From contig JBBELK010000397.1 of assembly GCA_037783545.1 (NCBI GenBank), positions 372,001 through 436,000 on the forward strand: a stretch of 64,000 nucleotides of DNA, in the 5' to 3' direction. Both the position numbers and the translations under genes were made by a program. Below, piece after piece: positions 1 to 64,000 of the stretch. The stretch's first letter is position 1. Every line of letters begins with the position of its first letter. The notes below the pieces were generated by a model that saw only the letters and a list, made by a program, of their open reading frames with translations, was not told the DNA's origin and did not search any database. The stretch comes from Henricia sp. BOLD:AAB3569 (taxonomy: Eukaryota; Echinodermata; Asteroidea; Spinulosida; Echinasteridae).

Positions 1-225
1 TTTGAATTGTTTTCAATGCAGTAAAAGGATATACTTCTGTCTTGCATACATGTACGTCTGTATTTTGGTATACAATTTTAGGCGCAGATGTCTTTTTGTG
101 GGGTGGGGTAAGGTTGAATAAAAACTTGTTTAAATATTGTTTTCAGTTTGTTTGAAAATAGTTATCCTGTAGTTTCAGTCCATGTATTCTACAAAACTTC
201 GAACATACATGTATTACTAACACAC

Positions 226-294
226 CTGTTTGTGTAGTTTCAGCCTCTCTGTCAGATGCTACACCGCTGTCGGCAGGACTTGGTGGAAGGGACC
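226..294 (-). CDS. ELF: ELF coding exon 4
   Basis: Acceptor TTGTATTGCAG, 69 bases, donor GTGTGTTAG; phases 1 and 1. Encodes GSLPPSPADSGVASD followed by a Thr/Gln-rich end, a probable proline-directed phosphorylation segment. The next exon must lie left of position 1. Confidence 0.68.
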
Positions 295-3200
295 CTGCAA
301 TACAAATGGTCACCAATTGTTCAGAAATATTGCTGGCCGTTGTTGGTAAAATGTAAAATAGGCATAATGAAATAGGGCTCAAATTTGTTAAAAATGTACT
401 AGACCATCAAGCTAGAGATTCAAAAGTTTTCCTAGAATGCAAAAAGCACTGGACCGACAGTCTAGTGCCACACAGAAAGAGCTAGACCGATGCTAAAAGG
501 GTGACTCTGTTCAGTTGTCTGGTGGGTATTTTGAGCCCTGTGAGCAGGGGTAATAGACCTTTATCACGGTGCGGCCATGTTCCCCTTTTTTTTCTATTCA
601 AATGAACGTAACCAAAGCGAGGCTTGCATAAAAAAATAGTTTGGTTCCGTGTTGAAAATGTTCCTTATGTGCATCACAATGACATGCGTGCAGCGCGATC
701 AAGAAAACGCGCTGCGCGGACAGTGATTCTCTCAAAACAACAACAGAAGACTGCACGCGCTATATCGCGCAGTCGCACTGATCGTGCCCGACACGTACTA
801 TGGGAACAAGACAAAGATGGACGCACTGTGATAAAGGTCTATACGGCCAGTACCCTGAAAATCAAGTTCAGTAAACATGCATGACATTTTTCAGATAAAG
901 CTGCAATGTTTTTCAATACAAATAATGACATTTTAACAATAGTGTGCCGAGGCGAAGCTGCATGCATAATGTGTGAAATTAAGAAAAAAATATGTAATTT
1001 GCAAAAAAAGTTCAGTTATGCAACTGACCTGTATTGGGGCAGTTATTTGTTGCCACTGATGTTGTACTCTGTGCAAGGAATAATTTGTCTTCACCGCTGG
1101 TTGTAGGTGAGATGTCTAATAGAGCCTGGGCAGCCATGATGTCCTGGCCTGACCCTGCTATGTCACATGCATGAGCTGGAGAAAATTGAAAATAGGAGAA
1201 ACAAAGCTTAATCAGTTTGTTGTTCCAAACTTCTAAAAAAAAATTTACAATTTAACCTTGATTTGCAACCGAGGCCTAAAATGTAACAAGTGTCCGTCCC
1301 GGTTACAAGCGTATATTGGAAATTTGTACACAGGGTTTTTAGAAAGGCATGTTGTCACACTATTTGTAACCTATTTTGATCTCTTCAGAACAACTGAAAC
1401 TTATTTCTTCTATTTTGAGACCAGGCATTGTGTAAATCCGTCAAATTTACCAAGTTTTGACCATTTCCATGATGACCAAGAGCACAATTTTTTAAGAAGT
1501 GCTTTAGAGAAAAATGGCGGAGAAGGTTGTACTTCTGTTAAGGCATAAAGTCCTTAGCAACCATGCAAATTCCGACTCCAAAAGCCCTATACCTATAGGA
1601 AAACATGTGTTCCTCTGGTGTATGGGATAGTGCCAACCCCTGCCGAAGGCAATGAAAATAAGCATGGAATATCGGTAATTTTTCCATTGTTTTTTTTTCA
1701 TTGTTTTAGCCAAATTAGCCTAGTTTCCTGAAGGTATGCTTTATAAAAACAGTGAAAAAAATGTTTTCTGGTAGTATTTATTCACTGAAAGGTGACAGAT
1801 GGATACTTAATAGGTGCAGAAATCCTGGTATCGATAAAAAAATGCCCTACTTGACATACATGCATAAATTAGCCATTATCTCAGTTCTGGCCTGTGCGAC
1901 AGGCGCCTACTTTCGGTGGAGCAGCTTACATACATGGTCTGTGTTGCCAAAATGCCCCCTTTACCGTGGAAAGACTCGTGTGTAAATTCATAATGTACAG
2001 CAATACTTCCTGGATATTGAATTTTCCTATATTATTAGTCCAGGATGAAACATGCCCACAAAGCCAAGTGCTAACAATGTATTATGAAGACTGCCCGACA
2101 GGTAATGTAGCGGAAAGCACCCGCAGGAAGTGGCTTTCTCTCCCAGCGTCCATTCTTTAATTGCATCCTGTATGGCTTCCAATCAACCCCAACACCAATT
2201 GGATCATTTTTTTTGTTCACATTTAAAGCCATGCTTTGGACGGTTTCGGTAAAATGTATCTCACTTGGCTTCCATGCATACTACTGTACACGGTTATTTT
2301 ATGTTTACATGATTGTACATGTACTTCGTAGCCCAAAAACAAAAATAGATGTACATGTCAAACAATGGGAATAAAAAAGAGTGGGTGGTTGAAGGCCCAT
2401 TGGGAAAGAATTGAAAAGTTGATCATGGCTTCAGACCTTGTGTGCAAAACATATGAGACAGGCTAACAAATTTCTCACAAAATCTTACATTTTTCCCACT
2501 CAAAATTTTGGGTTTTTCCATTAAATCTGCACATTCCAATGCTAGATGAGTCATTTTAAAGAAAAATTCTGATCAGCTTCTCAACTCGGGTTCATTACCA
2601 TGCACGGACACCCAAGATTTTCCTAGTTATGACATATAAACCATGTAAAAATTTTAGTTTTATGATAATTATTAAGGAAGTACATGTACTTGGAATTTTT
2701 GACAGTTGTCCCATAGGTTTAGCGCATGGAGTCTCAGAGGGTGTCCGTGCATGGTAATCTTACTGTAGATTCGTAAGCTATAATGTTGAGGGCACACTTC
2801 ATGATAGACAAATTTGTGCATGCAATTTGTGACTAGTTTCTAAACCTGCCATTTCTTTTGGAGACAAAAATAGTATCAAGAAATGTTTTACATGTATGTA
2901 GAGCAATTTATCAAAAAAGGAAAACTTCATATAAAAAATCAACCAAATAACTCAAGAACAAAAGTGTAAATGCCGAGTGTTGTTAGGAGACCATCAAAAG
3001 TTGAAGATATTTAACATGGCCAAAATGTTTCTGTACAAAACAAAGGGCAAAAATACCATACACCCTCGCCAGTTGAAACTCTATGCATGTCTATGGAGCA
3101 TGACATAAAAATTTTAAGTGTTTTCAAAGGAAACCTTTAAATTTTCTCACTGCTAAATTCATGTTTCTTGACATTACACTTTCTTGGGCGTTATCATGTC

Positions 3201-6200
3201 ATAAAGAAATAATGTTGTTGTTAATTTTTATTGCATCTTCGGCAACTAAGGCCATTTATGCCATCAACTATACAGTTTTAGCTTTAAATATACTTTTTAT
3301 TATAAACTTGAGATGACGAAGAAGGAGTTGCAGTTTTAGAAGTGGGAGGAAAACCCCAGAGATATTACACTAAACCTATGGGACAACTGTCAAATATTCC
3401 AAGATAAAGAAATAATGGCGAGTGTGTATGGTATTTATACCAAAAACAGTTTAAATTTGGTTGAAGAAAATCTACAATAACTTTAGTTCCAAGAATCCTC
3501 CAGCAATGATAGTTTTCAAGATTTTTAACATGAAAGAAAAGAAATTGATTGGGGCACTCCGCAACTTCGGGGAATCTGCCCATTTTATATGCATTTTTTC
3601 ACTTCCAACTTAGATATTTACATCAAATTTGCACTTGATGGTCGACATGTAAATACCAAGTTCTTTTAATAAGAATTTCCCAAATTATTTTCAAACATGG
3701 AGGAATAACCATGCCTCAACAAAGACCTACAATTTGTATTTTTCCTTCATTTACTAAACAAAAACAAAAACGGCTGCAAATTGCAAGGAAATTTAAACAC
3801 ATTTTGTTAGTGTAAATATGTTGCTTTCAACTTCTCAACTTGTGTGTATTAAACCTTCTAAATATACAGCAAAATATTCGTGAACGACTTCCGGTGAAAC
3901 GGTAGTTCGACAGTCAAAAATGAACATGGCAATTTTACAAACGAACAATACCATGAATACGGCTAATCGCGTACCGTTGTATGCGCACTTCACTTCCTGG
4001 TTTTCCGAGTCCCGGAAGCAAAATGCTTCGCGCGCAATTCAACACAGAGATTTAAAATTTGTCGTCTTAAAAATGTACCCCAGAACGCGAGTTTTATCGT
4101 AAACCACCCATCGTTGACTGCAGTGAACGAATGCGATTTTCTTACCGGCTTGGAGAAGCAAATCTAAGTTCTTTCTTGCGTCGGAAGCCATCGTTTTTTT
4201 TTACCCCTGTTTGTAGTGCGAATACATCGAGAATACACAGAGCATAGAAATGTGCACGTTAATTTTTGCAAACAACGCAAACACATTGCATGCGTTCGTG
4301 CCAAAATATCGCTACGCACAGTAAATTGCCCGGAAGTAATTAAACACTACGATACTGAAAACGGGCGAATTACGCACCTCAGATTTTGTGTTTTTTTTTA
4401 TTGATGTTTGGTGCATGAATTGAACAATTTGATTAAAACAAACATTGAGATTTGAGATTTAGTACAAATAAATCATTCACTTTTTTTAATCAAAGAAACA
4501 GCGACAAACACGCTTAGGAGCAAATGGGAAAAAGTAGTCCCACAGCTACCCACAGTGTGGTTTTTACCGTTGCGACTTTATTTTGTCTTTTAAAGATTGT
4601 GGCGCTAAAAATGAAACTAAAATTGTAAAAATGCAGCTTTAGCACGAAATAGTCGGGGGGAAAGTGAACACAAATGTATTAAAGGCACAGGATCGTCGGC
4701 AATGCGCGCCAAATTCGTGCCACGAAAGGCATGAATTAAGCTGCGTATTTCGTGGCACGAATTTTGCGCGCGCGCGCGCATTGCTGACGAGCCTGTGCCT
4801 TTAACTATAGGACTTTGCTTGCATACGATTAGCTATGATCCGTGAAACGTCATCAGTCAAAAATATGTTTTTTCTTGACAAAGTAAAAAACGTTTGGATA
4901 TTTTTACTCGGATGGCGGCGCGCCACAAAACAACGATAATTAGCGACTCCAATTGGCGACTAGTACAATACGATTAATAAACGAAACGCACTCGTATTTT
5001 ATCGTAATGATTAAGTGATTTTTTTTAGGAATTATGACCAAGGGACCGCCGGGGTGAATTAATTCGATACAAATGTGTTCAAATGTCCATGATGAGTTTG
5101 GGTCAGTAACGCATATAAACAACTGCAGGGCTGATTGCACCAGCCTCTGTAAGAGCCGCTAAGGCAGGGTGCGCCACTCTGCCTGAGAACCTGCGCTTCT
5201 ATGGCTGTTGTTGAGACGCGCGGCTCCAGAGGTCAGCTTGTCCCACGCAGGCTGAGGTTGAAACTCCAAAAGCTCGTAAAACTGCCAAACACTTGCAAAT
5301 ATTGTGTTTGCAAAGTGCAAACATCACCTAAAAGGCACAGGCTCGTCAGCAATGCGCGCGCCAAATTCGTGCCACGAAATACGCAGCTCCATGTAGCAAA
5401 GGCATATGGAGCTGCGTATTTCGTGGCACGAATTTGGCGCGCGCGCAATGCTGACGAGCCTGTGCCTTGAACTTCACGTTTGGTCGTTTTAAAGAAAAGT
5501 TTGCAGGTGTGGACATCAAACATTAGCAAACACCAGCAAACGGCGTGTTTGCCGATGTTTGGTCATGCAGCTACTGGCAAATACTGGCAAACAATCTGTT
5601 TGCTCGTGATTTAATGACCGTTCCGAGATTGTTTCTGTTTGCCAATGTAGAGACACAAAAAACATCAGCAATTAAACATGGTGATATCTAATGGCATAAT
5701 TTTAGGTATAAAGTCAAATTATCATAATAATGAATTATCAAAAGGTTTGTCATCTATCGGTGACCGTAATAGGTAAAGGTCAATGCTCTTTTTCATGTAA
5801 ATTGGGATTATCTTCATGGACCTAAATGCTGGTAATTTTTTTCATACAATATTTTGGCAACAAAAGTGTCCACTTAACCCATAAAAACGGATTTAAGTGA
5901 TACAGTTTACTAGCCGGTTCCTTAATAATGTAGACAATCATTTTCTACAAGATATTGAGTTCATGGAGCCATGGATGGTTCGTTCGGTTAGTCGGTTCGA
6001 TACATCTGCAGGTAGCTCGTATATAGTTATCGTCCAACTGAAATATTTATCGAGATTGCTTATTGTAATCCACGATACCAAAAATGAAACAACTGCTTCG
6101 GTTCTTTCTTAGCGTTGTGTTGTCTTTGGCTGCCTCCGAATGTAAGGTGTATACGTCTTAATTTCTTGATACACGAAACAATAGACGCTAGGTACACGGT

Positions 6201-9200
6201 CTGACGATTGTGGGCCTATGTTTGTAGCTCCGACAGCAGTCAGCAGACGGCGCTAAAACAATGAATTACAGTCGCAAGTTAAACCTTTGCGACGACCAGC
6301 CAATCTTAATGAAGTTGAGCGTGACGTGCCATCCAGTTTTCCTTTATAGCCAATCAGCGTGCAGTAAATTTCGAGCAGGTTGCAATAGACTGCCGAAGTG
6401 TGACGTGCGTTGCCATGGCGATTGGATCTAAACTATCATGGCCGTCGGGAAAAGTACCATTAGAAAATCACTGGGATACGGTTGAGTGATTTTTAGTTTA
6501 GATCCAATTGCCTAGGCAACCAACAAAAGGTGACGTATTCACTTCGGCAGTCTATTACATAAAACGGTACCAATTTCAACTTGACAAAATAATAAATTTG
6601 CAAAAAAAAGTTTATATTGATATTTTCAACGAGATATTGACATATCACTACACAATAAGACTGAAGCAAAGGAAATATTATAGAATAAAAATTATGAAAA
6701 GATTAATAAATTAATAAAGATTTTTGTTATTCATTTTTATTCTATAACTTCCTAATGGTGTGCTTTTAAGAAAAAAAATCTCATTATAAAGCTGACAACT
6801 TCAGCATAATCTAAAAATAAATATTTTCTTGTTCATTTTTGAAAACAATAACATATTTTCATTTGCCAGTTCAACCTCTTTCAATGTTTGTCCAATTTTG
6901 TTAAATACTATAGGACACCAGCAAGAAGCACTATAAAAACAATTTTAGTTATATTATTTGAAGAAACATTCCTAAAAGTACACACAAATTTAGCTGATTT
7001 AACACACCTGTAAGGTAACAAAAAGTTGGGTCAACATTTTGATCCAACAATCTTTATCAGAACTCATTATAGAAACAACACTATAAAACTTGACCGAGTG
7101 CTTTGAGCACTGATGGTACATGTAGCTTTGTATTTTATTGGTAAGTGCATTGCATGTCAAAACATCTGGGAAAACTTCCTTTCAAAATGAAACTTCCTTT
7201 TTGCCTTGAAACAAATTCCCAGGGAAACATTTCCTACGGCCTTTTTAATATTTGCACTCTTCGTGTTTGTCAGAATACCACACAGGAATTACTTCCACAG
7301 GCAGGTTTCACACACAATGGGACAAAAACGGTTCCTCTGGCTACCATTTTGTTGTACATTTTCCCTGTCGGACAGTTGATTGTAAAAAATCTAGGCCTCT
7401 ACTACATTTATACTTGTTGGTAGCATGTATATGTACATGCAGTGCTCACAACAAGAATTTATCCTGTGCTCAGTAGACTGTGCGTGACTTATGTGTGTAT
7501 TGCAAACTAGAGTCTCTGACTAGGCGAGGGGAGGGGAGTGCTTCAGAAATTTAAGCACCAAAAGTGCTAGTGCAAAATGAATCAATATCTGAACTTGTAG
7601 CACATTATCTCGTATTTTATTTCATGTACACCCCTTAGGCCTTTGCCCTCCCCACCCCCTGGAAAAATGACAATTTTCAGTAGCTAGAAATAAAAGAAAA
7701 GAAAACAGGAAAAGGAAATAAAAGGGTCATGGAGTAAGAAAGGAAAAGTGCTTTTAAAAAAAAAGGAAATTCCAGAAGTAAACTGGGGTAACAAAACTGA
7801 TAACTTCCAGTGTTTTGGAGCAGAAGTTACAATCCAGCCCAGCCCAACCCACTAATTTCATTGCACAAACCAAACCTTCCCAAGTCAATCAAAACCAAAC
7901 ACTTTCCACGCAGCTGAAGAACCCATCCCAAAAACACAGAGCACTTGCCTCATCAAACTCAAACAAGACCTGGGATCGATTTCACAAAAGTTAAGACAAG
8001 TTCAGTGCATCCTAATTCCCATACCAATGTCCCAAGATAAGAAGAGTGACCCTTCCTAAGACACGTCTTAGCGCTTTGTAAAATTGGCCCTATGTATTTA
8101 AATCAAGTACATGTATAAACTGTCTCGCTAGTTAGTACAAATTATCAATTAGCCACTGAGACCTGGGATCGACTTCACAAAAGTTAAGACGAGTTCAATG
8201 CATCCTAATTCCAATAACAACCTCCTAAGATAAGAAGAGTGACCCTTTCTAAGACGCGTCTTAGCACTTTGTGAAATTGGCCCCTGGTCATGTATTGAAA
8301 TCAAGTTACAGGTCTCGCCAGTTAGTACAAATTATCAACTAGCCACTGAGACCTGGAATCGATTTCACAAAAGTTAAGACAAGTTCAATGCATCTTAATT
8401 CCCATACCAACACCCCAAGATAAGAAGGGTGACCCTTCCTAAGATGCGTCTTAGCGCTTTGTGAAATAGGCACCTGGTGTTGGAGTTTGGCTAGATGGAA
8501 ATTGTTAGGGTTAATGTACAAGGGATCAGGCCTCCAAATTCATTTTCAAAAGGGCACGGCAATTTTCTCTTAGTAAAGGGCACCTGAAATTTGTGTTAGA
8601 ACTTTTTAAGGGCAACAAGGCAAAAGCATAGGGCACTGATGGCAATTTGCCGTGGTGCCGTGGGTTATGTCAAGGCCTGCGGGATCAAAATAATTTTGAA
8701 GACTAAAACCACTTACAGGCCTCTTTTGGTGTCTCAATCTTACTGAAGTCAACCTCACACGTCTCCTGCAGGCACGATGTTTCTACGTCTTCTATCAAAT
8801 ATTCTAAGGCAGTTGGCAATCCGAAGGCCCCTGGTGTGAGAGGCATGTTGTAGAGTGACTGTACAACGACAGATGGTCCATTTTGAATCACGTCTGGTTT
8901 TATCTAGAATTATTTTAAAGGGGAAAATTCAACCACATTAGCTACAATTTTGGCTTTTTATAAATATGATCTGAAATGACTGCAGAAACCAAAAACAGAA
9001 CTGCAGTCAAATTATAAAGAAAAAAATATAAGGATAAATCTGATATTTGACGATATTAATGACTAATTAAGAAAGCAATGCTAATAGGTCTATTTGTTGA
9101 AATTTCTTAATGTTCTGACGTCAGTAACACGAGGTCAACACGGATAAACACGTTTTTGAGTAGGCAACAGGTTTAACAGTGGAAGGTCACTTTAAATCAG

Positions 9201-10493
9201 TGTGGGAAAAACTTTTCACACTTTTACACAGAGCATTGTCAAGTGATTGTCAAGTGTCACAGCAGGAAGGTTTTGAAATACAGCACAGTTGTGGAAAGAC
9301 ATCCACGCTCAAAAGAGCTCAACATTCTTAAAGATACATTCTCTGTGCCAATTTCACATTGAATAATAAATCTACAATAATCTAGAAAATCCCCAGGACT
9401 TCCCAAATGGGTGTGACAAAAGTGAATTGCATCTTTCAATGAATATTGGGATACCATTAACAGAAACATTTGAATACCAAGCTAAAACTGTAATTTGTTA
9501 AAATATGCAAATATTAGTCTAATAAATATTAATGAGAACACCTGTTCTAATAAATATTCATTAGGATTTGTAAGAATATTAATCTTAATGAATATTTAAA
9601 GCAATATTCATTTCAATATGAATATCTATGACAATACTCATAAAATATTAATTTGATAAATGTAGGTATACAGTATAAAAACCTGACAGATGCAGAGTCT
9701 GGAAAGAATCAACAAAAATATTTTAGTTCAAGAAAATGTTACCGTTGTTCAACCATCCCTCCCCCCTTCCCCTTAGACTCAATAAAATCCTTATGCCTAG
9801 CGTACATCAACATTGCAACTGGAAGTAACTCAACTGATCAGTTGCTGTCGATGTGTGCATAGCGCGCTCATCGACAGCAACTGATCAGTTGCGCAACAAG
9901 TGGCAACTGGGAGCATCCAGCCATGTTTACATTTCCAGAACGTGCACATCGACATGGCAACTCGGTAAAGACTAGACCTTGCAACTGGAAGCAACTGTTG
10001 CTTGCAGTTTCTGTCGATGTGCACGCACGTGATCAGGTGCACGCATGTAACTGACAGCAACTAGTTGCAAGTTTGCGTACATCGCGACGCAACTGACCGC
10101 AACTGGGTACAACTAGTTGCCAGAAAGTAGAAAATGAGCAACTCGCGGCAACTGGGATTTTTTAGTTGCCAGTAGTTGCAAGTACGCGCACATCAACCTT
10201 TTTAAGCAACTGATCAGTTGCTTCCAGTTGCCGCGAGTTGCTTCTAGTTGCCGGAAACGCAAGTTGCCACTAGTTGCTTCCAGTTGCAATGTCGTTGTAC
10301 GCTAGGCTTCAGAGCACTTTTCTTATACCTCGACAAATGTTAGTTCCGAGAGAGCCGACCGATCTAACCGCAGATGTCTCAACAATCCTGGGTGAATCTC
10401 TGGACTAGGTAGGTCATCTTCATATTTTTCGTTGTCTTCAATCATCTGGTATGGTTCTTGTTTAAACACGAGATCCAGTCCAATGCACGCCAT
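226..10493 (-). CDS. ELF: ETS transcription factor, E74/ELF1-2-4 family (N-terminal exons, partial)
   Basis: Four coding exons on the minus strand (10493-10329, 8903-8717, 1175-1029, 294-226) join in phases 0, 1, 1 and encode about 190 residues before the gene leaves the window at its left edge; an alternative first exon lies at 4191-4146. The start MACIGLDLVFKQEP resembles the vertebrate ELF1/ELF4 start with its (D)LVFEF/LIFEF motif. Exon 3 has the DIMAAQALLDIS segment that matches the EAAEALL-MESP block of ELF proteins, and exon 4 has LPPSPADSGVASD, close to a motif I recall from Drosophila E74. ELF proteins are nuclear activators or repressors that bind GGAA sites; the DNA-binding ETS domain is encoded near the C-terminal side in this family and is not in the window. 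The neighbouring SLC25A15, also the neighbour of human ELF1, supports the call. Which vertebrate paralogue it equals (ELF1, 2 or 4) cannot be told; it is probably the single pre-duplication gene. Confidence 0.72.
1029..1175 (-). CDS. ELF: ELF coding exon 3
   Basis: Acceptor TTCTCCAG, 147 bases, donor GTCAGTTG; phases 1 and 1. Encodes SHACDIAGSGQDIMAAQALL and a Ser/Thr-rich tail. This is the common exon for both starts and carries the block most like vertebrate ELF proteins. Confidence 0.72.
1273..1982. repeat. Diverged fragments of a large TIR element
   Basis: 1273-1430 (TTGGAAATTTGTACA, then TTCAGAACAACTGAAAC) and 1915-1982 (CCCCCTTTACCGTGGAAAG) match the two arms of the element at 50612-51245. 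This copy is broken and contains no gene. Confidence 0.6.
2595..3434. repeat. Two MITE remnants in ELF intron
   Basis: ATTACCATGCACGGACACCC (2595-2614) is repeated inverted at about 2739-2758. A second inverted pair, ATACCATACACCCTCGCC (3053-3070) and GGCGAGTGTGTATGGTAT (3417-3434), bounds a longer element that is related to the copy at 44862-45052. No coding sequence is visible from 2160 to 3880. Confidence 0.6.
3880..4345 (-). promoter_or_regulatory. Candidate internal ELF promoter with ETS-type sites
   Basis: Around the alternative first exon the sequence becomes richer in CG and holds ETS-type cores: ACTTCCGG at 3887-3894, CCGGAAGC at 4012-4019 and CCGGAAGT at 4330-4337. Such sites are typical of TATA-less promoters and would allow the ELF protein to act on its own gene. 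Promoter function is inferred. Confidence 0.4.
4146..4191 (-). CDS. ELF: ELF alternative first coding exon (short form)
   Basis: ATG at 4191-4189 opens MASDARKNLDLLLQA and a phase-1 GTAAG donor, which is the phase needed to join exon 3 at 1175. The joined start resembles the short vertebrate ELF2 isoform, which begins MATSL and has LDLLIRAVEAS just before the same EAAEALL block. The exon sits in a CG-richer stretch with several ETS-type sites, as expected for its own promoter. Confidence 0.6.
4681..4802. repeat. Palindromic MITE, GGCACAGG family, copy 1
   Basis: Almost the whole 122 bases fold on themselves: AAAGGCACAGGATCGTC pairs with GACGAGCCTGTGCCTTT, with inner CGTGGCACGAATTTTGCGCG arms. 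TTAA stands at both borders, the usual target of piggyBac-type elements. Copies 2 and 3 are at 5331 and 49573. Confidence 0.85.
5138..5187 (-). repeat. Fragment of GGCAGGGTGCGCC repeat family
   Basis: CACCAGCCTCTGTAAGAGCC and GGCAGGGTGCGCCACTCTG recur at 35195-35262 and, inverted, at 32398-32545 and 55600-55745. Confidence 0.7.
5331..5469. repeat. Palindromic MITE, GGCACAGG family, copy 2
   Basis: Near-perfect 139-base foldback with outer GGCACAGGCTCGTCAGCAAT arms and an inner GCTGCGTATTTCGTGGCAC stem. The reading frames here are mirror images caused by the fold, not genes. Confidence 0.88.
6383..6557. repeat. MITE with X-box-like arms, copy 1
   Basis: About 175 bases bounded by AATAGACTGCCGAAGTG and CACTTCGGCAGTCTATT. 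Each arm has a GTTGCC-type palindrome (GTTGCCATGGCGAT and ATTGCCTAGGCAAC) and a TGACGT-like word. Copies 2 and 3 are at 36268 and 53226. Confidence 0.82.
7968..8476. repeat. Tandem triplication of a ~190-base unit
   Basis: Three consecutive units start near 7968, 8160 and 8347, each with GATTTCACAAAAGTTAAGAC, GATAAGAAG, and a terminal GTCTTAGCGCTTTGT. Each unit is itself a small element with inverted GTCTTAG/CTAAGAC ends, so a MITE appears to have been amplified in tandem. It lies in the ELF intron. Confidence 0.82.
8717..8903 (-). CDS. ELF: ELF coding exon 2
   Basis: Acceptor TTCTAG, 187 bases, donor GTAAGTGG; enters in phase 0 and leaves in phase 1. Encodes IKPDVIQNGPSVVVQSLYNM followed by an acidic stretch with YLIEDVETS, at the place of the acidic N-terminal activation region of vertebrate ELF proteins. 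Confidence 0.72.
9795..10308. repeat. AGTTGC-rich inverted-repeat element, copy 1
   Basis: Bounded by CCTAGCGTACATC and its inverse at 10296-10308. The interior is almost entirely variants of GCAACTGGAAGCAACT and CTGATCAGTTGC in both orientations. It ends 20 bases from the ELF exon 1 donor. A second copy is at 37562-37930. Confidence 0.8.
10329..10493 (-). CDS. ELF: ELF coding exon 1 (long-form start)
   Basis: ATG at 10493-10491 opens 55 codons ending in LTFVE, followed by a GTATAAGA donor (phase 0). The acidic segment EDNEKYEDDLPSPEI follows the ELF-like start. A possible acceptor (TTATTAGCAG) lies about 40 bases upstream, so a non-coding leader exon further right is likely. An AGTTGC-rich mobile element ends only about 20 bases beyond the donor. 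Confidence 0.7.
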
Positions 10494-13166
10494 TATGTGC
10501 ATTCAGCAACTTCCATGCACATATGTATGGAGCTGCTAATAAGGCACAGAAATGCACTTATACTGGAGGAAGCTCGATCGGCTTTTTATGGGCGGATGAC
10601 TCTGCTAAACAAAGAGATCAAAACAGCACAATGTCAATATCACAGTTTTTTAAAAAGTAAAACAGAACTGAAACCTAAATGGCATAAAAGAGGAATATGA
10701 GTCAGCCACATACATGTATGAAATATTTTGTATTCAACACACAGTCTCAAATTCAAGGTCATTGTGAAATAAAATTGACACAATATTCAAACCGAAGGCA
10801 TTATTGTAATAATAAGCTGACAGCACCGTGTAAAACGTAAACAAGTCAAACAAGGGACAAAGACACATTTTTTGATTGAAGCGAGCCCAACCATGAGATT
10901 TGGGGACAAACATTTGGTTTCCAAAACTTTATCTGAAGCATATATTTGCCAATTATTGCCAAAAAAGATATTCTGAAGGAATTAATACTTATGGGAAATA
11001 TCTCTGAAGCATTTTTTTCCTACACATAGCTTGCATCAGTTTCGTGGGGCACTTTTTATTGTCCAAATCACCCGACCATGGATATATTTCATTACCTTTT
11101 ACGTTAGCTAGCTGCCCCCGCCCCCGCCCCCTGCCCTCTCCCCCCCCCTCCCCCCCCCCCAAAAAAAAACCATTGTGTTTAACCCTACCCTATAGTGACA
11201 ACCTCATCATACCTCAACCACATAGCCAACAACAGCAAGAACAGCCAACAATATTTTCATTGTACTATTTCAGTCCCTCAACATACTTTTGTATCCCTTG
11301 TACAGTAGTAGCACCCCTGACCCTGTAAGCTATTCAGTTTTCATAGTACTTGGAAGGTTGTCAAAGTTTTGTTAAAGGCACAGCAAATATACAAGGCCAA
11401 CACAAGTCATGCAGAAAATGTATGCAGAAAAAATGTAGGCAACAATTTTTTAATCAACTTGCCAAGTATGTCTATTCTGTCCAATGCTGAACAAAACTGA
11501 CTGGATTATGCTAAGGTGTACATTTTGCTATGTAATCACTGTTTATATCGTCTACAACTGTAAACTTTTGCCACATGCATTTTTATCACCAACTGGCCAT
11601 GGGTAAATTTAATTTATAGAACCACTTGGGGTAGTCAGGTTGGCTTTCAATGAACACTTTTCTTTGTTGGGTTACTATTCCTCAGGAATGTATTTTGGAA
11701 ACTCTTTGCAAACCCGAATACAAAATAAAGCTAGTATTTGTGTGATCATGGAGGAAGAAACACCATGGTGTGATTCATCATGGTGAAATTCTGAGAAGAA
11801 TTGCATGCGTCCTGCCAGTCCTAAGCATTTTAAGGGCCAGAGAACCGGATGAATCATTCAAGTGTGAAAATGCCAAAGAATTTTTTCCAGGAAAAGTTAC
11901 AAGCTGTTGACAAGTTTTGCATTCTGAATACAAAGCTGCAAGGTTGTGGACAAAACTGCTTGGGTGACTCCTACATTTTTGGAATCATTTCCGATTCCAT
12001 TGATCCATTTTCAAAACAAAAGTTAGCATTAAAATTAACAAATATCTCACCACCCTGGTCCAGAACAACAATCACAATCACTGGGTACTTTTTGATTCCT
12101 CCAAAAGTGGAATCGATTCTAATTGACTCTATGGACCTGTCCGCATTGGATTTTTGTTGGTCAAACTTACCGAGACGATGGGTACTTTTTCCATTTTTGA
12201 TTCAGTGCGAACAAATAGGACATTTTCCTCTCAGTAACTTTTCCCGAGTCCAGCGGTTACTTTTCCTGGCCAACTGCTTCCCAGGAAAATTGACCAGATA
12301 ACTTTTCCTGAGACAATACGTCCAATGCGGACACATCGAGTCAGTAAAAGTGCTCTGGAAGTGTAGTACTAGTAACGTCCAGGCAGTAAAGGTCATACTG
12401 CAAAGGGACACTGCACATGCTCTCTCACGGTCTCGGTAAATTTTTCCGTGTCCAGAAAGTCCAAATGTGGACAGCAGAAAAAGTTTAGCCATTTTTCATT
12501 TTACCATCGTCTCGGTAAAACCTGCCGAAAAACAAGTCCAATGCGGACACAGCTTATGAGAGAATCCTCCCAAGCCTACTGTACACAGCATATGGCACAA
12601 TGAGGCACTCAGGCCAGTAAACACTATGCACATTAGCTGACTAACTATATTCCCAGAAATGTCAGAAATGTCAATAAAGCCAGACAGTTTCCTTTGAGCG
12701 GAATAAGCCCCTGGTACTGCTTCCATTAAATTACCATTGTGTGGAATGCATAGACCACATATGATTGCAACCTGAACTATGAACCCAATACAAGTTCCTT
12801 CCTTTGTGAACACAATACTGTATCAATATTCAAAACACCACTCTCAGTTTTATTGCTGTGTGTGGATTGAAGTGTATTTATAGTGGCCTGTGCCTGTATT
12901 AAGTTGTAATAAAATATTGTATTGGGAGTTTAAAAATTGTTTTTATAAGTTCGTTACAGTTTTATAAGTTTGTTAACTAGAAGCATTAGAAACAAGAAAT
13001 AAAACACCACTGGAAGTATTGCCTCATAAATAATTGTGCCAAAAATTGCACTATGCCAAGTACGTTTTGTAACTTCAGCTGCTAGTACTACCGTATGCGC
13101 TACATAAACAAATAAAGCATGGGACAAATACATACTGGCAGCATGCAAGACTGCAGAAGAAGCCGT
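10494..13166. other. Intergenic, no gene seen
   Basis: Upstream of the ELF long-form start. It holds a C-rich tract at 11115-11160 (runs of CCCCCG and C9-C10, G-quadruplex potential on the minus strand) and an inverted-repeat remnant 12168-12519 with CCGAGACGATGG ends. The 150-codon reading frame at 11849 lies partly in that remnant and shows no family likeness. A non-coding ELF leader exon may lie here but cannot be placed. Confidence 0.5.
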
Positions 13167-13334
13167 CTAAAGCGGGCCTTCCACTGTGCGATTTTTGCCA
13201 CGAATTTCCTACGATTAGGTACGAATTGCTACGATAACCAGATACTGTCTATAGACTCTACACACAATCGTAGCAAATCGTAGCTAATCGTACCCAATTC
13301 GTGGTCAAAATCGCACAGTGGGAGGCCCGCTTAA
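13167..13334. repeat. MITE, AAGCGGGCCT family
   Basis: 168 bases bounded by TAAAGCGGGCCTTCCACTG and CAGTGGGAGGCCCGCTTA, with inner GTGCGATTTT/AAAATCGCAC and AATCGTAGCAA inverted words. A single copy in this window. Confidence 0.8.
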
Positions 13335-14332
13335 AAGTCAAATTCTGTAACTCAAATGAACCAGATACCGGTATTACTATTAAATTTTTCGTGTGCAAAG
13401 CATACAAGTACTGAAGTAGGCCCTACATCTTTCTGGTAATTTATGTCAAGACAATTAGAAGAAATATCTGTAATTTTTAATTATTTCCTAACTGTGAGTG
13501 CTGCTATGTTTAGATTTAAATGATAAAGTCTAACTTACCAGTTTATAAAAAATGTTGCATTTCTACATTCCATGCGGCTAAAGATCCTCTTAATGAAATT
13601 GATGATAAAATGACAATAGACGATGGAACATCCTCAAAAGAAAACTGTATTTTTGATAAACTTGATGATGTAGCCTAAACATCTGTGTGTACAAAATAAC
13701 CAAAGCTTATCGTGACTGTCCTTTTATAGCACATTTGATAGAACAATCCCAAAGCGTATGACCTCATAATCAGAACCGAATACTGTACATATCACAGCAC
13801 TGACAGTCCATGAGTCATCGTATGACTGACTGCACAGCACAGTGACTGTACAACAAGGATCACACTCAGACACATGTGGAGGCCTACTTATATGACACAC
13901 TGCAGAATGCAATGTGAATTCACTCCATCAATATTATCAATTTCCAGAACCTCAGTAATTTATCATAGTTGACCTTTGTGGTGTTTTGACATACAGTTTG
14001 TTTTACCAATCAACATATTAAATCACTTTCATTTTGATTTTTAATTAATGAACACGTCAGTGAGAATTCCTAAAAACATTGATTTTGTGCCGATTAGCCC
14101 GATTGAATTTATGTATTCACAAACTAGAAAGATATAAATTACACTGAACTACATGTAGGCTTCAATGATTAGTTTACCATCCATAGGAAACAAATATTAA
14201 TGGGAAGCTGTTTTGGGGCACAGTAGAAAAACAGCACATCCGGTTTAAATTCACAAGTCTACTAGGGCAATTTGTTTTGCTTAATAATTGAATAATTATT
14301 TCACAAGTTCACACACAGATTTGACGTTTGAC

Positions 14333-15314
14333 ACCGTGTTTACACTGGTCCCGAGCTCGGGATCAAGATTGACCCCCTGATAAGAATGTGTTGAGGTTAA
14401 CCGCAATGGTCTCGAGTGCTGCGTTTATATCTGTTGTTGATCCCGAGCGCGGAGCCAGAAGTTGCAGTCAAAGGTCAAGCTAACGCAGCAGAATTCCGAG
14501 ATGTTCCGTCCAGTTTAGCCATTATTTCTGCGCTGGCCCAAATGTCCAAAAACTTCGCCAGTTTGTCGTTGCTCCACGAGCGCCCGCGAACTTCGTTTGC
14601 CATCTTTTCACACGAAGACAACTCGACTCGACTCGGCTACTTCGTCTTCGTCAACTTCTCTTCACGACGAAATAATGTCAACTTATGCTATGTCGGAAAT
14701 CGTTGAATGACACTCCGAAATCCTTGATATAACAACTAAAAACTAAGCTGTATGATAATGACAAAGTGTCGCTAGATTGTTGCAGAAAGTAGAGAAGTTG
14801 CAGAAAGTAGAGGAAATACAGAAACACTTTTTCTCAACGTGTGAAGTTTGTATCGGACACGCAAAAGAGATTGCTGAATGCAGGATACCAATTACGTTTG
14901 TAGTACGTTGTGTTTTCGTAACGGACACCAGCGAGATTCTCAGCGTTGCATCATGAGTCGCGTCGGGGTATCATGCATTTTGTCATGGCATATATGCCTG
15001 CACACAATGCATGGAACCAGTGGTACCTGTGTGCGTGTATATACATGTACTACGTGTACATAATACGAGCGCGGGCTCCCCTGGAATTTTCGCGCGCTTT
15101 AGCCCGCAACAGGATGTGGGGAAGATTTATTGCCCAGCTAACCGCAAACTGATCCCGAGCTCGGGATCGAACCCTCCGCCATCGCGAGACCAAAATCTCG
15201 GGGTCTGATCCGGGGCCAGTTTGGTTCCGGGAGCGTTTACACCTATTTGTGATCCGGGGCTGATCCCGAGCTTGGTGTTCGATCCCGAGCTCGGGATCAA
15301 GTGTAAACAGGGTC
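14333..15314. repeat. ~980-base TIR element with CCCGAGCTCGGG words
   Basis: Left end CCGTGTTTACACTGGTCCCG and right end CGGGATCAAGTGTAAACAGG are inverted. The palindrome CCCGAGCTCGGGATC occurs near both ends and several times inside. No transposase frame is visible, so it is non-autonomous. Confidence 0.75.
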
Positions 15315-15844
15315 TATAACATCATTATGACAGATCATCAACAGCATAGTTTTAAAGAGAACCAAACCCCACAATGCGAAATTGTGTTATTTCATAAAAT
15401 AGCAAAAGACATGTACACCTGAAACTGAAAACAAACATGAAACCATTCTCTCCATATGGATGTCAGTGGGCAAAGAGAAAAACAATCAAACATGTAATTG
15501 CAAAAAGTAAAAATAGAAATTGCTTCATCAAATATAATTAATTTAAAATGAGCAAATGGTCAGTGCTCCACCAATGAATAGCTGCCATCTTGTACAGCTT
15601 TCGACATTTAAATTGGTCAACAATGAAACTTGTAAGCACAAATGTGCAACCATGCATGTCCTCAAGGAATAAAGAAACCGCCCCACAAGATGGCAGCAAT
15701 TTGATTTGGTTTATTAAGCCCCATGTACCTATTAATATATTTGTGCATCTATAAGCATTGAAATTCATATGATGTTGTGGGAAACAAAAAAATAAAATAA
15801 TTAAATAAAAATAAATATATGTTGGTGTCATCCTGAAATGCCAA

Positions 15845-16160
15845 TCATCTTGTTGTGTCTTGTCTCATTTGGTCGTCTCGCATCAATTGTCTCATCTTCT
15901 CATCTTAATTTGTCCCATTGTCTTAATTTTGTGTTATCTTGTCACCGTCATTGTTTGTCTTGTTCTTTTGTCATCTCGCTTTTTTATCTTTGGCCTAGCA
16001 CCCTATTCTTTTGTTTCATCTTGTCATCTCCTTATGTTATCTTTTCCCGTCTTATCTCATTGTCCCGTCTCGTCTTGTCATTTCATCTTGATGTCTTGTG
16101 TCATCTCATGAGTTTCTCATCTCCTTTGCCTCATCTTTGTTTTCTGTTTTCATCTTTGTT
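15845..16160. repeat. Pyrimidine-rich degenerate minisatellite
   Basis: Loose repetition of TCTTGTCATCTC/TCTCATCTTGTC on the plus strand. The Ser/Leu/Cys-rich open frames here are produced by this simple composition, not by selection. Confidence 0.75.
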
Positions 16161-16316
16161 TTGAATTAAAATGTTCTGTTCTTATTTTTAGAAAATGTAA
16201 AAAAAAAAATTTTTTACATTTTTCCTGAATTGTACTTTCACAACAACTTGAACAAGAATTTAAACTGAGCAAATTTGTGAAGAAAATTAATGTAAAACCT
16301 AAGGATTTTTTTCAGT

Positions 16317-16458
16317 ATAGACCTTATGCACGGCGGCCACGATAGAGGGCAGTCACATTGTCACGTGTCATGCACGAGTAGGCACTTTGTGGGTCTACTG
16401 TCACACATTTGAATATGAAAACCTGCGCTCTGTCATGGCCGCCATGCATATGGTCTAT
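16317..16458. repeat. MITE, TAGACC...GCGGCC family, copy 1
   Basis: ATAGACCTTATGCACGGCGG and its inverse near 16458 bound 142 bases. The same ends occur at 37049-37135 and around the composite at 38150-39363. Confidence 0.75.
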
Positions 16459-17236
16459 TTATTTCTCATATAAATTTAAGCAATGTTTAGTTTGGATTCC
16501 TTACATAGTTCTGACTAACCTGGCAAAATACACTATTTACATGTTGTTAACTATGGCTATATCATATGCTCAACTGAATCGGTCTGCGTATGGTACAACA
16601 TATCACGTCATTAATTAAATGACACACCCATCCAGCAGTACCATACCATTTGGCTAACACACAACTTCCTAACTCGTCCACACATCCCATTATTTTACAT
16701 TTAGAAACTTCCTTTCATTCCCCCATGTTCTTACCTTGTCCAACAAACTGTCAACGGAGAATTGTCAATATCCAACAACCAGACAGCTCAAGAAGAACAG
16801 TGTTTGCCTGAAATTTGCTTGACGTTCCAACAGAAACCAGCCCATCGCCCACTAAAAAGTTGACGCACAGTCACAACACCCATACCATAAATTTCGTGAC
16901 CCTATTAAAAGTACCTCCCACATACGTCACCGCAGCACACATACACAGCCTTGCTACCTGTTCAATGTTTATGGAGCCTATTACATATGCAAATTCCTTT
17001 TGTCCTATCTTGCTTCTCATTGGCTCATTTCTCAATTGGTTTCTCCATATATGGAAATATCTTACGATTGAATGTTCAAAGCTGATATTCGAAATGAAGA
17101 AAGAAATAATGTTTTAAGCGATACTTTAAATAATATTTTAGCTGCTTTTTCTCAATAGCTAACATTATTAGCGATATCGACAAGTACGACAAATTATTCT
17201 TTATATTGTGTAAAGTCACTATTGCCGTCAGCCAAC

Positions 17237-17308
17237 GGCCCCATGGTGTAACGGTTAGCACTCGAGACTCTGAATCTCGCGATCCGAGTTCAAATCTCGG
17301 TGGGACCT
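17237..17308 (+). tRNA. tRNA-Gln (anticodon CTG)
   Basis: The 72 bases match animal tRNA-Gln: box A TGGTGTAACGGTTAGCA, anticodon stem CGAGA/TCTCG around the loop CTCTGAA, T arm CCGAG-TTCAAAT-CTCGG and box B GAGTTCAAATCT. A run of eight or more T follows within four bases, a Pol III terminator. The acceptor stem is GGCCCCA over TGGGACC, giving one C-A mismatch at pair 3-70 where a T-A pair is usual. The tRNA delivers glutamine at CAG codons. It may be functional or slightly decayed. Confidence 0.85.
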
Positions 17309-19499
17309 CATTTTTTTTAAATCTTTTTTTTTTACCAACAGATTAGTTATGAGAAAATGTTTATTCAACTGCAATTAATTCTTTCAAAGTCAGTTTTCTT
17401 TAATAAAGATTTTCCATTCGAAATTAAAATTAGCAACATTAGCCCAGTATTGCATAAAAAAGCCCAATTTTACTTGTAAAAATTGCTAAAGACAAGCAAA
17501 TTTAACCTAATAATTTTTTTTATGAAATTTCTTAGCAGTCGAAACCAATTAAATGTTTTGCGTATTTGCTGCACATAAAAGAATGCTGTGTTTGATCATG
17601 GAGGAAGAAACACATGTGTTTCTTCCTCCATGGTTTGATCATGAGCTCCATGGTTTGATGTCAAATTTGCTTTGCTTTCGCAATTTGCAAAAATAAATAA
17701 ATCGTATTTTTGTATTGTCATTTAATATCATTTGTCTGGCACAGACATTGATTGCCATTATATATGGATATACCATCACTAATCTAGTTTGACTGTTAAG
17801 AAATAATTGACTGGAAAGAAATAATTAAGCATCACCCGCCTCCCATCAAGCCCCGCCCCGTTTCAGACGCACCGGCTAGAGGGCGCTACAACGCTTCAAC
17901 GGTCGATTTTTTTTCCCCGCTGCACAAAAAACCAAAAACATGACCGATGGAGCGTTCTGCCGCCCTCAGGCGGTAAATTTAGCTAGCATATGCAAGGACT
18001 TGATGATCAAGCAAGAACTTTACAACCTCCAATTTCCTTGGTTTTAGAAAAAAATAGTAATGCTGAACTTCTCACTTGTTACTTTTGTGACCAGTGGCAG
18101 GTCACTGCACTAAACTAGGTTTTCCCGCTGGCTAAAGGCAGTGATTTTTTTTGAGTGGTGTGTTGAGTGATGGGCTTTTTTTTACCATGTTTACTGAACA
18201 TGCTCATGATGCTGAATATTGCTTCTGATCATGTATATCATATCACTATCAGGCTGCGCTGTACATGTAAACCTTTGCTATTTTGCCCTTGCCCATATGC
18301 CACTGTTACTTTTTATTTTGATGCTTGCTGATGTGTTGTTCAGAACTGTAACGTCTCAATCTAGTATAACTATTGACCCCTTTCGAACACGTGCGAATAT
18401 GCCATTTTGGGAGTCAAATAATGCTGAATCAATGTGGAAGCGATAGACCCTATTGCTGATCGATCGCGATACGTAAATAGCGCAGAGCATTATGGGTAGA
18501 CAAAGGGAGCAACAGCATACCGTACTGTGGCGTACGCGCGCGATATGCTCCCTTTCTTTACCCAGCATGCATCAGCACAACCGATCAACAATAGGGTTTA
18601 TGTGCGTGCGCGTTGTGTGTGTCTCTGGTGGGCGCAACGCGGTTTAGTTCACCAATGGGAGCCGCAGCATAGCGCGTTACGCGCGCTATGGACACACACA
18701 ACGCGCACACACATTGCTTCCACAAAGGCGCGGCATTGTTTTACTCCCAAAATGACGTCATTGGCACGAGCTCAATAAGCATCTGTGTTCATTGTAGGCC
18801 AATGTTTCATTTTCTCAAAATATGTGACCACGTTTTTCTTCGTTACGTTTTAGCTGTGTTAATTACGCCGGAATACGCCCCAACTTAAACTATTCCAAAA
18901 AAAGGTTCCAAATTATTCATTGTTGAGGCTTTCCCAACCTTAAGTTAGAGCTGGCCTAACTTTTTTTGCTTGGGAGTTGGGTAACTGTTGGGTAAGCCTC
19001 AACAATAGTGAGGTTTCGGTGTGCACGGTTAGTGATTACGACTACGATTAGCCAAACCTCAAAATCGTTACCTTTCGCTGTCCGTTTTTCACTAAGGTGT
19101 AGAGGCATTGCTATCGGTGTAAACAACAAAACAACACTTGGAATATTTGTGTAAACGCACAAATCAATGACGTAAATTCACTAATAGTCGTCGTTTTGCC
19201 TAACCGTATGCGACCGAAACCTTCCTAATAAAAGTTGAGTACTACTAATCAAGTGTAGTGTCGCGGATCGCGGGCTAGTAAAAATTGAGGACGACTAGTG
19301 AAACACTGATCTGACCTGTGTGGCCTACCAACAAATTCAAGTAAATTTTGACCCCTGCAACAACCATTTCATAAAATAAAATTAACTTATACGATCAGAA
19401 GCAACTTAAGTTTCTAAAAAAATGTCAAATCTAAAATGTGAGATAATGTGCAATGAATGTTAAAGTACCGACCATCTTTATAATTTCATTTCTCAACAG
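17309..19499. other. Region upstream of SLC25A15: repeats and candidate promoter
   Basis: 17589-17640 is a small foldback (GGAGGAAGAAACAC/GTGTTTCTTCCTCC). 17830-17990 holds CCCCGCCCC and GC-richer sequence that could be the SLC25A15 promoter and leader exon, which is an inference. 18444-18600 is a TIR element (TAGACCCTATTG/CAATAGGGTTTA) inside longer inverted arms with ACACACAACGCGCAC. No protein-coding exon was seen. Confidence 0.45.
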
Positions 19500-19556
19500 G
19501 TTTTAGCTTGAGAAATAGTACAGGACAAGTGAAAAGATAGAAACCGAAACTTCAAC

Positions 19557-19710
19557 ATGGAGAGGAGTCTACAGTCCAAGGACGTGATACACAAAGACAT
19601 GCAGCATGAAGAGATCCCAGTCACTAGTGATAACCTCCGTCCAGCCACTTCCAGTTCCAACCTAGCAGCAAGTTATCAGGCTACTGTAGACTTGGTAGCT
19701 GGTGCTCTAG
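19557..19710 (+). CDS. SLC25A15: SLC25A15 coding exon 1
   Basis: Acceptor TTTCTCAACAG ends at 19499, so 19500-19556 is 5' UTR. The ATG opens the polar N-terminal extension and the beginning of helix 1 (TVDLVAGAL). Donor GTGAG, phase 1. Confidence 0.88.
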
Positions 19711-22700
19711 GTGAGAAAATATGGGGGGAAAATCTGTTCACTGGTCATCACTTATTCTCCATAATATGACTCGCTAACCACAAAAAAGTGTAAATTAGGA
19801 GTGAGAAACTTTCAACACTTTCCTTCATTGAAAATACTTAAACTTTCTCTGCCATGGGTATTTTTTCCTTATACATTGAACAAAGATTTGAATGAAATTA
19901 CCTCCTGGAATCAACAGATCATCCAATTTTAAGATGTACTTCCCACTTGCACTTTTGTCGCAAATGTTGCATTTCTGAGATAAATAAATGATAAAATTAC
20001 TGCATAAAGTAATGCACAAAATTACGGCGCGAGCGGTCCGTGCGTAAGCGCGACAACAGGGGGCGCTGCGCGCGCGCGGGAATAGTTATCTTGTGCACTA
20101 ACTGAATGCAATTTTTGAAGGAGAAAATGTGATTTTTATACAGAAAAGCAACATTTGCGACAAATGTACAAGTGGGAAGTATATCTTAAAATTAGATTAT
20201 CTGTTGATTCCAAGAGGTAATTTTCTTAAAATCTTTGTTCAATGTATACGGAAAAAATACCCTGCCATGTTCCATAGACTCTGCACCTGGCATCTTGGTG
20301 GCGACAAGTGAACGGAATTTATGCAGTTATTAGTGTGTACAAGCCTCCTGAAATTTAAGAGGAAAGGGCATACTGGCCAAGTTGGCCTCAGAAAGTGTAT
20401 ATCTTGAAGGGGCATCAGGGCCAACGCAGCAGGGCATGAGGCCGGCTATTGGCCTTAGTGGTCCGGTTAATGTCAAGGCCCATTTTTTAAAAACCAATTT
20501 CTGTCGTTTATCATATTTCTGACAGGTGGTGTAGCATGTGTGCTAGTCGGTCAACCATTTGACACAGTCAAGGTTAAACTTCAGACATACCCAGATTTGT
20601 ATCCCAGTGCAATAAACTGCTGCCGACGTATCGTAAAAAATGAGGGCGTTCCAGGGTTGTTTCGCGGTACGTTACCAGCGATGGCCGCCAACGTCGGTGA
20701 AACGTCGGTCTTGTTTCTGTGCTATGGACTGTGTCAGAAGTTTATTTGTCACGTTTCAGGGACGGACAAGATACAGAATTTATCGACGTTACAAAACGCG
20801 TCATCAGGTTTTGTCGCCGGCTTCTTTTCATCTTTAGTGCTTTGTCCGACGGAGCTTGTAAAATGTCGATTACAAGCAATGACCGAGGTTATGGCTACTT
20901 CCAAGACACAAACACACAGGGTGTAAGTAGATATTATAATTCACACTTGCACTTATAACTTTTACCGACAGTTGAGTGAAAACAGCTGGATGTGAAAGTA
21001 ATATGGCTTTAAAAGGCCCTGTAGATGATCTGTTTTTGAGCGATTCTGCGAATAAAACCATTATAAATCAAAAGAAAGACATCAACAAACTCATCCAAAG
21101 AAATTTCAGCTTTGTCAAATGTACCACGTTTAAAAAAAATTGAAATCCATATGCGTTTTCCTGGTCTTGGCGGGGTGTTTCAAATATTCATTCTCCTGAG
21201 TTGATCGGGTACTATGTGGCTTGCGTCATGCACTCAGTGGCGCACATTATATACTGCCTGTGATCCATAAAAATGCGTCGGAACACGCACACGCAGTACA
21301 CAGCACCCATGCATTTTGGACCGCGTAGATGCGAACCAAAAATAAAGTAAATCGTTTGCAAACGATCTAAATAATTTCATCTTTACGGATTATTTTCTGG
21401 TAAAATTATATAATTTTGAGCGGAAACCTTTCATTGGGTAGTTGCTATTAATTCAATCTTTACTTTCAGAACTTTTCCCCTGTAAACTCGTCGATTACTT
21501 TTTGGGGTCATTGCAAATGATACACTGGGCCTTTAAAGATAGTTTACAGAATTGGGAAACTTTTACTGTTATCTCAATGTGTGATTGAGGATGTTGTGCT
21601 ATAAAAACCAACCTGTGTATATGTCGGCTCAGTACCTCATCCACGTTCCGAGAAAACAATGAAAAACTGTGTCCATGTCTTCAAGAAATTGTGCAATGCC
21701 ACTGTCCTATTTGGGATTGTTCCGTGGCTATACGCAGAAAAAGGAGCCACGGTACCACAGTAGTTGAGACCTAGTTTTGTTCATATGGGGGCGCCCTTTT
21801 AAAAAAAAGTGTGTGTGCATTATATGCATTTATATCAATTCTTTTATATCAATTCAATTATAGTTTTCTTAAAGATACCATCTCGGAAGGAATCATTTCG
21901 TTAGAGAGTTGCTTTCACTTCTATCTTCCATTTGAGTAAGGTTTTCCCTGTCAACTAAGATTCAGTAATATTTTGGGTAATACATGTACATAGTTCCGAG
22001 ATTGCCCAATTAACCCCGCCCCCTTGGATATTGTTGCTATGCCTCACACGCTATCGTCAAAATGTCCACACACACTGCACAAACCAATGGGACTTTCAAC
22101 GGAAACCACAGATTCATTGGAGAAACCTAAAAGGTATTCATGTTTCAGGGTCGACAGTTATCGTAGCACGCACTTAGTAAAAGGCCAGTGATACAGAGAT
22201 GTCATATATTCATAACCATTCGCTTTCTTACCTTTGAACAGCGAATTGCCCGGCCTTGAAACCAAAAATTCACCTGGAACACCGCATACAACGTATCGGC
22301 AGAAAATTGCGTGATGTTGGTTTGTGAGGCAATGCACTTTGACCTCTGTGGGCGCTGTCTGCTAGCTCTGTTGTGATTGGTCGGCGGGTTCGGTTGATTG
22401 ACAGGTCGGAACTATGCATTGCCTATCTCGTAACTTTAACTTTCTCTTTTCAGAGGACCTTGGCAAATTACTAAGGACATCATCAGGAAGGATGGAATTC
22501 GAGGTCTTTTCCAGGGTCTGACCAGCACCTGGGTGCGGGAAATGCCGGGGTATTTTGTCTTCTTTGGTGCTTATGAACTGTCCAGGATTGTTTTAACGCC
22601 ACCGGGAAAAAGCAAAGATGACCTCAGTAGGTGTCAAAAATAAGAAAATTATGTAATGTGCCAAAATAGAGTATATAAGAAAATGCTTGTAAATACTTTT

Positions 22701-24000
22701 CGACATGCATTCATCGGAGTAATATGTAAAAGCGTGGTACATAGTTCTTGTGAAACGGAACAATCATACATGGAGATAACGCCGTTTCCAACAGTTTTCC
22801 AATACTGTAATTTTTTTTAAAATTCCTCTAGGTCCAGTGCGTCAGATGATTTCCGGCGGCATGGCCGGGGCAGGAATCTGGGCCACCATATACCCCGTCG
22901 ATCTAGTCAAATCTAGGATACAAGTTGGGTCCATCTCTAAAAAAATGCCAGGCTTTCTTGCCGTCACCATGAATATCATCAGGAAAGAAGGTAAAATGCA
23001 AGAATTTCCCTGTCACAGAGTGGAATTAAGGTAAAAAATTTGACAGCCTGTATCAGGGTAGAACAAATTCAAATCATTTACTATTCAACTGGGATATATT
23101 CTCATAAAAAAAGAGAAAAAATCCAATATTCACGTATAGTGACTCTGTAAAAATGTTGTGTAAATTCAAATAACCGTGTGTACAGTCAAATAACTGTATC
23201 CTACAAACTGCAATGCCATGGCCGAGTGGTTAGGGCCATTGACTCGCAATCATGGGTGAAAACTTGGGGTTGCGGGTTCGAATCCGGCTGCGGTACCTGT
23301 GCCCTTGGGCAAAGCACTTAACCACACTTGCTCCATCCTTCGGAAGGGATGTAAAGCCGTTGGTCCATTGTGTTAGGTAATGGTAGCGCACTCTAAAGAT
23401 CCCAGAGCATTCTTTCGTGAAGAGCAAGGGGTATCCCGGTGTCTCTGGCCATTTTTAATTCTAATTCTTCATGGGTTTCCTCACGCTTACAATGACAGTG
23501 CAATGAGCACTATTGAGGAATCCTTGGTATGAATACCAGAAAGAAATAATAATAATAATAATAAAAACTTCATCATTCTAGAAATGAATTAATTCTTCTA
23601 CACAGTTCTTCAGAAGATTGCTTATCTCTGTGCATTTATTGAATGTGTGTAGATTAGCTAAAAACTGTAATTCATTTCAGGAAATCTCAACAAAAGCCAA
23701 TCTTTTAATCTCAAGCTCAAAAAAATAAGAGTTTTACCCGCTTTTCAGTTCAATATGGTTGACCTGTGAGTAGAGTGTATTGAAGTTTTTGAATCATTCA
23801 GTGTTACTCTCCATGACAGTGCATTTTCACAAAACTTATCTGCATTTCTGTTCTCTGCTCTGGCTGCAGGTTTTTTAAGGCTCTACTCCGGTGTAGTCCC
23901 CTGCATACTGCGAGCGTTTCCAGCTAATGCCGCTTTATTCCTGGTTTACGAGTGGAGTCGGAAACAGATGATGTTATATCGGCCCGGCTGGGCATTGTGA
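19557..24000 (+). CDS. SLC25A15: Mitochondrial ornithine transporter (SLC25A15/ORNT type)
   Basis: Five coding exons (19557-19710, 20526-20922, 22454-22626, 22832-22990, 23870-24000) give a 337-residue member of the mitochondrial carrier family. The protein exchanges cytosolic ornithine for matrix citrulline across the inner membrane, linking the two halves of the urea/arginine pathway. All three carrier signatures are present: PFDTVK at residues 62-67, PTELVK at 159-164 and PVDLVK at 263-268, each starting one of three tandem carrier repeats. Family residues of ORNT1 are kept, including NVGETSVLF, the Arg-Glu contact pair in VREMPGYF (212-213) and [12 protein letters not shown] near the end. 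The N-terminus is about 35 residues longer than human ORNT1 (301 aa), polar and weakly conserved. Start: first ATG after an acceptor at 19499, which implies a spliced non-coding leader. Introns hold several MITEs and one SINE. Vertebrate SLC25A2 is a retrocopy of the same type; an intron-bearing gene fits SLC25A15. Confidence 0.95.
19857..20263. repeat. MITE, GGTATTTTTTCC family, copy 1
   Basis: About 407 bases in SLC25A15 intron 1 with ends GGTATTTTTTCCTTATACAT and GTATACGGAAAAAATACC. Inner arms repeat ACTTGCACTTTTGTCGCAAA. The centre has a short GC-rich block (GGGGGCGCTGCGCGCG). Other copies: 45227-45637 and 46980-47384. Confidence 0.88.
20526..20922 (+). CDS. SLC25A15: SLC25A15 coding exon 2
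   Basis: Acceptor TTTCTGACAG; encodes [20 protein letters not shown] through [10 protein letters not shown], that is repeat 1 and the start of repeat 2. The donor GTAAGT follows ACACACAGGGT (phase 2), joining exon 3 to give HRVGPWQ. Confidence 0.95.
21008..21537. repeat. TTTAAA-flanked TIR element
   Basis: TTTAAAAGGCCCTG and CTGGGCCTTTAAAG are inverted, 530 bases apart, in SLC25A15 intron 2. Directly to its right a diverged relative of the GCGAAGTGG-type MITE begins (AAAGATAGTTTACAGAATTG). Confidence 0.65.
21987..22419. repeat. MITE, ATAGTTCCGAG family, copy 1
   Basis: CATAGTTCCGAGATTGCCCA at the left and GACAGGTCGGAACTATGCAT at the right bound about 430 bases in SLC25A15 intron 2. Internal CCCCGCCCCCTTGGATATTG is shared with the copies at 29780-30199 and 41210-41650. 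Confidence 0.88.
22454..22626 (+). CDS. SLC25A15: SLC25A15 coding exon 3
   Basis: Acceptor TCTTTTCAG; encodes [20 protein letters not shown] and [16 protein letters not shown], the second half of repeat 2. Donor GTAGGT, phase 1. Confidence 0.94.
22832..22990 (+). CDS. SLC25A15: SLC25A15 coding exon 4
   Basis: Acceptor CCTCTAG; encodes [15 protein letters not shown], the third signature [11 protein letters not shown] and IIRKEG. Donor GTAAAA, phase 1. Confidence 0.94.
23212..23567 (+). mobile_element. tRNA-derived SINE with AAT tail
   Basis: The head has box A (TGGCCGAGTGGTTAGGGCC) and box B (GGGTTCGAATCC) like a Leu/Ser-type tRNA. The body contains CTTGGGCAAAGCACTTAACC, a sequence common in tRNA SINEs, and the element ends in AATAATAATAATAATAA. 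It lies in SLC25A15 intron 4. Confidence 0.85.
23870..24000 (+). CDS. SLC25A15: SLC25A15 coding exon 5 (stop TGA)
   Basis: Acceptor TGGCTGCAG; encodes [20 protein letters not shown] and ends with LYRPGWAL. The final helix matches human ORNT1 up to the short variable tail. Confidence 0.94.
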
Positions 24001-24162
24001 AGCTTCCACACGTTGAAATAGAACGCATTTGCATGAGGTTCGTCCGTGCACGTCTAGGCACTAGTGGGTGTCACAATAGCAGCTAACGGAGTCTACTCCA
24101 ACATTAGGGAGGTTTAAATGCACGTCAAACGCAAATATGAATGCGAAATGGCTTGAGCAGTA

Positions 24163-24397
24163 CTGGGGCCAATTTCATAAAGCTGTTCAGCAAACAAATT
24201 TGCTTAATCAAAAATTTGTGCGCTTTATAAAAATTGGTTAATAGTCGGAATTGCATGTCAACTTGTGTTCTTCACAAAAATATCAGCTATTCCACAAGTT
24301 GACATACAATTTTGACTATTAACCCACTTTTATAAAGCACACACATTTTTTAATAAGCACATTTTTTTGCTAAACAGCTTTATGAAATTGGCCCCTG
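24163..24397. repeat. MITE, GGGGCCAATTTCATA family, intact copy
   Basis: TGGGGCCAATTTCATAAAGC and its inverse at 24377-24397 flank 235 bases with arms GCTTAATCAAAAATTTGTGC. It lies just beyond SLC25A15. A larger copy interrupted by another element is at 28021-28498. Confidence 0.85.
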
Positions 24398-25196
24398 GTC
24401 ATATCTTTAGGAAGTCTTAGAACCCAGGTTCGAATTTTGGTCGAAAGAGTTATCTTGCCACGAAAATCACATTTTTGCATTTTTGTTTTCGTCTGTTCTG
24501 AAATTTTCTCAAAGTAACGACCAAGTGATCAAAGCATTTTTTATTCACATTCCTGTTTTACGTGCATCTAAAACCCTATTATTTTTATGCATGTTTTAAT
24601 GCAAGTCACCCAATACAAGGCCCACAAGTACAGGCAACTCAAGGTACAGGCTACTAAAGTCAAGATAAACCAGACCCTCACACCAAAACAAGATTGGAAT
24701 TACCAGTCTCTTTACGATACAAGTGGGGCTGGGAGGGGTAACTAGTCCCCATGGAGACAACCAAGTTATCTCTCCCCCTATTTACAAGATAAAACTTTTT
24801 ACAGATTCATGGAATAAGAGTGTAACATATCTAAAGCGCCTGTCACATAGTACCGAATAGAGCTAACTTATGCCTAGCGTACTGATTTTTTGTTCTCAAA
24901 ATTTAGCAAAGTCCGGATACATACGCTCAAATTTTCAGCCAAAATCTGTTTATAAGTGAACTTTGACGTATAAAACGAATGCCCAACGAATGCTGATCGT
25001 ATAACATAATATGCTGGGAACCTTGGCGACACGAAGGGTGACATTTTAACTTTGGTACACTCTATCAGGATAACTGCCAAGACGTTCAGAAATATTTGGT
25101 TTTATTTTGTCTTTGTAAAAAAAGATTTTGTCTTTCCTTTGGGAAAGGTTTGGAGTTTTATAAGGTTGTGGCATTTTCATAAAATCGTGGGTAAGT

Positions 25197-25697
25197 TATT
25201 TAAAGATAGTATACATGATTGGTAAACTGTTACAAATAGTTTTATCCCCCTGTGTGATTGAAGGTATGCATGATTAAAACCAACCTGAGCAAAAACCAGC
25301 TCCGTACTTCGTCTAAATTTTGAGAAAACAGTCAAAAAAAGGGTTTACAGTCATTTCGCCCCAAAACCTCTTCGCCCTGAACCACGGCCTGTGCACCAGG
25401 TTGTTTTGGGATGAAGTGGCTTTTCGGCGAAGTGGTTTGGGGGCGAAATGGCACTTGGGCGAAGTGGTTCAGGATGAAGTGGTCCAGGGTGAAATGGTTT
25501 TGGGGCGAATTTAATTTACGTCTCGCGAGACGAAAAATAATTGTTTTGCTCATTTCTCAAAGACTATAGCACTTCAGACAAAACCATTTCAGGGGAAGTT
25601 TTCTGCCGTCATCATGTTTATATCGTGCAAGTTATGTGTAAATCTGTGAACGTTTCTGATTCTTTGAGATACCAATTAATCCTGTGTACTGCCTTCA
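25197..25697. repeat. TTAA-flanked MITE with GGGGCGAAGTGG arrays, copy 1
   Basis: AAAGATAGTATACATGATTG on the left and the related inverse GTACTGCCTTCAA on the right. The middle is an array of GGGGCGAAGTGGTT-like units meeting their inverses, then GTCTCGCGAGAC. Other copies: 33742, 34606 and 56722. Confidence 0.88.
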
Positions 25698-26529
25698 ACA
25701 CTCTCCATGACAGTTATTATCAGAAACAGGGTTTTCAAAAGTCTTGTCATTTTAAATGACAGCATGGGCCTAACTCCATGGAGTACTCTTAACAGAAAAT
25801 ACAGCTGGAATAAAATCTCATGCCATATGTATTGCATTTGACCAGTGCTCGGTCAAATTCTTTTATTGAATACAAAAAACTTGTAAGGAGCTAGTATATA
25901 CTTCCTCCATGTTTATTCTAAGCAGCTTCATGCTACAGGACATGCACTTATTACTGTAGTTAAAACAAAACTGAAATGATTATTTAAAACTAGCTATTAT
26001 AAACACCTAACTGTATGAAGTATCACGAATTATCAACCTGACCCTTTTTATTTTTTAAGACTAGTAAGAGTGTATTTTTCTAATTGGTGCAGATATTTTA
26101 CTTTTATCAATTTCTTCAAAGTGGCTGATCTGTCACTTTCAATTCCCTTTCACATTTTCTTCAAATCAAAGAAAATAAAATATAACATGAGGCAGAATCA
26201 TCTTTAATGTTTTGTAATTTTTTCCTTGTTTAGTTTAGTGTTTGTATGGTGGGCTTTTATCAATGGCTAGGCTGCCGAACAGTGTATATACCATGAGGTT
26301 TGTTTCAAGACGTGGCGCGCTATGGGGATTTCAATTTAAGACGAATCAAAACGATTTGATGATTTAAAGAAGATTTAAAGATCTATTCGCGGTAATAATA
26401 GCTGAAAACAATTTGCGTGGTCGAATTTTTGTTGGTAAAAAAAAAGAGGTTACAAGAAGGCTGACACCCCTTCCCTCGTCGTCCCTGGACACGCCCATTT
26501 ATTGGTGGCGGCCGATTTTACGATTGACG
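25698..26529. other. Intergenic, no gene seen
   Basis: AT-rich sequence between the MITE and the candidate MMAA leader exon. No repeat family from elsewhere in the window and no exon-like frame were recognised. Confidence 0.4.
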
Positions 26530-26657
26530 AAAGGGGGCGCTCTATTCTCTAACTGTTGGAAGTTTTTGGAAGTTGAAATGTAAACATGGTTAAAAGCATG
26601 GAGGTAGTAAACGCCGATTTGGTAAAGATTTTCAAGCTCACAACCGCCATGCTCTCA
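26530..26657 (+). other. Candidate MMAA promoter/leader exon with short uORF
   Basis: A locally GC-richer stretch with an ATTGG box at 26500 and GGGGGCGCTC is followed by ATG at 26586, 24 codons (MVKSMEVVNADLVKIFKL...) and a strong GTAAGTGT donor. Splicing to the acceptor at 29156 would close the frame at TGA before the MMAA ATG, leaving a 35-codon upstream ORF. This is an inference from splice signals; it may be unrelated to MMAA. Confidence 0.3.
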
Positions 26658-27120
26658 GTAAGTGTAGATCTGGTGGAAATGTGAATGTGAAGCTTTTATG
26701 AGGAGAAATTCTGTTATTTGAGCACGTCATGACGTACGACGTGATCATGGTGCAGCGGCCGGCTGTGAATCTTTGGTACCGGTCCGCACTTTTACGTACT
26801 TTTACGTACTTTTACGTCTTCTTTCTGGCGATAGCATGGATAGAGGGCGTCCTAACTCAACCGAGCTTGAAAATATTTAAATTCCACATTCTTGATCAAA
26901 TTTTTCCCAAAAAAGGCGTCCAGGTTAACCCATATCTCTCTGTCTTTGGCGTCTCATTTTATTTTGCAAAATGACCCAGTCTGCCCCCAGTCACGACTGC
27001 CCCTATGTCTGAATATTTTTCTACATGTGTGAAAACTATGTCATATTATAAGCCAATTATTGCCACAATACAAATTAAAACGGGCTTCAAAAACACGGAA
27101 ACTTGAGTACGGTTTATGTG

Positions 27121-27693
27121 ACTGTGCATGTACCCCTAGAACTATGGGGGATATAGTATCCCCCATAGGTTATGTTGTTTTTTTCCAATATGGCGGCGCC
27201 TGAACTTTAAGATCGGACCGAAACGTTTTTGGCTAGCGCAATAATCCGCTCCCCAATCGCCACCAAACTCCGTCTGATAGTTCTTGAGACACTCACCTTG
27301 CGTGTGTCTACGGAATTTCGGTACCATTTGTCCACTAAATTCTCCGAAAATAATGTTGGGAAATGAACGGGAACATGTGCGATGCATCCACATGCATGAT
27401 TGAGGCATTCGGTAAAATGCATGTGGATGCATCACACATGTTCCCGTTCATTTCCCAAAATTATTTTCGGAGAATTTAGTGGTCAAATGGTACCGAAATT
27501 CCGTAGACACACGCAAGGTGAGTGTCTCAAGAACTATCAGACGGAGTTTGGTGGCGATTGGGGAGCGGATTATTGCGCTAGCCGAAAACGTTTCGGTCCG
27601 ATCTTAAAATTCAGGCGCCGCCATATTGGAAAAAAACAACATAACCTATGGGGGATACTATATCCCCCATAGTTCTAGGGGTAACTGTGCATG
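27121..27693. mobile_element. Near-perfect 553-base foldback element with 10-base target duplication
   Basis: 27131-27683 consists of two arms of about 275 bases that are nearly exact inverses, with only a few bases between them. It starts TACCCCTAGAACTATGGGGG. ACTGTGCATG occurs directly at 27121-27130 and 27684-27693. Long terminal arms and a 9-10-base duplication fit Mutator-like (MULE) foldback elements. The mirror-image frames on both strands come from the fold. Confidence 0.88.
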
Positions 27694-27748
27694 CACATAT
27701 TTGCATTTCTGATTTTGTTGTATGCTCAAGATAATGCATTTGGCCAGA

Positions 27749-28022
27749 CCTGGGCCCAATTTCATAGAGCTGTTTAACAGCCCATTTACCGTTAACCGAG
27801 CGTCAGGCTAATTCATAGACATCGTTAACGGTAAGCAACTGAAAACCTGCCTTACCGCAGAGCCAAATTTTGCTTAAGATAGTGACAATGGCGGTTTCGA
27901 AGCGCGCCCATGCTTAAGCACGCCGCGGCCGTGAAATAGCCTTAACGTTAGCATAACTTTTCTGCTACAGTAAGCACACGTTTTCAGCTAGCGCTTAAGC
28001 AGCTCTATGAAATTGGGCCCTG
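27749..28022. repeat. MITE, GGGCCCAATTTCATAGAGC family
   Basis: CTGGGCCCAATTTCATAGAG and CTCTATGAAATTGGGCCCTG bound 274 bases. Inner words AACGGTAAGC and TGCTTAAGCA are inverted. It abuts the next element directly. Confidence 0.82.
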
Positions 28023-28498
28023 GGGCCAATTTCATAGAGCTGTTTTAGTGTTTAGCAAAAATATTTGCTTATTAAAAATCCAGAATGTGTTCGCTTTATA
28101 AAAATGAGTTTTCAGTCAGAATCAATAATACAGTATGTGTATTACAATTGACTGGTGTTCTGCTATTCTTGATAAAAAACACAAGTTGGCATACAATTTT
28201 GACTATTATTAACCCATTTTTATAGACGATGTGCCCTTTGGCTTCACAACAAACCTAAACATGCCCGACGTTATGCGCACGCATAATTTTTTACATAAAT
28301 TTGGTTGATGCCAAATCATCTTTGAATTTTGGCATCATCACCAAACCACATTTATGCAAAACAATACGTGCGCATACTGACGACCAATTTTCAACAGAGG
28401 GCTCATTAGATATAAACAAAGAGCACATCGTCTATAATGCAAACACATTTTGGATTAAGCAATTTTTTTGCTAAACAGCTTTATGAGATTGGCCCCTG
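28021..28498. repeat. MITE of the GGGGCCAATTTCATA family split by a second MITE
   Basis: Outer ends TGGGGCCAATTTCATAGAGC and GAGATTGGCCCC. At about 28225-28431 a separate element with ends AGACGATGTGC and GCACATCGTCT is inserted and flanked by TATA on both sides, interrupting the phrase CCCATTTTTATA...ATGCAAACACA. Confidence 0.82.
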
Positions 28499-28512
28499 CT
28501 AAGGTGGCCAGT

Positions 28513-29104
28513 ACATATGAAGTTAAAGGGCCCCTGAAATGCTCAATAACTTTATGCATAGTTTTTGCTGCATAAATAGGATTACTTGTGTAGAAAGACA
28601 ATACTACTGTTTATTTTGATGCCCCATGAATAAAAAGTGGCATTTTTCAACTTTAAAAATTCCTTCACATAAACTCACAGACAGAGGGCGCTGTTTGGGG
28701 CATGTCACTTTAGGAACACACAGTAGAAAAGCAAAGAAAAAACGTAAGACTTCGAACTGGAATTGTGGAAAAATGCTGCAGTTTCCAGCCTTAGTTTTTT
28801 TCATGGTTTACAACAGGCAACATGTAAAGCAAACCTAAACCGTCATGGGTTACAGAAGTTTCAGCAAGTTGGAGAAAAGTGTGGAAACTTTTGTGCACAG
28901 TTGAATGAGATTTTCCTGTGTTTTCCTAATGTGACATCACCACTTTGCTCATGCATATGTAAATTTTCATTAGCATAAAAATCAAAAACCTTGATTTTAA
29001 CCCCCCAAACAACTTTCAAGTAGGGTTTTTATGATTGTAAATTAATGGACTAGTTCCATAGCACAGATTTCATTGATAAAAAAAACATTTCAGGGCCCTT
29101 TAAG
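28513..29104. repeat. TTAA-flanked TIR element upstream of MMAA
   Basis: TTAAAGGGCCCCTGAAATG and CATTTCAGGGCCCTTTAA are inverted and about 590 bases apart. It ends about 50 bases before the acceptor of the MMAA 5' UTR exon. Confidence 0.78.
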
Positions 29105-29241
29105 CTAATTTTGTGTGCATGTGGCTTAATTATTTAATATGTGATTTTTGTTTTAGATTCAAGTGCAGCTGAAACCCAGAGAGGATTCGTGAAAAAAAGG
29201 CACCAACTACATGTAGGTTAACCTCACAGACTGTTTTAAAG

Positions 29242-29638
29242 ATGACAACATCCATCCAGAGATGCCTTTTGACTCTAAACTTCTGCTTCAAGAATCACCA
29301 TTTCACTCACAGAAACTTACTCTTTAGGACTTCTCAAATTCTGTCCTCATGCTGCAAGTCAGAAACAACATGGAAACGAATATCGCAGAGATATCTTTCA
29401 AGACGAACACAACATACAAGCCCCGTCATCCCGAGAACAGAACTGCAAAGCCATGCCAAGCGACTGTTTCAAGAACTGATCTCGGGGCACAGGGCAGCCA
29501 TCGCGCAGTGTATCACGTTGGTGGAATCGACACATAGCAAGAAACGGGAGGAGGCGAAGGAATTACTCGCTGAGATTCTGGCTCATCTTAAAGATAAACA
29601 TGCAAGAAATGGGGGCGTCCCAAGCTCCTTTAGAATTG
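29242..29638 (+). CDS. MMAA: MMAA coding exon 1
   Basis: ATG followed by the transit peptide, the helical arm ([20 protein letters not shown]) and PSSFRIG. Donor GTAATC, phase 1. The exon probably starts at 29157 after TTGTTTTAG. Confidence 0.92.
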
Positions 29639-32600
29639 GTAATCAACAGGGCTGTAGTCGAGTCCCCACTTTCCAAGATTGAGTCCGAGTCCTTGGTGTC
29701 CGAGTCCAAGTCTGAGTCCTTGGGTCCAAGTCCAGCCTGCATCCCTGTCCTTTGCAGACCGAGTCCGAGACTGAGTCCAATGCATAGTTCCGATTTTGCC
29801 CAGTTAACCCCGCCCCCTTGGATATTGTTGCTATGCCTCACACGCTGTCGTCAAAATGTCCACACACACTGCACAAACCAATGGGACTTTAAACGGAAAA
29901 CACAGATTCATTGGAGAAAACTCAAAGGTATTCATGTTTCAGGGTCGACAGTTATCTTAGAACACACTGAGTAAAGGGCCAGTAATACAGGGATGTCATA
30001 TATCATGAAATACGTGCTTTCTTACCTTCGCCCAGCCTTGATACAAAAAATTCACCCGGATCACCGCATACAACACTGTACAAACTGTATGTTGTTGTGT
30101 TGTTGTGAGGCAATGCACTTTGACCTTTGTGGATGATGTCTGCTAGCTGTTGTGATTGGTCGACGGGTTCGGCTTGATTGACAGGTCGGAACTATGCATC
30201 GAGTCCTTGTTTCAATCTTAAGTGCATTACTGTCAAGTGCCAATGGTCATGCCTATGATCTCTGGCAGCTCATAAAATTATTTTAAGCAGTTTCAACTCC
30301 TTCATGTTATCCAGAAGGAGGAAGAGTGTTTGGGAGAGGGGGGAGAAACAGATTGGGGTTGGGGGGTGGGGGAGTTGACAGGGCGTGTGGGGGTGGTGTG
30401 TGGAGGGGCATAAGGGCATGGGCAGGGCGGGACAGGGGGGATGGGAAAATATGCATCTTTTACTTTTGCTTGCAGGTGCCCTGAAAATTTGATTTCTACA
30501 TGTATGTCAAATCCAACCGTGGGACATCACAAATGTGGCCAACAATTGATAGGTGTACAATACTATATCAAGATTTCAAGGTCTCTTTTTGGATTTAGGC
30601 TTGACGGGTCCTCCCGGTGCCGGCAAATCCACCTTCATAGAAGTCTTTGGTAAGCAGCTGACTGAAGTCGGCCACAAAGTAGCTGTTCTAGCCGTGGACC
30701 CATCCTCTTCATTCAGTGGAGGTATGTTGTGTAGCCACCTCTCTAAGAGTGACCCCGATGAAGATATGCCAATGATTTGACCAAAATATTTTCTCTTCAT
30801 TTGACAAAGATAGTATTTTTGTTTGATGAAGCAAAAATGCTTCATTCAATGAAGAGATTGTTTAAAGGAGCGTGTTCAGATTTTTCTAGAAAATGGAATT
30901 CGTTCTAACCTAACAATAATATCAAATACGTCCCAAAAGGACTATTTAGAAAACAGGAAAACAGGAAATCCCCAATTTGGATATGGAAGTAAAAAGGCTG
31001 GTGTAATTACTGCACTGCTTTATGGAACCTGATAAATTAGTTTACAAAACATCAGTGGTTTATTGACGATATCCTTGAAATATACAGCTTGAGAATGCAA
31101 AATTTCAGAATGGTAATGAGCAAAAGATGACAAGTGATATGGTACCAAAATCTCAACACCCATGGAAAAAATCGGGGGTTAAAAAACAGGATCTGGACAC
31201 GCTCCTTTAATTTGACGAAGTTTGTAATGTTAACACTCCCTTCGTTCGAAGTGATTTGGCAGGCCTGATCACCACACATGTGCACCGAGTGTCAAAATTC
31301 TCTATCAGGATCCTGGCAAACCAAGATTCTGAGGTTCCCTGGTTTGGCCTGGATTTATTTTTTTTGGATTTTAAATCTTTATTACTATTACTGCCAATTC
31401 TTTTCAGGTTCTTTACTGGGAGACAAGACCAGAATGACGGAGCTTTCCCGAGACTCTAGAGCATACATACGAGCATCTCCTACATCGGGACGTTTGGGTG
31501 GAGTCACACGCAACACAAATGATGCTATTGTAGTCTGCGAAGGGGCCGGGTTTGATGTCATATTGGTGGAAACAGTCGGTAGGAACATTTGTTTTAGAAA
31601 CTTATTTGTCCCTAAAGTGCCCAGAACCACTCTGGGATACTTGAAATGTAAAATTTTGGTTTCTTGGAGAATCCTGCAGTTAAGGGCTCCCAGAAAACAA
31701 TTGTTTGGAGTTTTTAAGCTGACGAAACCTCTATTGGAATCAGGGTTGTAATGACTCGGACTCGAGTCGACTCGAGTCCCTATTTTCACTGACTTGACTT
31801 GACTTGAGACTCGAACCTCAAATGACTTGACTTGACTCGAACCTCAAATGACTTGACTCGGACTTGTACATTTTTTGACTGCCAAAAATGAAATTGAACT
31901 TTTATGCATTTTTTGTCATTTTGAGGACCAAACTGTATTTCAGCACTAAGCTTTCTTTTAACATGGAGCATTCTTTGCCATAACAAAAAAATACCCTACA
32001 CGAATGCAAGTTTCAGCGTTTCGACTTATTTTGAAATTAGCTTGACAGACGAATTTATTGTTGTGACTACTTGATTTGAACCGACTTGATCAACATGCCT
32101 GACTTGACTTGGGACTTGAAGGCCATTTGACTTGACTTGGAGACTCGAAGGCAGTTTGACTTGACTTGACTTGGGACTCGAAGGCAGTTTGACTTGACTT
32201 GACTTGGGACTCGAAGGCAGTTTGACTTGACTTGACTTGGGACTCGAGCAGAGGGAGACTTGTTACAATCCTGATCGGAATATCTGACCTTTGGATCCAC
32301 GCATCTAACGTAAATGTTGACATAGTCGCCAGGTCCGTGACATCGCCACCCTATTGATGAACAGGGTGGCGAGGTCATGGACCTGGCGACTATACCGACA
32401 TTTATGTTAGAATTACAGGAGCTCAAGGAGGCACTTCAGGCAGGGTGGCACAACCTGCCTTAGCGACTCTTATGAGAGCTGGTGCAGTCAGCCTTGCCAC
32501 AAGAGGTGGTCGTACATGTTACTGATTAATAAAATGTCACATACATCATCCTCTTCGATCTTTCAGTCAGAGTTTCTTGTTTTTTAACCTTATATGTTTG

Positions 32601-34560
32601 TACTTCGCTCAGGCGTGGGCCAATCAGAATATGCCGTGGCCGATATGGTGGACATGTTGGTGCTCCTCGTTCCCCCAGCAGGAGGGGACGAACTCCAGGG
32701 TATAAAACGAGGCATCGTGGAGCGAGTGGACCTGATCTTAGTGACCAAGGCAGACGGGGAACTTGCAGTGCCCAGCCGGAGGGTCAAAAGCGAGTACACT
32801 AGCGCTATGAAACTCATGAGGAAACGATCGCCGGTTTGGTCTCCTAAGGTAGGAAGATGGGGGTCTCAGGCTTGTTCAAAGCCCGTGTGCAGGATTTGCA
32901 ATGTCACAACATTTTAATCAAATATTCCATCTTTCACCGAACGAAAATATTCCTTCCATTGCACGAATTAAAACGTTTATTATTTGTTTTATATAACACC
33001 CAAGTAGATTCTTGTCATCCTACATTTTTTACAAATTATTCCGGCTTACCCTTTGAGTTGTAAAAACGTTTTTGTGTCCGCATATACATGGCTGTTTGCA
33101 TCATGTGTGCGTGCGTGCTTGCGTGTACACGCGCATGCACTGAATTAATACAGTGGGCGTACCGTGCAATGGAAAAAAACGTATAGAACAAAACCGCACG
33201 GCAAATGGAACAAAACTGCACTGCAAATGGAACAAAACTGCACGGTTAGTGACGTAGCATTAAATGGATTAAATATTGAACGACACGTGACCTGCCAATC
33301 GGATGACAAGGATCTACTTGGGCGTTGTATAAAAAGCGATAATTCAAGATGAAATTATAAAAATGTGTGTGCACGTGCATTTTTTTACAAGGGCGCCATC
33401 ATGTGAACAAAACTAGGCTCCTGACTATCATGGTATTGTGGCTGTATGTTCTGTACACTATAACCAGTGAATCAGCCTAAATGAAACCGTGGCTTTGCAC
33501 AATTTCTTGAAGGCATGGACATATAGATGAGGTACTGAGCTGATTTATACACGGGTTGGTTTCATGTCCTCAATCACACATGGAGATAATGACATTTATG
33601 CCAAACGGTTTTTAAATCATGAAAATTATCTTTGAAATACATCTGATAAACACTCAAGTTCACATGCACGCAATATCCCACAAAGTTTCCTGAACAGCGC
33701 AAGTCTTTTGGACTGTTGGCAATATTTGCATGAATGAAATTTAAAGGCAGTATACATGATTGGTATCTCGAAAATCAGAAATGTTCACAGATTTACGCCT
33801 AACTTACACAATATAAACATGATGACCGTAGAAAACTTCCCCTGAAATGGTTTTGTCTGAAGTGCGAGAAAGGAGTAAAACAATTAGTTTTCGTCTCATG
33901 AGACGAAAATTCAATTCGCCCCCAAACCACTTCGTCTAAACACTACATCGCCCAAATGCTAAAACCACTTCGGCCGTGGTTCAGGGCGAAATGGTTCAGG
34001 GCGAAGTGGTTTTGGGGCGAAATGACTGCAAACCCTTTTTTGACTGTTTTCTCGAAAGTTATACGAAGTACGGAGCTGGTTTTTGCTCAGGTTGGTTTTA
34101 ATCATGCATATCTTCTATCACACAGGGGGATAAAACTATTTGTAACAGTTTACTAATCATGTATACTGTCTTTAACTTGTGTACAGAACCACAGTGAAAC
34201 GAGTCGTCTTTGATTTCTGGTACCTGCACACCTGTCATGATTTCTTCACAGGTCATGCAAGTATCCGCTCGTACCAAAACTGGACTAACTGAGGCTTGGG
34301 ACGCAATGCAGAAATACCGATCCGTCATGATTGAAGCAAAGCTCCTAGTCCCCAAACGGGCCCACCAGCACCGTACATGGATGTGGAATCACATTCACGA
34401 CCACATCATGGAGATCTTTCTGTCACACCCGGAGATCGGTCCTGAAATCCCGCGACTGGAGAGGGAAGTGACGCTGGGAAAAGTTACGCCTGGCATGGCA
34501 GCTGATCTTCTACTGAGTAGGTTTAGGGCTAGAGTTGCCTCGCCTAGTGAGGACTTATGA
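29242..34560 (+). CDS. MMAA: MMAA: mitochondrial GTPase chaperone of methylmalonyl-CoA mutase
   Basis: Five coding exons (29242-29638, 30599-30721, 31408-31578, 32613-32848, 34252-34560) give 411 residues, against 418 in human. MMAA (MeaB family of G3E P-loop GTPases) gates transfer of adenosylcobalamin to methylmalonyl-CoA mutase in the matrix and protects the mutase from inactivation. Residues 1-50 are rich in Arg/Ser and lack acids, fitting a transit peptide. An N-terminal helical arm with [16 protein letters not shown] precedes the G domain: Walker A GPPGAGKS 136-143, LAVDPSS 163-169, [31 protein letters not shown] (switch region, from 228), [15 protein letters not shown] and base-recognition VTKADG 274-279. 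The C-terminus has [14 protein letters not shown] of the dimerisation arm. Every junction is in frame and no key residue is missing. The acceptor at 29156 places the ATG in a leader exon (29157-29241 untranslated). ATTAAA at 34592 may be the poly(A) signal. Confidence 0.96.
29656..30210. repeat. GAGTCC minisatellite split by an ATAGTTCCGAG MITE
   Basis: GAGTCCGAGTCC/GAGTCCAAGTC units run from 29656 to 29779 and resume at 30200 (CGAGTCCTTG). Between them, 29780-30199, is copy 2 of the MITE with ATGCATAGTTCCG and CGGAACTATGCAT ends. All lies in MMAA intron 1. Confidence 0.85.
30325..30442 (+). other. G-rich tract with G-quadruplex potential
   Basis: Purine- and G-rich MMAA intron sequence with GGGGTTGGGGGGTGGGGGAG and further G3-G6 runs within about 120 bases. 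It would be G-rich in the transcript, about 160 bases before exon 2. Confidence 0.6.
30599..30721 (+). CDS. MMAA: MMAA coding exon 2
   Basis: Acceptor TTGGATTTAG; carries the P-loop [11 protein letters not shown] and AVLAVDPSS. Donor GTATGT, phase 1. Confidence 0.95.
31408..31578 (+). CDS. MMAA: MMAA coding exon 3
   Basis: Acceptor TTCTTTTCAG; encodes [20 protein letters not shown] through VILVETVG. Donor GTAGGA, phase 1. Confidence 0.95.
31738..32276. repeat. ACTTGACT/GACTCGA minisatellite element in MMAA intron 3
   Basis: Starts CAGGGTTGTAATGACTCGG and ends with the inverse-like GACTTGTTACAATCCTG. The last part holds three near-identical ~30-base units of TTGACTTGGGACTCGAAGGC. Related sequence fills RAB30 intron 3, and an end-matched copy is at 61256-61497. 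Confidence 0.82.
32296..32402. repeat. Small palindromic element, TCGCCAGGTCC
   Basis: ATAGTCGCCAGGTCCGTGAC faces its inverse GTCATGGACCTGGCGACTAT. The same foldback occurs at 47466-47532 in PCF11 intron 1. Confidence 0.75.
32398..32545 (+). repeat. GGAGGCACTTCAGGCAG repeat family
   Basis: AGGAGGCACTTCAGGCAGGG through GGCAACCTGCC and CAAGAGGTGGTCGTACATG; the same order of words occurs at 55600-55745. Confidence 0.7.
32613..32848 (+). CDS. MMAA: MMAA coding exon 4
   Basis: Acceptor TTCGCTCAG; encodes [37 protein letters not shown] and [13 protein letters not shown]. Donor GTAGGA, phase 0. Confidence 0.95.
33184..33245 (+). repeat. Short tandem repeat, three units of ~23 bases
   Basis: AACAAAACTGCACGGCAAAT-type units repeat three times in MMAA intron 4. 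Confidence 0.75.
33742..34176. repeat. TTAA-flanked MITE with GCGAAGTGG array, copy 2
   Basis: Inverted orientation relative to copy 1: starts AAAGGCAGTATACATGATTG, has CGTCTCATGAGACGAAAA and the GGGCGAAGTGGTTTTGGGGC array, ends at GTATACTGTCTTTAA. It ends about 75 bases before MMAA exon 5. Confidence 0.88.
34252..34560 (+). CDS. MMAA: MMAA coding exon 5 (stop TGA)
   Basis: Acceptor TTTCTTCACAG; encodes [20 protein letters not shown], the [10 protein letters not shown] arm and [12 protein letters not shown], which match the human C-terminus. Confidence 0.95.
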   Translation, partial: VMQVSARTKTGLTEAWDAMQKYRSVMIEAKLLVPKRAHQHRTWMWNHIHDHIMEIFLSHPEIGPEIPRLEREVTLGKVTPGMAADLLLSRFRARVASPSEDL

Positions 34561-34591
34561 TGAAATGGGCAAATTAGTTTATTTTATTTGA

Positions 34592-34597
34592 ATTAAA
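34592..34597 (+). promoter_or_regulatory. Candidate MMAA poly(A) signal ATTAAA
   Basis: ATTAAA lies 31 bases after the stop codon; a MITE starts about 10 bases further. If used, the 3' UTR is very short. Confidence 0.3.
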
Positions 34598-34605
34598 TTA
34601 TAACC

Positions 34606-35117
34606 GTTAAAGATAGTATACATGATTGGTAAACTGTTACAAATAGTTTTATCCCCCTGTGTGATTGAAGATATGCATGATTAAATCCAACCTGAGCAAA
34701 AACCAGCTCCATACTTAGTCTAACTTTTAAGAAAACAGTAAAAAATAGGTTTGCAGTCATTTCGCCCCAAAACCACTTCGCCCTGAACCATTTCGCCCTG
34801 AACCACGACCTGTGCACGAAGTGGTTTTAGGGCGAAGTGGCATTTGGGTGATGTAGTGTTTGGACGAAGTAATTTAGGGCGAAATGGCACTGGGGCGAAG
34901 TGGTTTGGGGCGAAATGGTTTTGGGGCGAATTGAATTTTCGTCTCATGAGACGAAAACTAATTGTTTTACTCATTTCTCAAAGACTATAGCACTTCAGAC
35001 AAAACCATTTCAGGGGAAATTTTCTACCATCATCATGTTTATATTGTGTAAGTTAGGCGTAAATCTGTGAACATTTCTGAGTTTCGAGATTACCAATGAT
35101 GTATACTGCCTTTAACA
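34606..35117. repeat. TTAA-flanked MITE with GCGAAGTGG array, copy 3
   Basis: Starts AAAGATAGTATACATGATTG and ends GTATACTGCCTTTAA, with the longest array of TTCGCCC/GGGCGAA units in both orientations. It starts about 45 bases after the MMAA stop codon. Confidence 0.9.
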
Positions 35118-35194
35118 CGATGTTGTGCAAAATGTGAAAGACCAAGGAGGCTGAGAGATGTAAAATTGTATCGATCAGTATTTTGTGTATGACC

Positions 35195-35262
35195 ACCTTG
35201 TGGCAAGGCTAACTGCACCAGCCTCAGTAAGAGCCACTGAGGCAGGGTGCGCCACTCTGAGT
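35195..35262 (-). repeat. GGCAGGGTGCGCC repeat fragment
   Basis: ACCACCTTGTGGCAAGGC, ACTGCACCAGCCTCAGTAAG and GGCAGGGTGCGCCACTCTG match, inverted, the element at 55600-55745. Confidence 0.7.
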
Positions 35263-35274
35263 TCCTCTACTCCT

Positions 35275-35767
35275 GCAGCCGATTTCACGAAACTTTACGC
35301 AATTGCGTAAGTCCACTTATGCCATAAGTTATTGCGTAACTTGCGCAATAAGTTAATAAGCGTTTCACGAAAGATGCGCCACATCAGGATGTGGCGCAAC
35401 TCGCCGACTTACGCCATAAAATGTGGCGTAACTTGCGCAATGGTTTTTGGTGGCGTAAGTTGGAAAAATGTGTCGTAGGACAGTGGAAAATGGCGATAAT
35501 GCAGCTAGCTACACGTGCTTATTTACCGCATCGTCAACGACTATTTTATCAAGCGCAAGCATCAAATAGTCGTTGATAAACTAGAAATTAGCCTCGTCCT
35601 AGAAGTTACAAGTGCTAAAGTGAAAAAATAAACGTTGCGCAGCTTAGAAGAGTTTCGTGAAATCGATTTTAAGTAATTGCGCAGCTACGGCATAACTTTA
35701 TGGCGTAAGTCTTGCGCCATAACCGTTTATGGCGCAAGTTACGCACTGTTTCGTGAAATCGGCTGCT
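35275..35767. repeat. MITE, GCAGCCGATTTCACGAAAC family
   Basis: GCAGCCGATTTCACGAAAC and GTTTCGTGAAATCGGCTGC bound 493 bases rich in TTGCGTAAGT/ACTTACGCCA words in both orientations. An inner foldback TAGTCGTTGATAA/TCGTCAACGACTA lies at about 35530-35580. Confidence 0.85.
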
Positions 35768-36267
35768 GGCTGCTCCTGGGGCTGTTTGGGAGATGCAGTG
35801 GTCAGCTCATTGCAATTTTGAAGAATTTTCGATTGGCTCCTTGAAAATCTTTTTATCACCTTTGTTGGGTAGTTGGAAAGAAGAAACATCCTTATCTGCT
35901 AAAAATCTTAAATTTATCATAACTTTGGAAATTGTCTAATTAAGCTGATTTTACATTTTATTTTTTCAAATTACAAAGTACGTAAAATAAAAAGATGACA
36001 AAAACCACTACTTTTAATTCTTTGGCTTTTAGATTTTATTTGAATTTGAAATTCAAACATGTTGCTTTACTTGGCATTTTCAAGCTTGCTTATTTATAAT
36101 TGTTGCCATGCATTCTATCAAAGCCATTGGAATAATGCCACTTTTAAAAAGAGAAGTTGGAACTTAATTGAAAAATTCTGCAACTACGTTAACAACTGCC
36201 TCTTTAAAATTTTAATTACACATCTTTTGGTAGGTGTTACTGCACTACAGAAATTAACGTACTAACC

Positions 36268-36442
36268 CTAATAGACTACTAAAGTGTGACGTCAGTTGCC
36301 ATGGTAATTGGGTCTAAACATTTGCTGGTAATCTGAAACGCCCATTGGTATAGTGCAGGAAAACAGTTCACTGGTTTAAGTGTAGACCCAATAACCATGG
36401 CAACACAGAAAGGGTGACGTTTTCACTTTAGTAGTCTATTAC
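36268..36442. repeat. MITE with X-box-like arms, copy 2
   Basis: TAATAGACTACTAAAGTG and CACTTTAGTAGTCTATTA bound 175 bases. The arms have GTTGCCATGGTAATTGGG and CCCAATAACCATGGCAAC plus TGACGT. Confidence 0.85.
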
Positions 36443-36635
36443 CATTCATTCCCCGATGCAAGGTTAATTCCTCTTCCCTCGGAAATTAACATGTTTACAT
36501 GATTTAAATATCGTAACACAGTACATAAACATTGCACAAAAGAGCACTTTCGCTGAAAGTCAATAATAGCACCATAATTATTTAGAATACTTCACAGCTG
36601 GAGTAAACCAAGACAAGTTGCTAATAATTTTTACT

Positions 36636-37135
36636 ATACCTCATAAATATTCATAAGGCAGCCGCGGTAGTTCATTGGGCAACTCGGCTGTATGATAGTT
36701 TTTACTATTTCCCTGCATCTTCGCACACACTTTGGCTCACTGCCTTAGATTTGTTCCAGTACGCCGTGATCTTTATAACTAATGGATGCATGCATTTTAC
36801 GTGCGTACCAGTTTATTACAGCAGAAATCAAAACGATGCTCGCTTTGCGATCAGAAATTGAGGTTTGGATTCATGAAATACCGCGGCTGCCTAAAAGAAT
36901 ATTTATGAGGTATAGTGAAACAAATATAACATGGTTTGATGGGAAAGTAGTGAAAACTAATGATTCCTCGGCTTGTGCCACGGGGTCATTAGTTTTCACT
37001 ATTTCCCATAAAACCATGTTGTATTTGTATAATAGCAGTACTACTAATAGACCCTTTGCACCGGTGGCCATTGTTCATGACGCATAGTGACAATGTGATT
37101 GCCCCCAGGATGGCCGCCCTGCAAAGGGTCTATGG
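36636..37135. repeat. Three adjacent inverted-repeat elements
   Basis: 36636-36919 has CTATACCTCATAAATATTC and GAATATTTATGAGGTATAG with GGCAGCCGCGGTA arms. 36925-37030 is a palindrome (AGTGAAAACTAATGA). 37049-37135 is a short MITE (TAGACCCTTTGCACCGG to GCAAAGGGTCTA) of the TAGACC family. Confidence 0.75.
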
Positions 37136-37561
37136 GGGGTGTGAGAATACTGCTCAGGAATGTACGAGGCAAAATTCTGTTTAAAAACTGCAACCACTAA
37201 CCGTCTGCCAAAAAAAATGTGGAGTTTCTTTTAAAAATTCTTTCTAAATTTCTTGAGCATGGCATTGAAATTTAAAGGTGGTGTCGTGTTGATTAGCACA
37301 GAAATAGCCAGTAAGCATGCAATATGGCTTGCTTAGGGCTCAACAAGAGAAAATATCAGCAGGTTTTTATGAAATGAAGCTTATAGAGCTTAATAAGCAG
37401 AAACCACTTGCTTTTTGTTTATCATAGTGGGACAAGGTAACATTTTCTCTATACATCCAGCACAAATTCATTGATTACTACACATATGCAATTACTAAAA
37501 CTAAATACAGTTTTCATTAAACACAACACGCACACTTAAATCTGCATATTTCTGACAAAAC

Positions 37562-37930
37562 AGTCTACGGGCTATAGTGGCAACTGATGTTTCCGGCAAC
37601 TAGGAGCAACTGATCCGTTGCTTAAAAAGGTCGATGTATGCACACTTGCAACTGGAAAATTCCCAGTTGCTCTGACAACTAGTACCCAGTTGCGTCGATA
37701 TAAGCATACTTCCAACTAGTTGCTGTCAGTTGCTCGCGTGCATATCAACAACAAGCAACAGTTGCCTCCAGTTGCGAGATCAATGTACTCTAGGCTTTAC
37801 AGTACTGCTCTGGAAATGTAAACATGGCTGGATGCTCCCAGTTGCTGTTGATGAGCGCGCTACACGCACATCGACAGCAACTGATCAGTTGAGTTGCTTC
37901 CAGTTGAATGTCGATGTACGCTAGGCTTTA
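37562..37930. repeat. AGTTGC-rich inverted-repeat element, copy 2
   Basis: Same composition as 9795-10308: GGCAACTAGGAGCAACTGAT, GACAGCAACTGATCAGTTG and the end GTCGATGTACGCTAGGCTTT. The left end is less complete. Confidence 0.75.
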
Positions 37931-38149
37931 AACTACGTAGTTGACAAATTACAATTAGCTACATCTTTGCATATAATTTGGGTTCTTCAAACCCATTGAA
38001 GGCATATTATGTCATGCGACGAGCAATTGGTTTTATGGCATTATATTAATATAATACAGGTATTTATTTTATACAACATAAATACAAAATTTAAGTTCTG
38101 CAAATAAAATAAATAAAATGTCGGTTATTCCGAACTAATTTTAGTTCTT

Positions 38150-39363
38150 TAAATAGACCCTTTGCACCGGCGGCCATGACAGAGGCCAGGTTTTCAAATG
38201 ATGTGACAATAGATCCGCAAAGTGCATAACTCATAGGCAAGACTTAAGGCTATGCATGGTGGAAATCAACATGTGTATGGGTTTGTGGTAGCACCATGTG
38301 AATCTCTTTTGTATGTATGATTCTGAAAAGAACCGGTGAGTGTAAACTCAACGTATCGTTCTGTGTGCTCTGTTCGTCTTCAGGAGTAATGCCAGACTCG
38401 TGATGATGCAGGGCTATAAGTACTGGTTGAGGGGATTCAGTGTTCAGTGTGTGCACTGAAGCGGAATGGCTTGGGTTGTGGAGGCCTGGGTGTGCTAGGA
38501 TCCTGTGGTTGGCTGTGGTGTGCTCACTGGCACCGATGGGTCCTCTCCCCACAACAGCCACTACCACAATGACACCACAGCCAACCACAGGATCCTAGCA
38601 TACCCATGTCTCAACAACCCAAGCCATTCCGCTTCAGTGCACACATTGTACACTGAATACCCTTAACCAGTACTTATATAGCTCTGTATCATCACGAGTC
38701 CGGCATTACTCCTGAAGATGAACAGAGCACACTGTTCGAAACTTTGAGTTCACACTCACCGGTTCTTTTCAGAACCACACATGTGTCTGTTTTCAATACT
38801 GGAGAGACCTTTTCCTCCAGGATTATATCGCTGTACAGTGTCATTCATCTTCTCTCAAAACAAAAGAAATATCTTAAGATATATCTAAGAAGAAAACTTC
38901 AGCTAAATAACTGCAACAAATAGTTCCACAACATACCTTCCCGAAAGCCCTGTGTGCAAATTTTCAATGTGTACACATGGTTTTCAGAAAGGTACATGTA
39001 TGTTGTTGCACTATTTGTTGCTTATGTTATCTTCTTAGATCTGTCTCAAGATATTTCTTTTGTTTTGAGAGAAGATAACTGGCATTGGACAGAGTTATGA
39101 TCCTGGTGAAAAAGTCTCTCCAGTATTGAAAACAGACTTGTATACAAAAGATTCACATGGTGCTACGGCAAACACATACACATGTATAACTTATGGTGAC
39201 AATAAGCCAGGCACTCCGTGCATGACGTAAACATCAATTGGGTACATTTCCTTCCATACCATGATGGTTTGTACACGGGCTGTGCACGGGAAAGCTTACG
39301 TCATGCACGGAGTGCCTGGCTTATAGCCTCTCCCTGTCATAGCCGCCGGAGCAAAGGGTCCAT
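38150..39363. repeat. Composite TIR element, TAGACC family with inner foldback
   Basis: Outer ends AATAGACCCTTTGCACCGGC and GCCGGAGCAAAGGGTC. Inside, 38325-38775 is a long foldback (GCGGAATGGCTTGGGTTGTG / CAACCCAAGCCATTCCGC), followed by GCCAGGCACTCCGTGCATGA inverted at about 39210-39330. No transposase frame was recognised. Confidence 0.75.
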
Positions 39364-39767
39364 TCTTGGCTCCTTAATTTAGTATAACAAGGCGACAGAC
39401 ATTACACAATATTACAAAAAATTATGGCAAGACATAATACTGATAATAATATTATGAACGGAATATAAAATGATGTTAGCAAGCATTGTACTTACAGTCG
39501 CACACTCGTGCTACCGGTATATACTACTATATGTATGCGAGGTGTTATTTTGCATATTGTTCCAAATCTGTTTCTGCAAATAGAGCCGAGCATTGACAAT
39601 ATCAGAGTAAGGAGCAGAGAGTTCCCATCTTTTTCGGTAAAACAATGGCATAAAAAGCTGCCGTTTTTACTCAAATATGAAAAGTCTTACACCGACACAA
39701 AATACATCTCATTTACTGGGTAGTTATGATACCCACTGCTACATGATTCTAACCACCATTCAATAAC

Positions 39768-39840
39768 AGCTCACCCAGTGGCTGGGTGGTTATAACACCT
39801 CCATTATAAATGAGGTTGGGGGTTCGAGTCCCACCTCAAC
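39768..39840 (+). other. tRNA-like sequence
   Basis: Contains a box A-like TGGCTGGGTGGTTATAACAC and box B GGGTTCGAGTCCCACC with a CCTC/GAGG anticodon-type stem, but no convincing acceptor stem or T terminator. Most likely a tRNA pseudogene or SINE head. Confidence 0.45.
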
Positions 39841-40204
39841 TTGCTATGAAGGTTTTAATGGTGGCGATATTGCAGCGTGTGTATTAGGTAAAGGGACATG
39901 TATCTTCTACTTATTTCTATTTCTGTGGCGTTGCTCTGTGACATACTAAAAGCCGACGACAAAATAAGTTTGATTTTTTTTTTGAGGGGGAGGGGTGATT
40001 TCTAATTTCACACACTGCTCTAGAGGAATAGACTAAAGTCACTATTTACTGCACATGCTTAAAAGGTTAGATCTCAGTTGATCTAAATTTATAAGTTACG
40101 ATATACATATATTGCACTTGCTTCGACAGTATACAGCATAATTCATGTAAAAAGCACAACCTTGCAATTAAAGTTAATTTATGCACAGAGGAGGGATTAT
40201 TATA

Positions 40205-40620
40205 TTCTCATGACTAAGACCCCGTTTTCGCTAGAGAAATCGCTTCATTTGACGATGATTCAACGATGATTCGACAGTTTTCCTGATGTGAACGCACGCC
40301 TCTTCATTCGACGAAGCAAATTTGTAATGAGAACGCTCCCTTCGTTCGACGAAGCAATTTGGCAGGCCTGGTTGCACAAGCGCGTTGTGTGTCAAGCGCC
40401 TATCAAGCGATGTTCTTGACGCGCCACTGAAAAACCACACAGCGCGTCTAGACACACACGACGCGCATGTACGACCTCCCACAGCTTCATTTGATCTTCG
40501 TTAGCGGTCGCTTGTAATGTGTACGGTACTGCTCTTCGTTAAGTGATATGTGAACGCACATTTCATTAACTAACGATGATAAACTAATCTTCGTCAAACA
40601 AAGCGATTTTTCTTAGATGT
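40205..40620. repeat. Diverged TIR element, GATTCGACG-type
   Basis: GACTAAGACCCCGTTTTCGC and AAGCGATTTTTCTTAG ends, with repeated TTCGTTCGACGAAGC words. A fragment (TCCCTTCGTTCGAAGTGATT) is at 31206-31275 in MMAA intron 2. Confidence 0.55.
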
Positions 40621-40850
40621 AAAAAGAAAATCCTGAAAATCAAATTCCAGGGAAATTTCCATATCAAACAATTGTGTTTTCAGATATTGAGCGGACACAA
40701 AAGATTACCTCTTAAAAATGTTTTGATTGGAAATTTGTTTGGTTAGAATTTGATAAAACATGTCACATTTTGACAGAACAATACACATCAGTTCAAAAAC
40801 GTCCTTCGACAGAAACATTCTCAAGAAACTACAAATAGTTACCTCTTTCT

Positions 40851-41092
40851 TTACATTCGGCAGCATAGCGACACGCTACTGTGGTCTCGAATAGGATCTT
40901 CCAATAGGGAAGTCTTGATGTCCGAGTTTCGTACGTTATTGGTCAGCTCCACCGCAATGTCCAAGAATAATTTATCCACGTTGTCCGACTCTTTGGCTGA
41001 GGTTTCAAGAAGACGCATGTCGTGGCTGTCTGCGAACGTTTCTGCTTCTTCGTTGCTGACTTCGCGGTCGGAGGCCAGATCGATTTTGTTGC
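40851..41092 (-). CDS. RAB30: RAB30 coding exon 4 (stop TAA)
   Basis: Acceptor GCGTGCAG; encodes [32 protein letters not shown] and the CCRM end. Confidence 0.95.
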
Positions 41093-44000
41093 CTGCACGC
41101 AAAGGTGGTAGATGATTTGGAGAATTACCCTCAATTGTTTTTCCAACATGTATGTGCAAATTATACATGACTTGACTTGGGACTTGACTTGACTTGAGAA
41201 TCAAAGGCAATGCATAGTTCCGAGATTGCCCAGTTAACCCCGCCCCTTAGATACTGTTGCTATGTGCTCACAAGCCATCGCAAAAAAATTGTGACACAAC
41301 GTACAAAGCAACTGGACTCGGCATGGAAAGCACAGATTCATTGGAGAAAACTCAAGGTATTTATGTTTTAGGGTCGACAGTTACCGTAGCACACACTGAG
41401 CGAAGGGCTAGTAATGCAGGGATGACATATATTCCTAAAAATGCGCTTTCCTACCTTTGAACAGCGAATCGCCCGACATTGAAACCAAAATTCACACGGT
41501 CACTGGCGCATACAACATACAAACTGTATGGGCAGAAAATCGCGTGATTGTGTGATGATTGCATCACTTTGACCTTTGTGGGCGCTGTCTGCTAGCTCTG
41601 TTGTGATTGGTCGGCGGGTTTGGCTTGATTGACAGGTCGGAACTATGCATTTGACTTAGGATTCGAGGGCAGTTTGTCTTGACTTGAGACTCGAAGGCAG
41701 TTTGAACTTGACTTGAACTCCAAGGCAGTTTGACGGACTTGAGGGCAGTTTAACTTGACGGCAGTTTGACTTGACTTGGGACTCGAGGGCAGATTGACTT
41801 AATTTCATTTGGGACTCGAATGCACCTTTAAAGGTACACACCGGCCTACCGTTTATGTAATTTAGTGATACAGCACCTTTGACAATACATTTTTGATGGT
41901 CCTTGTGAAAAAAGATCGTCAAAATGTCCCGTAATTAAACACAAAAGCTTAAAATTCATAAAAACAGTCAATAGTCGAGTTACACGCTTTACCACCCATT
42001 CACTACCGCGCGAGACTCACGACTTTGTCGGAAACGATTCGCTCTTCACTTGGCAGCTTTTTGCTTTGGATATCTCTCATTGTAGTTCCACAGCACTGTA
42101 CCGGTTTTGGGTGGGCAACGTGTGTGTGCCATGGGGCTAAATGTCACATTGTCTGGTAGACTGTCCACGGTGGAACTCGCTTCGGTTCCTCGGACTTTGT
42201 GTCAAAATTTTATGTTCGATTTTTCAGAGTTATGTTTAACTTTGTTTCATAACCTGAATAAATAGTCTCTTTTGTCAAATACTCATAAATATTTTGAAAA
42301 AAAAACAGAGCAGAATTTGCTGCAGTACTGCAGATATAAACTGTGTATCACATGACCATACGGCTGGAAATAAAACTAACTCCAAGGACATGTGACCTCG
42401 ATTTTTTGGAAATGCTCAAAAACGCCCAAATTTTGTGGTTTCTTTTCAGGTTCTCTTCAGTCTATTTCGGAAAGACTTTAATTCAGAATCATGTATGCCC
42501 AAAATAGCCCAACAAAGCCGGTTTGTCCCTTTAAGTTGACTTGGGACTCGAGGGCAATTGTGACTTGACTGGGACTCGATAGCATCTTGACTTGACTTAT
42601 TAAACCATCAAAAAGGCAGATCAAATACATGCACAATGTCAATGTCAAGTACTAGGATGTAATCCGCACTTACCCACTAACACAGAGATAACTTTGGGGC
42701 TAGCATACTGCTCCACTTCTTTCAACCAGCTTGGTAATGCATTGAAGCTCTCTGTGGAAGTCACATCAAAAACCACTACCAGGGCATCAGCACTGTGATA
42801 GTAGCTCTGTGTGATTGATCGGAATCTCTCTTGGCCTGCTGTGTCCCAAATCTGGAGCTTTGTGTGATAGAAAGGGGAGGCAGAAGATGGCAAAAATTTA
42901 AAATTTGATCCCAGTGTCCAAGACTTCACAGGTTACACCCAAGTAATGTTGGATCAGCACGCGAGGTCTAGTGGGTATACAGCAGTTCTTATGATAGACC
43001 TGTTCGGGGTTTTCCACACACAATGGAATTACCATAAATTAGTATAGACCGGTTCCCAATCCTATCGCTTATTGCGGAATGCCATCTCTAGCGGGAACCA
43101 ATCTATACATGTCAAATGTTCGCTGTACTATTTTTTTATAATATGGTAATTCCATTGTGTGCGGAAAACCCTGAACCAGAACGGGCCTTTTGAGAAGTGA
43201 TGAGTTTGAGCCCCACAAGTGCCAACATATTTGTGTCCATGGGCAAGATCAACCCGAGTAATATGTGGGAAATGTGACAATATAAAGGCGGATACACACT
43301 ATCGCGGAAAAATCACACTTTCGCGCTGCGCTCACCGCATTGCATGAGCTCCCAATCGCCGATGATCCAAAAATAGAAAATCCCACTCTTGTAACTTGGG
43401 GCTTCTCTGATACCTCATTGGCTGCGCGTTGGAAAGGTCAGCGCACCGCGGTCAAAGTTCAACAGATTTGAACTTTGACCCAGCTCAAACGTTTTGCGCG
43501 TCGCGATAGGCCGCGCACAAGCGGCAAACCAGTTTGTGTACAAAACCAATGGAACAGTGTGATTTTTCCGCGCTAGTGTGTACTCCCCTTAAGTGCTGCT
43601 AGGTTTGTGCATCTTGGCCTGGCAGCCACCTACATGTAGTTCAAGTGAAATGGTTCTGGTGATTCCCTATGATGGCAGGGATAATAACAGGACCAGGAGT
43701 ACCCTGCAGGAGTACCCCACCATTATCATCAGCTAAATTGAGGAATAAAATTACCTTGACTTTCTCCCCTCCAATTTCCACAGTTTTAATCATGAAATCG
43801 ACACCGATTGTGGCACCCTGTCCGGGAGGAAATAGACCCTGTCAAAAAAGAATAAAAAGGTATAATCGTGATCTTCAAAACCCGTGTTTTTTTTCTTGAC
43901 ATACATGTATACAGACCATACAGACCAAAAAATATAAGGAGTTAGTCTGATGGCAAAAGCTAACTTTGCAATTATCCCTTCAATTCCAAAGATGATGTTG

Positions 44001-44432
44001 TTTTAAAGGTATGAATTCTGTTCACTGGTCGCCACTGAGATGCCGTGTGTTAAGTCTATGGAACAGAGCAGAACAAGTTTAAGTATTTTCAAGGAAATTG
44101 TTGAATGTTTTTCACTCCTAAAATCACTTTCCTCTAAAACATTTACACGTTTTGGTGGTTATCAAGTAATTATAAGGAGAATAAGTGGCGACCAGTAAAC
44201 GGAATTCTTTCCGTTTTCACATTTCAAATACAATGTATTAACCCTTTCATGGGTTGTGTCACACTTTGCTGATCAAAAATGTACAAAGAGCCTTTCATAT
44301 ATTAAAGTGACATTCACAGTTTTGTATGGGGAATGTTGCTTATACCTGTGTGAAACGTCTGACCAAGCATGTTTTGCCAACACCCGCATTGCCGATGAGA
44401 ACAACTTTAAATAGATATTTGTAATCCTCCAT
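40851..44432 (-). CDS. RAB30: RAB30 small GTPase
   Basis: Four coding exons on the minus strand (44432-44346, 43838-43755, 42857-42674, 41092-40851) give 198 residues, against 203 in human RAB30. RAB30 is a Golgi-associated Rab that cycles between GDP and GTP and recruits trafficking effectors, also to autophagosomes. All nucleotide motifs are intact: GNAGVGKT at 14-21, switch I GATIGVDF with Thr39, DTAGQE from residue 62, NKID 120-123 and ETSAKES from 148. The start [20 protein letters not shown] and [16 protein letters not shown] are RAB30 hallmarks. The C-terminus CCRM is a dicysteine prenylation signal; human RAB30 also has a CC pair. The 5' UTR exon runs up to 44506 after TTATTTCCAG. The hypervariable tail is short. 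The gene faces PCF11 head to head, as in human. Confidence 0.96.
41165..42600. repeat. ACTTGACTTGGGACTCGA minisatellite with two nested MITEs in RAB30 intron 3
   Basis: Minisatellite pieces at 41165-41209, 41651-41826 and 42535-42600 are separated by copy 3 of the ATAGTTCCGAG MITE (41210-41650) and by a TIR element 41827-42534 with ends TTTAAAGGTACACACCGGC and GCCGGTTTGTCCCTTTAA. Confidence 0.85.
42674..42857 (-). CDS. RAB30: RAB30 coding exon 3
   Basis: Acceptor TCACACAAAG, donor GTAAGTGC, phases 0 and 1; encodes [20 protein letters not shown] through [14 protein letters not shown]. The ATG-initiated frame that continues upstream of the acceptor is intron read-through. Confidence 0.95.
42951..43262 (+). 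mobile_element. tRNA-SINE interrupted by a MITE
   Basis: AGGTCTAGTGGGTATACAGC (box A) and GAGTTTGAGCCCCAC (box B), then GTGTCCATGGGCAAGA, match the SINE at 54092-54395. Between them at about 42995-43188 sits a MITE with inverted CACACAATGGAATTA ends, sharing family with 48428-48644. Confidence 0.75.
43284..43591. repeat. MITE, ACACACTATCGCGGAAAAA family
   Basis: ACACACTATCGCGGAAAAAT and GATTTTTCCGCGCTAGTGTG are inverted about 300 bases apart; the centre has palindromic TTGAACTTTGACC words. It lies in RAB30 intron 2. Confidence 0.8.
43755..43838 (-). CDS. RAB30: RAB30 coding exon 2
   Basis: Acceptor TTTTTTGACAG, 84 bases, donor GTAATT; encodes [15 protein letters not shown] and [10 protein letters not shown] with switch I. 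Confidence 0.95.
44346..44432 (-). CDS. RAB30: RAB30 coding exon 1
   Basis: ATG at 44432-44430; encodes 29 residues with the whole P-loop, ending VRRFTQ. Donor GTATAAGC, phase 0. Untranslated sequence continues to an acceptor at 44507. Confidence 0.95.
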
Positions 44433-44861
44433 TGTAACAAGGCAAGATCGGTGGCATTGAGTCGATGATTGAGTGGATCTCTAAGATCCGATGGAGGACA
44501 TTACTCCTGGAAATAAAGACACAAAAACTGCATATGATTATCAATATCCTTGCAAAATTTTGTAGGGATTGACCTCGGCACTAGTCCAATGCCTGGCCAA
44601 AAATGTTGCTGGTAAATGCTATGGATCGAGTGCCGAGGCAGAACAAACGGTCCATTGGATTACATAGGTATTCAAAACGGTTTTTGGTGCGTGCATTACT
44701 TCTTTCCACCCTGGAGTAAATGGGTACCTGAGAGGGTAGTGAATGCTTAAGATGTGTTTGATTTATTCATGGTGGAATTGAGCGCCTGCGGCCTGATAGC
44801 ATGCCGGGGCTGTATAGTCCCCAGGGAGCTAAAATGGTATATGGGGTGCTTAATGGAGCTC

Positions 44862-45052
44862 TAGGTATAAATACTATACACCCTCGCCACTAATTCTTCA
44901 TAATATGACATGATATTGATAACACCCCAGAAACTGTAAATATGAATTTAGCAGTGAGAAAATTAAATTTCAAGTTTTCCTTTGAAAACACTTATAATTT
45001 TTATGTCATGCTCTATAGAGTCTCAACTGGCGAGGGTGTATGGTATTTTTTC
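44862..45052. repeat. MITE, ACTATACACCCTCGCCA family
   Basis: ACTATACACCCTCGCCA and TGGCGAGGGTGTATGGT bound about 190 bases with arms TTTTCCTTTGAAAACAC and CTCACTGCTAAATTCAT-like words. A related longer copy is in the ELF intron at 3053-3434. Confidence 0.78.
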
Positions 45053-45226
45053 CCCAGAGCTCTATGATCAAGGGTATTACAGTAGGCATGATGAGGCAAA
45101 TGGGGCATTACCACCTTTTTTAAACATCTCAATATGTTGTTTAAACTCCTCTGTCGTGTCCATTATGATTAAATCATGTTCAGATGCAAAAAAGAGCAAT
45201 TTCATTAGTAATATTTGAATTTTGGG

Positions 45227-45637
45227 TATTTTTTTCATATACATTGAACACGGATTTGGGTAAATTTATATATTGAAATCGATAGCTTATTCAATTCTAA
45301 GACATACGTCCCACTGACACTTCTGTCGCAAATGTTTCTTTTCTGAGATAAATAAATGATAAAATTACTGCATAAAGTAATGCACAAAATGACGTGGCGA
45401 GCGGTCTGTGCGTAGTCGCGACAACAGAGGGCGCTGCACGCGCGCGTGAATGGTTATCTTGTGCACTAACTGAAGGCAATTTTTGAAGAAGAAAACGTGA
45501 TTTTTCTACAGAAAAGCAACATTTGCGACAAAAGTGCAAGTGGGAAGTAGGGGGCCTATATCTTAAAATTACATTATATGTTGATTCCAGGAGGTAATTT
45601 CCTTAAAATCTTTGTATGTATACGAAAAAAATACCGA
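45227..45637. repeat. MITE, GGTATTTTTTCC family, copy 2
   Basis: Ends GGTATTTTTTTCATATACAT and GTATACGAAAAAAATACC; the arms share AACATTTGCGACA and AATAAATGATAAAATTACTG with copies 1 and 3. It lies left of the RAB30/PCF11 promoter, in opposite orientation to copy 3. Confidence 0.88.
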
Positions 45638-45929
45638 ATTTTGAAATTGAAGTAAGAAGGTGCTATTTCAATTTGTCTTATTCTATTTGCATGTCATGGG
45701 CCATGGCATAAAAAAGGGCATGATGAATAAAAACACGTTGTTATCAGCTGTTCACCACTTTCTACAGCATTTCAACATGGAGGTAGATGATTTCAAAGTG
45801 CACAGCTGACATCCGTAATAAATCTTTAGAGTTAGACAGTTTCCCGGAATTACAATAATTGCACGGTTTCAAAATACTGCATTCCAAGGACAAAAACAAT
45901 GCACAGGCAGCTTGTGCACAAAACCATCT

Positions 45930-46472
45930 GCCAAAAATGCCCGGAAGTTTGCAAGCGCGCCACCGCACAACACACACGTTCTGCATGTCCGGGAAAAACT
46001 ATGACCTCATTATCACGTGACCTAAACGGCGCTGACGAAATGCTTTGTGCAACAATTCCATATAAGAGACTCTCTGATTGGATATTACACTTTATATAGA
46101 ACAACATTATTCTTTGTACTTTATGTACTACGTTAGTTTTAACAACATTTATTATTATGTTTTAAAATATGTAGTGTATTTTTAAAAAAATCTGATATTT
46201 TTAACAATTAACCTTTTTAAAACAAATATCATGTAACCACGAGTCAAGCGACGATCGCGCAAATCGTCCAATCATAAGCCTCGTTAGTAAGCACTGTTCC
46301 GCCCGCAGCACGTAATTTCAGTTGCACTAGAAAAATAGGCGAGGACTTGGGTGCCCTCGCGATGTCCTCCACATTTTGCTTTAAAAAACCAATATTTTCC
46401 CCACGATCCTGTTTATTTCTTCATTAATACTCTCCGCTAGAGTCTACAGCCTTCCGAGGAACAACATTCAAC
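45930..46472. promoter_or_regulatory. Candidate bidirectional RAB30/PCF11 promoter
   Basis: About 540 bases left of the PCF11 ATG and 1.4 kb right of the RAB30 5' UTR exon. It holds an ETS/NRF-2 type CCGGAAGT (45941-45948), an E-box TCACGTGAC (46013-46021), CCAAT boxes at 46266 and 46387, and GC-richer sequence with GCGATCGCGC. No TATA box is seen. Sequence from about 46335 to 46472 is probably the PCF11 5' UTR. The RAB30 leader exon is expected here but its donor could not be fixed. Confidence 0.5.
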
Positions 46473-46625
46473 ATGGCAGAAGCAGTAAGGAAGGAGTACG
46501 AGACGTCTTTAGCCGACCTGACCTTCAACAGCAAACCACTTATCAATATGTTGACGATGTTGGCCGAAGAAAACGTGAAACACGCTCGGGAAATCGTCCA
46601 AGTCATCGAAACCCGACTGCAGAAG
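46473..46625 (+). CDS. PCF11: PCF11 coding exon 1
   Basis: ATG in AACATGG context; 51 residues with the first CID helices (SLADLTFNSKPLINMLTMLA). Donor GTTACT, phase 0. The N-terminus is shorter than in human. An antisense frame here is a shadow. Confidence 0.93.
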
Positions 46626-49600
46626 GTTACTTGTTTTGGATAAATAATGTCCGCGTCTATTTTAGATAAATATTTTATTAAATTTTACATCTTAAAATCA
46701 GTATTTTGCAGGAAAAGGATAATTTGTTTTTGACCTTCGTAATTTTTAAAAAATTCAATATGGCGTTTTAAACGGGAGGCTAAAATTATAGAGGGCGCCC
46801 TTCAAATTGTTAATGGCTTTGGAGTTGCTTGCTTTAACCAGTTAACATGTTGAATATTCACCTGGTATTTTTTTCCTTTGTGCCTGTTATGATTAGGACT
46901 TGGATCCTATTACATTTTGCAAGGAAATTATGCGAAAATACATTACTAACATGAAAATGTAGGCTAACTAAAAAAAAAAAGGTATTTTTTTCGTATACAT
47001 TGAACAAAGATTTTAAGTAAATTACCTCCTGGAATCAAACCTCCATGTAATTTTAAGATATACTTCCCACTTGCACTTTTGTCGCAAATGTTGCTTTTCT
47101 GTAGAAAAATCACGTTTTCTTCTTCAAAAATTGCCTTCAGTTAGTGCATAAGATAACCATTCACACGCGCGCGCAGCGCCTTCTGTAGTCGCGCTTACGC
47201 ACAGACCGCTCGCCACGTCATTTTGTGCATTACTTTATGCAGTAATTTTATCATTTATATATCTCAGAAATGCAACATTTGCGACGGAAGTGTCAGTGGG
47301 AAGTAAATCTTAGAATTGAATAAGCTGTCAATTCCAATATATAAATTCACCGAAATCCGTGTTCAATGTATATGAAAAGAAATCCAAAAAAAGTGTAGGT
47401 GGGTGGGAGGGTTAACAATTTACAAATAAAGTGACTAGCACAAATGCCTGCATAGTTTTTAACTTGCTAGGTCCGTAACCTCGCCAGCCTATTCAATGGC
47501 GAGGTCACGGACCTGGCGACTATACCGACATTTCAAAATAGGTGGGCAGTGAAAACATGTTTTTTTAGGAGAAGGGAGAGAAGTTTACTGCTGTTGTACT
47601 AATTATAACAGAATTTCACAGAGTAAAGTTGGCAAGCACATTATAAAAAAGGTCAGAATGTTGGGAATATTCAGTTATGCATTGATATACTCGCACTGAA
47701 CTACTTTTTGTAAATCATTGGGGGGACTACATTTTTTTTCCTTCTTTTTAAGAAGATTAACTTTTTAGCATAATACCTATCTTTGAATATTCTGCATCTT
47801 TTGCCTCCTGACATCTGCCATTGTGCCATGACTTTTCTTTTACTGGAGTTAATAAAATATTCAGGCTTGATCAAGTGTTCTTGATGTGTTCATTTATATT
47901 GTAGTATGGACTATTAAAAGGGTATAACAAAAATGTGAGATTTTAAATTCTGGTTTTGTAACAAACTCTTAATTTCAAAGATTTTTAAGGAAGCCTCAAA
48001 TCCGCAATATATAGAAGGATTTTTACCTGGACATCACTTTGAAATCCTGTTTACAAAAGTGTATTTTTTATTAAAGAACTTTATGGTTTTATTATTGATT
48101 GATATGTAATAAAGAAAACAAAAGTGATGTCCAGGTAGGAAATCTTTACCCTTTTGTTAATTTATTTTAGTTCTCGGAATTGGGAAAAAGGTTATCATAC
48201 ATGGACACTACCTGGGACCCCATGCACAAGAAAACAAATAAAAAATTCCCTCTTAATTTTGTTAAATTACATGTACATGTAGTATTTTTACATGTTTTAT
48301 TGGTCATGGCCAAACAAAATTCTCTGTGTCCATGCACGGTTATCTTGCTTTTCACATTAACAAATTTTGTCTTTCGTTATTTGTTAATAAATTCAGTGTT
48401 GGTTAACTCCCTTTCTGAAGATGCAAAAGACCAGTTCAGGGTTTTTGCACACAATGGAATTAGCATACTCATGTATTTTTGAGTACAGCGGGCCTTTAAA
48501 ATGTATAGATTGGTTCCCGAGTAGATGGCATTCTGCAATAAGTGATAGGATTAGGAACCGGTCCATAGTATGTCAAAGGTCCGCTGTATTAAAAATACAT
48601 AAATATGCTAATTCCATTGTGTGCGAAAAACCTTGAATAGGTCTATTCAGATTGGAAGACAAAATGTATAAATCGTTATTTGAACATGCATTGCATCATT
48701 GCAGATGTAAAGATCGGCAGCATAAGACAAAAAATCCGCAATTAAAATTAACGTTGAAACTGCCTGGATGCGTCACACACACAATTTGTGGCGAACTTGA
48801 AATTTTGGATGGCTGCTGCATCATTGGTGTTTTCCGGATTTCATGGTGCTTGCCAGACTTGACAGCTGAAGCGACGCCATGGCAAATGTCGTCTTGGAAT
48901 GCTGGGATCTACCAAGGGTCAACTACCCGGGATCAGCTCGTCGCCAATGACAGTTGTTGCTGACCGTTTTTGCTTGCCATGCAATATCTGCGCTGCGCTT
49001 TGCAAACTAGCAGCTGTACTCAAACTGAACAAAGCAGACAGTGTCACTTGTTGCAAATTTGAAAGCTGTATTGGAAATACAGCTACCACATTTTTCATCA
49101 AATGTGGGTCACAAAATTAAGTTTGGTCCTAAATACGGCATCGAGCTATACAAGTGAACAGCGACAGAAATATTTAGCTGCTGTTTAACCCAATAGCTAT
49201 TGACTGAATATGTGAAATGGCTACAAAGGATAAGTCTCCAGAAAAAGAAATCTTCTTGAATCCTGGGCTTAAATGCATAACCCAGAGGTGTACAAAAACA
49301 CAATACATGTTCAACAAATACATGTATTTCCCTTATGAACTCACAACTACATGTACAGTGGGAGTTAGACGGAGTCTATGGTGCAGTGAAGCGAAATATG
49401 CATCCAAGCAACAATCTAGATTCTTTTAACGATGCTGATTGCTCCTGTTACACACCGGACTGTTGCAGTGTCTTTATAGTGACGAGACACATTTAGCACT
49501 AGACTTGGAATTTATTTGTTGCATTTTGGGATAAACACTGCAGTTGGGATTATGATATTACTGCAGCTCATTTCCTTTAAAGGCACAGGCTCGTCAGCAA

Positions 49601-52600
49601 TGCGCGCGCGCCAAATTCGTGCTACGAAATATGCAGCTCCATAGCAAAGGCATGGAGCTGCGTATTTCGTGGCACGAATTTGGCGCGCGCGCATTGCTGA
49701 CGAGCCTGTGCCTTTAACTGCAAGTGTTTCTCTACCAGGCTCTCAAAGAAAATGAGTGTTTATATTTCCCCCCTTGTTTTATGCCACATTCCAAAGCATA
49801 TTTGTTTATGGTGTCCAAGTTGCAATGTTTTTGTCATTTTTAACCTTTGCACACTTTTAATGTCTGAGACTTTGTACTAGGTGACTTATCTCAAAGTTAA
49901 GGCCAGTTCGCACCTCGCATGAAAATGGATTAGAACGTGTATCTGACATCTTGTTTCCTTTCTCCATGCTGGCATCGATATAAATTGTCAAAAATTTCCT
50001 GGTAGAAAACTGTCCAGCCTCATTAATACACTGTCCTTGGGACCAGTATTGTAGTCTAGTACTTTTCGAGTACTCGAAGGAAATGTCTAATATAAGTTAC
50101 GATTACACTAACAATGTCAAACTCGCCATACATTAAGAACTGTACTTCAATTATACTTGGTTTGAAGATAATCATGTTTAAAAACACTTAAGGCCTTTGA
50201 AATGTTGAAAGTACTCGGAATGTACTCAGCAAGTACTTTCCCAAGTACTTTTAGCATTTCAAAGACCCTTAGTAATTGTAAAAACCAAATATAACTGAAG
50301 TCCAGTTCTTAATGTACAGCGAGTTTGACATTGTTTGGTAATCATAACTTATATTAGATAAAATTTCTTTTGAGTACTCGACTAGAACACTTCTTGGGAC
50401 CGTGCAGATTATCTAGTTATTATAGGAATCTTTATCAGGAAAGAAAACGAAGAACACTGGATAAGGACCTGATATACATTTTTTGGTATGAGCAGAATAT
50501 TGTATTAACCGTGTTCTTATTATCAATGTTTAGCTACATAACTCTATGATGTTGAATTGCATTCATTTTTGTGTCGAGTATGAAGCAGCCTTTATGCAGA
50601 CTAAAAAGCAGAAGAGTAAAGCCCGCCGCGGCCGCACACCTTTGCGATTTACCAGATGATTGGACCACATACCAGAAAGGTGTGTGCTGAAACAACTCGG
50701 GCCGGTCTGACCGTACACCATAGACCGGAGCAAATCAAACTTGTTTGATTTTTTCGTGTCCGGGGTCCGATTGGCCGGTAAATGGCAAAGGGGTCTTTCC
50801 ACAGTAAAGGGGGCATTTTGGCAACAGACCATATTTTCCAGGAAATACCTTTGTCTGGTCTCAATATTAAAAAAATAAGTTTAAGTTCTGAAGAGATAAC
50901 TTGGGCCCAAAAAAGGGTTTCAAATAGTGTGACAACATGCCTTTCTAAAACCATGTGTACAAATTTCCAATATACGCTCGTAACCGGAACGGACACTTGT
51001 GTTACATTTTAGGCCGTCCTGGTTACGAGTGTATATTGGAAATTTGTACAAAGGGTTTTTAGAAAGGCACGTTGTCACACTATTTGTAACCCTTTTTGGG
51101 CCTAAGTTATCTCTTCAGAACAACTGAAACTTATTTCTTTTATTTTGAGACCAGACAAAGGTATTTTCTGGAAAATATAATCTGTGTTACCAAAATGCCC
51201 CCTTTACCGTGGAAAGACTCGAAGGTGTGCGGCGGGCTTAATAAGAGTACAGATGAAGAGTAATGTTAATACAACATTCTGCATATAACGTAAATTTTGG
51301 GTCCCAATTCCTTGCTCTTTATTGTTTTAATTCCTAATAAAACAAGGTTCTTCTTACAAGATAATCTTTGAGGTTCCAAGGACCTCTTATTAACTGGCTT
51401 GAAGTCAAAAACTTGTTGAAAACACCGTAAACAATAAGGCACCATTATCTCTTCCTTGTATATTTATCTGGCCGCCTACGAGGGGGCATTTTTTGACCAT
51501 TTCTTCACCGTACTGTACAGGCTAAACCATCGGAGAAGCTACCAACCCTCTACCTGACGGATTCAATCATCAAGAACATGCGAGGAGCGTACCTTGAGGC
51601 TTTCGCTCCAAATATTATACACACATTTTGTGGTGTTTTTGAAAAGGTTAGCACATGAACAAAAAGTTAAAACGTGAAAGTTAATCTTTGCTTTGAACTG
51701 AGTCATTTGGCTGTTGAATAAAGAACTTGCTTTGACAATTAGTGGAATTTTTACGAATTGTTGATGGTATTGTATAATTTATTCTTTGTAAAAGAAACTA
51801 TACAGTATTGTGTTCACATTGTACTTGTACTTTTCATATTGTTGGTCATTTATTTAAAAGTAGTCTACTTGTTTGGTAATTACCCTCCCCCCCCAAAAAA
51901 TGAATTATTATCTAAAAGCTTACTTGTTATCAAGATGGTAATAGTAGTAAACTAGTAATCATCCTGTAAAATTATTTCATCTGAAGTGCCCCCAAAATGA
52001 CAAAACTATTTGAATCTCCAAAGATCGCCTGTAGTGTAGGCCATCTTTGGGGCATTCACTCGTGTACAAATTCGTAATTGGATTTTTTCTGAAGTATTAC
52101 TGCATCTATGTGGCTGAAATTTCTACAAGGTAGTTTTCTCGACCTAGGCTTTCAATTACCAGTGAAAATCATGCCGTATTTAACAGTTTACCAAACAAGT
52201 ATACTACCTTTAAATCTTTAAAGGAACACTCCTGGTTTAGGTGTATTTGGATATAAAACTGACATTTGGAAGATCGTCAAAAACTAGAATAAGATGACTC
52301 TCGTAACTACAGTCACACTTTCAGTAATATCCTTTAGACGTGGTTAAAAATTGTGTTATTGCTGAAATGAGAAAAAGAAAAACAAATTAAAACATTTTCT
52401 TCTTGTTAAACAGACGATTATATATGTACATTGTATTCTTTAGGAGAAAGAAAACCAAATTGTACTTGTCGTTGAATTGTTAAGTTCTGTTAGTCATCTT
52501 ATTTTTGTTTTGTTTTTTGTTTGGTCTTACTAAATGTCAATTTTAAAGGTACTTGCACCAGACCCTGTGACCTCTGTGTACATGTACATCCAAACTGTGT

Positions 52601-55600
52601 CGGAAATCTACTGAGCTAAGTGTCAGATGATTCAAATGCGAACTTACCAACAATCTATCAAACCAAATTTATTTTAAAACAGTGCATGCACACATCGGCA
52701 CACCTAATCACACCAGTTTTTGGTGCCCGCAGTGATATCAGAGGTCACATCGTCTGTAGCCAAAAACGCCCAATCCAGATTATAGTGTTGCTTTAAAAGA
52801 ATGGAAAGAAAAAGGCTTTTTGTTAGGAAAATGTGGAAATATTTTCCGAGTTCTCCTCTTGAGTCCCTTGCCTGATCTAGAGTCTCTGGATAATTGCTGT
52901 AAATATGACGTCCAAAACTTCCCTCCCCATTGTGTGCTGCTTCATCTCCTGGTGCCTCGTTACTAGCTAAAGTTGCCCATCTGGAAGTAATTAAGCTGTG
53001 AATAAAGGGAATTAAAAAAAAAAATAGGGAGACGACTGCTTTTCTCGACCCTGTTCACAAAGTCTTGAGAACGTAGAATTACAGTGCACCCCCATACCCT
53101 CCTCCTTCCGTCTCCCCCAACAATTGAAATGCTAGCATCAAACTTGCACAGTGTCCTCAAACTCTTGGTAAGGCATTTTGGGACAAAGGAACTCGGGCCA
53201 GTATGCATATGAGGTACCCCAAAAGCAATAGACTGCCGAAGTGAATACGTCATATTTTGTTAGTTGCCTAGGCTATGGCTCTACACTAAAAATCACTGAA
53301 CCGTGTCCCTATGCTTTTGCAATGGTACTTTTTGCCAACGGCCATGATGTTTAGAGCCAATTACCAAGGCAACCATGTCACACTTTGGCTGTCTATTTGC
53401 CACAAGGACCCGGACTTCAGTTTCACTTAATTATGACACTGACGGGGTTGTCAATTTATAGATGAAATAAAAAGGCATCTTTTCTGTTCATTTTATTGTC
53501 AAACATCAATTACATTCACCACATCCTGCCCACTTTCTCCCTCCCCACCACATTTAAAAAATGTGGACGAAAACAAATCTACAAAAATTACAAAACAAAA
53601 TGAAAAGGGCGTGGCAGGATGGGATGGGGTATGACTGTGCATGGTAGATCCGGATTTATTTTTTAAAAACTTGTGAATTTGTTGGTAGAGAGAGCAACTG
53701 AATTTTGTTTGAAAACTTTTAAACTGACTGAATGCAAATTAGTGAAAGTTAACTGAAGGTGGTCCTGTGCCCCCGAAATACTTTCCTTCGTTTAAAACAA
53801 CAAAATCAGTTGAACTTGTTGACCCAGAAAAACAATTGTTTGCCCCCTTATGAACGCTCTTCTAGGTGGATGAGAAAACGAGGCAGGCGCTTTTCAAACT
53901 GCGCATGACGTGGTCGAGTTACTTCTCTCCGAAGAAGCTGTACGCGTTAGACCTCAAAGTGCAGGAGTTGGACCCAGCATGGCCTATTGTAGCTGACCCC
54001 ACTGCAAGCCAGCCGGCTGCTATACACGTCAACCCGAAGTTTATTAAGAAGGTAAGTTGAGCTTTTATGTAAGTTTGCCCCAAGGCAAGGCACTTAATAA
54101 TTAATAATAATAATAATGCTGGATACTTATATAGCGCACATGTCCGCCCCACGGGGGTGCTCCTGGCACTGTTGCCATTATTACCGCTGCCATCAGGAAG
54201 TCACCAGAACCATTTCGCTTCAACTAGGTGGCAACCCGGCCAAGGCTCCCAATATATCGCTTGGGTTGACGAGGCAATTGAGATTAAGTGTCTTGCCCAC
54301 GGACACAAACACGTTGGCGCAAGTGGGGCTCGAACCCATAAACCTTCGATCACGAGCACGGCTGTATACCCACTAGACCACACGTGCTCCGGAGAAAATG
54401 TGTTCCTATGAGGGTAGTGAAGGGTGATGTTTGATAAGTCCCTGTGTGCAAAAGTTTAGTGAAACTGCTGCACAGAGAGTAGGAATACTGAGCCCAATGA
54501 TCAGGGGTAATAATTTGAAGTGCATTGGGACTGCATGTAAAAACAACACAAGATAATATGAACTCCTCAAAAAAAGTTCGGAAAGTCAAGTTTGACTGAC
54601 GATTTCTCTCTTGTTACTAAATCATTTCCCATGAATCTGGTATCATCGGAAAGCCCTGTTATTCCTCTTTACAGTGATGTGTCATTTGTTATGATTAATC
54701 AATTGGGGGGATGTGCAGTATAGCGGAATACAGGGGTGGGTGGAAAGTGAAATGTCACAAAATTCACTGCTATTGTCATGCAGTGCATTCCCCTTTTGCT
54801 TGGAGGATGGGAATGTGTCAATGCACTTTTTGACAATAGCAATGCATTTTGTGACATTTCACTTTACACCCGCCCCCGTATTCAGCTGTGCTGCACATCC
54901 CCCAATTGCTTAATCATAACACATCATCGTAAAGAGGAATAACAGGGCTTCCCAATGATATAAAATTCAAGGAAAATTATTTTGCAACAAGAGAGAAATC
55001 GTCAGTCAAACTTGACTTTTCGAACTTTTTTTGAGGAGTTTACAAAGTCTCAAGGACCTCTTATTATTAAAGACGTCCGATTGAATACATGTAGAGGACC
55101 TATTACAGAAGTGAGATTTCAAATAGTATGAAAACGAGGAGGTAATTTCAGAAGTTAGGAGGGTGAAGTGGACTCCAGTCTGCAAATACCCGACCCCTTG
55201 GGGGGAAAAGCTCTACTGGACCTTGCCCAAAGAACTCTGGGGAGAGGGCGGGGTCAAGTTAAGTGAAATGAGTAAGATCCCATTTGGACTTGCATCACCC
55301 GAAATGTCCATGGCCCCGCCCCTCCTACAGATATGATGAACAAGTGTTTGTAATTATAATAATTACCACCAAGCAGATTGCTATGGGCATTTATTACCAA
55401 AGAGGGAACAGTAACAAATTAATGAACTGAGTAAGTTCTTAGGCTAGCAACAAAAAGAGGAAGGTGTTTTTGTGTGTGGTTGCTAAGCAACAAAGAGGTA
55501 TAGGATGCAGTACCCACCATTGCAGATGAGAAGTGGGGAGAAAAACATCCGATTGGAATGAGCTGATGACCACTGCATCCGCAACGTCTCCCAAAGTTTT

Positions 55601-58600
55601 AAAAAGTGCAGGAGGCACTTCAGGCAGAGGAGGCACTTCAGGCAGAGGAGGCACTTCAGGCAGAGTGGTGCACCCTGCCTCAGTGGCTCTTTCAAAGGCT
55701 GGTGCAGTCGGCCTTGCCACAAGAAGTGGCCATACACGTTACTGACCCACAAAAAATGTTGCTTCTCTCACCCTCCTTGATCAGAATATAATTTGCATTT
55801 CATTTTTTGAAACACATTAACCACTTGATGCTGGAGGATGTGTTAACACGTTCTGGCAATGTATAATCACACGTGCAGTTGACTCGAGAGTGTTGCAAAG
55901 TATGACCTCTTGGTGAGAAGATTCATACAATGAATACAGGGTGTCCCAGAAAAAACGAAACCGAGATTTATAGATGTTTAATCATACTTTAATCTCAATC
56001 TTGAATAATAAATGACACATATTTGGAAAGCTTAGTTCCTCATCTTTCATTTGATACCACTCATATGATACATACTAAACGCATGAATGAATAAAGACAA
56101 TATGAAGCAGGGCTACCAAAACGTCGTTTGCACAACGATACCTGAATTTCTAAAAAGTTCATTTCCTGCGCTTTCGTATGATACCTCAGTCAGGAAAAAT
56201 AAGCCAGGGATGACAGAGATATCCGCATTTAAATATGGATTGAATTTCCATGTTTTTTTTAAATCATTTGTTTTTTTCACACCTGACCGATTTTTCGCAT
56301 GAATGGATTCGGAGATGGTCACTTGTGCATTAAAAACGTACGTGTTGAAACTGGCCCCTGGTCTTAACTTTTAGTCAATCACATTTAGTATATTTTATCT
56401 TTTTTCTCAAAAACAATATTGGTGTCAACTGGTTAAATGTTTTATTTTGTCCCATCTCAGCAGTCCCAGACAACCGGAGCACCCAAGACATCGACCACCA
56501 CCAGTAAGCCAACAACCTCATCAACGAGCATCAAACTGTCGGCCTTAGAGCTCGCTGAGCGCAAGAAGAAAGAGAGCGAACGTCAAGAAATTGAGATGCG
56601 ACAACAGCTGATCAAGAAGCAAGAACAGCTGCTTCAACTGCAGCAGAAGCGTCTCGAGTTCGAGCTGCAACAGACTCAAAGCAAGCTGGCAGTACAGGTG
56701 AGTATTTATTGGTACCTCACTTAAAGGCAGTATACATCATTGGTAATCTCGAAAATCAGAAATGTTCACAGATTTACGCCTAACTTACACCATATAAACA
56801 TGATGACCGTAGAAAACTTCCCCTGAAATGGTTTTGTCTGAAGTGCTATAGTCTTTGAGAAATGAGTAAAACAATAAGTTTTCGTCTCATGAGACTCAAA
56901 TTCAATTCGCCCCAAAACCATTTCGCCCAAGTGTCATTTCGCCCCAAACCACTTCCCCTGAGTGCCATTTCGCCCCAAATTACTTCGTCTAAACACTACA
57001 TCGCCAAATGCCACTTCGCCCCAAAACCACTTCGTGCACAGGCCGTGGTTCAGGGCGAAGTGGTTTTGGGGCGAAATGACTGCAAATTCTTTTTTGACTG
57101 TTTTCTCAAAAGTTAGACCAAGTACGGAGCTGGTTTTTGCTCAGGTTGGTTTTAATCATGCATATCTTCAATCACGCAGGGGGGTGAAACTATTTGTAAC
57201 GGTTTACCAATCATGTATACTATCTTTAACTTGAAGGCCCGTCTACACTATCGAATTTTTTTCTGTCAGGCAATGTTTGTCGGTAAAAATCTGACAGTTT
57301 GGACTGCCAAAAGATTGAACATGCAGCTAAATTCAGACAGAGTCTGGACAGACAGCCAATCAGTGGACAGTTTGATAACATGTGACCTTTCAGTGGCCAC
57401 ACAATTAAACAAAATCATCAAACATCATCAGACTAATTGTCCGACAGTGTGGATGAAGTCTTTAGACAAAGTCAAACAACATCCAGTTGTCTGTCAGACA
57501 AAAATGTGATAGTGTAGACAGGCCATTAATCAACAAGTTACGAAAATCCTAACTTAAACTATTTAGAACAATAGCAACATTTTTTTTTTGAAGTTCTTCC
57601 ACCTGAGGTGAGCATTAACTGAAGACTGTTATTAAAAAATGAATGTGTATTCTTATGGCATGGTTCCGTTTTATGTTTAATATAGCCAGGGAACCAGTCC
57701 AAATAGAACGATGGATTCGCACAGTTTCTTAAAAGCATGGAACACAGTTTTTCATTGTTTTTTTCTGAATATACAACAATCCGAGAGCTGAAATCCTCTT
57801 TTCTGTACGTCCGCTATAACTGGGGGCCATCCAGTGCCATGGACTGTGCGTTTTGTGTTGATGATAAGCTGTTACACTATGTTGTCACTTCGAACAATTT
57901 TGCGCGTTTGTTGTAAGCTAGCGAAGCCTGTGTACGCGAAGGAGGCGCATTGTGCGCTGTTCGAGTTAACAACAACACAGAGCGCCCAGTTCATGGCTGG
58001 CAGTGGATGGCCCCCAGTAATGGCGGACGTGCAGGGAAGAAGTCCTTAGCAACCAGATCAGTCTATTAGATGAGGTACCAGTCTGACTTATACATAGGTT
58101 GGTTTCTATCATACACATCCCCAGTTACACATGGATATAAACATCATTTGCAACTTTTTCCAATTGTGTAATCTAATACGATTTTTTCTTCTACCAAAGG
58201 GTTCATTTGAGTTGCACTCATTTCATTTCGTCTCTGCCCAATTTCAGGCCTTGGAACTCAAGCAGAAGAACGAGGAACTTATTCATCAACAGCAAGCCCT
58301 CCAGCATCAGCAACAGCAAGCCGCTGCTCAGCAGCAACAAGCAGCAGCAGCTGCGGCAGCCGCCGCTGTAGCAAGCTGGTCGCCAGCGATGCCGCCGCGG
58401 CCAGCAATGCTACCCCCACCCCAACCACCTATGATGTGGCCTAGCGGCCCCCCTCGTCCCCCTCTCATGCCTGGTTACGAAGCGCCCAGGATGCAGCAAC
58501 AAGCGTTCCTACCACCACCACCCGTGCCTCCGTTTAATCTCGGACAGCCCCCTTCAATGCCACAACAGCAGCCGACGCCACCTATGCAACCTGTGTTGCC

Positions 58601-61600
58601 TGTACAACAGGTACCCCCAGTACCACAAGTAAGTACATTAAACTTTCAAATGCCAATTGTATAATTTGCAATGACCCACAATTTTACTTTATGAGTTGAC
58701 AAGAAAAACTTACCTGATAACAATGGTAACAAGCACCATGTGAATTTATTTCTGTCAGAGAAGTTACTTTTTGTGAAAAAAAAGTTAACAACCGAAGATG
58801 GTTTTTGTTTTTCTTGGGTGTAAGACCAATTTTAGGGGCCGTCCAAAGTTGTCAACATTTTCTACAGAGAGTAGTATTATTCAAGACCACCTCCCTCCCC
58901 CAAAATACTACTTATCAACATTTTTTGTCACTACCATCAAATGATAACATTTTGCAATGCATGTAAAGTCCTACGCTACCCTTGACCCCCCTCCCTTCCT
59001 ACGCTTTGTAGAATTGTGAAAATGATAATTTAGACAACCCCCTTATCAAGGAAAAACTTGCTCAAAGTGTTGATACCAACAGTAACAAAACACCACATGA
59101 ATTATGTCCAAAAAGGTACTTTTTGTGAAAAACGTTAACAAGTGAAGGTGGTTTTTGTTTTCTTGGGTGTAAGACCAATTTTTTCTTCTGCCACCTGTTT
59201 GATAATTCTACCAGTATTCCAATGGAGTAGTCACACATGTATTTATTAACAAATTTATTGATTTTCAACTTTTGTACCTATACTCCATTATCTAGGCTAC
59301 GGCGCCAGTAAACAGAGACCCTCGTGTTGCTCGCGACCCCCGATTGGCCCGTCGCGATCCAAGACTCCGTGGTGCTCCGCAACTGCCCGCTTCCGCACCC
59401 GCACCACAAACAGCACCCGCAGTGGCGACTGTTCCACCAGTTCAAAGTACTGCACAGACGCCAGTGGTGTCAGTTGCGCCTCCCAAGTCCAAGCCGCCCG
59501 CTACCTCAACAAAAACTGCTCCGTCTGAAACCACTCAAAAACTAAAGAGCATAGTCACTGTTGCATCATCTCAACCCAGTGTCACACCTTCCAAGTCTTC
59601 AGTCCAAGTGGCGAGTGTTGTTCAAGTGGCTAAAACATCGGACTCGAAGCAGCCTCCTGTTGAGAAACAGGAATCTAAATCTGAAACGAAGGCAAACAAG
59701 AAGGACACTGCATCGGAGAAAAAGAAAACCAACTCTAAAGTTTCTTCAGAACCTAGCCTATTAGCACAGTTTAAAATGGAGGTGGAAGAGAAGTTGAACA
59801 AATCCAAGGAAGCCAAAGAAGCCAATGAGGCAAAATCCAGTGAGCGATCACCTCGAAGGGATGAGGAAAGAGATGTCGGGAGTGACAGCAAAAGCAGAGA
59901 CCGTTCATCCCGGGAGCCTGAACGAAGATCAAGTAAAGACTCTAAGAAAGACTTTGATAAGAGAGATTCCTGGTCCAAGGACAGGGACAGCAGGGAAAAG
60001 GACCGAGACTACCGACCCAGAGAAATTGCCAAACCCGTCAACTCAAGGCGGAGGGCCAACAGGTCAAGATCTCGCTCAAGATCACCCGTCTCAAGAAGAT
60101 CACACTCCCCTCGCTCTGATAAAAGCCGTACTGCTGGCAACAAAGTGGACAGGTTTGGTCGTGATATCCCACGGCCCGTCAAAGAGGACAAGGAAGAGAA
60201 GAAAGTCGAGCCAGCTCGGAAGGACATCGATGAAAGACCCAAAGCGAGACGTAGCAGCAAGGAAAATGTGTTGGATATCAAGGACGACAAAGTGCCAAAA
60301 TCAGAAAAGAGGCCGTCACCTTCAAGGATTTCCGACAAAGAAACTGAGTCAAAGTCAGCAGAAGAGGCACCGAGCAAACGTCGACGCTTGGACGAGGAAA
60401 CGCCAGCAAAGAGAAAAGCTTCCTCCTTGTCACCACCTAAAACGTATGTCACAGTCTCTTGCCACCTTTAGTTAAACCCGTCAGTTGAGTCATTGGTTGA
60501 GTCCTACATTAATCTCAAAAAGATCTTGTAAACAAAGGCTGTTTGTTCTGCAGTCAACAACCATCTCTTGTATGTTTGTGTGCAGTGCTGTCATATTTTG
60601 TGCTGTCGCAGCACAGAATTTAATCATTGCTGTGGGCGTGGACCACAAACGCTTTCTTCAGTTCAGTTAAGAAGACTACCAGGAAGTTGTATTTCAAAAC
60701 ATTTTGGAGTCGAAGACTGCTGACAATCACAAACAAAACAGCTTTCGAACAAAAACGTTTCTAAACTTTTTCTTAACTTTTGCCTTTTTTCCTATAAATC
60801 CAAACATATAGATCAAGTTTTTATAATATAGCAGTCTGCAACCTTTGTTTTCTTGTTTTCTTCATGAAACGGTTTCTTTTCTGATGTTTTAAAGTATTAA
60901 GAAAATAATTGTGAACAAACTTTTTTCTTCAGTGTTCCTGAAAGAGAGCGAGAAAAGCTGTCCAAAGATAAGCGTCACGAAGACGAACTCGGATCTTTGC
61001 GGTCTAAGAAATCAGCTGAAGAACTCCGAACTCTAAAGGAACTTGGCCCTCTACACCTGGGAGAGAAACATGGTTTAGGTAGAGACCGACGACACCCATG
61101 GGACAGAGTCGAGTACGAGAGAGAATTGTTGTCCCCTAGTGGTAGGAGAGAGAAGCCATTACTAAGGCGCAGGTGGAGCATTGACCCCGGTGTTCACATT
61201 CCCAAGGAGTTGTCGTATGAAAAACACTCCTTTATTCTTGAGCAGGTAAGTCCTATACCAGTGTTGTAGTCGAGTCCATCACAGGTCCTCTCAAGCCTTC
61301 ACAAGTCCCTGGGTCTTAATTCAAGTCACAAGCTATTCAAATGAACCCCAACAAAGGCATTCATATGTGTGTGTTTATCATTTGCTTCTTGTTACTGGAC
61401 TTGTGACGGATTTGTGCGGGACCTTGTCACTGACTTGTGATTTTATCGGCTCTGCACTTGGTGATGGATTTGTGATGGACTTGATTACAACTCTGTCCTA
61501 TACAGGTAGCTTTTCGCATCTCTATTGATCTGCGGGAATTTGTAAATGTTACAATTTTAAGTGATCAAATCCTGGGGTGGATTGCATCATTTGTCATAAC

Positions 61601-64000
61601 TGAATTTAGGTGTCTTAAGTTTCGTGTGTCTCAAGATACAAGTTATAACACAAATTTTTATTGCAACAGAAAACTAAGACATCGATGAAGTCTTAGTTTT
61701 GAAGCAGGATATTGTTTACCGGTAGTAAAAGTACTGTATGATTTGTGTACCCTGATATTTGAATGAACAGATTTAGTGGACCTTTTGTGCTCTTTTTTTC
61801 CTACATAATAGGCTGAAAAGCAGCTGCATTCTGGTGAATTGACGCACCAACAACATCAAGAACTTTTACGGGAATTGTATGAACTCCACGAGATTCAAAG
61901 ACAACGAAAGGAAGAAGAGTTTGTTAAGCGACATCCCGAAGATCCACATTTAAAAAGGCATTTCCTGGATGATCCAGGAATGGGCTATGATCCAAGACGA
62001 CGTTTGGATCCCAGAAAAGAGGGATCTTGGGCCCAGGAGAAGGACATTGACCGCAGAAGGTTTCCTGCGCAGGACATTGATATGAGAGTCTTTGACTCTG
62101 GGCATCCGGCACACGGACCAACTAAAAAAACAAAAAATGAGCATCCGGAATTTGAGCCCATTTCTGATGAGGAAATACCACTGCCAAGTGAAGATAAAGA
62201 CGAACGGACAAGGAATCCTGTCCAGCAGGATCGCGATGACAGAGTTAGGGTTCCTCCAATGGCTCCAAATCAAAATGAAACCAAACTCCTGCCGCCACCT
62301 TTAAAATCTATACTAAAAACAAGAAAGCCTGTACCCCTTGACAGTCCCCTATCGCCTGAACCAAGCGAGAAATGTGGTAACGATTCTAAAGTCAAAACAG
62401 ATGGAGAGGAAACTACGACGTCTGAAGAAAAAGAAACAGATGTTGACGTAAAGGAGGAATCCGAAAAAATAATTGACAGTATGTACTCCCCTGTCTCGGA
62501 TAGCCCTGATGATGTACTTGCAGAAGATGCTCCTCCCAAAGACGTTGATCAACAGAGTGTTGAAAAAGGCAAGAGTAAGAAAAAGACAAAGAAGAAGAAA
62601 AAGAAGGGCAAAGGTGAAGCCGAAGTCGTGGTTGAAATTTCAGCATTTGAGGAGAACCTACAAATTAAACCTCCGATTTTTAATGAGAAGAAAAAGCAAC
62701 CACTTATGGACATGGACGAGCGCCGAAATTCAACCGATAATGAGGCAGGTGATGTGCTTCCAGCACCATTCCGAGAGGCAGATGACATAGGGGATTTGTT
62801 TCCTTCCGGAGGGGATCGTGATGAGCGTCGAGGACATGAAAGCAGTGGAGACAGTTCCAAAGAGGCACCTCCATCAAGTCCTAAACGAAAAGCACAAGAT
62901 GAAGGTCACTCCAGAGAGAACATAGCAGCAACTGATCAATTCAAGGAGGCACATCATAGGGACCCAAGAGTTTCAAAAGGGCCTGCAGATATTGACCATC
63001 GGCCACCAGGGGATGGTTATCGTGAAGGTTTTCCCGAGAGAGATCAGAGAAGTCGTCCCTACAGAGGTAGACATCCGAAGGAACTGCCATCAAGGGAAGG
63101 CGTATTTAGAGAACCACCACCAAGAGATTCCGCTTTTCATGAGGGTTCTCCAAGAGAAAGCTTGCTTAGAGATCGTCCCCCAAGAAGTCCATCAAGGGAA
63201 AATGAATCTTGGGGAGATCCAAGACTTGGCCCAATTCGAGAAGATCGATTCGGAGAAGGCCCGGATCGAGATGGTTCACCAAGAGAAGGCCCATTCAAAG
63301 AAGGGCCACCAAGGGAAGATCACTTCAGAGATTATCAACCAAGAGACGGTCCATTCAGAGAAGGTCCCCCAAGAGAAGTCCAATTTAGAGGTCCTCCAAG
63401 GGAAGCCTCCTTTAGAGAAGGCTCATTTAGAGAAGGTCCTCCAAGGGAAGGTCCATTCAGAGGTCCTCCAAGAGATGATCAATTTAGAGAAAGTCCACCA
63501 AGGGAAGGCCCATTCAGAGAAGGTCCTCCAAGGGAAGATTCTTTTAGAGGCCCTCCAAGGGAAGGCCCATTCAGGCAAGGCCCTCCAAGAGAAGGTCCCT
63601 TTAGAGAAGGTCCACCAAGAGACGGTCCATTCAGAGAAGGTCCTCCAAGGGAAGGCTCTTTTAGAGAAGGCCCTCCCAGGGAAGCCTCTTTCAGAGAGGG
63701 TCCACCAAGAGAAGGCTCATTCAGAGAAGGCCCACCAAGAGAAGGCCCTCCAAGGGAAGGCCCTTTCAGAGAAGGTTCCCCCAGGGAAGGTTCTTTCAGA
63801 GAAGGTCCCCCAAGAGACGGTCCATTCTGGGAAGGTCCTCCAAGAGAAAGTTCTTTTAGAGAAGGTCCACCAAGGGAAGGCTCATTCAGAGAAGGTCTTC
63901 AAAGAGAAGGTTCTTTCAGAGAAGGTCCTCCAAGGGAAGACTCTTTCAGAGAAGGTCCTCCAAGGGAAGGCCCTTTCAGAGATGGTCCTCCAAGGGAAGG
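46473..64000 (+). CDS. PCF11: PCF11, pre-mRNA cleavage complex II / transcription termination factor (partial, 3' end beyond window)
   Basis: Eight coding exons (46473-46625, 51521-51646, 53866-54051, 56461-56697, 58248-58628, 59296-60443, 60933-61245, 61812 to the right edge) encode 1577 residues so far. PCF11 binds the Ser2-phosphorylated CTD of RNA polymerase II and couples 3' end cleavage to termination. Residues ~9-140 form the CTD-interacting domain (DLTFNSKPLINMLTMLAEEN, YLTDSIIKNMRGAYLEAF, RQALFKLRMTW, KKLYALD, LDPAWPI, IHVNPKF). A Q-rich helix (LIKKQEQLLQLQQKRLEFEL) follows, then poly-Q/poly-A and a Pro-rich segment, NRDPRVARDPRLARRDPRLR (DPRL motifs), an RS-like segment (SRSRSRSPVSRRSHSPRS), and the vertebrate-conserved VHIPKELSYEK plus LHSGELTHQQHQELLRELYE. 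The last 700 bases encode a FREGPPREG decapeptide array where vertebrate PCF11 has its FEGP repeats. The zinc fingers and CLP1-binding region are not in the window. Confidence 0.95.
46980..47384. repeat. MITE, GGTATTTTTTCC family, copy 3
   Basis: Ends GGTATTTTTTTCGTATACAT and AATGTATATGAAAAGAAATC; the interior is the inverse of copy 2 with high identity (GGCAATTTTTGAAGAAGAAA is shared, inverted). In PCF11 intron 1. Confidence 0.88.
47385..48427. other. PCF11 intron 1, no gene seen
   Basis: AT-rich sequence; 47466-47532 is a copy of the TCGCCAGGTCC palindrome (GGTCACGGACCTGGCGACTA). Nothing else was recognised. Confidence 0.5.
48428..48644. repeat. MITE, CACACAATGGAATTA family, copy 2
   Basis: AGACCAGTTCAGGG with CACACAATGGAATTAGCATA on the left faces TATGCTAATTCCATTGTGTG and CTTGAATAGGTCT on the right. 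Inner GGTTCC words are shared with the copy inside the SINE at 42995-43188. Confidence 0.82.
48645..49572. other. PCF11 intron 1, open frame without homology
   Basis: A 103-codon frame at 48652 and a moderately GC-rich block (48770-48970) stand out from the AT-rich background, but no splice-supported exon or known domain was found. It may be an old mobile-element remnant. Confidence 0.35.
49573..49719. repeat. Palindromic MITE, GGCACAGG family, copy 3
   Basis: TTTAAAGGCACAGGCTCGTC and GACGAGCCTGTGCCTTTAA form the ends of a near-perfect foldback with a short GGCATGGAGCTGC centre; TTAA at both borders. Confidence 0.9.
50037..50404. repeat. Foldback element, GTAGTCTAGTACTTTTCGAG
   Basis: CTTGGGACCAGTATTGTAG on the left and TTCTTGGGACC on the right; ATAAGTTACGATTACA and CAAACTCGCC arms are inverted at 50280-50370, and AAGTACTT/GAGTACTC words fill the middle. 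Confidence 0.75.
50612..51245. repeat. ~630-base foldback element
   Basis: TAAAGCCCGCCGCGGCCGCA and GTGTGCGGCGGGCTTA ends; long inner arms (GAAATTTGTACA, TTTCTAAAAACC, AGAAATAAGTTT) are inverted around about 51010. Fragments of the same family are in the ELF intron near 1273-1982. Confidence 0.8.
51521..51646 (+). CDS. PCF11: PCF11 coding exon 2
   Basis: Acceptor TACTGTACAG, donor GTTAGC, both phase 0; encodes AKPSEKLPTLYLTDSIIKNM and GAYLEAFAPNIIHTFCGVFE, the central CID helices that contact the CTD. Confidence 0.94.
53226..53403. repeat. MITE with X-box-like arms, copy 3
   Basis: GCAATAGACTGCCGAAGTG on the left; the more decayed right end has CACACTTTGGCTGTCTATT. Arms GTTGCCTAGGCTATGG and ATTACCAAGGCAAC. 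In PCF11 intron 2. Confidence 0.78.
53866..54051 (+). CDS. PCF11: PCF11 coding exon 3
   Basis: Acceptor CGCTCTTCTAG, donor GTAAGT, phase 0; encodes VDEKTRQALFKLRMTWSSYF, KKLYALDLKV and AAIHVNPKFIKK, the end of the CID. Confidence 0.95.
54092..54395 (-). mobile_element. tRNA-derived SINE, antisense in PCF11 intron 3
   Basis: Read on the minus strand: box A TGTGGTCTAGTGGGTATACA, box B GGGTTCGAGCCCCAC, GTGTCCGTGGGCAAGACACT, body with GCGCTATATAAGTATCC and a tail CATTATTATTATTA. The first SINE family differs in its body. Confidence 0.83.
54558..55044. mobile_element. ~485-base long-TIR foldback element
   Basis: AACTCCTCAAAAAAAGTTCG and CGAACTTTTTTTGAGGAGTT are the ends; arms of more than 150 bases (AAGTCAAGTTTGACTGACGA, CAGGGCTTTCC..., TTGGGGGATGTGCAG) match in inverse. 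In PCF11 intron 3. Confidence 0.85.
55600..55745 (+). repeat. GGCACTTCAGGCAG repeat with 18-base triplication
   Basis: GGAGGCACTTCAGGCAGA is repeated three times in tandem (about 55609-55662), then GTGGTGCACCCTGCCTCAGT and CTTGCCACAAGAAGTGGCC follow, as in 32398-32545. Confidence 0.8.
56461..56697 (+). CDS. PCF11: PCF11 coding exon 4
   Basis: Acceptor CCCATCTCAG, directly followed by a second CAG (tandem acceptor, so one Gln may be optional). Encodes a Thr/Ser-rich linker and a Gln/Lys/Leu coiled-coil. Donor GTGAGT, phase 0. Confidence 0.93.
56722..57232. repeat. TTAA-flanked MITE with GCGAAGTGG array, copy 4
   Basis: Starts AAAGGCAGTATACATCATTG, 25 bases after the PCF11 exon 4 donor, contains CATTTCGCCCCAAACCACTT units and the inverse array, and ends GTATACTATCTTTAA. 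Confidence 0.9.
57233..57527. repeat. MITE, GGCCCGTCTACACTATCG family
   Basis: GGCCCGTCTACACTATCGAA and TGATAGTGTAGACAGGCC bound about 295 bases, with repeated CTGTCAGGCAA/GTCTGTCAGAC words. It abuts the preceding MITE directly. Confidence 0.82.
57795..58045. repeat. Foldback with GGGGGCCATCCA arms
   Basis: CTGTACGTCCGCTATAACTG-GGGGCCATCCAGTGCCATG on the left faces CATGGCTGGCAGTGGATGGC-CCCCAGTAATGGCGGACGTG on the right. The 71-codon frame inside is a by-product. Confidence 0.75.
58248..58628 (+). CDS. PCF11: PCF11 coding exon 5 (poly-Q/poly-A, Pro-rich)
   Basis: Acceptor CCCAATTTCAG; continues the coiled coil (ALELKQKNEELIHQQQALQH), then QQQQAAAQQQQ, nine Ala, and a long Pro/Met/Gln segment with PPPPVPPFNLGQ. 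Donor GTAAGT, phase 0. The CAG/GCA tracts may be length-variable. Confidence 0.93.
58629..59295. other. PCF11 intron 5, no element recognised
   Basis: Contains two partly similar stretches (AAGTTACTTTTTGTGAAAAA near 58760 and AAGGTACTTTTTGTGAAAAA near 59114, each followed by GTTTTTGTTTT and TTGGGTGTAAGACCAATTTT), that is a ~100-base direct duplication. Nothing else was seen. Confidence 0.55.
59296..60443 (+). CDS. PCF11: PCF11 coding exon 6
   Basis: Acceptor TTATCTAG; 1148 bases with the DPRL motifs, Ser/Thr/Pro/Lys-rich disordered sequence, RS-like repeats and many KKE/RRDE charged blocks. Donor GTATGT after CCTAAAAC (phase 2). Several long frames on both strands here are shadows of the biased composition. 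Confidence 0.95.
60933..61245 (+). CDS. PCF11: PCF11 coding exon 7
   Basis: Acceptor TTTTTTCTTCAG; encodes VPEREREKLSKDKR, RRWSIDPGVHIPKELSYEKH and SFILEQ, matching the SVDANLQIPKEL region of human PCF11. Donor GTAAGT, phase 0. Confidence 0.94.
61256..61497. repeat. GTTGTAGTCGAGTCC element in PCF11 intron 7
   Basis: CCAGTGTTGTAGTCGAGTCC and the inverse-like GGACTTGATTACAACTCTG bound 240 bases with loose ACTTGTGA units. The ends match the minisatellite elements in MMAA introns. It starts 11 bases after the exon 7 donor. Confidence 0.72.
61812..64000 (+). CDS. PCF11: PCF11 coding exon 8 (partial, open at right edge)
   Basis: Acceptor CTACATAATAG; one frame stays open for 2189 bases. It holds AEKQLHSGELTHQQHQELLR, acidic and Lys-rich stretches (KSKKKTKKKKKKGKG), KRKAQDEG, and then from about 63267 the FREGPPREG array, which continues past position 64000. 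Confidence 0.92.
63267..64000 (+). repeat. 30-base coding minisatellite (FREGPPREGP/S decapeptide array)
   Basis: Twenty-four Phe-anchored units are visible, most of 30 bases following AGAGAAGGTCCTCCAAGGGA-AGGTCCATTC. Variants include FRG (shortened), FKEG, FRQG, FWEG, FRDG and LQREG. All length changes are multiples of three, so the frame is kept. Confidence 0.95.

Follow-up and report, generated by a model that had tools for sequence, protein, structure and literature searches.

Whether a single ELF gene of an invertebrate deuterostome already offers the choice between two N-termini that is realized in vertebrate ELF2 is the question raised by a locus of the sea star Henricia sp. BOLD:AAB3569. 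The DNA analyzed here, in the following termed the window, comprises 64,000 nucleotides (contig JBBELK010000397.1, C397, positions 372,001 to 436,000) and includes the N-terminal part of an ELF/E74-like gene, with an additional candidate first coding exon in its second intron. In humans, the activator ELF2A is expressed from promoters P1 and P2, while the repressor ELF2B originates from its own promoter P3 together with exon IB and carries 19 unique residues, the removal of which mostly abolishes the antiproliferative effect and lowers apoptosis (PMC5371273, parts covered). According to the same source, the isoforms bind to their own gene in regions downstream of P1 and P3, and the ETS domain of the vertebrate ELF members is located centrally. 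For Drosophila E74 (Eip74EF; E74A and E74B), two promoters giving two N-termini joined to a shared C-terminal ETS domain have been described (PMC3393682, PMC9225820, parts covered), in agreement with what the earlier note on this DNA had assumed for promoters and N-termini. E74 is not named in the covered parts of a study on repressive domains of fly factors (PMC9890238). Among echinoderms, a single elf gene of the sea urchin is the counterpart of human ELF1, ELF2, and ELF4, and the covered parts of this report mention no ELF isoform (PMC6992634). Among the open-licence papers listed, none was found to describe a short ELF from an invertebrate deuterostome.

Results

Gene Model and ETS Domain

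As the ETS domain only starts about 1.7 kb past the edge of the window, the gene model was completed with the adjoining 30 kb of the contig. Following this model, the gene is read from the minus strand, with exon 1 from its ATG (10329-10493, beginning with the acidic MACIGLDLVFKQEPYQMIEDNEKYEDD) and exon 2 (8717-8903) being specific for the long form, exon 3 (1029-1175, including DIMAAQALLDISP) and exon 4 (226-294, beginning with SLPPSPADSGVASD) being common, and exons 5-8, among them those encoding the ETS domain, lying outside the window at contig positions 371463-369195. The resulting long frame of exons 1-8 encodes 352 aa, and a short frame combining the alternative exon with exons 3-8 encodes 250 aa, both remaining open up to a stop directly after the ETS domain.

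When compared with PDB, the ETS part in exon 7 is closest to ELF-2 (3.3e-37) and ELF-1 (2.1e-34), well ahead of the next protein, SPDEF (1.3e-17), and the Pfam Ets family matches the gene at 2.8e-36. Judged by this predicted domain, the gene is of the ELF1/2/4 (E74-like) type, which bears out its previous identification as ELF/E74. The model ends with LVYKFCEIPKNIVNVTCS and the stop immediately thereafter, hence the ETS domain is C-terminal and not central as in the vertebrate ELF members, and on the basis of this domain the gene is classed with the ELF/E74 type rather than with the vertebrate-type ELFs. In this regard, it resembles Drosophila E74, where different N-termini are likewise combined with a common ETS domain at the C-terminus and a stop directly after it, a likeness in the predicted layout of promoters and N-termini.

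The first 117 aa of the long form, encoded by exons 1-2, make up an acidic segment with 22 D+E versus 8 K+R, which in the short form is replaced by 15 other residues. No Pfam family was found for either of the N-terminal parts, and the initial 43 residues of the short form did not give any match in PDB up to an E-value of 10. Exon 3 additionally contains an in-frame ATG in good context at position 1137 of the minus strand (GACATCATGG, MAAQALLDISP), which could give a still shorter N-terminus.

The Alternative First Coding Exon

Within intron 2, the minus strand from 4191 to 4146 reads ATGGCTTCC...CTCCAAGCCG/GTAAGA (slash indicating the splice site), corresponding to 46 nt that translate to MASDARKNLDLLLQA plus one base. 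The donor CCG/GTAAGA leaves phase 1 as does the exon 2 donor CCT/GTAAGT, and either of them is accepted in frame by exon 3, which starts at 1175 (acceptor TTCTCCAG/CTCATG). Accordingly, the observation that had drawn attention to this locus, a 46-nt exon with a donor phase suitable for skipping exons 1-2 and entering exon 3, is confirmed with respect to sequence, length, frame, and donor. With a generic donor matrix, a score of 5.4 is obtained for the alternative donor, compared to values of –0.4, 3.2, 5.0, and 6.0 for the donors of exons 1, 2, 3, and 4, respectively, and only two of the 446 GTs in the intron, the alternative donor itself counted, reach at least this score. When the 201 bp surrounding it (4100-4300) are compared with the whole genome, the locus itself is the single match.

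The ATG is in a good context (A at –3, G at +4) and is preceded by an in-frame TAA 12 bases upstream, which leaves the alternative exon no role other than that of a first coding exon. Its interpretation as an internal part of a longer upstream frame is ruled out by this stop, with no AG being present between TAA and ATG. Four further ATGs are found before the start of the exon, at 4291, 4286, 4245, and 4227, the second of which opens a 40-codon frame overlapping the alternative start out of frame. These ATGs count against efficient translation of the alternative exon, but would be absent from a transcript beginning below about 4227. They also speak for a quite different reading of the locus, in which an open frame and a donor-like site would have arisen by chance in a CpG-rich intronic element, such as an enhancer or an unrelated promoter, and no coding isoform would be produced.

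Resemblance to the ELF2B Start

The human ELF2B-specific exon is taken here to end with LDLLIRA. For assessing how easily such an ending is obtained, every combination of an ATG and a GTRAG donor of phase 1 spaced by 8-40 codons in the whole window was scored against this heptapeptide. Among the 47 combinations, five of which belong to the minus strand of intron 2, the alternative exon scores 25 and the next best 15. In 400 introns simulated with a first-order Markov model, a score of 25 was never reached (maximum 18), with 1.9 candidates per intron on average versus the five in the real one. When aligning the whole start with the presumed human ELF2B start, by comparison, the alternative exon is equalled by 27 of its 2000 shuffles, hence the resemblance is borne by the LDLLxxA ending. 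The likeness of the product to the start of the short ELF2 isoform is thus strong in the seven residues ending the alternative exon, which agree beyond chance with the heptapeptide taken for the human protein, but weak in the remainder of the start. The peptide ETENVET, translated from a primer given in PMC4307332 (parts covered), agrees with the sequence presumed for human ELF2A at this junction. A full-text literature search for LDLLIRA itself did not retrieve any occurrence.

The similarity to the vertebrate gene extends to its anatomy. As in the case of ELF2A/NERF-2 and ELF2B/NERF-1, two N-termini, the long one being acidic, would belong to one ETS gene, and a small coding exon is placed in phase downstream of the acidic and before the common exons, with the LDLL..A ending, as in the presumed ELF2B exon, lying directly at the junction. 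Unlike ELF2B, the number of unique residues is 15 instead of 19, and the short form is a prediction from sequence. Since the starts differ outside of LDLL..A and the comparison covers one species, a real but lineage-specific first exon might be considered in which LDLLxxA has arisen independently of ELF2B; this is very unlikely in view of the same position relative to acidic and common exons and the same ending right at the junction. Orthology of the alternative exon with vertebrate ELF2 exon IB is most likely, as suggested by the combination of peptide ending and exon position.

CpG-Rich Surroundings and ETS Sites

The alternative exon is embedded in a CpG-rich stretch (3801-4500) representing a putative promoter. 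Once the palindromes at 4679-4804 and 5302-5498 are masked, its CpG o/e of 1.61 is the highest among 3165 segments of 700 bp, and it is CpG-rich in 200-bp bins as well. The possibility that the peak is merely a product of palindromic repeats can be rejected, as it survives this masking. Palindromic MITE-like elements are present upstream of the alternative exon at 4679-4804, 5302-5498, and 6409-6520, the first two being CpG-rich and having long identical arms in common.

Three ETS sites are found in the same region: ACTTCCGG at 3887-3894 on the plus strand, containing CTTCCGG at 3888, CTTCCGG at 4012-4018 on the minus strand, and ACTTCCGG at 4330-4337 on the minus strand, about 140 bp upstream of the alternative ATG. 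The total of CTTCCGG in the window is unremarkable, with five sites observed versus 2.99 expected and 18 of 100 shuffles holding at least five. Three of the five (3888, 4012, and 4330) fall within 260 bp of the alternative exon, and when five positions were drawn randomly, three came to lie within 449 bp in 0.14% of the trials. The longer ACTTCCGG occurs three times in the window versus 0.95 expected (6 of 100 shuffles), and two of these sites are beside the alternative exon. Taken together, CpG maximum and site cluster fit a putative CpG-type promoter with ETS autoregulation, reminiscent of ELF2B with its separate downstream promoter and ETS sites nearby.

For the reading of the exon as a chance frame, it can be added to the upstream ATGs that CpG-rich stretches are not rare in this DNA, as a 400-bp scan without masking gives 14 of them with CpG o/e above 1.3; the strongest is the one at 3651-5200. 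Against mere chance, phase, donor, peptide ending, position in the intron, CpG maximum, and ETS cluster jointly agree, rendering a non-coding element quite improbable. The preferred interpretation, which we consider probable, regards the alternative exon as the ortholog of ELF2 exon IB, with a promoter of its own and giving rise to a short ELF devoid of the acidic segment, which would probably be a repressor or competitor.

A Candidate Sin3-Interaction Helix

Splicing of the alternative exon to exon 3 would yield NLDLLLQA/AHACD across the junction (NLDLLLQAAHAC). The Mad1 peptide binding to the PAH2 domain of Sin3 is VRMNIQMLLEAADYLERRER (PMC8997856, parts covered), with L12, A15, and A16 being essential and the motif being phi-Z-Z-phi-phi-X-A-A-X-X-phi-n (PMC7948954, parts covered; related motifs are listed in the covered parts of PMC10163088). 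Hence, the splice might build a Mad1-like Sin3-interaction helix (NLDLLLQAAHACD) by which the short ELF would actively recruit Sin3/HDAC. The equivalents of the three essential residues are in register (NLDLLLQAAHAC versus NIQMLLEAADYL), and against the 13-residue Mad1 core the short form scores 26 and the long form 10. Shuffling gave this value in 2 of 4000 cases for the short and in 12 of 4000 for the long N-terminal part, and none of the 66510 six-frame 13-mers of the window attains it.

These figures belong to a pattern that was found after the fact, and the unspliced reading already scores 22. In addition, the peptide departs from the full consensus at two positions, the first Z being D and the last phi, a bulky hydrophobic residue, being C, and is therefore not filed as a Sin3 PAH2 type I ligand of the Mad1/Pf1 kind. 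The presumed human ELF2B start has AV in place of AA and scores 10. Searching the literature for a link between ELF2 and Sin3 did not give anything specific, and the covered parts of PMC4307332 and PMC11904542 do not report a relation of the two. Like in Mad1 (MXD1), the peptide is near the N-terminus and holds the three essential residues (NLDLLLQAAHACD versus NIQMLLEAADYLE), but ELF belongs to an unrelated protein family, and the likeness is one of sequence. Considering both sides, active Sin3 recruitment appears rather unlikely, and it would refine the preferred interpretation of a short repressor or competitor and not exclude it. Besides, AAQAL in exon 3 fits the Sin3 motif AA/VXXL of KLF proteins (PMC10977429, parts covered) and would be common to both isoforms.

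Genes Neighboring the ELF Locus

Beside the ELF gene, the window holds, at 20471-64000, genes for a mitochondrial carrier and a MeaB/MMAA-like GTPase, both assigned by Pfam, RAB30 (PDB match to Rab-30 at 1.1e-49, the next at 2.7e-34), and a Pcf11-like gene, for which one of the four open frames scanned matches the Pfam Pcf11 helical domain. A CpG-rich segment at 45901-46800, which includes a ACTTCCGG site (45941) and precedes the first coding exon of RAB30 (near 44393, minus strand) by about 1.5 kb, is perhaps the promoter of this gene. The end of the Pcf11-like gene, at about 63100-64000, is repetitive and coding-like, being open in more than one frame, and the sequence at about 17235-17305 reads by eye like a tRNA gene. 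In humans, carrier, MeaB/MMAA-like GTPase, RAB30, and Pcf11-like genes are neighbors of ELF1, ELF2, and each other, with ELF1 next to the carrier gene SLC25A15 and ELF2 near MMAA. Given these ELF1/SLC25A15 and ELF2/MMAA neighborhoods, the arrangement in the window suits an unduplicated locus, and its gene order may represent an old animal linkage.

Discussion

The proposed working of the locus starts from two sites of initiation. From the upstream one, the 352-aa protein would be produced, the first 117 codons of which specify the acidic segment. The CpG-rich promoter with ETS sites in intron 2 would drive transcription of the 46-nt first coding exon, which after splicing to exon 3 would result in the 250-aa protein, its common part and ETS domain being those of the long form. 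Missing the acidic exons 1-2 and keeping the ETS domain, by analogy with the anatomy of human ELF2, the short form would recognize the same sites while having no acidic activation segment and hence, we infer, function as repressor or competitor of the long form. Via the ETS sites around the short-form start, the gene would probably be autoregulated.

A more far-reaching scenario would see in the ancestral single ELF gene an activator/repressor switch operated by promoter choice, the short form carrying a Mad1-like Sin3-recruiting helix across the junction and vertebrate ELF2B being a relaxed remnant thereof; at present, we regard this as unlikely.

Of the mammalian pair, ELF2A is the activator and ELF2B the repressor, and the literature covered traces the pair no further than from human to zebrafish. 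Should the same exon be part of the single ELF gene of an invertebrate, the switch would be older than the vertebrate duplications. If this is true, the 15 residues would represent a short conserved peptide with a directly searchable partner, Sin3 being the first candidate.
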